Source: Melioribacteraceae bacterium
Lineage (GTDB): Bacteria; Bacteroidota; Ignavibacteria; Ignavibacteriales; Melioribacteraceae
DNA length: 46,157 nucleotides
Direction: 5' to 3'
NCBI GenBank assembly: GCA_016342755.1
Contig: JAEINS010000032.1
Location: 1 to 46,157, forward strand
Below are positions 1 through 46,157 of the stretch, one piece after another. The translations under genes were made by a program, and so were the position numbers. Numbering within the stretch: the stretch's first letter is position 1; each line of letters opens with the position of its first letter. A model generated the notes under the pieces. The model was not told the DNA's origin. It was given only the letters and a program-made list of their open reading frames with translations, and made no database searches.

Positions 1-82
1 TTAGGATGGCTAAAATTCCACTTTTTTCGGGAATTTTAATTGTCGTTTAAAAGGAATTATAAATGTCGTTAATCAAAGTTTA

Positions 83-337
83 TTGAAATTTAGAAACATC
101 ACTCAATCAATGAGTAGAAAAGGCAATTGCTATGATAACGCTACTGTTGAATCATTCTTTCATACTCTGAAGGTCGAATGGCTCTACAGAGATAATGTTT
201 CTGATTTCAGAACTACAGAGTTAAAGATATTTCGATATATTGAAGGATTTTATAATACAAGAAGGTTGCATTCTGCTATTGGATATCTTACTCCTAAAGA
301 AATGAAATCTAGATTTGAACTATTGGATACATATTAG
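83..337 (+). pseudogene. IS3-family transposase (OrfB), C-terminal fragment
   Basis: This is the end of an IS3/IS150-type DDE integrase core. The stretch SMSRKGNCYDNA followed by ESFF contains the last catalytic acid (the E of DDE), and the YNxxRLHSAIGYLTP signature closes the domain. The first two catalytic aspartates and the HSDxGSQY region are absent. The frame is open only from about base 14, and the residues before ITQSMS do not look like transposase, so the gene is truncated on its 5' side. The apparent TTG start is not a real start. The fragment should be inactive. A shorter remnant of the same family lies inverted at 1325-1459. Confidence 0.85.
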
Positions 338-370
338 TAATTTGGTGTCTAACTTTTTGGGGACAGATCA
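338..370 (+). mobile_element. Terminal end of IS3-family remnant
   Basis: The sequence after the transposase stop matches, in inverted orientation and with few differences, the bases at 1325-1357. The shared outer tip reads TGATCTGTCCCC on the minus strand. Homology stops at 370, which marks the IS boundary. The boundary lies inside the reading frame of the neighbouring minus-strand lipoprotein gene. Confidence 0.75.
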
Positions 371-1143
371 CTTCCACTTCCTGAAAGAAATAAGGTATTA
401 GTTCCAAAGGTTATTCCTTCACCAAATGTATACATGAATTCATCTAATAATTTCCATTCCCCATTTTTAAGTTTATAAAAGTGGGACCAATGATAAGGAT
501 AAATCGTACCACCTAGAGCATACATCTCTCCTTGATATTCTCTAATTCCTCCAATACCAAAATCTGTATCTTCACCTTTGTCAATTTTAATAGTATCTGC
601 AAACCATTCTATTCCATCATAATGCAAAACTAGACCATCATGACCGCATGCCCAAATATCACCAGATTCAGATTCCCAAACATCATATAATACAGATTCA
701 TAATCAAAAGAATGTTCTATCCAAGATGCATTTAAATTCTGAACTAATTTTGTTTGAATCTTCCTCCCATCATGTGTACTATAACCTCGACCACCTGCTA
801 TCCAGAAGTTATAACTCGATATTCCTTCAATGTCTAAATATTCTGAGAATGATATACCTTGGTCAAATAATTCTATTGGCTCCCATTTTTCACCATCATA
901 ATTGTATAAATCCGGACCGGCATCAGCATGTCCACATATATAAAGATCATCAGAAGACTTTCCCCATATTTGTCTCATCAGATTTTGAAAATGAATTTCA
1001 TTGGGATTTTCTACATATTCAGTACTCCACTTGTAGTTTTTGATGCTTTTTGCTGATAGTGGTTCTACACCATTATCCTCACAATTAATAAGAAAAAGAG
1101 AGGTGAATATCAGAGTTAAAAATATAATTAATGCTTTTTTCAT
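349..1143 (-). CDS. Lipoprotein, 3'-truncated by an IS end
   Basis: The N-terminus is a lipoprotein signal: MKKALIIFLTLIF, a hydrophobic run, then LINC as lipobox (Cys about residue 21). The mature part is rich in Trp, Gly and Asp, with repeated blocks such as IWGKSSDDLYICG and VWESESGDIWACGHDG. These resemble blades of a secreted beta-propeller, but I cannot name a family. The last seven or so codons (about DLSPKS) are IS end sequence, because the IS boundary is at base 370. The natural C-terminus is therefore lost and the frame ends at a stop inside the IS. The original protein was probably longer. Function unknown. Confidence 0.7.
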   Translation of the reverse strand: MKKALIIFLTLIFTSLFLINCEDNGVEPLSAKSIKNYKWSTEYVENPNEIHFQNLMRQIWGKSSDDLYICGHADAGPDLYNYDGEKWEPIELFDQGISFSEYLDIEGISSYNFWIAGGRGYSTHDGRKIQTKLVQNLNASWIEHSFDYESVLYDVWESESGDIWACGHDGLVLHYDGIEWFADTIKIDKGEDTDFGIGGIREYQGEMYALGGTIYPYHWSHFYKLKNGEWKLLDEFMYTFGEGITFGTNTLFLSGSGSDLSPKS

Positions 1144-1324
1144 GTCCAGTCCTAATTGATGATTAATAAATACATTCTGGAAATATATAAAATTTTAGTA
1201 ATTCTCTTTTTGTAAGAGGTTAAAGGTGCCCCTCAAACCTAATAATTTAACCTACTAAATAAAAACTTGGAGGTAACTTAAGTTTATAATAATGTTTTGT
1301 CAATATATGCTACCCCAAAAAAAC

Positions 1325-1459
1325 TGATCTGTCCCCCAAAAGTTGGACACTAAATTACTAATATGAATCCTAAAGTTCAAGTCTAGATTTCATTTCTTTA
1401 GGTGTAATATAACCAATAGCCGAATGTAACCTTCTGGTATTATAAAAACCTTCAATGTA
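1325..1459 (-). mobile_element. IS3-family remnant, inverted relative to the one at 83-370
   Basis: The reverse complement encodes the last 29 or so transposase residues (YIEGFYNTRRLHSAIGY then ITPKEMKSRLEL and a stop), followed by the same terminal sequence as at 338-370. Only about 135 bp remains. The inner edge at about 1459 touches the start of the phage-like reading frame. The two remnants face each other with their outer tips inward and enclose 371-1324. Confidence 0.8.
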
Positions 1460-1800
1460 TGGAAGTTAAAAGTGTATCTGTCAAATTTTTAGCTGGACAA
1501 AGTATAAGTGAAATTCTTACATTGAATTCACAAAAAATAATTGGTTTTAGAATTCCTAACGATTGGGATTCAGCGAACTTAACAATACTTAATGCAACTC
1601 CAGAATATCCTGATTATGCTGATGTTATTACAGAAACTGCGAGTGAATTAGAAGTCCTAGCAGTTGCTGGCAAGTACACAAAAGTTAGTCCAGATGATTT
1701 TGCTGGATTTGATAATATTAAATTGAGATCTGGGATAAGTAGTTCACCAGTCAATCAAACTTCTGAAAGAATTATTGAAGTTAGAGTTAGAGAGTATTAA
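1459..1800 (+). CDS. Phage-type small structural protein, 5' end abutting an IS remnant
   Basis: This 113-residue protein has the layout I associate with a small protein common in phage structural regions. It has a short beta N-terminus with GQSIS, then IIGFRIPNDWDSANLTI, a central acidic part, and AGKYTKVSPDDFAGFDNIKLRSG followed by SPVNQ and a basic C-terminus. The ATG lies exactly at the IS junction (its bases are shared with the transposase codons), so the native start is probably lost or replaced and a few residues may be missing. It stands alone with no other phage gene in view, next to a tRNA-end remnant. Family assignment is from memory of the motif pattern; precise function unknown. 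Confidence 0.55.
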   Translation: MEVKSVSVKFLAGQSISEILTLNSQKIIGFRIPNDWDSANLTILNATPEYPDYADVITETASELEVLAVAGKYTKVSPDDFAGFDNIKLRSGISSSPVNQTSERIIEVRVREY

Positions 1801-2013
1801 TATATAGATAAGTTCTTTTAAATTTTTAATGAAATTCACTCAAATAATGCCTTAAAAACTAAGTCGATTTTGTGAAATTTTGAGGTTCCGATTTCAGCTT
1901 ATAATCAAAGTTTTTTATTGAAGCGAACGAAATTGAAAACAAGAATGACTGTACTTTTAACTGTACGCTTAAAAATTAATGCGTATTTGATCTAAAAGCT
2001 TAATTCTTAAATG
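1801..2013. other. Gene-less stretch before tRNA remnant
   Basis: No convincing reading frame is seen. The DNA is AT-rich and contains a direct repeat of ACTGTAC (about 1946-1966). It is probably non-coding residue of the integrated element whose edge is at 2014-2033. Confidence 0.4.
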
Positions 2014-2033
2014 TTCGAGTCCCGTACGGGTCA
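2014..2033 (+). other. tRNA 3'-end remnant, candidate attachment site
   Basis: TTCGAGT followed by CCCGT and ACGGGTCA is what the T-loop, the 3' half of the T-stem and the 3' acceptor strand of a tRNA look like. The matching 5' half of the T-stem (ACGGG) is not present: the bases before TTCGAGT are AAATG. No upstream acceptor strand or D and anticodon arms can be folded. This is the signature left when an element integrates at a tRNA 3' end and the intact tRNA sits at the other junction, here outside the window. The neighbouring phage-type protein supports this. No integrase is seen. Confidence 0.55.
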
Positions 2034-2041
2034 CATTCTAT

Positions 2042-2075
2042 AAAGCCTCAAAGTTTTTTCTTTGAGGCTTTTTTT
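2042..2075 (+). terminator. Rho-independent terminator
   Basis: A 12-bp stem (AAAGCCTCAAAG with CTTTGAGGCTTT) closes a six-T loop and runs into a T tract. It directly follows the tRNA-end remnant and was probably the terminator of the original tRNA gene. Confidence 0.85.
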
Positions 2076-2169
2076 CGTTTAAAGACATTTACAAATTTCC
2101 AATTTTTTTGCCGTTCTGTTAAATTTCTATTAAATTTGAACTTACAAATCTTGGTTTATGGATAGATAA

Positions 2170-2973
2170 ATGGAAGAAAACAAATATATTTCGGAAATAC
2201 ATAAAAGTGATGTTTATATAACTGAAAATGATAAAAAACCATTATTTGGTCCAACAATAAACTATCTATATAACTTCTCGAAAATTATATACCGTTCCTA
2301 TAAATACACTACAAAAGGTGAGTATGACAGATACAAGTGGGTTTGGTCCTCATACAAAATTATGAAGGCACTAGAAAATGCCAGAGTAAAGATAAGTATT
2401 AAAGGAATTCAAAATATACGAAGTTTAGATGATTCAGCGGTTTTTATTTCCAATCATATGAGTGCTTTAGAAACAGTTATACTTCCGGCAATAATTCAGC
2501 CGGTGCGTCCGGTATGTTTTATCATGAAAAAGGAATTGGTTAAATTCCCGTTTTTTGGTCCGGTTACAGCGGCAAGGCATCCAATTTTAGTTGGAAGGGA
2601 AAATCCAAGAGAAGATCTTAAAAAAGTTATTCAAGAGGGTGCGGACAGATTAAACAATAATATGTCAATCATAGTTTTCCCCCAGAAGACGAGAAGTAAT
2701 TATTTAGAAAAATCTTCTTTTAATACGCTTGGTGTCAAATTAGCCAAAAAAAACAACAAATATGTAGTTCCGGTTGCTTTAGTTTCAGATGCCTGGAGCA
2801 ATGGAAAAATCATCAAGGATTTTGGAAAAATTCATCCGGAGAGGCAGGTTTATTTGGAATTTGGCGAGCCATTTAAAGTTGAGGGAAACGGAGCTGAAGA
2901 ACATAAACGGGTAGTTGAATTTATTTCTAACAGGTTTATTGAGTGGGGCAGAGAAGACTTTATTAGAGAATAG
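2170..2973 (+). CDS. PlsC-type lysophospholipid acyltransferase, variant motifs
   Basis: This is a glycerophosphate acyltransferase-fold protein (267 aa) that would transfer an acyl chain to a lysophospholipid or a related acceptor at the inner membrane. Motif I reads NHMSALE, so the catalytic His is present but the usual HX4D aspartate is Glu. A central RHPILVGREN matches motif II. Motif III reads FPQKTRS rather than the canonical FPEGTRS. The protein is longer than minimal PlsC because of about 85 residues before motif I. A preceding ATG at 2158 reads only three codons, so 2170 is the start. The altered acidic positions suggest a distinct subgroup with a different acceptor. Membership in the acyltransferase family is solid; the substrate is not known. 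Confidence 0.8.
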   Translation: MEENKYISEIHKSDVYITENDKKPLFGPTINYLYNFSKIIYRSYKYTTKGEYDRYKWVWSSYKIMKALENARVKISIKGIQNIRSLDDSAVFISNHMSALETVILPAIIQPVRPVCFIMKKELVKFPFFGPVTAARHPILVGRENPREDLKKVIQEGADRLNNNMSIIVFPQKTRSNYLEKSSFNTLGVKLAKKNNKYVVPVALVSDAWSNGKIIKDFGKIHPERQVYLEFGEPFKVEGNGAEEHKRVVEFISNRFIEWGREDFIRE

Positions 2974-2990
2974 TTTGCGGTTGTAAATTT

Positions 2991-3141
2991 TTATTTAATT
3001 CTGTTTTATTCGTTTATATTATACTTCACTTATAATATTATAAAATTCATTAAAATATTATAATATTCCATTAAAATAAGGAAATTTCTAAGTTTTTTTT
3101 GCAAACGGATTAAAGATTTCTTATTTTATGGAGCGATATTT
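2991..3141. other. AT-rich intergenic stretch
   Basis: It contains near-repeats of ATTATAA and CATTAAAATA (about 3028-3077) and no gene. It is probably the promoter region of the downstream carboxypeptidase gene. Confidence 0.3.
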
Positions 3142-3162
3142 TTGCATCATACAGGAAGTTAT

Positions 3163-4110
3163 ATGAAACTTATCAAACCCAAAAAACTGAACAAAGGTGA
3201 TTTAATTGGGGTCATTTCTCCCGCTTCTAGTCCTGCCGATCCAGATAAAATTGAAAAAGGTGTTAAGTATTTAGAAAGTTTAGGTTATTCTGTTGCCGTT
3301 GGCAAACATGTAGGTAAAGAAGAAGGATATTTAGCCGGATCTGATGAAGAACGTCTTGAAGATTTGCACGGAATGTTTGCAAATAAGGATGTAAAGGCCA
3401 TTATTAATGTAAGAGGCGGATATGGATCAGGAAGACTTTTAAATAAGATCGATTATAATCTGATTAAGAAAAACCCTAAAATATTTGTCGGCTATAGCGA
3501 TATTACCGTCCTACAGATGGCATTTTTAAAAAAATGCGGATTAGTAACTTTTGCCGGACCAATGGTTGCTGTTGATTTTTGGGAAGAGGAAGTAAGCGAA
3601 TTTACAGAAGAAAATTTCTGGAGATTAATTACATCAACCAGAAAGATTGGAAAACTTCATAATCCTCAGGAAGAAAAATTTCACATTCTTAACAAAGGTC
3701 GTGGAGAAGGACAATTAATTGGCGGAAATTTAGCCTTATTAGCCTCAATAATGGGAACAGAGTTTTTTCCAAACCTAAAAGACGCGGTCTTATTACTGGA
3801 AGATATTGGTGAACCTCCTTACAGAATTGACAGAATGTTTTATCAATTGAAGCTTCAAAAAGATTTTGATAAACTTCAGGCACTTGTTTTAGGAAGATTT
3901 GTTAAGTGTTATGATTCTGATGAACCGGAAAAGAAAACACAATCTTTAAATGAAGTAATAAGTGATTACTGGGCAGGTGAAAAACTTCCGGTTATTTATA
4001 ACGTAAAACATGGTCATATTAAAGATAATATAACAATTCCATTCGGATTACAGTGTAAAGTAAACTCATCCCGCGGATTTATAGAGATTATGGAAGGTGC
4101 TGTAATATAA
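3163..4110 (+). CDS. ldcA: LD-carboxypeptidase (S66 family)
   Basis: This is a muramoyl-tetrapeptide carboxypeptidase that removes the terminal D-alanine from murein tetrapeptides during cell-wall recycling. The S66 signatures are all visible: GVISPASSP near the N-terminus, the nucleophile Ser in FVGYSDIT, the Glu region LLLEDIGEPPYRIDR, and the His in NVKHGH near the C-terminus. I chose ATG 3163 over the in-frame TTG at 3142 because AGGAAG lies at the right distance before the ATG and the protein then begins MKLIKPKKLNKGDLIGVISP, as family members do. Length is about 315 aa, normal for the family. No signal peptide is seen, so it is cytoplasmic. Confidence 0.93.
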   Translation: MKLIKPKKLNKGDLIGVISPASSPADPDKIEKGVKYLESLGYSVAVGKHVGKEEGYLAGSDEERLEDLHGMFANKDVKAIINVRGGYGSGRLLNKIDYNLIKKNPKIFVGYSDITVLQMAFLKKCGLVTFAGPMVAVDFWEEEVSEFTEENFWRLITSTRKIGKLHNPQEEKFHILNKGRGEGQLIGGNLALLASIMGTEFFPNLKDAVLLLEDIGEPPYRIDRMFYQLKLQKDFDKLQALVLGRFVKCYDSDEPEKKTQSLNEVISDYWAGEKLPVIYNVKHGHIKDNITIPFGLQCKVNSSRGFIEIMEGAVI

Positions 4111-4119
4111 ATTTATTTA

Positions 4120-4156
4120 ACAAATAAGTCTCAGCTATATTCTGGGACTTATTTGT
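4120..4156 (+). terminator. Stem-loop after ldcA
   Basis: A 15-bp stem (ACAAATAAGTCTCAG against CTGGGACTTATTTGT, one G-U pair) closes a seven-base loop. Only a weak T run follows, so termination is likely but not certain. Confidence 0.55.
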
Positions 4157-4339
4157 CCTAATTAAACGATTAAGATTAACTCTCCTATTTTTCCCATAAA
4201 ACCCATATTCTATAAAGTAAATTCTCCATTCTAAGAAAATATTTTTCATCCGTGCATTTTTTCATAATTATAAAAGATTTTTTTTTGGTATGCTTATTGA
4301 ATAAATGCAATTTTAATTTTTGCGTAGCTGGAGTACTTT

Positions 4340-5731
4340 ATGGAATTTATAAATGAAGAATATCTTAATTCCTTAATTGATGATAAAAAACTATTTGATG
4401 TTTCTTATCAGAAAGAAATTATCGAAAAATCGAAACTGGCAAAAGGATTAACACTTGAAGAATCTGCAGCATTATTAAATATAAATGATCCGGAAGTTCT
4501 AAATGAAATGTTTCATACCGCAAAAGAAGTTAAAGAAAAAATTTACGGAAACAGATTAGTTTTATTTGCCCCTCTTTATTTAACCAATCTTTGTGTTAAT
4601 AATTGTCTTTATTGTGCTTTTAGAAGGGATAATAAAGAATTAACCAGAGTAACACTTTCGCTTGATGATATAAAAAGTGAGACTAAATATTTAGTTGAAC
4701 AAGGACATAAACGTCTGCTTCTTGTTGCGGGCGAGCATCCTAAAAAATCGGAATTAGGATTTATTGGCGAAGCTGTTAAAGCTATTTATAATGTAAATAT
4801 AAATGGCGGCAACATAAGAAGGATAAATATAAATACGGCTCCAATGTCTATTGATGATTTCAAAGTGTTAAAATCATTTGAAGTTGGAACGTATCAGTGT
4901 TTCCAGGAAACATATCATTACGATACTTATATGAAAATGCATCCATCCGGACCAAAGAAAGATTATTCATATCGTTTATATGCTATGGATCGTGCAATTC
5001 AGGCAGGAATTGATGATGTTGGTATTGGCGCGTTGTTTGGCTTAACAGATTATAAATTTGAAACACTTGCCCTTCTTAGTCATGCTATTTATTTAGATCA
5101 TACTTACGGAATTGGGCCGCATACAATATCTGTTCCTCGTCTGGAACCAGCAAACAACGCACCTGTTGCAGAAAAGCCGCCGTTTGCTGTAAGTGACGAT
5201 GATTTCAAGAAACTTGTTGCTATAATTAGATTAGCTGTTCCATACACGGGAATTATACTTTCTACAAGAGAAAGACCGGAGTTAAGAAGAGAAGTTTTTG
5301 AATTAGGAATTTCGCAGATAAGTGCCGGAAGCAGAACCTCGCCGGGAGCCTATAAAGAATCGCAGGATTCAATGGAAGAACATCAGATGGAACAGTTTCA
5401 GCTGGGGGATCACAGATCGTTAGATCAGGTTGTTAAAGACTGTACCGAACTGGGTTATCTTCCAAGCTTCTGTACAGCCTGCTACAGATCGGATAGAACC
5501 GGTGACCGTTTTATGGCATTAGCGAAAACCGGAAAAATCGGTAAACTTTGTGCCCCAAATGCTCTGGCAACTTTTAAAGAATATCTTAATGATTTTGCCT
5601 CTGAAGAAACAAAAAAAACCGCTTTAGCAGCAATTGAAAAATTTATTAAAAATGAAGATGAAGCGTTGCAAAACAAAATTAATAAAATGATTGAACGTGT
5701 TGATAAAGGTGAAAGAGACGTATTCTTTTAA
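4340..5731 (+). CDS. hydG: [FeFe]-hydrogenase maturase HydG (radical SAM tyrosine lyase)
   Basis: HydG cleaves tyrosine to p-cresol, CO and cyanide and delivers Fe(CO)2(CN) units for the H-cluster of [FeFe]-hydrogenases. The radical-SAM cluster motif CX3CX2C is at Cys85, Cys89 and Cys92 (CVNNCLYC). The second, HydG-specific cluster motif CX2CX22C is near residues 378-404 and has the exact spacing. Length (463 aa) is normal for HydG and longer than ThiH, which lacks the second motif in this form. hydE follows after six bases, so the two are co-transcribed. Neither a HydF gene nor a hydrogenase structural gene is in the window. Confidence 0.95.
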   Translation: MEFINEEYLNSLIDDKKLFDVSYQKEIIEKSKLAKGLTLEESAALLNINDPEVLNEMFHTAKEVKEKIYGNRLVLFAPLYLTNLCVNNCLYCAFRRDNKELTRVTLSLDDIKSETKYLVEQGHKRLLLVAGEHPKKSELGFIGEAVKAIYNVNINGGNIRRININTAPMSIDDFKVLKSFEVGTYQCFQETYHYDTYMKMHPSGPKKDYSYRLYAMDRAIQAGIDDVGIGALFGLTDYKFETLALLSHAIYLDHTYGIGPHTISVPRLEPANNAPVAEKPPFAVSDDDFKKLVAIIRLAVPYTGIILSTRERPELRREVFELGISQISAGSRTSPGAYKESQDSMEEHQMEQFQLGDHRSLDQVVKDCTELGYLPSFCTACYRSDRTGDRFMALAKTGKIGKLCAPNALATFKEYLNDFASEETKKTALAAIEKFIKNEDEALQNKINKMIERVDKGERDVFF

Positions 5732-5737
5732 GATTGT

Positions 5738-6790
5738 ATGAATGGTAAATTTGTGAATAAAGAATTAAATAAAATATTGCTTCAGGAAGAATTTACAAAA
5801 GATGATATAGTATATCTTTTAAGTCTGGAAGATGAAAAAAGCATTGAAATCCTGTTTGCCAGAGCCGATAAAATAAGAAAATTATATTGTGATGATGAAG
5901 TACATCTTCGCGGTGTTATCGAATTCTCAAATTTTTGCGAAGAGAACTGCATGTACTGTGGTCTTCGAAAAGATAATGAAAAAGTTCCGCGTTATAGAAT
6001 GCGTCCCGATGAAATAATTGAAACCGCCAAGCGTATTGCAAATCAGGGTATTCACACAATTGTTTTACAATCCGGACAAGATTTTTATTTCGATTCGGAT
6101 ATGATTTCATTTCTGATTTATTCTATTAAAAATGATTGTGATGTTGCAATTACACTTTCGCTTGGAGAACGTTCTTTCGAAGAATATAAAGCATGGAAAA
6201 TTGCCGGTGCCGATAGATATTTATTAAAACATGAAACCAGTAATCCTCATCATTTTTCTATTTATCATGACAAGCAAAAATTATCTACTCGCTTAGAACA
6301 CTTAAAATATCTAAAAAAGATTGGTTATCAGGTTGGTTCTGGAAATATGATTGGTTTACCTTTGCAGACAATTGAAGATATAGCCGATGATATACTGCTA
6401 TGCAAAGAGCTAAATATTGATATGGCGGCGTTTGGCCCTTTTATACCTTCGCCAGATACTCCATATCAAAATAAATCCGCTGGTAATGCCGTACTAACTC
6501 TTAAAGCAATGGCAGTTATAAGAATTGTTCTAAAGGATGTTCATATCCCGGCAACAACTGCTTTAGATACCATAGAAACTAAGGGAAGAGAAAAAGGTCT
6601 TAGAGCAGGCGCAAATGTTTTAATGCCTAACTTCACTCCAAACCCCTATAGAGATCAATATCAGATTTATCCAACATCTGTTAGAAAAGATTTAGATCCT
6701 TCACTAAGCGGAATTAGAATGCAGAACAGAATTGAATCTATTGGCAGAAAAGTTTCGCAATCTAAAGGCGATTCTCTAAAAATGTATTAG
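5738..6790 (+). CDS. hydE: [FeFe]-hydrogenase maturase HydE (radical SAM)
   Basis: HydE is the radical-SAM partner of HydG in building the dithiomethylamine-bridged H-cluster subsite. The CX3CX2C motif lies at Cys67, Cys71 and Cys74 (CEENCMYCGLR), followed by the HydE-like YRMRPDEI segment and the GxGNMIGLPLQT region of the barrel. The 350-residue length is typical. It resembles BioB and PylB in fold, but the pairing with HydG decides the assignment. The start is six bases after the hydG stop. Confidence 0.93.
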   Translation: MNGKFVNKELNKILLQEEFTKDDIVYLLSLEDEKSIEILFARADKIRKLYCDDEVHLRGVIEFSNFCEENCMYCGLRKDNEKVPRYRMRPDEIIETAKRIANQGIHTIVLQSGQDFYFDSDMISFLIYSIKNDCDVAITLSLGERSFEEYKAWKIAGADRYLLKHETSNPHHFSIYHDKQKLSTRLEHLKYLKKIGYQVGSGNMIGLPLQTIEDIADDILLCKELNIDMAAFGPFIPSPDTPYQNKSAGNAVLTLKAMAVIRIVLKDVHIPATTALDTIETKGREKGLRAGANVLMPNFTPNPYRDQYQIYPTSVRKDLDPSLSGIRMQNRIESIGRKVSQSKGDSLKMY

Positions 6791-6889
6791 GTTATTATTT
6801 AATCTCCCTAAATAATTGGTTTGTCAATTTATTTTACCTTTCTTATCTTTTAATCTTAATTTGTTGTGTATAATAAAAATGGTATGGAT

Positions 6890-7399
6890 ATGAAAATTTT
6901 TCAGCAAAGTGTTTTATTGCTAGCAGCTTTAGTGTTAATTAATTGTACTTCAAAAAATGATAAAGATTATTATGATTCCGCAAAATCTAAAATTGAAGCG
7001 AAGAAATATTCAGAAGCTCTTACAGAGTTTGAAACTCTGTTAAAAGAATTTCCGGAAAGCACCTATAAAGCAGAAGTTATTTTAGAAATTGGTAAACTAT
7101 ATCACGGAAAAGTTAATAAAGAAATCAGTGAACTTGAATCATACAACCGTGCCGTAACAAATTACTTAAAAGTATATACAGAATATCCTAAGTATGAAGG
7201 TTCAGCAAAAGCATTGTTTATGTCGGGTTTTATTTTAGCAAACGAAATTAAAAATCTTGATTCCGCAAAAGCAACATACAAACTTTTTCTAGAGAAATAT
7301 CCTAATGATAATCTGGCACCTTCAGTTCAGTCTGAATTAGATAATCTGGGAATGGATCCAGATGAAATTTTGCAGAAGATAATAAAAGAAACAGAGTGA
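6890..7399 (+). CDS. TPR lipoprotein (BamD/YbgF-like)
   Basis: This short lipoprotein has signal MKIFQQSVLLLAALVLINC, with the lipobox Cys at about residue 19. The mature part contains tetratricopeptide-like helical repeats: YDSAKSKIEAKKYSEALTEF, a second around YNRAVTNYLKVYTEYP, and a third around AKATYKLFLEKYPND. The arrangement resembles outer-membrane assembly lipoproteins of the BamD/YfiO type, but the protein is shorter (about 170 aa), so I do not assign that role. Three in-frame starts exist (GTG 6866, ATG 6884, ATG 6890) and none has a clear ribosome site; the last gives the most usual signal peptide. Its stop overlaps the GTG start of the DUF58 gene by four bases. Confidence 0.75.
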   Translation: MKIFQQSVLLLAALVLINCTSKNDKDYYDSAKSKIEAKKYSEALTEFETLLKEFPESTYKAEVILEIGKLYHGKVNKEISELESYNRAVTNYLKVYTEYPKYEGSAKALFMSGFILANEIKNLDSAKATYKLFLEKYPNDNLAPSVQSELDNLGMDPDEILQKIIKETE

Positions 7400-8301
7400 A
7401 TCAAAACTCAAAAGTAAAGAACCAGCTTGACCCCGAATTTATTTCTAAGCTTAAAAATCTTGAGTTAAAGGCTTCTAATGTAGTTGAAGGTTTTATGGTA
7501 GGACTTCACAAAAGTCCTTACCATGGCTTCAGTGCTGAGTTTAGTCAACACCGGCCATACATGCAGGGCGATCCGCTTAAAAACATTGATTGGAATGTCT
7601 GGGCAAAAAGTGATAAATATTACATTAAACAGTATGAGGAGGAAACAAACCTGCTGGCGCATGTTGTGTTCGATAAGAGTAAATCGATGGATTACAAACA
7701 TACGGGTGCTATAACAAAGTTTGAGTATGGAAAAATACTTGCCGGCTCTCTTATTTATATTTTACAAAAGCAGCAGGATTCAGTTGGATTAGCACTCTAC
7801 GCGGATTCACTCGAAAAATATTTCCCTCCTAAAACTACCAGCCTATACTTAAAAACTCTTTTAGCGGCTCTCGAAAATACAAGTCCGGCACAAAAAACTG
7901 ATACTTCAAAATGTTTAAATTTAGTTGCGGAAAAAGTTCAGAAACGAGGACTTGTAATAATTATATCGGATCTATTTGATTCTTTAGACTCAGTTATAAC
8001 TGCCTTAAAACACTTTCACTATAAAAAAAATGAAGTGATAGTTTTTCAAATATTAGATCCTATTGAGAAATCTTTTGCCTTTGATAATGAAGCGGTTTTT
8101 AAAGACTTAGAAACTAAAGAAGAAATAACCACTCAGCCATATCAGATTCAGGCCGCTTATAAAAGTGCTGTAAGTGATTTTATAGAAAGTATTAAATCAG
8201 AATGTTTAAATCTTAAAATTGATTTTAATCAGATTACAACTGATCAATCATTCGATAAAGCTTTAATCAATTTTTTCAATAAACGTAAAAGACTACACTA
8301 A
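7396..8301 (+). CDS. DUF58 domain protein (vWA-like)
   Basis: This is a DUF58-family protein. The signature segment runs from about residue 38: HKSPYHGFSAEFSQHRPY, then GDPLKNIDWNVWAKSDKYYI and EEETN. After it comes an integrin/vWA-like beta strand with the metal-site pattern DKSKSM. Such proteins usually work with MoxR-type AAA+ ATPases and membrane vWA proteins in envelope stress or protein maturation. None of those partners is in this window, which is unusual. It is translationally coupled to the TPR lipoprotein by a GTGA overlap. No transmembrane segment is seen, so it is cytoplasmic. Molecular function in the family is not settled. Confidence 0.9.
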   Translation: MNQNSKVKNQLDPEFISKLKNLELKASNVVEGFMVGLHKSPYHGFSAEFSQHRPYMQGDPLKNIDWNVWAKSDKYYIKQYEEETNLLAHVVFDKSKSMDYKHTGAITKFEYGKILAGSLIYILQKQQDSVGLALYADSLEKYFPPKTTSLYLKTLLAALENTSPAQKTDTSKCLNLVAEKVQKRGLVIIISDLFDSLDSVITALKHFHYKKNEVIVFQILDPIEKSFAFDNEAVFKDLETKEEITTQPYQIQAAYKSAVSDFIESIKSECLNLKIDFNQITTDQSFDKALINFFNKRKRLH

Positions 8302-8442
8302 AATATTTCACTTAATTGTAAATTATATTACCTTTCATGCAGTTTCTATTTTTATAAAATGTTCAAATCATTATAAAGTATTTATCAATTGTTCCGATTA
8401 TAGATAAATAATACTTTAATAATCACAAATTAGGAGATAACC

Positions 8443-9531
8443 ATGAGAAGGTTATTTACAATTTTATTTTTGTTTGCTTTATCTACTTCAATGTTTGCCC
8501 AAATCGCAATTTCCGGGGACGCAAGAGTCAGACCCAGAATGGATGTAATTGACGGCGGGGATTTTGAAAATTCTAAAACAGATTTCTATTATATGTATTG
8601 GGCTAAACTTAATCTTAAAGCTACTATTGGTGATGGATGGTTTTTCAACACACAGTTAGGTCATAATGGTTATGGTGCTTTTGGATTTACAAACGGTCTT
8701 ACAAAAAACGTGGGCGGCAGCAATACATTGGCTAACCAGATTGAAGGTGCTACACGCCCGAGTCTCGATTTTCTTCAGCTATATTTAGGTGTTGCTAAGC
8801 AAAACTGGGGAATTTCCGGTGGTTTAATTCCATTAGGAGCTGTTGCTAATCCGGTTTATGATGTACATTATTATTCGCATAAAATGATTGACGTACCCTT
8901 TTATATTTATAATATTGATGCTGCCTTTGGATTTAAAGGATATCTTAAGTTAGGAAGCGGACAGTTAAATGTTCTCTTGTTAGCGGATGTTAATGAATAT
9001 AGCCAGGAAGATAAAACTGGTAAAGAATTATATAATGAAAATGATGGAAATACATTAGGTCTTGATTATGAAGTACAACTTGGTGAATTCAAAATTCAGC
9101 CGACTGTTTTATTCTCTTATGGCAGAGATAGTATAAAAACACCAATGACTTACGGATTAAATTTTACTGCTCCTAAAGCCGGTAATTTTACTTTCAGCGG
9201 ATCAGCATTTATGAGTAACCAGAGCAACGATGGTACAACAGAATATGATGCATGGTATTTTAGATTAAAAGCGGTTGGTAAAGTTGGTCCCGGAACAGCA
9301 GTTGTCTGGTACGATATGGCTAAGAGAACTGATAAATATGGTGGAGTTATTGGTGATATAGAAACAGATTTTTCATATATCTGGGCTATGTATAAAATCC
9401 CGGTTTATTCTGGTGAACATGGAACAGTAGATATAATGCCGACAATCCGTTATGCGATGGAATCAGTTGATAATGTGAAAGATTATTCCAGAGCAAAAAT
9501 AGAAATTACTACGCACGTAACTTTTAAATAG
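8443..9531 (+). CDS. Outer-membrane porin-like beta-barrel protein
   Basis: A Sec signal peptide (MRRLFTILFLFALSTSMFAQ, cleavage after about residue 20) precedes about 340 residues with alternating hydrophobic/polar strands, many Tyr, Gly and Asn, and strand-like blocks ending near ITTHVTFK. This is the pattern of an alginate/phosphate-porin-like or general beta-barrel protein. The ribosome site AGGAG lies just before the ATG. A possible promoter is TTGTTC, 17 bases, TACTTT (about 8388-8416). It stands as a single gene ending in a bidirectional terminator. Substrate unknown. Confidence 0.7.
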   Translation: MRRLFTILFLFALSTSMFAQIAISGDARVRPRMDVIDGGDFENSKTDFYYMYWAKLNLKATIGDGWFFNTQLGHNGYGAFGFTNGLTKNVGGSNTLANQIEGATRPSLDFLQLYLGVAKQNWGISGGLIPLGAVANPVYDVHYYSHKMIDVPFYIYNIDAAFGFKGYLKLGSGQLNVLLLADVNEYSQEDKTGKELYNENDGNTLGLDYEVQLGEFKIQPTVLFSYGRDSIKTPMTYGLNFTAPKAGNFTFSGSAFMSNQSNDGTTEYDAWYFRLKAVGKVGPGTAVVWYDMAKRTDKYGGVIGDIETDFSYIWAMYKIPVYSGEHGTVDIMPTIRYAMESVDNVKDYSRAKIEITTHVTFK

Positions 9532-9551
9532 AATTGAAAAATAAAATCAAG

Positions 9552-9589
9552 AAAAATCCGGCGTCACACTGAGCCGGATTTTATTTTTT
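9552..9589. terminator. Bidirectional terminator between convergent genes
   Basis: The 10-bp stem AAAATCCGGC / GCCGGATTTT closes a ten-base loop. T tracts on both strands allow it to end the porin gene (plus) and the NamZ-like gene (minus). Confidence 0.85.
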
Positions 9590-10829
9590 AATACAATAAA
9601 TAATTTTTTCTCAAGGTCTTAAACTCTTCCAAATCTTTTTCCCAGACAGAAATTATTTCGTCCGGGGTTTTTCCTTCAAGAATCATTATTCTTAAATATT
9701 CATTTCCAAATAATTTATCAATTCTTTTCTCTCTAAAAGCAAAATCATCTTTATATAATTTGTTAAGAGCAAATAATAATTTTATACCAAATCTAACTGA
9801 TTGAATTTCTTCCCGGTTTGTAATTTCAATTTTAACTCCGCTGCATAATTCATTTTCATATTTTACCCATGTTGCCATATTGGGTATTTTAACCGGAGTA
9901 AATTGAGTTGGTGTTAGTTTAATCCCTTTAATATTAAGCATTTCTAATTCATTTATTAATTGTTCACTGTTTATAAAAGGAGCTCCAAAAGTTAGGAAAG
10001 GTTCATAAGTTCCTCTTCCTTCCGAAATATTTGTGCCTTCAAGAAAACACATTCCGGGGTATACAATAGCTGTTTCCAAGTTTGGCATGTTAGGAGAAGG
10101 ATTTATCCATCGGATATTGCACTCATCGTACAAATATTCTCTTTTCCAATTATTCACTTTAACTATTTTTAAGTCAACTTTTTCCGCTAAATATTTTTCG
10201 TTGAATAGAAATGCAAGTTCCCCAATTGTCATTCCGTGTTGTATAGGAATAGGCGCTATTGCAACAAATGATTTTAGAGAATCGTGTCTTAATGGTCCGT
10301 CTACTTTTATTCCGCCAATTGGATTTGGTCTGTCCAGAACAATCATTTGTTTATCAAGTTCAGCACAGGCTTCCATCACATTGTACATTGTAGAAATATA
10401 AGTATAAAATCTAGCTCCTATATCCTGTATGTCAAAAATTACAACATCAACTTCATTTAACATTTCTGATGTCGGTTTTAAAGTTTTGCCGTATAAAGAA
10501 TAAATAGGAATTCCGGTTTTGTCATCAATGTTATCATTAATTTTTGTGCCGTCAGAATTGTTCCCTCTAATACCGTGTTCAGGACCAAAGAGTGCTTTAA
10601 TAGTAACATTAGAAGTGTTAAAAAGAGTATCAATTAAATGAACTCCGTTTGATAGTACAGCAGTATGATTTGTTACAACAGCAATATTTTTGTTTTTAAT
10701 TAGTTCAAAATTTTCAGATACAATTAAATCAGCGCCAGTAATAACGTGCTTTTTTTCTACTTCAGATTTTGTACAGGCAAGAATATTAAAACTTAATAAG
10801 ATTAAAAAAAGTCGCAGTAAATAATTCAT
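9588..10829 (-). CDS. namZ: Exo-beta-N-acetylmuramidase NamZ-like (DUF1343) lipoprotein
   Basis: This is a DUF1343 family member. Characterised members (NamZ) remove terminal N-acetylmuramic acid from peptidoglycan fragments. Family landmarks are visible: VVTNHTA near the N-terminus, LFGPEHGIRG, IPIYSLYG, VVIFDIQDIGARFYTYIST, LDRPNPIGG and EGTNISEGRGT. The N-terminus (MNYLLRLFLILLSFNILAC) is a lipoprotein signal with Cys at about residue 19, so it is anchored in the envelope. It is the last gene of a leftward group behind the Nudix gene, 18 bases away. With LdcA in the same window it suggests active murein recycling. Confidence 0.9.
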   Translation of the reverse strand: MNYLLRLFLILLSFNILACTKSEVEKKHVITGADLIVSENFELIKNKNIAVVTNHTAVLSNGVHLIDTLFNTSNVTIKALFGPEHGIRGNNSDGTKINDNIDDKTGIPIYSLYGKTLKPTSEMLNEVDVVIFDIQDIGARFYTYISTMYNVMEACAELDKQMIVLDRPNPIGGIKVDGPLRHDSLKSFVAIAPIPIQHGMTIGELAFLFNEKYLAEKVDLKIVKVNNWKREYLYDECNIRWINPSPNMPNLETAIVYPGMCFLEGTNISEGRGTYEPFLTFGAPFINSEQLINELEMLNIKGIKLTPTQFTPVKIPNMATWVKYENELCSGVKIEITNREEIQSVRFGIKLLFALNKLYKDDFAFREKRIDKLFGNEYLRIMILEGKTPDEIISVWEKDLEEFKTLRKNYLLY

Positions 10830-10847
10830 CGTATTACCCCATGAATA

Positions 10848-11438
10848 TTATTTAATATTAAATAGTTCTTTAATTTTTTGTCGTGTAATTGACCAGGCAG
10901 CCAGTGTTAAACCGTCCCATATTATATTTTCATTTATTAATTGTTGAACCTCTTCAAAAGTATATTTAAGAATCTCAAACTGTTCTGTCGGGTCTGCCGG
11001 GAGGGGAGACTCTTTAAGATTAGTTGCTAAAAAGATAGTAGTAATTTCATCACTCACACCCGAGTAAGGTGCAAACTCTCCAATCTTTTCTAACTGATTT
11101 GCAGTATAACCAGTTTCTTCGCGTAACTCTTTTATTGCGTTCTCTTCAATGGATAATCCATTTACAACAGCACCACAAGGAAATTCTATACATTCTTTCT
11201 GATTTAAATACCGGTATTGGTTTATTAAAATGATGTGCCCGTCTTTTGTAATGGGAATGGACATTGTAGAACCACCAGTATGAATGTAATGATAATCACC
11301 TTTATAACCACCAGTATGAATGTAATGATAATCACCTTTATAACCACCATCAATTTCAAATTTATCTAAATGGTAACTCCAATATCCATTCTCATAAATA
11401 ACTTTTTTACTTAACCGCTTCCATTTTTTTAAAGCCAT
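10848..11438 (-). CDS. Nudix hydrolase (ADP-ribose pyrophosphatase-like) with internal duplication
   Basis: This is a Nudix enzyme of the ADP-sugar pyrophosphatase type. The 23-residue box is recognisable (GAVVNGLSIEEN, then KELREETGY): the three catalytic glutamates of the REUXEEXGU part are kept, but position 15 is Lys instead of Arg and position 7 is Leu instead of Glu. Before the box, the segment YKGDYHYIHTGG occurs twice in tandem. This is encoded by a 36-bp exact direct duplication that adds 12 residues in a region usually present once. The ATG overlaps the ndk stop (TAATG), so the gene is coupled to ndk. It should be cytoplasmic housekeeping, unless the duplication disturbs the fold. 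Confidence 0.85.
   Translation of the reverse strand: MALKKWKRLSKKVIYENGYWSYHLDKFEIDGGYKGDYHYIHTGGYKGDYHYIHTGGSTMSIPITKDGHIILINQYRYLNQKECIEFPCGAVVNGLSIEENAIKELREETGYTANQLEKIGEFAPYSGVSDEITTIFLATNLKESPLPADPTEQFEILKYTFEEVQQLINENIIWDGLTLAAWSITRQKIKELFNIK
11271..11349 (-). repeat. 36-bp tandem duplication inside the Nudix gene
   Basis: Two copies of a 36-base unit (11271-11306 and 11307-11342) appear identical and are followed by the first seven bases of a third. The duplication keeps the reading frame and adds 12 residues. Confidence 0.95.
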
Positions 11439-11869
11439 TAAATTCCGTAGTTTTCTAACAATTCTTTTCGTGAGAAGAAATGAGAAATTTCAATTGCCGC
11501 GTTTTCATCTGAGTCAGAGCCATGAACTATATTCTCTGTAATACTTTCAGCAAATAGATTTCTAATTGTTCCTTCAGCCGCATCTTTAGGATTTGTTGCA
11601 CCAATTAACTTTCTAAAATCTTCAACTGCATTTTCTTTTTCAAGTGCTATTGGCACACATGGACCGGAAGTCATATATGTTAATAATTCCGGGAAGAAAG
11701 GTCGCTCTTTATGAACTTCATAAAAACCGCCAGCCGAATCATTTGTTAATCTAACCATCTTTAAAGCTTTAACTTTAAAGCCGGCTTCATTTATTTTTTG
11801 AATTACATTTCCAACTAAGTCTTTTCTAACACAATCGGGTTTTAAGATTGCTAATGTTCTGTTACTCAA
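11438..11869 (-). CDS. ndk: Nucleoside diphosphate kinase
   Basis: Ndk equilibrates nucleoside di- and triphosphates through a phospho-histidine. The N-terminus [13 protein letters not shown], the nucleotide-site segment [13 protein letters not shown] and the catalytic His in ENIVHGSDS are all in place. At 143 aa it has the standard length. It leads the ndk-Nudix-namZ leftward group. ATTTTTACTCCTT before the start (minus strand AAGGAGTAAAAAT) provides a good ribosome site. Confidence 0.97.
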
Positions 11870-11950
11870 TTTTTACTCCTTACTAAAATTATTATTATAG
11901 ATTTGTAAATATAATAAATCGAATATTAATTTTGTCTGGTAGAAACAAAA

Positions 11951-11975
11951 AAGGCTAAACAATTTGTTTAGCCTT
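11951..11975 (-). terminator. Terminator after sucD
   Basis: A perfect 10-bp stem AAGGCTAAAC / GTTTAGCCTT closes a five-base loop, with a T run on the minus strand. It sits six bases after the sucD stop. Confidence 0.85.
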
Positions 11976-11980
11976 AAAGT

Positions 11981-12865
11981 CTATTTTTTTGCTTCTTCCA
12001 AAGCTTTCTGCATCGTAATTCCAATTTCTGCCGGACTCTCAACAACGTGAATTCCAGCACGTTTCATCGATTTCATTTTTTCAGCAGCAGTTCCTTTACC
12101 GCCAGATATAATAGCTCCGGCATGACCCATTCTTCTTCCCGGAGGTGCTGTTCTACCTGCAATAAATCCAACAACCGGTTTATTAACATTTTTTTTAATA
12201 TAAGCCGCAGCTTCTTCTTCGGCTGTTCCTCCAATTTCCCCAATCATTATAATTCCTTCGGTCTGGGGATCTTCATTGAAAAGTTTTACAATGTCGATGA
12301 ATTGAGAACCAATAACCGGATCACCGCCAATACCTACGCATGTAGACTGGCCAATTTTAAGATCGGTTAATTGTTTAACCGCTTCGTAAGTTAAAGTTCC
12401 GCTTCTTGAAACAACACCAACTTTTCCTTTTTTGTGGATGAATCCCGGCATTATACCAATCTTTGCTTTTCCAGGTGAAATTACTCCCGGGCAGTTTGGT
12501 CCAATTAACCTAACATCCATATCTTTAATGCTGTTGTAAACATTAACCATATCATTTGCCGGAATACCTTCGGTAATACAGATTATTAATTTGATGCCAG
12601 CATTTGCCGCTTCTAATATTGCGTCTGCCGCAAATGGAGGCGGGACAAAAATTACAGATGCTTCAGCTTTCTTTTCTTTAACAGCTTCGGCAACAGTATT
12701 ATAAATGGGAATTTCTTTGTTGAACTTTGTACCGCCTTTGCCAGGTGTTACTCCGCCAACTACATTAGTTCCATACTCTAACATTTGTGTAGCATGATAC
12801 GAACCTTCGCTACCAGTAATACCTTGAACAATTACTTTTGTACGCTTTTCTAATAAGATGCTCAT
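11981..12865 (-). CDS. sucD: Succinyl-CoA synthetase alpha subunit
   Basis: This is the ADP/GDP-forming succinate-CoA ligase alpha chain of the TCA cycle. Visible features are the CoA-binding Rossmann start ([18 protein letters not shown]), GVTPGKGG, the IGPNCPGVI motif, and the phosphorylated active-site His in [14 protein letters not shown]. Length 294 aa is standard. The beta subunit gene sucC is not adjacent, so the two are unlinked here; sucD has its own terminator. It ends in an EEAKK tail. Confidence 0.96.
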
Positions 12866-12997
12866 ACTAGTTTCCTATAGCTTATAGTCGATTATACATG
12901 TTAAGAAAATAAGAAAATATTTTTAAAGTTATGAAGCAAAAATATAAAATTGGAAAGTTATAGTTTATGTTTATTAAAGAATTGAAAAGGATAAAAC

Positions 12998-13022
12998 GTG
13001 ATCCGAAGATTTGCCGGATCAC
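12998..13022 (-). terminator. Terminator after gatA
   Basis: A GTGATCCG / CGGATCAC stem with a nine-base loop is followed on the minus strand by TTTTA. It lies just past the gatA stop. Confidence 0.8.
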
Positions 13023-13029
13023 ATTAAAA

Positions 13030-14451
13030 TTACAGCAGTTTTTTTTGTATGTAATAACTCATTTGGAAAAGTGTTTCTTCATTAAACTGAGCCGACATTA
13101 ATTGCATCCCAATGGGAAGTCCGGAACTGTTTTTGCCAACCGGAATATTTATTCCTGGAATACCTGCAAGATTAGCGGATGTTGTATAGATGTCTCCTAA
13201 ATACATTGCTAAAGGATCATTCATCTTTTCGGCCAATTTAAAAGCAGTTGCCGGTACAGTAGGAGTGAGAATAATATCAACCAATTCAAAAGCTTTATCA
13301 AAATCATTTTTGAAAAGTCTGCGAACCTTTTGAGCCTTTTTATAATAGGCATCGTAATAACCGGCTGATAAAACGTAAGTACCAAGCATGATTCTGCGTT
13401 TTACTTCATCCCCAAAGTTTTCTGATCTTGAAGATGTATACATATCAATTAAATCTTTTGGGTTTTCTTTTCGTGTTCCATATCTGGCTCCGTCATATCT
13501 TGCTAGGTTTGAAGAAGCTTCAGCAGTTGTTAAAATATAATAAGTTGCAATTGAATATTGAGTATGAGGTAAATCAATATTAACAATTTCAAATCCATCT
13601 GATTTTAATTTTTCAATTTGTGTTTCAATAGATTCTTTTATTTCAGGATCTAATCCTTCCGCAAAAAATTCTTTAGGAACACCGATTTTCAATTTTTTAT
13701 CAAGAGCAATATTTTCTAAATAACCCGGAATACCTTTATTAACAGATGTAGAATCATTCTTATCATATCCCGCAATAACTTCCATTACTAATGCCGCATC
13801 TTCAACATTATTAGAAAAAGGTCCTATAGAATCGAACGATGAAGCGAATGCGGTTAATCCGTATCTTGAAACTCTTCCGTAAGTTGGTTTTAATCCGTAG
13901 ATACCGCAGAGTGCAGCAGGCTGCCTAATCGATCCGCCGGTATCAGTACCTAAAGATACATCGCATAATCCGGCTGCAACAACAGCGGCCGAACCGCCGC
14001 TTGATCCGCCTGGAACTCTTTCTTCATCAACTGGATTTAACACAGCACCAAAGGCGGAATTTTCGTTAGAGGAACCCATTGCAAATTCATCGCAGTTGGT
14101 TTTCCCAATTATAATAGCGTCTTCATCAATAAGTTTTTTTACAGCGGTGGCATTATAAATGGATACAAAATCTTTCAATATTTTTGATGAACAGGTAAGA
14201 GGTTTATCTTTAATAGCTAAAACATCTTTTATGGCAACTACCATTCCTGCAAGTTTTCCGGCTGTGCCATCTTCAATTTTTTTTGAAATAGTATTTGCCT
14301 GTTCTATTGCATCATCAAAAACAAAATTAAAAGCATTTAAATGTTCTTTTGTTTTAATCTGATTAAGAAAGTATTGAACGTTTTCTTGTAATGACAGTTT
14401 TTTATTTTTAAGCTGAGAAATTTTTTCAGAATAATTTGAATATGTTAACAA
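13030..14451 (-). CDS. gatA: Asp/Glu-tRNA amidotransferase subunit A
   Basis: GatA is the amidase subunit of GatCAB, which converts Glu-tRNA(Gln) and/or Asp-tRNA(Asn) to the amide form. The amidase-signature triad is present: Lys in MVVAIKDVLAIKD, and the two serines in GGSSGGSAAV and GTDTGGSIRQPA. Length 473 aa is normal. gatB and gatC are not in the window. It closes a leftward group psd-pssA-tatA-gatA, with 22 bases between tatA and gatA. Confidence 0.95.
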   Translation of the reverse strand: MLTYSNYSEKISQLKNKKLSLQENVQYFLNQIKTKEHLNAFNFVFDDAIEQANTISKKIEDGTAGKLAGMVVAIKDVLAIKDKPLTCSSKILKDFVSIYNATAVKKLIDEDAIIIGKTNCDEFAMGSSNENSAFGAVLNPVDEERVPGGSSGGSAAVVAAGLCDVSLGTDTGGSIRQPAALCGIYGLKPTYGRVSRYGLTAFASSFDSIGPFSNNVEDAALVMEVIAGYDKNDSTSVNKGIPGYLENIALDKKLKIGVPKEFFAEGLDPEIKESIETQIEKLKSDGFEIVNIDLPHTQYSIATYYILTTAEASSNLARYDGARYGTRKENPKDLIDMYTSSRSENFGDEVKRRIMLGTYVLSAGYYDAYYKKAQKVRRLFKNDFDKAFELVDIILTPTVPATAFKLAEKMNDPLAMYLGDIYTTSANLAGIPGINIPVGKNSSGLPIGMQLMSAQFNEETLFQMSYYIQKKLL

Positions 14452-14473
14452 AACATTGCCTTTAGTTTAGAGT

Positions 14474-14665
14474 TTACGAATCTTTTTTTTCTGAATCAGT
14501 ATCCGAAGATTTTATATCTTCTTCAACATCTTTAATAGCTTTCTTAAATTCTTTCATTCCTTTACCAACACCCTGTGCTAATTCAGGAATTTTTTTAGCT
14601 CCAAAAAGGAGTACAACTACAAGAACAATTAAAATAATTTCCATGGCACCTAAGTTTCCAAACAT
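14474..14665 (-). CDS. tatA: Twin-arginine translocase subunit TatA/TatE
   Basis: This 63-residue protein has the TatA plan: a short N-terminus, one membrane helix ([20 protein letters not shown]), the FGxKKxPEL hinge motif, an amphipathic helix ([13 protein letters not shown]) and an acidic tail. It forms the pore of the Tat pathway for folded proteins with TatC, which is not in this window. It lies between pssA and gatA in the same transcription direction. Confidence 0.95.
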
Positions 14666-14681
14666 GTTAACCTCAATAAAT

Positions 14682-15428
14682 TTATTCTAGATTATTTTTT
14701 AATTTTTCTTCTCTTTCAAAAAAGAAATTTGTAAAAATGTGTCTTAAAACTCCAAAGAAAATTGCAAAGAATAAAACCATAAAGACAGCATCTCCATTGG
14801 TTAAAATAAGAGCAACTGCCGAAATTAATACATATATAAAAATGTGCGGTTTTTCTTTTACTCCTGCCGGTGTAAGTTTTGGAAGGGTTTCGTATTTAAT
14901 TTTACTTACCATCATAAGCGAAATAAACAGAACTAATGGAATTAGTAAATCGTGAAACGGAGGAGTTAAACCAATTATCGGATCATTATAAACATATATA
15001 AAGGCACTTAGCGTAATTGCAGCAAATGGGATTGGTAAACCTGAGAAAACAGTTTTATCAAATCCATCTAACTGTACATTGAATCTTGCAAGTCTTAAAG
15101 CACCAAAAACTATAGGGAACGCGCTTAAAATTATTCCCATCACGTCATAAGTATAAAGATGCGCATGATATATTAGCAGCGATGGTGCGGCACCAAAGCT
15201 TACAACATCCGCAAGCGAATCTAATTCAACACCAAACTGACTGGTACTTTTAGTTAATCTTGCAAGAAGTCCGTCAAGCGCATCGCATACTGCCGCAATT
15301 AAAATTAATAGAACAGCTTCCTCAAATTTTCCGGCGGCCGACATTATCATTGAAGCAAATCCAGAAAAAATATTAAAAGCAGTAAATGAATTAGGAATTA
15401 TTGATCTCGGAATTTTGGGTATTTTCAT
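14682..15428 (-). CDS. pssA: CDP-diacylglycerol-serine O-phosphatidyltransferase
   Basis: PssA makes phosphatidylserine from CDP-diacylglycerol and serine. The CDP-alcohol phosphotransferase motif DX2DGX2ARX8GX3DX3D is seen as [11 protein letters not shown] with GVELDSLAD downstream. Several membrane helices follow. At 248 aa it is typical of the type found beside psd. Its start overlaps the psd stop by four bases, so the two consecutive steps to phosphatidylethanolamine are translationally coupled. Confidence 0.95.
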
Positions 15429-16075
15429 TTATTACACTCAAATAAAATTGTTTCGCCAGCAGTGACTTTATCACCAACATTAACTTTTGCATTAAAAGAT
15501 TTAGGTACAACAACATCAACACGACTGCCAAATTTTATCATACCAAATCTTTTTCCCATTTCTACAGAATCACCAATAGACAGTTCGTATATAATACGTC
15601 TGGCAACCATTCCGGCAACCTGTGTAAAAAACACTTTCCCTATTTTACCAGTAATTCCAATTTCGCATCGTTCATTTCTTTCATCGGCTTTATCATGACT
15701 GGCAACAAGATACTCGCCTTTAATATATTTTAAGTATTCAACTTTTCCTGTAATCGGAATTCTATTAACGTGTACATTTAATGGAGACATAAAAATAGAA
15801 ATTTGTTGTGCGTCTTCATTTATAAATTTATTTCCGGTAACATTTTTAATTATCAATACAGTTCCATCAGCCGGTGATAAAACAACATCATCTCTATTAA
15901 CAGAAGTTCTTTCCGGATCGCGGAAAAACTGTAAAGTAAATACAAGTATTCCAACAGCCAGGGTAAAACTTGTATATTTTACATAACCGTTATTACAAAA
16001 AATAGAAATGGCAATTAGAATAAATGCAATAATGGTAACTATGCCTATGGTAAAATACCCATATTTTGTAAACAT
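15425..16075 (-). CDS. psd: Phosphatidylserine decarboxylase (short form)
   Basis: This is a pyruvoyl-dependent decarboxylase yielding phosphatidylethanolamine. It is of the short archaeal/Bacteroidota-like type (216 aa). Two N-terminal membrane segments are followed by LSPADGTV, then NVHVNRIPI, and near the C-terminus KFGSRVDVVVP, where the Gly-Ser bond is the self-cleavage site that generates the pyruvoyl group. It is the first gene of the psd-pssA-tatA-gatA group. Confidence 0.95.
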   Translation of the reverse strand: MFTKYGYFTIGIVTIIAFILIAISIFCNNGYVKYTSFTLAVGILVFTLQFFRDPERTSVNRDDVVLSPADGTVLIIKNVTGNKFINEDAQQISIFMSPLNVHVNRIPITGKVEYLKYIKGEYLVASHDKADERNERCEIGITGKIGKVFFTQVAGMVARRIIYELSIGDSVEMGKRFGMIKFGSRVDVVVPKSFNAKVNVGDKVTAGETILFECNK

Positions 16076-16272
16076 ACTGTTCCAGTACTAGTTATTTAAT
16101 GTGCTTTTTACTTAATGCAGTAAAAGCCTGATACTAAATTTACTATTTTATTTTAATATTTTCTTTGTTAAAGTGGTTTTTATTAATTTAACGTTTTAAG
16201 ATTCAATTAAATTTGGGTATTTTTACAGTTAATATAGTAAATGTTTTGTAATGAAAATATATGGAGGCAGTG

Positions 16273-16602
16273 ATGCTAAAAGGTGGAATGCAGGGAATGA
16301 TGAAGCAGATCCAGAAAATGCAGGCTGAGATGGAAAAAACTCAGAGTGAACTTGGAAATAAAACTGTTACCGAAGAAAGCGGCGGCGGAATGGTTAAAGC
16401 TACTGCAAATGGTAAAAAAGAGATAATATCTATTGTAATTGATGAAGAAGTTGCAAGCAGCGGTGATAAAGAAATGTTAGAAGATCTTGTTGTAGCTGCC
16501 GTTAATAAGGCGCTTGATTCGGCAGGTAAAATGGCTGAAGATAGTATGGCGTCTGTTACAAAAGGCATGATTCCTCCGGGAATGAATATTCCGGGGTTCT
16601 AA
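16273..16602 (+). CDS. YbaB/EbfC nucleoid-associated protein
   Basis: This is a small DNA-binding protein of the YbaB/EbfC family. It starts MLKGGMQGMMKQIQKMQAEM, continues with the GGGMVKATANGKKEI strand region, and ends with the Met/Gly-rich GMIPPGMNIPGF. I chose ATG 16273 because GGAGG lies at 16264-16268; an upstream in-frame ATG at 16261 would put that site inside the coding region. recR follows after one base, the usual ybaB-recR pairing. Confidence 0.93.
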   Translation: MLKGGMQGMMKQIQKMQAEMEKTQSELGNKTVTEESGGGMVKATANGKKEIISIVIDEEVASSGDKEMLEDLVVAAVNKALDSAGKMAEDSMASVTKGMIPPGMNIPGF

Positions 16603-16603
16603 A

Positions 16604-17200
16604 TTGTTAATTCCGGAACCGCTTCAACTGGTAATTGATGAACTAAGCAAACTTCCTTCAATCGGGAAAAAAACAGCTCAGAGATTAGCACTTCATTTAT
16701 TAAAAAGTGATAAAGAGATGGTAAAGAGCCTTGCAAAAGGATTGATCGATTTAAAAGAGAAAATTCAATTTTGCGAGGTTTGTTTTAATATTTCGGTGGC
16801 TAATATTTGTGAAATTTGTACAAGTCAGAAACGCGACAGAAGTAAAATTTGTGTTGTTGAAGAAGCTAGCGATATAATTGCTATTGAAAGAACTAACGAA
16901 TTTGACGGCTTATATCATGTACTTGGCGGAGTTCTTTCACCGTTAAGTGGAAAAGGTGTTGAGGATTTGAATATTAAAGAACTTTTAAAAAGATTTGAAA
17001 GTAATGAAGTTGAAGAAATTATTTTAGCCTTAAATCCTGATACTGAAGGTGAAACAACATCTTTATATATGGCAAAATTGATTAAACCTCTTGGATTAAA
17101 AGTTTCGCGAATTGCGCGCGGACTTCCTATTGGCGGCGATTTGGAGTTTGCCGATGATGCAACAATTGGCAGGGCAGTAATAAGCAGAATAGATATTTAA
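16604..17200 (+). CDS. recR: Recombination mediator RecR
   Basis: RecR helps load RecA at gaps together with RecO and RecF. The order is typical: a helix-hairpin-helix (LSKLPSIGKKTAQRLALHLL), a C4 zinc finger (CEVC near residue 58 and CEIC near 69), and a Toprim domain (ICVVEEASDI, LNPDTEGETT). The start is TTG at 16604, giving MLIPEPLQLVIDEL, which matches the family N-terminus; no ATG fits. The stop overlaps the next start (TAATG). Confidence 0.96.
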   Translation: MLIPEPLQLVIDELSKLPSIGKKTAQRLALHLLKSDKEMVKSLAKGLIDLKEKIQFCEVCFNISVANICEICTSQKRDRSKICVVEEASDIIAIERTNEFDGLYHVLGGVLSPLSGKGVEDLNIKELLKRFESNEVEEIILALNPDTEGETTSLYMAKLIKPLGLKVSRIARGLPIGGDLEFADDATIGRAVISRIDI

Positions 17201-17922
17201 TGAAAGAGTGGTTTAAAGACTGGTTCGCGTCGGAAGAATATCTTTCTGTTTATCAGCACAGAAACGAATCTGATGCAAAAATATTTTTTGATCTCATCTT
17301 CGATAATATTCAAATATCGGAAAAAGCCAAAGTACTTGATGCCGCATGTGGAGCTGGCAGACACGCGCGCGAATTCTATAAAAAAGGATATAATGTTTTT
17401 GCATTTGATTTAAGCAAAACATTGCTGAATATTGCTTCTAAATATGATGACAATATAAATTATTTTAACTGTGATATAAGAAATGTTCCGGTTAAAAAAT
17501 TATCATTCAACCTTATAGTAAACATTTTTACCAGCTTTGGTTATTTTGAAACGGATGAAGAAAATTTTAGGTTTATTAACAATGCTTATGAACTATTAAA
17601 AGATAATGGTTATTTTGTTTTCGATTATCTGAACAAAGATTATGTTGAGCAAAATTTAGTACCAAAATCTGAAAGAATGATCAATGAAAAAAAGATTATT
17701 GAGCGGCGTTCTATTAAAAATGGCAGAGTGCATAAAGATATAATTATTTCTGATGGAATTGATAAAAGTGAATTTTTTGAATCTGTAATGTTATACAGTA
17801 AAGATCAATTGGTTAATGAATTTGAGAAAATTGGATTTAAAATAAAACATGTATTTGGAAGCTATAGCGGAGATACGTTTAATAGTAAATCAGATAGAGT
17901 AATTTTAATCTGTTCAAAATGA
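17200..17922 (+). CDS. Class I SAM-dependent methyltransferase
   Basis: A Rossmann-type methyltransferase. Motif I is KVLDAACGAGRHAREF (residues about 46-61), motif II is FAFDLS, and a motif IV-like ILIVNIFTSFGYF region follows at about 105. The sequence is of the broad methyltransferase-domain 25/11 type that acts on small molecules or is uncharacterised; the substrate cannot be read from sequence. It is coupled to recR (TAATG) and to the following lipoprotein gene (ATGA overlap). Confidence 0.85.
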   Translation: MKEWFKDWFASEEYLSVYQHRNESDAKIFFDLIFDNIQISEKAKVLDAACGAGRHAREFYKKGYNVFAFDLSKTLLNIASKYDDNINYFNCDIRNVPVKKLSFNLIVNIFTSFGYFETDEENFRFINNAYELLKDNGYFVFDYLNKDYVEQNLVPKSERMINEKKIIERRSIKNGRVHKDIIISDGIDKSEFFESVMLYSKDQLVNEFEKIGFKIKHVFGSYSGDTFNSKSDRVILICSK

Positions 17923-18482
17923 AAAAGTTTATAATAATATTTATCACATTTATTTTTGTTAGCTGCAATCTGGTTTCAACGCGAGATCCTGAAATACCAA
18001 GTAACAACAGGTCTAACTTTGAAGTTGCTGCTACACCGGAAATATTATTTAATAATCTTAGAAATTCTTTCTCGGATAAGGTTGTTGAAAATTATATTGC
18101 CTGTTTTGTAGATGTTTCGTTTAGCGATAAAGAATTTATATTTGAACCTGCAATTGAAGTTGCTTCTCAGTTTAGCAACTGGAATTTAGATAGCGAAGAA
18201 AATTATTTCAAAAATATTATTTCAATTGTTGATGAGGAATCGCCAATATTTCTTAACTTAATTGAAACAGATTCGCAGTTAGAAGGTGAATCGGCCGATT
18301 ATTTTTTTGATTACGAAATAATTATAAATAGTGAAGATAAAAGAATTGTCGATTCGTTTAAAGGAAGTACACATTTTAAAATTTATTTAGATTCGCGGCA
18401 GCACTGGGTAATTGCAAATTGGCGCGATTATCAGTCTGAAAACAATGTTAGCTGGAGCGAATTGAAAGGACGGTTTTATTAA
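17919..18482 (+). CDS. Lipoprotein of unknown function
   Basis: Signal MKKFIIIFITFIFVSC gives a lipidated Cys at residue 16. The mature 170 residues start a folded domain at TPEILFNNLRNSF and end FKIYLDSRQHWVIANWRDYQ, a pattern suggestive of an NTF2-like fold (helices first, then a sheet with a Trp-rich last strand). The next gene encodes a lipoprotein with a similar ending (WKILNWVDES), so the two may be diverged paralogues. Function unknown. Confidence 0.75.
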   Translation: MKKFIIIFITFIFVSCNLVSTRDPEIPSNNRSNFEVAATPEILFNNLRNSFSDKVVENYIACFVDVSFSDKEFIFEPAIEVASQFSNWNLDSEENYFKNIISIVDEESPIFLNLIETDSQLEGESADYFFDYEIIINSEDKRIVDSFKGSTHFKIYLDSRQHWVIANWRDYQSENNVSWSELKGRFY

Positions 18483-18981
18483 AATCATTCTTAAATATAT
18501 TTTAATTGTTCTGGCTATTATTGTTAACAGCTGTATAAATCCTTTTGCACCTGAGTTGGATAATGAGTTAAATTCTAATGGGGGTGCACTTAGTGATCAA
18601 TTATCCGTTGGCGGAGTTTTTCAAAATTTTCAATACGCGTATACTTTTAAGGATACTTCAATATACGGACAGTTGTTGGACAAGGATTTTATTTTCAGTT
18701 ATCGGGATTATGATAAAAGTGTTGATGTTTCCTGGAGCAGAGAAGAGGAGATGAAAGTTTCGTACGGACTTTTTCTTAACGCCCAGCGGCTGGATTTAGT
18801 CTGGAATAATATTGTTTCTATAACTGGTGATTCAACAAATATAATTAGAAGTTTTAATTTAACCGTGACATTTAACCCGACAGATATTATTTTAGTGTCT
18901 GGAAAAGTTAATTTAACTTTAAAAAAAGACGAAAATAAAAAGTGGAAGATTCTTAACTGGGTTGATGAATCTAATTTTTAG
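18478..18981 (+). CDS. Lipoprotein with probable ATT start codon
   Basis: The conspicuous ATG at 18556 would give a protein without export signal. Reading upstream in frame gives a complete lipoprotein signal (KIILKYILIVLAIIVNSC, Cys then INPFAPE) with no ATG, GTG or TTG before a stop at 18463. The only suitable start is ATT 18478, with AAAGGA at 18465-18470 as ribosome site at normal spacing. It overlaps the previous stop codon, as the other junctions of this chain do. The 167-residue product resembles the preceding lipoprotein at its C-terminus. Function unknown. ATT initiation is inference from the signal peptide and spacing. Confidence 0.7.
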   Translation: MKIILKYILIVLAIIVNSCINPFAPELDNELNSNGGALSDQLSVGGVFQNFQYAYTFKDTSIYGQLLDKDFIFSYRDYDKSVDVSWSREEEMKVSYGLFLNAQRLDLVWNNIVSITGDSTNIIRSFNLTVTFNPTDIILVSGKVNLTLKKDENKKWKILNWVDESNF

Positions 18982-18986
18982 TGCTT

Positions 18987-19856
18987 ATGATAAAATACTA
19001 TTTTAGTGAATTGTGGAATCTGCAGAAACAGGCAAAACTGGCTACTTTTATTTCGGTTAGCATTGCATTAATTTCTGTAATATTTGTAACCTTTTCAATC
19101 ATTTCTGTATTAGCTTCAACAAAAATTAATGAAAGATTGAAATCGAAAATAGAAATTAATTTATTTGTGGAAGATTCTGTATCGCAAAATCAAATTAACA
19201 ATATTAAAAGACAGTTAGAATCTGAAACTATAATCTCAAAAGTTTCTTTTATTTCAAAAAAAGAGGCACTCCGAAAATTTTCTGCTGAAACCGGGGAAGA
19301 GTTTAAAGAGCTTTTAGAATCAAATCCGTTCCCTGCATCATTTGTGCTAAAGTTTAAACCGGAAAAAATTTCTAAAAAAAGTATTGATGTACTTATAACA
19401 AGATTATCCGGGATTGATGGAATTGATGAAACAGTCTATAACAAAAATTATTTGTTGGATATGCTTAGCATTATTGATTCAGTTAAAAATGCAGTTTATA
19501 TATTAGCTGTTCTTCTTATTATTGTTTCAATTTATTTAATTTATACAACCAGTATCTTAGTTATAAATTCAAAACTTGATCAATACGAAACAATGAAACT
19601 TGTCGGGGCAAAATTAAGTTCATTAAAAATCCCGATTTATCTTAACGGACTTGCTATAAGTTTAATAACTTCAGTTTTGGGAATCCTCTTTTTCATGGGT
19701 GTAAACTTTATATCAATAAAAATCTTTAATTATGCATATCTTTCGGGTTACGAGTTGTATATAGCCGGTGTAATTCCTTTTATTGCTCTTTTTATGGGCA
19801 TATTAGGTGCATTTTTTGCGGCAAGAAAAGTAAACTTAAAAGTTGAAAGTTTTTAA
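18987..19856 (+). CDS. ftsX: Cell division protein FtsX-like permease
   Basis: FtsX is the membrane part of the FtsEX complex that controls septal murein hydrolases. The layout is typical: an N-terminal cytoplasmic segment, TM1 at about 20-42, an extracellular domain (KIEINLFVEDSVSQ, the FISKKEALRKF block, NPFPASFVLKF), then three more TM segments with LVGAKLSSLKIPI between them. The GTG at 18981 forms TAGTG with the previous stop and is an alternative start; ATG 18987 is the stronger codon. FtsE is not in the window. Confidence 0.9.
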   Translation: MIKYYFSELWNLQKQAKLATFISVSIALISVIFVTFSIISVLASTKINERLKSKIEINLFVEDSVSQNQINNIKRQLESETIISKVSFISKKEALRKFSAETGEEFKELLESNPFPASFVLKFKPEKISKKSIDVLITRLSGIDGIDETVYNKNYLLDMLSIIDSVKNAVYILAVLLIIVSIYLIYTTSILVINSKLDQYETMKLVGAKLSSLKIPIYLNGLAISLITSVLGILFFMGVNFISIKIFNYAYLSGYELYIAGVIPFIALFMGILGAFFAARKVNLKVESF

Positions 19857-19957
19857 TAAAAAGAAATAGTTTTCTAAAATTGAGTGATTTTAGAGTACTT
19901 ATATAAATTGTTAAATTAAATAGATAGATTATAAATTTTCTAGCGAGGGATCTTAAA

Positions 19958-20476
19958 ATGAAGAAAAATATTTTCCTTTTTGTGATGCTGTTTGTAACCG
20001 CAATGTCGTATGCCCAGGTAAGAGATGTTGACTTAGGTGCATATGATACAAGACTTAGAAATCCACAGGGCGGGATGTATGATTATTCAGATCCTGAAGC
20101 ATTAAACATTAGAGTTGCAGTCTGGGGCTGGGTAAAATATCCCGGAAAGTATAGAGTGCCTATATATACAACTGTTTACGATCTTCTATCTTATGCTGGC
20201 GGACCTCTTGATGATTCGATAATTGATGATATGAAATTATTTAGAATTGATGAAGAAGGAAATCAGGAATTAATAAAAATTCAATTTGAGAATTTATTAT
20301 TTCAGGAAAAGCTAAGAACTTCAACTGTTGAAGTTCCGAAATTACATGCAAGTGATATTTTAGTTATTCCCGGCGAACCTAAACTTTATTTTAGGGAAAG
20401 ATTGAGTATCTGGTTATCAATACTTTCGGCAGCAGTTTCATTAACAATTTTATATCTAAATATTACAAGAAATTAG
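19958..20476 (+). CDS. SLBB-domain exopolysaccharide export-associated protein
   Basis: A signal peptide (MKKNIFLFVMLFVTAMSYAQ) precedes a single SLBB/beta-grasp domain: VAVWGWVKYPGKYRVP, TVYDLLSYAGGP, and ending DILVIPGEP. A C-terminal membrane helix follows (about residues 150-168). Full Wza-type exporters have a poly-export domain before SLBB; here it is absent, so this is a short SLBB protein that probably works with an exporter or copolymerase. The ribosome site AGGGA is at 19944-19948. The next gene, a Wzc-type kinase, starts nine bases later. Confidence 0.75.
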   Translation: MKKNIFLFVMLFVTAMSYAQVRDVDLGAYDTRLRNPQGGMYDYSDPEALNIRVAVWGWVKYPGKYRVPIYTTVYDLLSYAGGPLDDSIIDDMKLFRIDEEGNQELIKIQFENLLFQEKLRTSTVEVPKLHASDILVIPGEPKLYFRERLSIWLSILSAAVSLTILYLNITRN

Positions 20477-20485
20477 GGAGTTAAT

Positions 20486-22816
20486 GTGGATCAGTATTCT
20501 TCAAATAATTTTAGAGAACCAGAGGTTAATTCCCTCAAAGATTATATTCAACTGATTAGACTTAATCTATTACCGATTATTTTAATCAGTTTAACCGGGT
20601 TATTTGTTGCAGGAATTTATGCTTTAAATGCGACCAATATTTATAAAACTACAACTGTATTAAAAATTTCTAAACCTAAAGGTGGCGGTATATTGCAAGC
20701 TCCTATAATCCAGGAGTTTTCCGATTGGGGTAATGATAGATTTATTGCTAATGAGATTGAGATTCTGGAAAGTTATACTCTCCGATCTAAAGTTGCAAAG
20801 GCTCTTTTAGATACATTTGCCTTAAGTCAGGATGAAGAAAGATTTTCACTTATTTTTAATAAAAGTGCTAAAGAAAATATAGACCCTTCAAATTTCTCTA
20901 AAATTAAGCGGAAGTTAAAATACTATTTTAATAAAGTTCTAAATTATATTTCCAATCAGAAGGAATATGTTGAAAAACCTGTTGGTCCTGTTAAATCAAT
21001 TTCTGAGTTAGTTGGACTTTTCTCTAAGAAAGTATCAATTGAACAAAAACGGGGACTGGATATAGTTAATATTTCTGTAGAGTCTCCGTCACCAAAGGAA
21101 GCTGTTTTAATTGCAAACCTTTATGCTGAGAAATATGAGGAACTTGATCTTCATTATAGCAGAATGCTGCTTGTTTCTGTTAAAGAATTTTTAGAAGGTC
21201 AGAGGAAAGATAAACTTGTTGAATTGAATCTTGCCGAAGATGCTTTTAAAAGTTATCAGGCTCAGGGTGGTGTAATTGATTTAAGTGCGCAGTCAAAAGT
21301 ATTAATAGATCAGCTAGCAAATTTTGAAGCGCAAAAAAATGCTGTTAAAATAGAATTGACAATTAGTGAAAAATCATTAACTCAATTAAAAAAACAGTTA
21401 GATGAACAAAATCCTAAATTGAAAGATTATTTAGAAAGTCTGGCTTCAGAATCCTATCTAAAAAGTTTGCAGGATCAAATTGCGATGATGGAAACTAAAC
21501 GCGATTTAGCAATGTCCCGGAATAAATCAACATCTACCCAAAAACAAGTTGTTGATGATTACAATGATAAAGTTTCCGAATTAAGAACTAAACTTGATGA
21601 AAAAATAGAAATTTATAAAGCCGGTGTTTTTGCGTCTAGTCCGGAAGAAATAAAAGGATTAACAAAAAAAGTTTTAGAAGAAGAAATAAAATATCAGGCA
21701 TATAAGTCTTCATATCGTGAACTTAGTTCTGTTGTTAAAGATTATGAAGAGCGATTTAATCAGATACCGGATAGAACAATTGATTTAGCCAGATTAGAAA
21801 GAAAGCAAAAAACTCTTGAAAAACTTTATATCTTAGTTGAAGAAAAATATCAGGAAGCTCAGATAAATATTGAATCAATTCCTGGCAACGTAGTTATAAT
21901 TGACGGTGCTATTCTGCCTGAACATCCGGCAAAACCAAATAGAATGCTAATTGTATTAGTTGGTCTTGTCTTAGGTGTAGGAATGGGAGTCGGGTTTGCG
22001 TTTGTTAAAAACTTTCTTGATGATACTGTTAAGACTCCGGATGATATACAAAAGAAAAATATTGATGTATTAACATGGATACCTCTAATTGAGGGGATTG
22101 AAAGCGGATATAAAGAATTTGAATTTATAGTAGCTAAGAGACCGGATGCTATTCCTAGTGAAGCATTTAGGGCATTACGTACAAGAGTTCTTTATTCACG
22201 TGCAGTAGAAAACGGATTGAAAACACTTCTTGTTACTTCCTGCGCGCCAAGTGAAGGAAAAACAACTATTACCGCTAACCTTGGTGCCAGTTTTGCACAG
22301 GCTGGTAAAAAGACAATTATAATGGATGCGGATCTTAGAAAACCCCGTTTGCATAATGTTTTTAGAGCTGATAGACAGCCAGGTTTTACAGATTACTTTT
22401 TTGGTGAAAGTACTTTTGAAGAAGTAATTAGAGAATCTGAAGTTCCTAATCTTTATTTTGTTACTGCCGGAACAATTCCTCCAAATCCTTCCGAAATATT
22501 AGGTTCAGAGCAGATGGAAGCTTTCTTAGAAAAGTTAAGAGATAATTTTGATATTGTATTGCTTGACTCTGCTCCAATTATTGCTGTTACTGATTCTGAA
22601 ATTTTATCCCGTATGGTTGATGGTACAGTCTTGGTTGTTGCGGCAAATGAAACTGAAACTGACTTGATGGAAAAATCCGTAGAACTATTAAGACATGATA
22701 AAGGTTCATTTATTGGTGTAGTACTAAACAAGTTCAGTTATAAAAGCGGATATGGTAATTATTATAAATATTACTATTATTATACAAGACCGGATAAGAA
22801 AAAGAAAAAATCTTAA
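20486..22816 (+). CDS. Wzc-type polysaccharide copolymerase / tyrosine autokinase
   Basis: This is a fusion of a Wzz-type chain-length domain and a bacterial tyrosine kinase. TM1 is near residues 25-47 and TM2 near 490-510, with a long coiled-coil periplasmic part between them. The kinase has Walker A SEGKTT at about 590, Walker A' IIMDADLRKPR at about 612, and Walker B IVLLDSAP at about 692. The C-terminus is a tyrosine cluster of nine Tyr in the last 30 residues (YKSGYGNYYKYYYYYTRP), the autophosphorylation tail. The start is GTG 20486, behind GGGAG. It governs chain length and export of capsule or exopolysaccharide with the preceding SLBB protein. Confidence 0.92.
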   Translation: MDQYSSNNFREPEVNSLKDYIQLIRLNLLPIILISLTGLFVAGIYALNATNIYKTTTVLKISKPKGGGILQAPIIQEFSDWGNDRFIANEIEILESYTLRSKVAKALLDTFALSQDEERFSLIFNKSAKENIDPSNFSKIKRKLKYYFNKVLNYISNQKEYVEKPVGPVKSISELVGLFSKKVSIEQKRGLDIVNISVESPSPKEAVLIANLYAEKYEELDLHYSRMLLVSVKEFLEGQRKDKLVELNLAEDAFKSYQAQGGVIDLSAQSKVLIDQLANFEAQKNAVKIELTISEKSLTQLKKQLDEQNPKLKDYLESLASESYLKSLQDQIAMMETKRDLAMSRNKSTSTQKQVVDDYNDKVSELRTKLDEKIEIYKAGVFASSPEEIKGLTKKVLEEEIKYQAYKSSYRELSSVVKDYEERFNQIPDRTIDLARLERKQKTLEKLYILVEEKYQEAQINIESIPGNVVIIDGAILPEHPAKPNRMLIVLVGLVLGVGMGVGFAFVKNFLDDTVKTPDDIQKKNIDVLTWIPLIEGIESGYKEFEFIVAKRPDAIPSEAFRALRTRVLYSRAVENGLKTLLVTSCAPSEGKTTITANLGASFAQAGKKTIIMDADLRKPRLHNVFRADRQPGFTDYFFGESTFEEVIRESEVPNLYFVTAGTIPPNPSEILGSEQMEAFLEKLRDNFDIVLLDSAPIIAVTDSEILSRMVDGTVLVVAANETETDLMEKSVELLRHDKGSFIGVVLNKFSYKSGYGNYYKYYYYYTRPDKKKKKS

Positions 22817-22821
22817 TATAG

Positions 22822-22848
22822 AAGGCGGTTTTAAACCGCCTTTTTTTA
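22822..22848 (+). terminator. Terminator after the Wzc-type gene
   Basis: AGGCGGTTT pairs with AAACCGCCT and is followed by seven T. It lies right after the stop. Confidence 0.9.
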
Positions 22849-22925
22849 TGAGTTATAGAATATCTGAAATTATTGAAATTTAGAATATTAGTATATATTA
22901 TGTAAAAAAAATTATAGAGGTTTTT

Positions 22926-23873
22926 ATGCAGAAAAAAACTGCTGTTGTAACAGGCGGAGCCGGATTTTTAGGATCGCATTTATGTGATAAACTATTGAGC
23001 GAAAATCTTAAGGTTATATGTATTGATAATTTATTAACCGGTAATTTAGATAATATTGATCACCTGTTTGGGAATGAAGATTTTAAATTTATAAAACATG
23101 ATGTTACTAATTTTATGCATGTTCCGGGCGATGTTGATTATGTTTTACATTTTGCGTCTCCTGCAAGTCCCATTGATTACTTAAAACTTCCAATTCAAAC
23201 ATTAAAGGTCGGTTCCTTAGGTACACATAAGGCATTAGGGTTAGCAAAAGATAAAAATGCAAGATTTCTTTTAGCTTCTACATCCGAAACTTATGGCGAT
23301 CCCACTATTCATCCTCAGCCGGAATCGTATTGGGGAAATGTTAATCCAATAGGTCCCCGCGGTGTATATGATGAAGCAAAAAGATTTGCCGAAGCAATTA
23401 CCATGGCATATCAGCGATATCATGGTATTGAAACCAGAATTGTAAGGATCTTTAATACTTATGGTCCCAGAATGCGCCTGAATGATGGACGGGCATTACC
23501 AGCGTTTGTTTCACAGGCGTTAAATGGTGAAAATATAACAGTATTCGGTGATGGTTCACAGACAAGAAGTTTTTGTTATGTCAGTGATCTGATTGATGGA
23601 ATCTTCAGGTTGTTACTGTCTGATGAAAAAGAGCCGGTGAATATTGGCAATCCGACTGAAATAACAATTAAACAATTTGCAGAAGAGGTTATAAGACTTA
23701 CAAACAGTTCAAGTAAAATTATTTATACTGAGTTGCCCGAAGATGATCCCAAAGTTAGACAGCCCGATATAACTAAAGCTAAAAAGATTTTGGGCTGGGA
23801 ACCAAAAGTTGAGAGAAGTGAAGGTCTTAAAATTACACTCGATTATTTTAAGAAACAGCTGGATAAAAATTAG
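22926..23873 (+). CDS. UDP-glucuronate decarboxylase-like SDR (UXS type)
   Basis: This extended SDR enzyme closely follows the UDP-xylose synthase pattern. The NAD-binding [10 protein letters not shown] is at residues 10-19, then [12 protein letters not shown], the catalytic TSETYGD and Tyr-X3-Lys in [14 protein letters not shown], and [11 protein letters not shown] near 180. UXS enzymes oxidise UDP-glucuronate at C4, decarboxylate it and reduce it to UDP-xylose, for exopolysaccharide. Other SDR sugar epimerases share the fold, but the [20 protein letters not shown] region is characteristic of UXS. It follows the Wzc gene on the same strand and has its own upstream region. Confidence 0.88.
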
Positions 23874-23874
23874 A

Positions 23875-23902
23875 AAAAAAAAGCCCCGCAGAGAGCGGGG
23901 CT
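23875..23902 (-). terminator. Terminator after groEL
   Basis: An 8-bp GC-rich stem AGCCCCGC / GCGGGGCT closes a five-base loop, followed on the minus strand by a run of nine T. It also sits just past the converging UXS gene and may serve both directions. Confidence 0.9.
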
Positions 23903-23927
23903 AAATTTATTAAGCAACAAGGGCTTA

Positions 23928-25598
<1,671 letters not shown>

Positions 25599-25616
25599 TT
25601 ATTACTTAATTTTTAA

Positions 25617-25910
25617 TTAACCAATGATTCCAAAAATGTCACTTTCTCTCATGATTAAATAGTCTTCACCTTCAACACTAATTTCTGTCCCGGAATATTT
25701 ACCGTATAATACTTTGTCGCCATTTTTAACTGTTAGCTCAACAGTTTTGCCATCTTCAACTCTACCAGTTCCAACCGCAACTATTGTACCTTCAATTGGT
25801 TTTTCTTTTGCGGAATCAGGTAAAATAATACCACCTTTTGATACTTCTTCGGCAGGCATTGGTTTTACAATAACTCTGTCGGCTAATGGTTTAATTTTGA
25901 AATCAGCCAT
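25617..25910 (-). CDS. groES: Co-chaperonin GroES
   Basis: This is the 10-kDa lid of the GroEL ring. It begins [17 protein letters not shown] and contains [13 protein letters not shown] (mobile loop) and [13 protein letters not shown]. The frame is open for 16 more codons upstream, but GGAGGA lies immediately before the ATG at 25910, and the family N-terminus fits only there. It is the first gene of the heat-shock operon. Confidence 0.98.
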
Positions 25911-25947
25911 TTTTTCCTCCAATATTTGAAATAATATTTTAAAATTC

Positions 25948-25974
25948 TTAGCACTCATTTAATGCGAGTGCTAA
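25948..25974 (-). promoter_or_regulatory. CIRCE operator (HrcA binding site)
   Basis: TTAGCACTC, nine bases, GAGTGCTAA: a perfect match to the consensus inverted repeat. It lies 37 bases upstream of groES and overlaps the last bases of the -10 element, which predicts HrcA repression that is lifted on heat shock. hrcA itself is not in the window. Confidence 0.97.
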
Positions 25975-26001
25975 TATATCCGAATTCATTTAAATAGTCA
26001 A
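25973..26001 (-). promoter_or_regulatory. Sigma-70-type promoter of groES-groEL
   Basis: On the minus strand TTGACT (25996-26001), 17 bases, TATATT (25973-25978). This is near-consensus with ideal spacing. The -10 hexamer runs directly into the CIRCE operator. Confidence 0.85.
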
Positions 26002-26130
26002 GATGTCTTTTGGTTAATAAATTGTTAAATCGGCAGTGATAAGAAAAAAATAAAAGTGGTATGTAACTTTTTTAGGATTGTTCACGTCTCAACAGCAGAG
26101 TAAAAAGTAAATTTGTTAAAGGAATTAAAA

Positions 26131-27336
26131 ATGAAGAAAGCTACAGTAATTAGAGTTGTTTCAATAATAGCAATACTTTCGGTTGGTCTTTTTGGGATGA
26201 TCTTTTTAAGTTCAGCGGAAAAACATAGTAATAAAAAGGAAGCTAAGGCTGATGTTAGAACAGTTCAGGTAACAAATCTGAATTATGAAGATATAACGTT
26301 AGAGATAGCCGGTAATGGAGTAATTGAATCTCAAAGAACTTTAAGTATTATTTCAGAAGCTACTGGAAAAGTTCTATTTGCGAAAAACGATCTTAAAAAC
26401 GGAACCTTTGTTAAAAAAGGTGAGGTTATTGTAAAAATTGACCCAAGAGAAGTTGAGAACAATCTTTATTCTTTAAGATCCGATTTTCTTAATTCCGTTG
26501 CTTTAATTTTACCCGAGATGAAAATTGAAGACACAAAAGTATACGATAAATGGTACAACTATTTTGAAAATTTAGAAATTTCTTCAAAGATTCCGGATTT
26601 GCCTGAAATAGAAAACTCTCAGGAGCAGATAAAAGTAAGCTCTAGAAATGTTTTTACAAAATACTATGCTGTTAAGAATCAGGAAATACTTTTATCGAAA
26701 CACGAAATATTTGCTCCTTTTGATGGTTATATAGAGTCAGGATTTGTTATAGAAAATAGTTTTGTATCTAGAAATCAGACTTTATTTACCTTGCATGATG
26801 TTAATAATCTTGAAATTGCGGTTCCATTAATAATAGGTGATGTTAATTTTATAGAGTTTTCAAAAAATCCGTCGGTTACAATCTGTTCTGAAAACAGAGA
26901 AGAAAAAATTGAAGGGAATATTTTTAGGAAAGATACTAAGCTCGATAAAAACTCTCAAAGTTTAAATGTTTACGTAACGTTTAATAATTCAAAACTAAGC
27001 TCTTATTTTCTTCCGGGAAATTATGTTTACGTTAGAATAAAAGGGGAAAAGCTTAAAAATGTCGCGAAGATTCCCAGACATGTAATTGGTAACGACAATT
27101 ATATATATACAATGAGCGAAGGGAAACTTGGCAGATCAAAAATTGACTTGCTGGCAATGCAGGACAATTCAGCAATCATCGGAAATACAATTTCGCCTGA
27201 TACAAAGATTGTAACTACCATTTTACAAAAACCGCTAATTGGAATGAATATTCAGACATTAGAAGAAGCCCGCCAGGCAGAACTTGATAAAAATGTTGAA
27301 AAAGAATTAGAAGAAAGTTCACTTGCTTCAAACTAA
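26131..27336 (+). CDS. RND efflux periplasmic adaptor (membrane fusion protein)
   Basis: This HlyD/AcrA-type adaptor links an inner-membrane RND pump to an outer-membrane channel. One N-terminal membrane anchor (VVSIIAILSVGLFGMIF) is followed by a beta-barrel/lipoyl start (GNGVIESQRTLSIISEATGKV), KKGEVIVKIDP, a short helical hairpin, the lipoyl return IFAPFDGYIESGFV, and a C-terminal barrel. I chose ATG 26131 over the upstream in-frame TTG because AAAGGA precedes it. The pump gene follows after a strong intercistronic hairpin. Confidence 0.9.
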   Translation: MKKATVIRVVSIIAILSVGLFGMIFLSSAEKHSNKKEAKADVRTVQVTNLNYEDITLEIAGNGVIESQRTLSIISEATGKVLFAKNDLKNGTFVKKGEVIVKIDPREVENNLYSLRSDFLNSVALILPEMKIEDTKVYDKWYNYFENLEISSKIPDLPEIENSQEQIKVSSRNVFTKYYAVKNQEILLSKHEIFAPFDGYIESGFVIENSFVSRNQTLFTLHDVNNLEIAVPLIIGDVNFIEFSKNPSVTICSENREEKIEGNIFRKDTKLDKNSQSLNVYVTFNNSKLSSYFLPGNYVYVRIKGEKLKNVAKIPRHVIGNDNYIYTMSEGKLGRSKIDLLAMQDNSAIIGNTISPDTKIVTTILQKPLIGMNIQTLEEARQAELDKNVEKELEESSLASN

Positions 27337-27379
27337 ATAATAAAAGAGTAATCCGGGGGGAATTACTCTTTTATTTAGT
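27332..27379 (+). terminator. Intercistronic hairpin between adaptor and pump genes
   Basis: A stem of about 18 bp (ACTAAATAA and AAGAGTAAT against ATTACTCTTTTATTTAGT, with a three-base bulge) closes a G-rich loop. It overlaps the adaptor stop and lies 23 bases before the pump start. It may be a partial terminator or an mRNA-stabilising structure that lowers pump expression relative to adaptor. Confidence 0.6.
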
Positions 27380-27402
27380 AACCAAACAAAATACTTAAAG
27401 AG

Positions 27403-30400
27403 ATGAATATGAAAAATTTTATAAACTATTTTATAAAGCATTCTGTAATTACTAACTGGGTTATGCTTGTAATCTGTTTTGCAGGTATTTTTGCCTTAGC
27501 AAATATGAAAAAAAGAGTTGAACCCAAATTTGAGATTGAAGAGATTAATATTCAGGTTCCTTTTCCGGGCGCTTCCGCAAAAGAAGTAGAAGAAGGAATT
27601 GTTATTAAAATTGAAGAAAGTATTAGAAGCTTAAGCGGTATTGATAGAATTACATCTACTTCTTCTGATAATTATGGTTCAGTTAATGTAGAAATTAATC
27701 CTGATTACGATATAAGTAAAGCTCTGCAGGAGATCAAGAATTATGTTAACTCTATTAACTCGTATCCAACCGGAGCGGAGAAACCAGTTATATATCAGCA
27801 GACTGCCTGGAACAGAGCTGTAATGCTAAGTATTCATGGTCCGGATGATTTAGTAACACTTAAAAAAGTTGTTGAAGAATTTAGAGATGAACTTTTAGCA
27901 ACCGGGAAAATTACAGAAATTAATTATTGGGGAGTTCCTTCAAGAGAAATTTCAATTGAAGTTTCACCCGAAAATCTTATAAGATATAAATTAACAGTGG
28001 ACGAAATTGCTCAGGCTGTAAGAAATTTTAATCTTAATATTTCATCAGGATCAGTTTTAACTAAACAAGAACAAATTTTAATTAGATCCTATAATAAAAA
28101 ATATGAAGCTTCAGAATTAGAAAACATAGAAATAGTATCTTCAATTGACGGGCAAAAAGTTAAACTGACTGATGTGTGCACAATTAAAGAACAATGGCCC
28201 GATAATATGTTCTTCTCGGAATATAACGGTAAAGCCTCGGTTGGATTTAATGTGATGTACAATAATAATGAGGATGTTGTTGAGGTTGTAGAAATTACAG
28301 AACAGATGGCTGAAAAATTTAGAGAAAAATATGCGGGTCTTGTTGAGTTTAATACTTTTATAAAGCAGACTGATGAACTTGAAGAACGAATAGATCTGAT
28401 GACTCAAAATGGTTTAATTGGGTTAGGTCTTGTATTAATTTTATTAAGTATTTTCTTAAATACACGCCTTTCAATCTGGGTTGCTTTAGGAATTCCGATC
28501 TCTCTGCTTGGAATGTTTTTTGTGCTGTGGATATGGGATATTACTATAAACGAAATGAGTCTGTTTGGAATAATAATGGTAATTGGTATTCTTGTTGATG
28601 ATGGAATTATTATTGGCGAAAGTATATATTCACAGTTCGAAAAGTATGGTAAAAAGCCTGTTCAGGCAGCTATAGACGGTACTTTAGAAGTTATTAAGCC
28701 TGTAGCTATTTCAATATTAACAACATGTGTAGCATTTGTTCCTTATTTTTATTTTTACGGTGGATTAGGAAAATTTGTCTGGCAAATTGCGGCAGTAATT
28801 ATCACTGCATTATTGTTCTCTCTAATTGAAGCTATTATAATTTTACCCGCGCATCTTGCGCACTCAAAAGCAATGCAGATTAAACCTAAAAGTAATAACA
28901 TATTTTCCAGATTCAGAGAATCACTCGATAATTTTATAAATAACTTTATTAACAATACATATAGTAAAATCATTAAGTTTTCACTTAGAAACAGATGGGC
29001 GGTTTCAACATTAATGTTTGCGGTTATTTTAATAATTGCCGGATTATTTCAAGGATCGCATGTACGCGCGCAGTTTTTCCCGGAATTAGAACCGCCTTAT
29101 GCACGTATTCAGGTTGATGTTCCCGCTGGTATGTCTTCGGAGATAGCTTCTGCAATACGCGGGAAACTTATTAAAAAAGCTTTGGCGTTTGGTAAAGAAT
29201 GGGAAGAAGAAAAAAATATTTTGAATCCCATACAAAATTATACTTCATGGATGAACGGAGGAACAATAAATATATTCTTTGTTTTACCTACTGCCGATAA
29301 ACGTGATTATTCCATTGGTGATTTTTCGAACGCTTTAAGAGATTATGTTGGTGATGTTCCTGAAGCTGAAAATGTAATGATAGGAGGATGGTCTTTTGGC
29401 GGTGATCCAATTTCAGTAAAACTGCAGAGCCAGGATTATGCCCAGCTTATGCGGGCTAAAGAATTATTGAAAGAGGAATTAAAAAGTATTGATGGTGTAA
29501 ATTCTATTCAGGATGATACCCCGATTGGTAACAATGAATTTATTGTTGAACTTAAACCCAAAGGGATGGCTTTAGGATTTACACTTCGTGATCTTACAAC
29601 ACAGCTTCGCCAGGGTTTTTACGGTCAGGAAGTTATGAGACTTCAGCGTGGAAGAGATGAAGTGAAAATATGGATCCGGTTTGATAAGAGTAATCGTGTT
29701 TCAATTGCCCAGATAGAAAATTTAAAAGTCAGAACACCTCAGGGAAGTTATGTTCAGTTTAAGGAAGTGGCCGATTATAAAATTGAACGCGGTCTTAGAA
29801 GAATTAGACACGAAGATGGAAATCGTTCAATACGTGTTTATGCTAAATTTGATTATGAAAAAAATGATCTTGCAGTGGTAATGAAAGATCTTGACGGAGA
29901 AATTATTCCAAGAGTACTTTCGCAAGTTGAAGGAGTTAGAAGAAGTTTTGGCGGACAGTCGGAAGAGATGGCAAAAATTATGAATTCAATGACATACTCC
30001 ATGAGTATAGCATTATTAGTGATGTTTACAATACTGATGTTTTTACTAAAATCATATTGGCAGACTTTGTTAATAATGAGTCTTATTCCGTTAGGAATAA
30101 TTGGTGCGGTCTTTGGTCATTATCTTGTAGGAATTCCAGTTTCTATTCTCTCTTTCCTTGGTATTGTAGCGCTTGCCGGTATTATTATAAACGACTCCGT
30201 TGTGCTTATAGATAAATATAACAGAATGATTAAAGACGGTGTTGAAATTTATGAAGCTCTATATCAGGCTAGTATAACCAGATTTAGACCAATTGTTTTA
30301 ACTACTATTACAACAGCGGCTGGTTTAGCGCCAATTATAATGTTAAGAAGTGAGCAGGGACAATTTTTAGTGCCAATGGCAGTTTCAATAGCGTTTGGTT

Positions 30401-30528
30401 TACTCTTTGGAACATTTATAACACTAATTGTTTTACCTGCGGCTTTATATTCAATTAGTGATATTAGACTTTTATTCAGAAAGAAAAAAAGTAGAGAAGA
30501 ATTGGAACCAGCATACTCAGGAGATTAA
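27403..30528 (+). CDS. RND-family efflux transporter permease
   Basis: This is a 1041-residue AcrB/MdtB-like inner-membrane pump. TM1 is near residues 16-33, a first large periplasmic loop follows, and a second follows at about 565-840. TM4 carries the paired acids (GILVDDGIIIGES) used for proton coupling. The two halves show the family's internal duplication. It begins with ATG 27403 and pairs with the adaptor just upstream. No TolC-like channel is in the window. Substrate unknown; sequence outside the TM4 acids gives no clear sign of a heavy-metal pump. Confidence 0.93.
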   Translation: MNMKNFINYFIKHSVITNWVMLVICFAGIFALANMKKRVEPKFEIEEINIQVPFPGASAKEVEEGIVIKIEESIRSLSGIDRITSTSSDNYGSVNVEINPDYDISKALQEIKNYVNSINSYPTGAEKPVIYQQTAWNRAVMLSIHGPDDLVTLKKVVEEFRDELLATGKITEINYWGVPSREISIEVSPENLIRYKLTVDEIAQAVRNFNLNISSGSVLTKQEQILIRSYNKKYEASELENIEIVSSIDGQKVKLTDVCTIKEQWPDNMFFSEYNGKASVGFNVMYNNNEDVVEVVEITEQMAEKFREKYAGLVEFNTFIKQTDELEERIDLMTQNGLIGLGLVLILLSIFLNTRLSIWVALGIPISLLGMFFVLWIWDITINEMSLFGIIMVIGILVDDGIIIGESIYSQFEKYGKKPVQAAIDGTLEVIKPVAISILTTCVAFVPYFYFYGGLGKFVWQIAAVIITALLFSLIEAIIILPAHLAHSKAMQIKPKSNNIFSRFRESLDNFINNFINNTYSKIIKFSLRNRWAVSTLMFAVILIIAGLFQGSHVRAQFFPELEPPYARIQVDVPAGMSSEIASAIRGKLIKKALAFGKEWEEEKNILNPIQNYTSWMNGGTINIFFVLPTADKRDYSIGDFSNALRDYVGDVPEAENVMIGGWSFGGDPISVKLQSQDYAQLMRAKELLKEELKSIDGVNSIQDDTPIGNNEFIVELKPKGMALGFTLRDLTTQLRQGFYGQEVMRLQRGRDEVKIWIRFDKSNRVSIAQIENLKVRTPQGSYVQFKEVADYKIERGLRRIRHEDGNRSIRVYAKFDYEKNDLAVVMKDLDGEIIPRVLSQVEGVRRSFGGQSEEMAKIMNSMTYSMSIALLVMFTILMFLLKSYWQTLLIMSLIPLGIIGAVFGHYLVGIPVSILSFLGIVALAGIIINDSVVLIDKYNRMIKDGVEIYEALYQASITRFRPIVLTTITTAAGLAPIIMLRSEQGQFLVPMAVSIAFGLLFGTFITLIVLPAALYSISDIRLLFRKKKSREELEPAYSGD

Positions 30529-30537
30529 GAATTAATT

Positions 30538-30567
30538 TGAGACGTTGAATATGAATACAACGTCTCA
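30538..30567 (+). repeat. Dispersed palindromic repeat / hairpin (copy 1)
   Basis: TGAGACGTTG and CAACGTCTCA pair across a ten-base loop. It could end the RND operon, but the T run after it is short. A related shorter palindrome lies at 30686-30702. Such ACGTTG-N-CAACGT repeats are common between genes in Bacteroidota-related genomes. Confidence 0.7.
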
Positions 30568-30604
30568 GACTTTTCAAAATGTAGAATTAAATTTATGACT
30601 TCAA

Positions 30605-30626
30605 CTCTGAGCCTGGTCGAAGAGTG
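30605..30626 (+). repeat. Dispersed intergenic repeat fragment
   Basis: CTCTGAGCCTGGTCGAAGAG resembles the widespread GAGCCTGTCGAAG-type intergenic repeat of this group of bacteria. It lies between the two palindromes of this convergent gap. Confidence 0.5.
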
Positions 30627-30685
30627 AAAATATCCTGAAATATCTATTCGCAATTTTCTCTGGAATCAGTTTATCAACAAACACA

Positions 30686-30702
30686 GACGTTGAATACAAC
30701 GT
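30686..30702 (-). repeat. Dispersed palindromic repeat (copy 2)
   Basis: GACGTTG-AATA-CAACGT is a short form of the palindrome at 30538-30567. It lies directly after the stop of the minus-strand methyltransferase gene and may act as its 3' hairpin. Confidence 0.65.
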
Positions 30703-30704
30703 AT

Positions 30705-31838
30705 CTACTTTATGCACTCAATTATAAAATACTTATTATTACTTTCAATTCTTTTAACAGCAGAAAAATATTTTTTCAGATACGGTTCGTAATTTAAACT
30801 TCTGTTACAAACTATAATAAATCTGCCGCCATTTTTAAGTGCTTCTTTTATAGGTTTAAAGTGCCGCTCGGCTTCTGCATTATCTAATGTAGTCTGGTTA
30901 TGAAACGGAGGATTGGAAATTACATAATCCAGATTATTCAATTCAATATTATTTAGTCCGTCAGTTACTAGAAATTCAGCTTTGGCATTATTAAGTTCAA
31001 AAGATTTTTCAGCCGACTTAACAGCCAGGTATGATTCATCAATACATGTTATTTTTGTATTAGAATTATTGATAAAAATTTTGAGTCCTATTATTCCGCT
31101 CCCGCAGCCCAGATCAACAATTTTTTCTTCATCATTAAAATCGGGAAGATTACTTAAAAGCAACCGTGTTCCATTATCAACTTTTTCCTGAGAAAAAACA
31201 TTTGGATAAGTTGCCAGCATTAAATTATTAATATCGGTTTGCAGTTCAGTATAATTAAGAATACTCTCATCTATTGTATTAATTTTTTGAGGCTGAATTC
31301 TAAACAAAACTGATTTTTTAAAAGTCCTGTCTACTTTAGTTTCACCAAGACATTCCTCTAAAATACTATGTGTATTTGGCGAAAGATGTTTTGTCATACC
31401 AGAAGCTATTATAACTGTGTCTTTATGGATTGATTTTTTTATTTGATTTAGCTGATATTTCAGGTAGCTAATTGATTTTGGAATTTTAATCAATACAAAA
31501 TCAAAAAAAGCTGTTGGGAAATTATCAGGTTCAATAGCAGAATTATAAAACTTCCAGTCTTCTATACTAAGTTCATTTTCAATAAGATTTTGTTCAATTG
31601 AAATCTTTGACATAAATGAATCGGATAAAACACCTGGTTTATAATTAATTAACGGGATTGTTAATGCTCCAAACTGATCATTAACTAACAAGACATTTTT
31701 ATTCTCACTATTATCAAATTCAAAAAACGTATTTAGTAAATATTCATCGGCCGAATTCCATGCACGTAACTGAGATCCTTGTATTAATGGGAATCTTTCT
31801 AATTTATACTCATTATTATTTATAGCTAACTTTTCCAT
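30705..31838 (-). CDS. RlmG/RsmC-like rRNA guanine-N2 methyltransferase
   Basis: This two-domain methyltransferase has 377 aa. The degenerate N-terminal half is followed by a catalytic half with SAM motif EKIVDLGCGSGIIGLKIF (about residues 236-253) and the catalytic NPPFHNQ (about 309-315), which is typical of RlmG and RsmC. The end of the catalytic domain (GGRFIIVCNRSLNYEPYLKKYF) is closest to what I know of RlmG (23S rRNA m2G1835). The exact target is not certain. Confidence 0.85.
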   Translation of the reverse strand: MEKLAINNNEYKLERFPLIQGSQLRAWNSADEYLLNTFFEFDNSENKNVLLVNDQFGALTIPLINYKPGVLSDSFMSKISIEQNLIENELSIEDWKFYNSAIEPDNFPTAFFDFVLIKIPKSISYLKYQLNQIKKSIHKDTVIIASGMTKHLSPNTHSILEECLGETKVDRTFKKSVLFRIQPQKINTIDESILNYTELQTDINNLMLATYPNVFSQEKVDNGTRLLLSNLPDFNDEEKIVDLGCGSGIIGLKIFINNSNTKITCIDESYLAVKSAEKSFELNNAKAEFLVTDGLNNIELNNLDYVISNPPFHNQTTLDNAEAERHFKPIKEALKNGGRFIIVCNRSLNYEPYLKKYFSAVKRIESNNKYFIIECIK

Positions 31839-31982
31839 GTTTTCCTTATTTAATTTGTTCTTTGCTAAATAACTGTTCGTGAAGTCTTTTGTAGATTGAA
31901 TTTTGTCAAGATCAACAATTTACTAAGAAAAGTAAAGTCCTTTTATTAGCTGCTTGATAAAGCTTTTATAATGGACTGATTA

Positions 31983-32147
31983 TTATCTTCTGCCTTTCCA
32001 GGCTATATAATTACGCATAAAAAACATCATTGAAATAATTAATCCGTAAAGAGCAAAATCCCGATACTTTTCAACTAGTAGTGCGTATATAAAAATACCC
32101 ACAAAACAAGTTGCGGAAATACTCATAAAAATTATTCGTTTTTTCAT
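31983..32147 (-). CDS. Small two-helix membrane protein (54 aa)
   Basis: A short reading frame begins MKKRIIFMSISATCF and has two hydrophobic helices, about residues 5-25 and 31-46, with a basic end (AWKGRR). The charge pattern and codon use are like those of neighbouring genes. It fills an otherwise empty gap between the methyltransferase and the CheZ-like gene, in their direction. No clear ribosome site is seen, which is common here. Function unknown; it could be spurious, but two membrane spans with positive flanks make that less likely. Confidence 0.55.
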   Translation of the reverse strand: MKKRIIFMSISATCFVGIFIYALLVEKYRDFALYGLIISMMFFMRNYIAWKGRR

Positions 32148-32221
32148 ATTGGTCTGAATTATAAATTCCGGTTATTGAAACCGAAATTTATAATATATAA
32201 AAGGAAAAAGAAAGGATTACT

Positions 32222-32989
32222 CTATTTGAAAAGATTATCTATATCATCCTGGCTGACTTGATCGTTAAATTCATTTATAATATCGTCAGCACTTTCTTGC
32301 CTATCGTCTTTTGCATAAGTAGCATGAGGATTGTATTCTTCACTTTCTGGCAATGCTGTATCAAACTCCATTTCGTTAAATTCTTTTGAAACTTCAGTTT
32401 TATCAATTTCACCTATAAGTGTGTGTAATTTAGTCTGAACAGATTTAATGAGTTCCTGGACTGCGTTTAACTGCTGCGAGGTTATATCCTGAACTTGCAG
32501 AGACATAGTAACTTTGAAGTTTTTATCATTTATATCAGAAATTAAATCGGCAACTTTTGTTTCTGTTTCCTTAAGATCGTATGCGTCTCTTAGTCTTTCA
32601 ACAATCTCAAGTGCTTCAGGACTGTCTTTTACAATATCGGATAATTTATTAAAGTCCTCATCTTTTGTTGCAAGCTTTTCTTTAACACCACCCACGCATG
32701 TTTCAATTTCCATTAAGGAATTTGTTGCGGCATCTATTAAATCTAAAATTTCATTTGTAGCTAATTCAGTTGCGCTGGTAACATTGTTTATCTGATTTGA
32801 AGCAACAGGCATTTTCGAGGCACTTTCTGCAATAGAATAATTAATTGTTTTTAGAAGCGGCAGAACCTCTCTTAGGAAATTAGAAATATTTTGAATTACA
32901 GGAACCATCTTTGAACCGAATTCAAAAGTTTTTTTAAGATCCATTAGTTTTTCTAGTGCTTGTGCTGCTTCATTTTTTGAGTATTGCAT
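32222..32989 (-). CDS. CheZ-like protein phosphatase
   Basis: The protein is almost entirely helical. Near residue 168 it carries QDITSQQ, matching the catalytic D-X3-Q of CheZ (QDLTGQ), in which the Gln positions water to dephosphorylate CheY-P. The last residues SQDDIDNLFK resemble a CheY-binding peptide as at the end of CheZ or the start of FliM, joined by an acidic flexible linker. I chose ATG 32989 because GAGGGG precedes it; an in-frame TTG at 33004 is the alternative. No other chemotaxis gene is in the window. The response regulator it serves is unknown. Confidence 0.75.
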   Translation of the reverse strand: MQYSKNEAAQALEKLMDLKKTFEFGSKMVPVIQNISNFLREVLPLLKTINYSIAESASKMPVASNQINNVTSATELATNEILDLIDAATNSLMEIETCVGGVKEKLATKDEDFNKLSDIVKDSPEALEIVERLRDAYDLKETETKVADLISDINDKNFKVTMSLQVQDITSQQLNAVQELIKSVQTKLHTLIGEIDKTEVSKEFNEMEFDTALPESEEYNPHATYAKDDRQESADDIINEFNDQVSQDDIDNLFK

Positions 32990-33076
32990 TTTCCCCTCAA
33001 ACAATTGTTTAATTAAACATTTTAATAACTAAAATATTATCGGTTGTAATTAAGAAAATGTTAGTACTAATTAAAA

Positions 33077-34297
33077 TTATTTTTGTTTATCGGCTCTTTC
33101 AAGTTTCACTTTTGTCTCAACTAATTTTCCATCTCGCAGAATAACAAATTCTATGGTATCTCCGGCTCTAAACTCATTTATAACACCCATTAAAGTTGAG
33201 CTGTTATTAATTTCAAAGTTATTTACTTTAAGAATTATATCAGCGACTTTAATTCCTGCTTTTTCAGCGGGCGAATTTTTTATTATATCCGAAATAATAA
33301 CGCCTTTAGTATTTGTCAGATTAAAATATCTCGCAATTTTATTATCTATATCTCTTATATGTAATCCAGTCCAGAAATTTCTATCAACAGCACCATTCAT
33401 TCTAAGTTCAGCAACTATATTTTTTACCTTATTCACTGGAACCGCAAAACCAACTCCAACACTACCGCTGCTTCCCTGAGCTGTGTAAATAATAGTATTG
33501 ATGCCAATCATTTCACCAATGCTGTTTACCAAAGCACCTCCGCTGTTTCCAGAGTTTATGGCGGCGTCAGTCTGTATCATATCCAGATAATATCGTCCTT
33601 CTACATTGCCCAGATTCATTCCTACTGAACTAATTACTCCTACAGTTACAGTTGGTTTATCATTAACGGCAAATAAACCAAACGGATTTCCTAAAGCTAT
33701 TGACCACTCGCCAATTAAAATATCATCACTGTCGCCAAATTTTATATAAGGCAGATTTTCTGCTTCAATTTTAAGAAGACAAATATCAGATATTTTATCT
33801 GTTCCTACTATTTTAGCGTTGTGCTGGGTGCCATCAGTCATTGTAACAAATATTTCCACTGCATTTCCCGCAACGTGATCGTTTGTTAATATGTATCCAT
33901 CGGGAGAAATAATTGCGCCTGAACCTAAACTTTTATTTCTTTCTGTGTAAACTCTATCACCAAAAAACTGTCGCCAGAAAGGATCGCGGCTCCACACATC
34001 CTGGTATTGTCTTATTGAAGTGGCATTAATACCTACAATTGCCGGACTAACAATTTTAACCGTTTTTGTTATTATGTTCTGGCGTTCATTATAAAGCGAA
34101 TTATTATTCTGTTGTCGTTGCTCTGCGGAGGCAGTTTGCAATTGATTGCTGTCTATCTGATTATTTATAACCTCTTCAGAAGACATTTTCATTTCATTTT
34201 TATTTTCAGTTTGATGAAAATGAAGATATGCAAACCCTGCACTTGCAATTAAAAGAGTAATAGAAAACGTAATTACAATAGTTTTAAAAGTTTTCAT
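33077..34297 (-). CDS. HtrA/DegP-type periplasmic serine protease
   Basis: A trypsin-like protease anchored by an N-terminal membrane helix (about residues 6-25). The triad is His141 (TNDHVAG), Asp171 (SDICLLKI) and Ser252 (NSGNSGGAL). A single PDZ domain spans about 300-400 with GVIISDIIKNSPAEKAGIK. One PDZ and a membrane anchor point to the DegS/HhoB-like form. A Gln/Asn-rich linker (about 45-70) separates anchor and protease. It probably handles misfolded envelope proteins. It lies 13 bases after plsY. Confidence 0.93.
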   Translation of the reverse strand: MKTFKTIVITFSITLLIASAGFAYLHFHQTENKNEMKMSSEEVINNQIDSNQLQTASAEQRQQNNNSLYNERQNIITKTVKIVSPAIVGINATSIRQYQDVWSRDPFWRQFFGDRVYTERNKSLGSGAIISPDGYILTNDHVAGNAVEIFVTMTDGTQHNAKIVGTDKISDICLLKIEAENLPYIKFGDSDDILIGEWSIALGNPFGLFAVNDKPTVTVGVISSVGMNLGNVEGRYYLDMIQTDAAINSGNSGGALVNSIGEMIGINTIIYTAQGSSGSVGVGFAVPVNKVKNIVAELRMNGAVDRNFWTGLHIRDIDNKIARYFNLTNTKGVIISDIIKNSPAEKAGIKVADIILKVNNFEINNSSTLMGVINEFRAGDTIEFVILRDGKLVETKVKLERADKQK

Positions 34298-34310
34298 TTT
34301 TTCACCTGAT

Positions 34311-34919
34311 TTATTTAATATTTACCATTCTTTTTATTTCTGTCCAGTGTTTTGTTAAAATTATTAGCATAATTGAAGCTACTAATAATCCATATTTTAA
34401 GGGGTTTTCTGCTTCAATAATAGAATAACTATTCATAACATCTTTATTTATTATCACTAAAGCACCTGTTAATAATGAAGCTACAATGTTCGAGAAGTTT
34501 ACAATTCGTTTAAATAAAAAAGAAATTATCCAAAATAAAATCCAGACCATTGGTACTGCCGGTATAAAAAGAGCAGTTGAACCGGCTGTTACAGCTAAAC
34601 CTTTTCCGCCTTTAAATTTAATCCAGGGAGAATAACAATGAGCAGTAACTGCCGAAAGGGAAGCAACAACTAGATTAATAAATTGATCGCCCCAAAGCAG
34701 TTGTACTATTAACACCGGAATTACACCTTTCAGTAAATCCAGAATTAAAACTGATAGACCTATAATATTGGAACCGGATACTCTATGCGCGTTCCTGGTT
34801 CCAATATTTTTAGAACCTTCTTCAGTTATATCAAGTCCTTTTGTTTTTTTTACAATTAAAAAAGCTGTTGGAATTGAACCAAATAAAATTCCTATAATTG
34901 CTGCTAAAAGTATATCCAT
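34311..34919 (-). CDS. plsY: Acyl-phosphate:glycerol-3-phosphate acyltransferase PlsY
   Basis: PlsY makes lysophosphatidate from acyl-phosphate and glycerol-3-phosphate at the inner membrane. Its three conserved loops are visible: GSIPTAFLI with GSKNIGTRNAHRV, KFKGGKGLAV, and the later KRIVNFSNIVASL. Length 202 aa and five to seven hydrophobic segments are standard. It leads a leftward group with htrA. Its partner PlsX is not in the window. Confidence 0.95.
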   Translation of the reverse strand: MDILLAAIIGILFGSIPTAFLIVKKTKGLDITEEGSKNIGTRNAHRVSGSNIIGLSVLILDLLKGVIPVLIVQLLWGDQFINLVVASLSAVTAHCYSPWIKFKGGKGLAVTAGSTALFIPAVPMVWILFWIISFLFKRIVNFSNIVASLLTGALVIINKDVMNSYSIIEAENPLKYGLLVASIMLIILTKHWTEIKRMVNIK

Positions 34920-35216
34920 AATTCCCGATTCTTTTTAAGAAAAATAAAATCAAACAACTAATTTACAGAAAATTATGAAAACGAGTTATACTTTTAGAGA
35001 AAATTATTAGGTATAATAAGGTAATCTTATCAGAATCAATAAGTTGTTTGTATTATAAAATTTCCATATAATTGTAAGATATTTCAAATCAACAGTTTAA
35101 GATTTTCCTCACTCTGGCATATTTTGTGTTTATTGTTAAAATTTATTTAGAAACTTGATTTAAAATTTGAATATCAGAGACTGAAAATAATTTATAAGAT
35201 TTAAGGAGAATAGAAC
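34920..35216. other. Divergent intergenic region between plsY and the glucan phosphorylase gene
   Basis: AT-rich, with no gene seen. It must hold promoters for both directions. AAGGAG at 35203-35208 is the ribosome site for the phosphorylase. Confidence 0.4.
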
Positions 35217-37784
35217 ATGGTTAATTTTAAGGGGACATTTAATGTTGTACCTTCGCTGCCAAAGCAGCTAGAACCATTAAGAGAAATTGCCAACAACATT
35301 TATTGGGCATGGAATACTGATGCCGTAAAATTGTTCAGAAGACTTGATAGTGAACTTTGGGAAGAAACACACCATAATCCTGTTATGATGTTAGGTCATA
35401 TTAGTCAGGAAAGATTAGAAGAAGTTGCTCATGACGATGGATTTGTTGCGCATTTAAATAGAGTTTATCTTCAGTTAAATGTTTATTTACAGGAAGTTAC
35501 CTGGTATCAGAAAAAATATCAAGGTGACGATCAGCCATATATAGCTTACTTTTCAGCGGAATTCGGATTGACAGAATGTCTTCAGATTTACTCTGGCGGA
35601 CTTGGAATTTTGGCTGGTGATCATTTAAAATCAGCTTCTGATTTAGGTATTCCATTAGTTGCTATAGGATTATGTTATAAAGAAGGATACTTCCAGCAGT
35701 ATTTAACTTCTGACGGCTGGCAGCAGGAAAGATATGAAATCACTGATTTTTATAATCAGCCTATGACACTTGTTTTAAATGACGACGGAACACCAATTAA
35801 AATTGAATTAAGTTTTCCAGGTAGAAAAGTATTCTTCCAGATTTGGAAAATTGAAGTTGGCAGAGTTCCTTTATTTTTACTTGATACAAATATTTCAGAA
35901 AACTCTGATGAAGATAAACAAATTACACGTTCACTTTACGGCGGCGGAATTGAAACTAGAATTCAGCAGGAAATTGTTCTTGGTGTTGGCGGTGTACGTG
36001 CGTTAAGAGCTCTGGGAATTCAGCCGTTTGTCTGCCACATGAACGAAGGCCACTCAGCTTTCTTGGCATTAGAAAGAATTAAATATATGATGGAGAACAA
36101 TAATCTTTCTTTCGAAGAAGCTAAAGAAATCGGGTTCTATTCAAATATATTTACAACTCATACACCGGTTCCGGCTGGTATAGATATTTTTCCAAATGAA
36201 CTAGTGGAAAAATATTTTGGTAAATATTATAGAAACGAACTAAAACTTTCGGATAAAGATTTTTATAAGTTAGGAACCATTATTAAAGATAAAAATCCAA
36301 CGAACTTTAACATGGCTCATATGGCTATGAATATGGCTGGTTTTGTTAATGGTGTTAGTAAACTTCATGGTGAAGTATCTAAAAAAATGTGGGTAGACGG
36401 ATTCAAGGAAATTCCTTTTGACGAAATTCCAATTGACTATGTAACAAACGGTATTCATACCAGAACTCACTTATCAAACGAAATGTACGATCTGCTCTAC
36501 AGATATTTAGGTGAAAAGTTTATTCAGGATCCTCAGTCAAAAGAAGTATGGAGTAAAATTGAAGATATACCTGATGAAGAATTATGGCGAACACACGAAA
36601 GACGCAGAGAACGTTTAGTTGCCTTTGCAAGAAGAAATCTGAAAAAACAAATTATTGATAGCGGAGGTTCAAACTCAATTATACACGGAGCAAAGGAAGT
36701 TTTAGATCCTACAGCGCTTACAATTGGATTTGCCAGACGTTTTGCGACTTACAAAAGAGCAACTCTTTTATTTAGAGATAAAGAAAGATTAGCAAGTATA
36801 CTTTGTAATCCTGATATGCCGGTTCAATTAATTATTGCCGGTAAAGCACATCCAAAAGATGATGCCGGAAAAGAATTGATTCAGGAAGTTGTTCAGATGT
36901 CGAAAGATGAACACTTCAGAAAGAAAATTGTTTTCTTAGAAAACTATGATATGAACACTGCCAGATATATGGTTGAAGGCTGTGACGTTTGGCTGAACAA
37001 TCCTAGAAGACCTTTGGAAGCTTCCGGAACTTCGGGTATGAAAGTAATTGCAAACGGCGGACTTAATTTTAGCGTTCTTGACGGCTGGTGGGATGAAGGT
37101 TACGATCATGAAGTTGGCTGGAAAATTGGTAATGGTGAGGAATTGGATGATCAGGATTACCAGGATGAAGTTGAAAGCCGTTTGATCTATGAAGTACTTG
37201 AAAAAGAAATAGTAAGTACTTTTTATCATCGCGGTGATGATAAACTGCCAAGAAATTGGATTGAGATGATGAAAAGCTCTATGAAAAAGCTTGGCCCGGT
37301 TTTTAATACAAACAGAATGGTAGAAGAGTATACTCAAAAGTTTTATATACAAGCTCATAAAAGAAGAAAATCGTTAATGGAAAATGATTGGAAAGAAGGT
37401 AAAGAATTTACTGAGTGGAAGAAAAAACTTATAAATAATTGGGAAAATGTAAAGTTCATTTCTTATGCCAGTGAATCCGGAAAGGATGAAGTTAAAGTTG
37501 GAACAAACTATTCTATAAATGCTGAAGTTGATCTTGGCCAGTTAACACCTAATGATATTGAGGTTCAGATTTATTACGGTAAAGTTGATAGTCGTGATGA
37601 AGCACATTCTAATTCTATTGCTAACATGGAATACATTCCAAACGGCAATAAAATCGGTGTGTTTAAGTACAAAGGCGAAATTACTTGCAAAAGCAGCGGT
37701 AACTTTGGGTTTACATTGCGGATACTTCCAAAACATCCATTGTTAATAAATCCATTTGAGCTTGGTGTAATTCGCTGGGCGTAA
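35217..37784 (+). CDS. glgP: Alpha-glucan phosphorylase (GT35, DUF3417 type)
   Basis: This enzyme releases glucose-1-phosphate from glycogen or maltodextrin with pyridoxal phosphate. The N-terminal DUF3417 domain (ANNIYWAWNTDAVKLFRRLD) marks the glgP subtype found in thermophiles and anaerobes. The phosphorylase signature EASGTSGMKVIANGG contains the PLP lysine at about 609. HMNEGHSAF and FTTHTPVPAGID are further family blocks. Length 855 aa is normal for the subtype. The Shine-Dalgarno is strong and a terminator follows, so it is a single-gene unit for storage-glucan use. Confidence 0.96.
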   Translation: MVNFKGTFNVVPSLPKQLEPLREIANNIYWAWNTDAVKLFRRLDSELWEETHHNPVMMLGHISQERLEEVAHDDGFVAHLNRVYLQLNVYLQEVTWYQKKYQGDDQPYIAYFSAEFGLTECLQIYSGGLGILAGDHLKSASDLGIPLVAIGLCYKEGYFQQYLTSDGWQQERYEITDFYNQPMTLVLNDDGTPIKIELSFPGRKVFFQIWKIEVGRVPLFLLDTNISENSDEDKQITRSLYGGGIETRIQQEIVLGVGGVRALRALGIQPFVCHMNEGHSAFLALERIKYMMENNNLSFEEAKEIGFYSNIFTTHTPVPAGIDIFPNELVEKYFGKYYRNELKLSDKDFYKLGTIIKDKNPTNFNMAHMAMNMAGFVNGVSKLHGEVSKKMWVDGFKEIPFDEIPIDYVTNGIHTRTHLSNEMYDLLYRYLGEKFIQDPQSKEVWSKIEDIPDEELWRTHERRRERLVAFARRNLKKQIIDSGGSNSIIHGAKEVLDPTALTIGFARRFATYKRATLLFRDKERLASILCNPDMPVQLIIAGKAHPKDDAGKELIQEVVQMSKDEHFRKKIVFLENYDMNTARYMVEGCDVWLNNPRRPLEASGTSGMKVIANGGLNFSVLDGWWDEGYDHEVGWKIGNGEELDDQDYQDEVESRLIYEVLEKEIVSTFYHRGDDKLPRNWIEMMKSSMKKLGPVFNTNRMVEEYTQKFYIQAHKRRKSLMENDWKEGKEFTEWKKKLINNWENVKFISYASESGKDEVKVGTNYSINAEVDLGQLTPNDIEVQIYYGKVDSRDEAHSNSIANMEYIPNGNKIGVFKYKGEITCKSSGNFGFTLRILPKHPLLINPFELGVIRWA

Positions 37785-37817
37785 ATAAATTAAATTAGTT
37801 TTTATTCAAGAATTATA

Positions 37818-37853
37818 AAGATGACATCTTGTTAAAAGATGTCATCTTTTTTT
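37818..37853 (+). terminator. Terminator after glgP
   Basis: AAGATGACATCTT pairs with AAGATGTCATCTT and runs into seven T. Confidence 0.9.
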
Positions 37854-37883
37854 ATATTTAATTCATAAAAAAATAGAAATATT

Positions 37884-38825
37884 ATGCTGCTTGAAACATT
37901 AGACGTAAAAACAAACGATATACTTATCTATTCTGAAAATCAGTTCGATTTTGAGAATAACTTTACAATCATTTATAAAAATGAGAAAGTAAAGAAACGG
38001 AAAAAGATTAGTTATTTTGATGTATGCGATTTTATAAAAGATCCATCACCAAAAAACTTAATTGTATACAGACTATTAACTAACGTTGAGGATCTGGAAT
38101 CCAACTCAGCTAAATATGGCTATTTCATTCAGATCCAGGATCGTTTAGAACTTGTTTATTTCGATCCTATTTTCGCTATTAGAGATCTAAAAAATTTAAG
38201 ATTTACACTCGATCCGGAAAAGTTCAGATTTAAAATTCAGCAAGTGGGACTTACATCATTAACAAAACAATCGGCTGAAACATGTTATGCCGAGACGTAT
38301 CATTTCGATCTTCATGCTTCCGAAGCGCAGACGCAGAACGATAAAATCTTTGCCGATGCAATTTTTGCGCTTGATGATTCATTTGAGGGTAATGTAAATA
38401 ATCAGGAAAAACATTCTTCCAAAGATCCGTTTACTTTAGCGTTCGAAAAATATCATGCTATTTCTGATAAAGTTAAAATTGATAATATTACTGAAGATAA
38501 TTCTACCATTGCTGATAATATTAATCCCATGAAATTAGCGGAGAATGAGCCTAAAAACGACCTAAGGGAAAATGCTATTGAAACTCTTAAAGAAGCACTG
38601 GGTGTTATGAGACCAAAAAATGAAGAACAAAAAAAGTCTAGAGCTGATGATGAACAAACTGTGGCATCTCTAAAATCTTTAATTGATAAACATAAAAGTA
38701 CAGTAGATGAAAATGAAGATGATATTAAAATTGATGTTGATGTGAATAAGTTATTTAGATCAACAAAAAGACATGATACTTCAAATAGGGAAGATGAGGA
38801 TATTATTCTCAGGTTTAAAGGGTAA
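37884..38825 (+). CDS. Hypothetical protein, acidic C-terminus
   Basis: I do not recognise this 313-residue protein. The first 150 residues look folded, with beta-strand-like stretches (LIVYRLLTN, YFIQIQDRLELVYFDP). The rest is highly charged and probably disordered or coiled, rich in Asp, Glu, Lys and Asn, ending in DEDIILRFKG. No signal peptide or membrane segment is seen. It lies between the glucan phosphorylase terminator and the wbpA-like gene, on the same strand, with a 118-base gap after it. The composition fits a cytoplasmic scaffolding or regulatory protein, but no role can be assigned. Confidence 0.7.
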   Translation: MLLETLDVKTNDILIYSENQFDFENNFTIIYKNEKVKKRKKISYFDVCDFIKDPSPKNLIVYRLLTNVEDLESNSAKYGYFIQIQDRLELVYFDPIFAIRDLKNLRFTLDPEKFRFKIQQVGLTSLTKQSAETCYAETYHFDLHASEAQTQNDKIFADAIFALDDSFEGNVNNQEKHSSKDPFTLAFEKYHAISDKVKIDNITEDNSTIADNINPMKLAENEPKNDLRENAIETLKEALGVMRPKNEEQKKSRADDEQTVASLKSLIDKHKSTVDENEDDIKIDVDVNKLFRSTKRHDTSNREDEDIILRFKG

Positions 38826-38943
38826 ATAGCAATTTGAATAAGTAAGATCTCATCGAAGATATTCCGAAATTCATTAAAATTTCAATATTTATCTTATATT
38901 TATTAAGTTAACCAGATTGATTTTTGAAATAAAAGAGGACGAA

Positions 38944-40266
38944 ATGGATTTACTACAGAAAATTAATGCTAAAGAAGCAAAAATTGGTATTGTCGGGCTA
39001 GGGTATGTAGGTTTGCCACTTGGATTAGAGTATGCGTTAAAAGGATTTGATACGTTAGGATTTGATATTGATGAGAGAAAAATTCCTTTACTTAAAGAAG
39101 GGAAGACTTACATAAAACATATTTCAGAAGAAAAAATTTCGAAAGCTGTTAACAGCGGTAAATTTGATGCTACAACTGATTTTAGCAGATTGCCGGAAGT
39201 TGATGCTGTTATAATCTGTGTACCGACTCCACTTAACGAACATCGTGAACCGGATATGTCTTATATAGTTGATACAGCGCAGGTTATTGCAAAGTATCTT
39301 AGGAAAGGACAAATAGTCACTTTGGAATCTACCACTTATCCCGGAACAACCGAAGAATTATTGCAGCCGATGTTTGAACAACCGAGAGAAGGTGTAGAAT
39401 TCAAAGTTGGCGAAGATTTTTACTTAGCATTTTCTCCTGAAAGAGAAGATCCAAATAATCCTCATTATAATACAGCAACAATACCTAAAGTTGTTGGCGG
39501 TGTAACCCAGAATTGCATTGATATAGCTTGTGCTTTATATGATCAGGTAATTGTGAAAACTGTACCGGTTTCGTCTCCGGGTGCAGCCGAAGCAACAAAA
39601 TTATTAGAAAACATTTATCGTTCAATTAACATTGCTCTTGTTAACGAGCTAAAAATGGTTTTTGATAAAATGAATATTGATGTTTGGGAAGTTATAAACG
39701 CCGCGTCTACTAAACCATTTGGATATAACGCGTTTTATCCGGGTCCTGGTTTAGGCGGTCACTGTATTCCAATTGATCCTTTTTATTTAACATGGAAAGC
39801 GCGCGAATTTGAAATAAATACTAAGTTTATTGAACTTGCCGGTGAAATAAATACAGCTCAGCCATATTATGTTATAACACGTACAATGGAATACTTAAAC
39901 GATGTTAAAAAATCTCTTAACGGTTCAAAAGTATTGTTGTTAGGAGCTGCATACAAAAAAGATATTGACGATATGCGCGAATCACCGTCACTAAAACTTA
40001 TTGAAATTTTACGTGAGAAAGGTGCCGAAGTAGAATATAATGATCCATACGTTTCAGTTCTGCCTAAAACAAGAAAGTATGATCATAAAATGGATTCCGT
40101 TGAACTAACTGCCGAATCAATTGCTGCATATGATGTGGTAATACTGGCAACCGATCACACGGATTATGATTATTCTTTTATAGCTGAACATTCGCAGCTT
40201 ATTGTTGATACACGTAATGCCTTTGAAAAAGCCGGCATTAAAAATAATAAGATTAAAAAAGCATAG
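38944..40266 (+). CDS. wbpA: UDP-N-acetylglucosamine 6-dehydrogenase (WbpA-like)
   Basis: This UDP-sugar dehydrogenase oxidises the C6 alcohol of UDP-GlcNAc to the carboxylate, using NAD twice. GIVGLGYVGLPLG is the Rossmann motif. ESTTYPGTTEE and FSPEREDPNN are WbpA/WbpO-type blocks. The catalytic Cys lies in GPGLGGHCIPIDPFYL, with Lys in ATKLLENIYRSINIAL. I chose ATG 38944, preceded by GAGGA; an in-frame TTG at 38917 is unlikely. It is the first of four enzymes (A, B, D, E) of one pathway in order. Confidence 0.93.
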   Translation: MDLLQKINAKEAKIGIVGLGYVGLPLGLEYALKGFDTLGFDIDERKIPLLKEGKTYIKHISEEKISKAVNSGKFDATTDFSRLPEVDAVIICVPTPLNEHREPDMSYIVDTAQVIAKYLRKGQIVTLESTTYPGTTEELLQPMFEQPREGVEFKVGEDFYLAFSPEREDPNNPHYNTATIPKVVGGVTQNCIDIACALYDQVIVKTVPVSSPGAAEATKLLENIYRSINIALVNELKMVFDKMNIDVWEVINAASTKPFGYNAFYPGPGLGGHCIPIDPFYLTWKAREFEINTKFIELAGEINTAQPYYVITRTMEYLNDVKKSLNGSKVLLLGAAYKKDIDDMRESPSLKLIEILREKGAEVEYNDPYVSVLPKTRKYDHKMDSVELTAESIAAYDVVILATDHTDYDYSFIAEHSQLIVDTRNAFEKAGIKNNKIKKA

Positions 40267-40330
40267 ATGAAATATTATCACGAATTTTTAAAAACCGTTT
40301 GTGATAAATAAAATTTTTGTCAAAATTTAG

Positions 40331-40366
40331 AAGCCGGTCTAATTTGTATAAATAGACCGGCTTTTT
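40331..40366 (+). terminator. Terminator after the wbpA-like gene
   Basis: AAGCCGGTCTA pairs with TAGACCGGCTT and runs into T5. It lies between two genes of the same pathway, so the downstream genes have their own promoter or depend on read-through. Confidence 0.85.
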
Positions 40367-40398
40367 ATTTTTCACATTTTATTAAAGAGAACTTATAA

Positions 40399-41385
40399 AT
40401 GAATTTTAAAAAAATTAACCTGGCAATTATTGGTTCGGGCAGATGGGGCTTTAATCATGTCCGTACTGCAAAATCCCTTTTAGAAGCTAACCAGATAACA
40501 GTCTTCGACACAAACAAAGCAGCGGAAGAAAAAATTAGAGAGTTAAATAGCGAAATCAAATTCACAAGTGATATAAGCAATATTCTATCCGATGAATCGA
40601 TTAATGCTGTTATTATTGCTACTCCTGCAGAAACTCATTTTGAAATAGCGAAGAAATGTTTAGAATCCGGCAAGAACGTTTTAGTTGAAAAACCGATTAC
40701 ACTTCATGTTGATGAAGCTCAGAAGCTGTATGATTTAAGTGTTAATAATAATCTGAAGCTGATGGTTGGACATGTATTATTATATCATCCGGCTGTTTTA
40801 AAAATTAAAGAAGAAATGGAATCCGGGAAAATTGGAAAACTTCAATATATCTATTCCAACAGATTAAATCTTGGTGCCATTAGAAGTGAAGAAAATATTC
40901 TCTGGAGTTTTGCGCCGCACGATATTTCTATTATGCAGTTTTTTACTGATAGTTATCCTACTGATATTACGGCGAAGGGAGAAGACTTCATTCAAAATGG
41001 AATTGAAGATACTACTTTAACTTATCTGGAATATCCTACCGGGGTTCGCGGACATATATTTGTAAGCTGGCTTCATCCTTTTAAAGAACAGCGATTAGTT
41101 GTAATAGGTGAAAAAGGAATGTATGTATTTGAAGATTCGCTTAAAACTGATAAACTTAAATTCTATGATAAGGGATTTAAAAAAGTAGATGGTGAATTTC
41201 AAAAGTTTGATAATGATTTTGAATCAATAGAGTTTGAAGCTAAAATGCCGCTTGGAGAGGAGCATTTGCATTTCTATAATTCAATCTTAAATAATACAAC
41301 TCCCAGAACTGATGGGAAACATGCTCTCGAGGTTTTAAGAATACTGGATTCGGCTACTAAAGAGTTGAAGAAAGGGAAAGAATAA
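40399..41385 (+). CDS. wbpB: Gfo/Idh/MocA oxidoreductase (WbpB-like)
   Basis: This is a two-domain NAD-dependent dehydrogenase. The Rossmann start is NLAIIGSGRWGFNHVRT, followed by VIIATPAETHFEIAKKCLESGKNVLVEKPITL, whose EKP contributes the active-site Lys. By context it oxidises C3 of UDP-N-acetylglucosaminuronate, the step before WbpE transamination. The C-terminal domain has GHVLLYHPAV and APHDISIMQF. 328 aa is normal. It lies after a terminator and before 375 bases of repeats. Confidence 0.88.
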   Translation: MNFKKINLAIIGSGRWGFNHVRTAKSLLEANQITVFDTNKAAEEKIRELNSEIKFTSDISNILSDESINAVIIATPAETHFEIAKKCLESGKNVLVEKPITLHVDEAQKLYDLSVNNNLKLMVGHVLLYHPAVLKIKEEMESGKIGKLQYIYSNRLNLGAIRSEENILWSFAPHDISIMQFFTDSYPTDITAKGEDFIQNGIEDTTLTYLEYPTGVRGHIFVSWLHPFKEQRLVVIGEKGMYVFEDSLKTDKLKFYDKGFKKVDGEFQKFDNDFESIEFEAKMPLGEEHLHFYNSILNNTTPRTDGKHALEVLRILDSATKELKKGKE

Positions 41386-41427
41386 GATTAAGGTTGAGGC
41401 TGAGATTAAGATTGAGGTTAAGAAAAA
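41386..41427 (+). repeat. Hexamer array, family A (GRTTRA), plus orientation
   Basis: Six consecutive six-base units fit G-A/G-T(or C)-T-A/G-A in strict register, then a run of A. It begins a single base past the wbpB-like stop. The same word family flanks the four-helix-bundle gene at 42459. Confidence 0.85.
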
Positions 41428-41478
41428 AGTTACCCCGGTACTTTGGCAAGCAAAGGATCAGTTAAAATCAGTGCGAAA

Positions 41479-41512
41479 GTCAACCTGAGTAGCGAAGCGT
41501 ATCGAAGGTGAC
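41479..41512. repeat. Dispersed intergenic repeat
   Basis: This imperfect inverted repeat, GTCAACCT ... AGGTGAC, with a core containing AGCGAAGCGTATCGA, resembles the CCTGAGTAGCGAAGC-type repeat spread through many genomes of this lineage. Confidence 0.6.
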
Positions 41513-41567
41513 AATATAAGATGAAATTATAAACCAAGGATAAGGCTAAAATTTAGATTGTAGTAAA

Positions 41568-41607
41568 GTCCCTCGATACATTCTGATAAATCAGAATACT
41601 CGGGATG
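41568..41607. repeat. Dispersed hairpin repeat
   Basis: CCCTCGATAC and CTCGGGATGA flank a perfect hairpin ATTCTGAT-AA-ATCAGAAT (41580-41597). It is related to the previous repeat in its outer part. Confidence 0.6.
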
Positions 41608-41678
41608 AAAATATAAATAAGATAATCACTTCGAGCTAAGTTGGGAAGTGAAAAAAGAAAACAAATAATAACTGGTTT

Positions 41679-41742
41679 GAATGACTGAATGGATGTATGA
41701 CTGCAAGGGATCAAATTTTTACATCCATACAATTATTCATTC
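41679..41742. repeat. Tetramer element, family B, with inverted arms and no gene
   Basis: The left arm is seven tetramers in register with consensus near GNAT (41679-41706). The right arm is the same words on the opposite strand (41721-41742). About 14 bases separate the arms. It is an arms-only version of the structure seen around the four-helix-bundle genes. Confidence 0.75.
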
Positions 41743-41760
41743 TTAATTTTAAGGTGATTT

Positions 41761-42348
41761 ATGAGTGACAAAAAATATCATGTAAATGAATATGCAGTTG
41801 TAGATGATAATGTTGAAATTGGAGAGGGAACCAAGATCTGGCATTTTTCGCATGTTCAAAGCAAATCTAAGATTGGTAAAAAATGTGTACTTGGTCAGAA
41901 TGTAAATGTTGCAAACAATGTTATAATCGGCGACTTTGTAAAAATACAGAATAACGTTTCTGTTTATGAAGGTGTAACACTTGAAGATTATGTGTTTTGC
42001 GGACCATCAATGGTGTTCACAAATATATTAGATCCAAAATGTAAATATCCGCAAGTTGGGGCTGAATTTTATGTGAATACTCTTGTTAAAGAAGGAGCCT
42101 CATTAGGAGCTAATTCTACTATAGTTTGCGGCAATACAATCGGGAAACATTGTCTGGTTGGTGCCGGAGCCGTTGTTACAAAAGATGTACCGGATTATGC
42201 CTTAGTTGTTGGTAATCCCGCCAAAGTTATTGGATGGGTTAGTGAAGCTGGTAAAAGATTAAACTTTGATGAAAACGGATTTGCATTCTGCGAACAATCA
42301 AATAAAAAGTATAAATTTAAAGATGGGGAAGTGAGGGAAGTAGAATAA
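41761..42348 (+). CDS. wbpD: UDP-2-acetamido-3-amino-glucuronate N-acetyltransferase (WbpD-like)
   Basis: This left-handed beta-helix acetyltransferase has hexapeptide repeats throughout: VDDNVEIGEGTKIWHFSHV, IGKKCVLGQNVNVANNVIIG, and IGKHCLVGAGAVVTKDVPDYALVVGNPAKVIGW. The family catalytic region and the final acetyltransferase loop are intact. It acetylates the 3-amino group made by WbpE. 195 aa is normal. The C-terminus runs to a stop just before a hexamer repeat array. Confidence 0.92.
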   Translation: MSDKKYHVNEYAVVDDNVEIGEGTKIWHFSHVQSKSKIGKKCVLGQNVNVANNVIIGDFVKIQNNVSVYEGVTLEDYVFCGPSMVFTNILDPKCKYPQVGAEFYVNTLVKEGASLGANSTIVCGNTIGKHCLVGAGAVVTKDVPDYALVVGNPAKVIGWVSEAGKRLNFDENGFAFCEQSNKKYKFKDGEVREVE

Positions 42349-42458
42349 AGTTAAGTTTAAGGTTGAGATTAAGGTTGAGATTAAGATTGAGTATGAGATT
42401 AAGATTAAGAAAAAATAGTGAAAAAGTTGAGGTTGTGAAATAAGTTTTTGAGGTTGAG
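42349..42458 (+). repeat. Hexamer array, family A, left arm of four-helix-bundle element
   Basis: About ten six-base units in strict register fit GRTTRA (42355-42414), with scattered further units to 42458. It begins immediately after the wbpD stop, and the last units run into the TTG start region of the four-helix-bundle gene. Confidence 0.88.
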
Positions 42459-42815
42459 TTGTATAAAAGTTTTAGAGATATGGAAATTTGGCAGTTAGCA
42501 TTAGAAGTCGCTGAAAAAACATTTAATCTCACAGAACATTTACCAAAGAAAGAAGATTATGGATTAACTTCTCAAATAAGAAGATCAGCATTAAGTATTT
42601 CAGCCAACATAGCTGAAGCTTTTGGTCGGCATCACATTAATGATAAAATTAAATTTTACTATTATTCAAGAGGTTCAATTACTGAAACCCAGAGTCATCT
42701 TGAATATGGTAAAAGAGTTGGATATTTTGAAAAAGAAATTGTCGAAAATCTAGATCAAGATTTATCTTCATTAACACTTTCACTAAATAAATTAATTAAA
42801 TCCCTAAAATCTTAA
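42459..42815 (+). CDS. S23/IVP-type four-helix-bundle protein (copy 1)
   Basis: Member of the four-helix-bundle family named for proteins encoded in 23S rRNA intervening sequences; it is related to the Avd accessory proteins of diversity-generating retroelements. Signatures are FRDMEIWQLALEVAEKTF, LPKKEDYGLTSQIRRSALSI and SANIAEAFGR, with KFYYYSRGSITETQSHLEY forming the third helix. The TTG start at 42459 lies in the last unit of the left hexamer array and the stop codon lies in the first units of the inverted right array. ATG 42480 is a weaker alternative because it drops the conserved FRD. Function unknown; it probably forms a basic-grooved pentamer that binds nucleic acid. Confidence 0.85.
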   Translation: MYKSFRDMEIWQLALEVAEKTFNLTEHLPKKEDYGLTSQIRRSALSISANIAEAFGRHHINDKIKFYYYSRGSITETQSHLEYGKRVGYFEKEIVENLDQDLSSLTLSLNKLIKSLKS

Positions 42816-42898
42816 CCTCAGCCTTTTTTCGTCCTAGTCTTTTTCTCTACCTCAATCTTAATCTCAATCTTTTTTCCCTCAACCTCAGTTTCTCAACT
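42811..42898 (-). repeat. Hexamer array, family A, inverted right arm
   Basis: Read on the minus strand, the words GATTGA, GATTAA, GGTTGA and GGTTAA recur, broken by short A runs. They are the same family as the left arm, pointing the other way. The TAA stop of the four-helix-bundle gene lies within the array. Confidence 0.85.
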
Positions 42899-42953
42899 TT
42901 TTTTAATATATTTAACTGCTAAATTTAATTTTTAACTCAAGGAAAAATTTAAC

Positions 42954-44144
42954 ATGAACGTACCATTATTAGATCTTAAAGCGCAATATGCTACTCTAAA
43001 AAATGAACTTGATGAAGCTCTTATTAAAACAGCAGAATCTCAGTATTTTATTTTAGGACCTGAAGTAGTAAAACTTGAAGAAAATATTTGTGAATACCTT
43101 GGAGCAAAAAGTGCTATTGGTGTTTCTTCCGGAACTGATGCATTGTTATTAGCTTTAATGGGCTTGGATGTTGGTCCCGGCGATGAAGTTATTTGCCCGA
43201 CTTACTCTTTCTTTGCAACGGCCGGTGTAGTTTCAAGACTAAACGCTGTTCCTGTATTTGTAGATTCTGATCCGGTAACTTTTAACATGGATCCAAAAGA
43301 AATTGAAGCAAAAATTACTGATAAAACAAAAGTAATTATTCCGGTTCATCTATACGGACAAAGTGCCGATATGGACCCGATTATGGAAATTGCAAAAAAG
43401 CATAATCTTAAAGTTGTTGAAGACGGCGCACAGGCAATTGGTGTTCAGTATAAAGATGGTAAATCAGTAGGTACTATTGGTGATATTGGCTGTTTCTCAT
43501 TTTTCCCAAGTAAAAACTTAGGCTGTTTTGGTGATGGCGGTATGGTGGTTACAATGGATAAAGAACTTGGTGAAAAACTTCGTGTTCTGCGTGTTCATGG
43601 CGGCAAACCAAAATATTATCATAGCATGATTGGCGGTAACTTTAGATTAGATGCTATACAGGCGGCTGTATTAAATGTAAAACTTCCTCATCTCGATAGC
43701 TGGTCGGCAAAAAGAAGAGAAAATGCAGAGCTTTACACAAAACTATTTGTTGAAGCCGGATTAGCTGAAGGTGTTGGTGAAACTGAATTAAGTGAAAACA
43801 ACAAAGTACTTCTTCCAAAAGCAATCTATAAACCAAGCAATCATTCATCCATGCAATCATCCGGTTCTTCTAACTATCATATCTATAATCAATTTATTAT
43901 ACGTGTAGAAAAACGGGATGAACTAAAGCAGTTTTTGTTGGATAATGGTGTTATGTGCGAAATATATTATCCGGTACCTTTCCATAAACAAGGATGTTTT
44001 ACAGAACTTCCTTCAAGTAAAGATGCTTATCCGGTTGCTGATAAAGCTGCGGATCATTCATTAGCACTTCCTATCTATTCGGAACTGACTGATGAACAAA
44101 TTAAATATGTAGTTGATACAATTGCTAAATTTATTAATTCATAA
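42954..44144 (+). CDS. wbpE: PLP-dependent UDP-sugar aminotransferase (WbpE-like, DegT/DnrJ family)
   Basis: Transfers an amino group from glutamate to the 3-keto UDP-GlcNAc-uronate. DegT/DnrJ blocks are VPLLDLKAQYATLKNEL, GVSSGTDALLLAL, VEDGAQAIG and the PLP Lys (about 186) in FFPSKNLGCFGDGG. Around residues 295-303 the segment PSNHSSMQSS is unlike the family. The DNA under it (43838-43861) is six tetramers of the family B repeat, a 24-base in-frame insert. The rest is intact (396 aa, slightly longer than usual), so it may still be active. It completes the A, B, D, E gene set. Confidence 0.92.
   Translation: MNVPLLDLKAQYATLKNELDEALIKTAESQYFILGPEVVKLEENICEYLGAKSAIGVSSGTDALLLALMGLDVGPGDEVICPTYSFFATAGVVSRLNAVPVFVDSDPVTFNMDPKEIEAKITDKTKVIIPVHLYGQSADMDPIMEIAKKHNLKVVEDGAQAIGVQYKDGKSVGTIGDIGCFSFFPSKNLGCFGDGGMVVTMDKELGEKLRVLRVHGGKPKYYHSMIGGNFRLDAIQAAVLNVKLPHLDSWSAKRRENAELYTKLFVEAGLAEGVGETELSENNKVLLPKAIYKPSNHSSMQSSGSSNYHIYNQFIIRVEKRDELKQFLLDNGVMCEIYYPVPFHKQGCFTELPSSKDAYPVADKAADHSLALPIYSELTDEQIKYVVDTIAKFINS
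43838..43861 (-). repeat. Tetramer repeat, family B, inside the wbpE-like gene
   Basis: Six tetramers (minus-strand words GATG, ATTG, CATG, GATG, AATG, ATTG) match the intergenic family B arrays. The 24-base length is a multiple of both four and three, so the reading frame survives. Confidence 0.75.
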
Positions 44145-44192
44145 AAGCTTATCTGCCTGACTGTAAAAGGTTGGGCAGTTAAATTTAAAAAT

Positions 44193-44266
44193 GTATGATT
44201 GAATGGATGAACGATATCAGGGTATTTTAGACAAATACTATCATTCAGTCATACATCCATTCAGTA
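44193..44266. repeat. Tetramer element, family B, with inverted arms and no gene
   Basis: The left arm is six tetramers in register (GTAT, GATT, GAAT, GGAT, GAAC, GATA; 44193-44216). The right arm (44239-44266) is seven tetramers of the same family on the other strand. The arms pair with a slip of two units around a 22-base spacer. Confidence 0.75.
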
Positions 44267-44277
44267 TTTTTCTAATT

Positions 44278-44291
44278 TTAACCTCAATCTC
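44278..44291 (-). repeat. Short hexamer run, family A, minus orientation
   Basis: TTAACC TCAATC TC are family A words on the minus strand, placed directly after the family B right arm. Confidence 0.55.
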
Positions 44292-44399
44292 TTATATATT
44301 TGTACCTAGTTTCGTTTTTATATTACTTGGTCTTTAAAAAATCTAATTTGTTTTCTCTTACTCAATTCTTTATTTTCCAATTATAATTATGGAATTACA

Positions 44400-44813
44400 A
44401 TGAATCATAAAACTATACGCTGGCAGCAAAGATATCAAAATTTTTCCAGATCCCTTAGGTTATTAGATGAGGCTGTGGAAATTGAAAAGCCTTCTGATGT
44501 AGAAAAGGGAGGAATCGTTCAATTTTTTGAAGTTACTTTCGAATTAGCTTGGAAAACACTTAAAGATTACTTGGAATCTGAAGGTTACTTAGTTAAGTCG
44601 CCTAGGGAAACAATTAAACAAGCATTCCAAAATGAAATTATTAGAGACGGTGAAAGCTTGATGCAGGCATTAGATGATAGGAATTTAACAACACATATCT
44701 ATGATAATGAAACTGCCAATAGAATTGTTAATAAAATACAGACTAAATATTTCCCCCTTCTACTTGAATTAGATAGTTCACTAAAGAATATGCAAAATGA
44801 AATCAATCAGTAA
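44400..44813 (+). CDS. HEPN toxin-like protein (HI0074/HepT type)
   Basis: This nucleotidyltransferase substrate-binding family protein is all-helical with 137 aa. The family blocks are IVQFFEVTFELAWKTLKDYLESEG, PRETIKQAF, and the HEPN active-site pattern RNLTTHIY, an exact R-X4-H-X-Y. In characterised HepT/MntA pairs this is the RNase site, and the Tyr is AMPylated by the antitoxin. The stop lies 17 bases past the start of the MNT gene. Toxicity here is inference. Confidence 0.88.
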   Translation: MNHKTIRWQQRYQNFSRSLRLLDEAVEIEKPSDVEKGGIVQFFEVTFELAWKTLKDYLESEGYLVKSPRETIKQAFQNEIIRDGESLMQALDDRNLTTHIYDNETANRIVNKIQTKYFPLLLELDSSLKNMQNEINQ

Positions 44814-45120
44814 TAATTATGGGATTTCTGAAAAAAGTTATTCCCTGATTTTGGATTCTCTCAAAAATTGTGTTGAAATAAACAAGGCTGTTTTATTTGG
44901 GTCAAGAGCAACGGGCAACGCTAAAGAAGGATCGGATATTGATATTGCGGTATTTGGAGAAAGCTTAACAAATAAAGTTCTTGATAAATTAAAAACTGAG
45001 TTAAATGAGAATGAACCCATCCCTTATTTTATTGATATTTTAATTTATGATGACATAGAGAATAAAGAATTAAAAAACCATATCAGGGAAGAGGGGAAAA
45101 TTATTTTTGAACGTAAATAG
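44797..45120 (+). CDS. MNT minimal nucleotidyltransferase antitoxin (MntA type)
   Basis: A 107-residue minimal nucleotidyltransferase. The active site GSRATGNAKEGSDIDIAVFG is an exact GS-X10-D-X-D, with a third acid expected in YFIDILIYDD. In MntA-HepT systems this enzyme transfers AMP to the HEPN toxin and silences it. It overlaps the HEPN gene by 17 bases and is read in another frame, a common toxin-antitoxin arrangement. The pair interrupts the sugar locus between repeat blocks. Confidence 0.9.
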   Translation: MKSISNNYGISEKSYSLILDSLKNCVEINKAVLFGSRATGNAKEGSDIDIAVFGESLTNKVLDKLKTELNENEPIPYFIDILIYDDIENKELKNHIREEGKIIFERK

Positions 45121-45513
45121 AGACTGTAATATTTTTCATTCTTGATCTTAAATCATTCAGTCATCCATCTATTCTTTCATTCTTCTCACTCAGTCTCAAC
45201 CTCAGTCGGATCTTTTTTTTATTTAACTAACTTTTTTTTCTAAAATCACCTATTTTTGTACTACTATATTTTTAGTTTCTTAAAAGGATATTTGTGGAGT
45301 TTAATTTTATACCTTCCAAGAAGTTTAAAGCAAGTAAAAATTAAAAAGGTAAAGGTAACTGCGTTTGGAGCATGATTTAAGTATAAGACTTTTTAATTTT
45401 TCTGTAAACACAATTAAATATTGTAAAACTTGAGAATAAAGTGATCAGTAATGAGTGATCAGTGATCAGTAATGGGTAAAGAGTGAGAAGTGATCAGTAA
45501 AGAGTGATCAGTA
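45121..45513. other. Gene-less region with repeats between the MNT gene and the second four-helix-bundle gene
   Basis: No supported gene. It contains inverted tetramer and hexamer words (45153-45207), T-rich DNA, a possible 27-codon frame at 45292-45375 with a ribosome site but no recognisable product, and the heptamer array (from 45441). Confidence 0.55.
45153..45207 (-). repeat. Mixed tetramer (B) and hexamer (A) run, minus orientation
   Basis: Tetramers at 45153-45184 (minus-strand words GAAT, GGAT, GACT, GAAA) are followed by three hexamers at 45190-45207 (GACTGA, GGTTGA, GACTGA). The pattern repeats that at 44241-44291 in the same orientation, so the HEPN/MNT pair is bracketed by direct repeats. 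Confidence 0.7.
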
Positions 45514-45524
45514 ATGAGTGAATT
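45441..45524 (+). repeat. Heptamer array, family C (GTRANNA), left arm
   Basis: Twelve consecutive seven-base units in perfect register fit GT-A/G-A-N-N-A with only small departures (GTGATCA five times, GTAATGA or GTAATGG three times, GTAAAGA twice). The ATG of the four-helix-bundle gene (45514) lies inside the eleventh unit. Confidence 0.92.
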
Positions 45525-45876
45525 AAAGAATCATAAGGATTTAACTGTTTGGCAGACGAGTATCGATTTTGTGACTGATATTTATAAAACTACAAAATCA
45601 TTTCCGAAAGAAGAACTTAACGGTTTAACTAATCAGATTAGAAGAGCATCTGTCTCAATTCCTTCTAATATTGCTGAAGGTGCTGCCAGAAGAAGTAAAA
45701 ATGAGTTTAGACAATTTTTATATATTTCATTGGGAAGTTTAGCTGAGGTGGAGACACAACTGATAATTAGTTTAAATTTAAAATATATCACAAGTGAAGA
45801 ATTTAATCATTTGAACACAGTTATAATCTCAATTAGAAAAATGCTATTAGGCTTAATTAAATCAATTAACTATTAA
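45514..45876 (+). CDS. S23/IVP-type four-helix-bundle protein (copy 2)
   Basis: A second member of the four-helix-bundle family (120 aa). It shows KDLTVWQTSIDFVTDIY, LNGLTNQIRRASVSIPSNIAEGAARR and EFRQFLYISLGSLAEVETQL in the usual order. It is diverged from copy 1, so the two are not a recent duplication. The ATG is part of a repeat unit of the left heptamer array and no ordinary ribosome site precedes it. The stop lies four bases before the inverted right array. Function unknown. Confidence 0.88.
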   Translation: MSELKNHKDLTVWQTSIDFVTDIYKTTKSFPKEELNGLTNQIRRASVSIPSNIAEGAARRSKNEFRQFLYISLGSLAEVETQLIISLNLKYITSEEFNHLNTVIISIRKMLLGLIKSINY

Positions 45877-45880
45877 CTGG

Positions 45881-45915
45881 TCACTCATTACTGATTACTC
45901 GTTACTCGTTACTAA
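45881..45915 (-). repeat. Heptamer array, family C, inverted right arm
   Basis: Five heptamers in register (TCACTCA, TTACTGA, TTACTCG twice, TTACTAA) are the complements of family C words. They point opposite to the left arm and start four bases after the stop codon. Confidence 0.88.
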
Positions 45916-45983
45916 TTTGATCATTATCTTTGTCCTTATGGGACTCACTTGGCGGAGCTTTAAATGAAAGGCAGCAGTTATTA

Positions 45984-46023
45984 GTGAAGAGTGAACCGTG
46001 AAGAGTGAACAAGTAATGAGTAG
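45984..46023 (+). repeat. Further heptamer array, family C, plus orientation
   Basis: GTGAAGA, GTGAACC, GTGAAGA, GTGAACA, one extra base, GTAATGA, GTAG. Same family and orientation as the left arm at 45441. It may be the left arm of a neighbouring element that extends to the right. Confidence 0.75.
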
Positions 46024-46119
46024 CTTAGATTGATTTTCAATCTGAGTGATCTGTTGTTAGAATAGTAATTACATTTGAAATAAATATGTAATTGTCGGGC
46101 ACCATGTAGAAATAGTAAT

Positions 46120-46157
46120 GTCATTCTGATCCGGCAACTGACGGAGAAGAATCTTGT
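46120..46157. repeat. Dispersed intergenic repeat, cut by window end
   Basis: GTCATTCTGAT ... GAAGAATCTTGT is the form of a GTCATTCTGA / AGAATCTTGT repeat widespread between genes in related bacteria. Confidence 0.5.

Follow-up and report, generated by a model that had tools for sequence, protein, structure and literature searches.

A candidate S23 word element: a four-helix-bundle gene between matched inverted arrays of short words in bacterial operon gaps

Introduction

Why does a gene of the S23 family stand between two arrays of short words that are complementary to each other? The question is raised by positions 45441-45917 of the window, i.e., the whole stretch of DNA that was analysed (46,157 nucleotides), which is one whole contig of a 4.73 Mb Melioribacteraceae genome and ends at 46157, downstream of the locus. 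A first-pass annotation had regarded gene and arrays as one unit and had linked them to the S23 genes of 23S rRNA intervening sequences (IVSs). The comparative sequence analysis described here favours, with a probability of about 0.5 for the whole statement, a heritable S23 word element of operon gaps, which would move at a low rate and whose protein would read its own word.

The focal S23 element and a second element in the window

The 5′ array of the focal element (45441-45524, forward strand) consists of twelve in-register heptamers with the consensus GTRANNA, and its score was reached by 0 of 2000 shuffles. The twelve GTRANNA heptamers of the first-pass annotation hold as a register for which chance is excluded, but the exact consensus fits only 10 of the 12 (units 1-4 and 6-11); unit 5 is GTAATGG and unit 12 is GTGAATT. 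The gene (45514-45876, forward strand; 120 aa) takes its ATG at 45514 from inside unit 11, GTAATGA, as annotated. Profile scores of 138.4 bits with TIGR02436 (cut-off 24) and 141.5 bits with PF05635 (cut-off 33.8) exceed the curated cut-offs, and by this measure the protein is a member of the S23 / 23S_rRNA_IVP four-helix-bundle family. The 3′ array (45877-45917, reverse strand) is an arm matching 45471-45511, and at 45878-45912 it holds the five complementary heptamers in opposite orientation that had been reported (TGGTCAC TCATTAC TGATTAC TCGTTAC TCGTTAC). This arm does begin near the stop codon, but not four bases past it as had been stated: the first full unit starts 1 base past the stop, a distance that depends on how the units are cut. 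A further gene-less forward array of a similar word (45976-46022; score 14, period 7), absent from the first-pass annotation, lies outside the hairpin.

The period-7 scores of the focal flanks are 27 upstream and 18 downstream and their inverted match is 23, compared with 18, 14 and 17, respectively, as the best of 2000 dinucleotide shuffles; the direct match between the two 270-nt flanks is 18. Throughout the 4.73 Mb genome, three successive GTRATNA units occur at the focal site only. Chance, or tandem repeats of an ordinary kind in this species, can be regarded as a negligible explanation, contradicted by this uniqueness, by the shuffles and by the control families described below.

The predicted RNA fold of 45430-45920 pairs the arms and reaches -114.2 kcal/mol versus -94.1 +/- 5.1 for 100 shuffles (z -3.95); by our own count along the predicted structure, the stem takes in the A of the start codon at its inner end, leaving U and G within an internal loop. 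Such a fold favours a rival explanation in which the arms are complementary because the transcript must fold as a stem enclosing the gene, either for an RNase III cut sparing the operon, as in the 23S rRNA IVS, or for control of S23 translation, and in which the protein need not read the words. RNase III does excise the Coxiella IVS (PMC4990558, in excerpt). A simple stem, however, needs no fixed word period, and the unpaired extra array at 45976-46022 and the gene-less hairpins described below would need another reason.

No Rfam match was obtained at gathering scores in 44047-46157 (L001, to the contig end), the upstream neighbours are protein genes, and the focal element is not inside an rRNA gene. 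Upstream, at 44400-45120, lies a pair of an HI0074-type subunit and an MntA-like nucleotidyltransferase; the MntA match is below the cut-off, and the nucleotidyltransferase has weak matches to PADLOC candidate families.

A second element of the window comprises a 5′ array of period 6/12 with GATTAA / GGTTGA (42346-42410, forward strand; inverted score 24), an S23-family gene of 118 aa with profile matches (42459-42815, forward strand) and a 3′ array of period 6 (42831-42870, reverse strand) complementary to the 5′ array. Its word recurs in a gene-less forward array at 41370-41422, beyond the neighbouring gene 41761-42348 (score 21 against the arm at 42842-42866). At 41678-41739 and 44191-44256 lie two further small hairpins that enclose no gene; their words resemble TGAATGGATG, and their arm scores are 14 and 13 (99th percentile 12).

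Distribution of the array architecture

From 123 hits in the own genome and its order, 101 distinct S23 genes were kept after removal of identical copies, short flanks and partial genes. The inverted flank match exceeded the 99th percentile of a null of unpaired flanks in 47 of them, and the direct match did so in 9. Flanks periodic beyond the 99th percentile of shuffles were found upstream in 41, downstream in 59 and on both sides in 32; lag 7 leads (31/41 upstream, 46/59 downstream), followed by 8, 9 and 6. In a wide set of named loci from several phyla (75 of 80 used; four short frames and one contig edge were left out), the inverted match passed in 34 and the direct match in 11, and 34 were periodic on both sides. 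By record title, the passing loci belong to Bacteroidota, Proteobacteria, Acidobacteria, Poribacteria, Cloacimonadota, Sedimentisphaerales, Omnitrophica and Clostridia; none of the tested Nitrospirae and CPR loci of the set passes. The architecture thus occurs in several phyla, and its words vary from element to element. Of 175 S23 genes, 117 have a clear array on one or both sides, which supports the annotated unit of gene and arrays, and the 58/175 with none are counted against the element reading.

That S23 genes without arrays might be the rule, an outcome for which the first-pass annotation had allowed, is not what was found. In one complete genome, the inverted score is at least 16 in 14/16 S23 genes (over 16 in 12) and the direct score in 0/16, at a threshold borrowed from the 101-gene set and with 16 of 20 matches used, fragments being left out; the words of these 16 genes are, by eye, nearly all different. 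Eight matches in the own genome correspond to seven S23 genes, of which one is broken, and by eye short-word arrays with different words lie near all seven. By score, five are enclosed by inverted array pairs (two in the window, one in L101 and two in L109); the gene of L003 has no inverted pair (score 11), and the broken gene was not found in the pair scan described below. Elsewhere in this genome, L102:18575-18657 carries a near-perfect octamer tandem array, TTTCCTTC, with a score of 75.

S23/IVP proteins are found in many phyla, by record titles, and on plasmids; in phage records, the window protein had no match at E 1e-5. The inverted score is at least 28 in five of seven plasmid loci (L371, L372, L373 and L376 from cyanobacteria, L377 from Gemmatirosa) and 12 in two Trichormus plasmid records, values for which no null was computed. 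At L373, the direct match is 69 versus 28 inverted, i.e., the arrays have mainly the same orientation, which counts against the element reading, as do the 9 direct matches among the 101 genes.

Control families from the same genomes gave no inverted flank match above threshold (PIN 0/24, HI0074 0/14; 24 of 30 and 14 of 16 rows used), and single-sided periodic flanks were limited to 2/48 PIN and 2/28 HI0074 flanks. Two genes that looked enclosed by eye were rejected as other cargo: the PIN gene L107:3280-3666 (arm score 11 versus a 99th percentile of 12) and the HI0074/MntA pair at 44400-45120 (12 versus 12), the family counts being those just given. GxxExxY genes (28/30 rows used) scored over 16 in 7/28 inverted and 11/28 direct, but their words are common to several loci, and they were not accepted as the same phenomenon. 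At these GxxExxY (TIGR04256) loci (L115-L144, including L117, L119, L127, L128 and L131), the genes frequently have flanking words of 8-9 nt like ACGCAGAG / CACAGAGA, which recur between loci in direct or inverted orientation, possibly a sibling phenomenon with a fixed word.

A scan for inverted array pairs of any content covered 746 kb (the window, 300 kb of the own genome and 400 kb of G036) and yielded 10 pairs, whereas a shuffled copy gave 1. An S23 gene is enclosed by five of the pairs; two more are hairpins of G036 without a gene, and the remaining three, which score 16-18 and look like chance, are located within or across coding sequence. Several own-genome stretches had been picked for their S23 loci, so the presence of S23 genes in the scan is by design; by position, the scanned stretches hold about eight S23 genes or remnants, from which the scan recovered five. 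The G036 hairpins (L351:4531-4611 and L351:7136-7198) lie about 2.6 kb apart and share the heptamer TAACCTA, and their pattern TAACCNNTAACCNNTAACC occurs nowhere else in that genome. A resident S23 gene of G036 with this gene-less word was sought and rejected, the best match being 14 for a 26-mer over 16 loci, with no null computed.

These pairs bear on another rival explanation, a DNA by-product, in which slippage extends the words, template switching at quasi-palindromes copies the arms, and S23 is a passenger or trapped. Arrays of very unequal length, arms that match without a wobble signature (see below) and gene-less hairpins with degenerate words are all in line with it. It leaves unexplained why one family occupies the loop, with S23 in 5/10 pairs (partly through the choice of stretches) and PIN plus HI0074 in 0/38, as well as the steady five-word count of the Flavobacterium elements presented below, and a by-product is judged improbable.

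Position in operons and the test of RNA pairing

Both neighbours are codirectional with the S23 gene in 88/95 cases versus 167/252 for genes of the own genome (Fisher p 1.3e-7, with two different gene callers). With the caller used for S23, the corresponding values are 16/23 for PIN, 6/12 for HI0074 and 23/27 for GxxExxY, and the wide set is less extreme (52/68). In Nostoc, a copy between nrdB and nrdA runs antisense to the two genes, and on cyanobacterial plasmids (L371, L373, L376) S23 genes are found between nrdB/nrdA and between cas6/cas4. In printed examples, arrays often start at the preceding stop codon and end shortly before the next start codon. The start codon inside a repeat unit is not general, since the array reaches or overlaps the ATG in 9/73. 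No rRNA was found near 10 of the 13 loci missing a called gene on one or both sides, nor at L001.

Codirectionality in both gene sets, together with a purine-rich 5′ arm in 41/47, agrees with a requirement for an RNA stem. If such a stem were under selection, G-U mismatches between the arms should outnumber A-C ones. No such excess was seen among the relatives (82 G-U vs 69 A-C), and the wide set leans the opposite way (50 vs 78, p 0.017); a Flavobacterium excess of A-C over G-U (53 vs 20) comes from counts that are not independent. The lack of a wobble signature, small as the numbers are, favours a common cause acting on both arms, be it a reading protein or arm copying, over pairing alone. 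The RNA-stem explanation is considered rather unlikely on balance.

Co-evolution of the arms and occupancy of sites

The gap upstream of the NA37 nucleoid-associated gene (PF04245) in Flavobacterium allows orthologous elements to be compared. Eighty genomes had a match and 70 were read, 31 of which have an S23 hit at this site (29 parsed); the sites without S23 comprise 25 whose gap was parsed (wrongly so in L331 and L332, and with a remnant in L317) and 14 unparsed (including one contig end and one N run). Across 28 of the 29 parsed elements, the match between an element's own arms stays at 18.8-19.9 in every bin of protein identity, versus 8.1 when shuffled. Orthologous left arms match each other at 23.9 (identity of at least 92%) and 26.6 (85-92%), and then fall to 20.5, 15.1 and finally 12.5 (55-65%). 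In the 55-65% bin (70 pairs), the own arms match better than the two left arms do in 96% of cases; throughout, the pairs are non-independent through the shared tree of the species. Beyond 25% protein difference, own arms are more alike than orthologous ones, implying that the two arms evolve together. Gene and arrays very probably constitute one heritable element with co-evolving arms.

In a quick tree whose supports were not examined, the S23 genes labelled as NA37 gap form three groups of 30, 3 and 1 rows, seven wide-set loci having been assigned to this site by hand; this suggests at least three arrivals at the gap, and repeated arrival at one site is supported by these groupings. NA37 gaps without the gene measure 31 to 211 nt where properly parsed, and by eye several S23-free gaps hold a gene-less hairpin of another degenerate word. 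By eye, the hairpins in L299, L305, L307, L308, L311, L313, L314 and L318 have heptamer-like words around CCAAGAT, the L341 gap contains a gene-less hairpin of S23-type octamers, and L317 a decayed S23 gene. Since gene-less hairpins of short words exist, arrays can occur without the gene in cis. The alternative raised by the first-pass annotation, that arrays have no link to the gene, is correct to this extent, as some such hairpins stand where other species hold an S23 element.

Repeated arrival at a gap in which other species have gene-less hairpins would also be expected if S23 elements enter existing hairpins, intercistronic or in 23S rRNA helices, and take over their arms; the Coxiella IVS, which sits in helix 45, provides a parallel (PMC4990558, in excerpt). 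However, most gene-less hairpins of the NA37 gap differ in word, by eye, from the S23 elements there, words follow the protein between different sites (see below), and one gap that holds an element in another record is only 6 nt long and hairpin-free in L389. Take-over of existing hairpins is quite improbable.

Flavobacterium elements with the word CTAAGNNN differ in word from the window's GTRANNA element. The octamer elements of the NA37 gap have exactly five words in 20/24 left and 20/24 right arms, fewer otherwise and never six. Words were counted as a chain of AG cores at an exact spacing of 8, for which shuffles of the left flank reach three at most; from 28 listed elements, four with another word type were set aside. 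The 24 most likely descend from one insertion, which weakens the five-word count.

A second comparison is offered by the marR-fadB-fadA operon, for which four records were read: three flavobacterial ones and a metagenome bin under the title Limnohabitans. An S23 element lies before fadB in L386, between fadB and fadA in L387 and L389, and after fadB in L388, here behind one or two other frames and, by eye, with flanking arrays in the same orientation. The first gap, marR-fadB, measures 95 nt in L387, where it has no arrays, and only 6 nt in L389, and in L386 and L388 a gene-less hairpin of the same word stands, by eye, in the other gap of the operon. Neighbouring gaps of one operon differ in occupancy. 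The gene-less recurrence of the second window element's word one gap upstream (41370-41422) is similar to this habit. In L388, arrays of the S23 element's word enclose one or two unrelated frames (3978-4334 and about 4490-4939), as if a gene had entered the element; the frame at 3978-4334 has no Pfam match.

Among the compared sites, no transposition, target duplication, near-identical recent copy or strain-level empty site was seen. On the strength of the site comparisons, the S23 word element is probably mobile, and we infer infrequent movement as one unit.

Sharing, period and number of words

Elements without homologous neighbours (judged within 1500 nt) share flanks increasingly with protein identity: 1% below 50% identity (20% of these pairs drawn), 3% at 50-60% (n=1429), 19% at 60-70% (n=154) and 60% at 70% or more (n=10), a pair being counted as sharing when either side scores over 16. 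Words are common to close relatives at different sites, but not to distant ones. As sharing rises with protein identity at unrelated sites, arrays tend to travel with the gene and change fast. The period changes 21 times across the tree versus a mean of 30.2 in 300 shuffles, none as low, a signal confined to near relatives; as a deep clade trait, the period was discarded when the signal vanished with one row per 60% cluster.

Over all elements, the word count per array peaks at 4-6 with a tail to 40. Five words are present in 37/118 left arrays, and right arrays have four in 31/113 and five in 28/113. The focal element departs from five-word symmetry with twelve before and five after the gene, which speaks against a ring model. 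A core inside the word is modestly conserved (28/168 arrays beyond the 95% level, 8 expected), which likewise counts against the element reading.

A proposed S23 word element

The proposed S23 word element is an Avd-like four-helix-bundle gene inside inverted arrays of words of 6-9 nt, mostly 7, and its usual place would be a gap between genes pointing the same way. A ring-shaped pentamer may read its own word on both ends of the element, each subunit taking about one word; a drift in the protein's preference would force both arrays to follow, and lineages would end up with words of their own. The bound ends, or their RNA hairpin, could serve the spread, protection or control of the element. 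The figure of one word per subunit derives from an analogy to TRAP (see below), from the pentamer and from the count of five per arm in the most fully sampled elements. The net charge of the S23 protein, only about +3, argues against word reading, and that the protein reads its element's words is put forward tentatively.

In the available excerpts of PMC4990558 and other sources, no function of the S23/IVP protein is described, and the matched arrays are a candidate substrate. If the proposal is true, the long-orphan S23 protein would gain its first substrate, and there would be a mobile element whose architecture is retained while its sequence changes, and which therefore escapes identity-based repeat searches. 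It could also account for how IVSs arose, and for some of the private heptamer repeats known from bacterial genomes. The known insertions in rRNA genes may be one special case of a small, probably mobile element family. The most far-reaching version, a lock with two keys, would be a class of mobile elements in many phyla with unfixed ends, in which S23 ring, left array and right array co-evolve and IVSs are the members that landed in rRNA; this version is speculative and more doubtful than word reading itself.

Relation to known systems

Among the open-literature matches listed, with subscription journals mostly outside the scope, no description of intergenic S23 arrays was found. The 23S rRNA IVS resembles the focal element in having an S23-family gene in the loop between complementary ends and heptamers before the start; the focal element likewise has stem-forming complementary ends around its S23 gene (inverted arms and fold). 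The IVS differs in lying inside an rRNA gene and in being cut out by RNase III. In Coxiella, the IVS sits in helix 45, its terminal inverted repeats form a 28-bp stem, RNase III excises it, and GACAGAT in up to three copies, followed by GACAGAA, stands just before the S23p start, the number being strain-variable (PMC4990558, in excerpt). These tandem heptamers directly before the start codon strengthen the annotated link to the IVS. The same excerpt calls the IVS a selfish element and regards the S23p as not made in vivo, the gene as decaying and the RNA as the relevant part; its descriptions come without per-element words, co-evolving arms or a spread over operon gaps (PMC4990558). In CPR bacteria, too, insertions in 16S and 23S are reported to carry 23S_rRNA_IVP genes (PMC11270868, in excerpt). 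From this comparison, it is somewhat likely that the 23S rRNA IVS is the same kind of element at another site.

Repeats tied to a gene are also known from REP/RAYT systems (REPtrons), which differ from S23 elements in their tyrosine transposase and in REPs dispersed in high copy, whereas S23 is a four-helix bundle with its own word per copy. RAYT genes are flanked by REPs, gene and repeat being matched one-to-one. The likeness lies in palindromic intergenic repeats tied to one gene (PMC2817692, PMC3116915, both in excerpt). A Pfam search of the focal gene gave no Y1/HUH transposase, only PF05635 and a weak bAvd match, and REP-like dispersal was not seen, the triple GTRATNA unit being absent elsewhere in the own genome. 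Avd of diversity-generating retroelements is similar in shape and distantly related in sequence: structural resemblance to S23 proteins is described (PMC10053308, in excerpt), and the focal protein matches PF22296 (bAvd) at 24 bits, below the cut-off of 40. It is set apart from Avd by 22.8 bits with NF033474, for which the cut-off is 80.

A protein ring that reads repeated words is exemplified by TRAP, whose 11 subunits bind 11 (G/U)AG repeats, one per subunit (PMC4027176, in excerpt); no sequence relationship with S23 is claimed, and binding by an S23 ring is putative. For the S23p of Xanthomonas campestris, a homopentameric toroid has been described (PMC4990558 citing Lin 2006, in excerpt), and the closest solved chain to the focal protein is 2gsc from Xanthomonas (E 4e-24). 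Measured against these systems, the S23 word element would be a variant of the IVS kind, and a class of its own if S23 proteins read their words.
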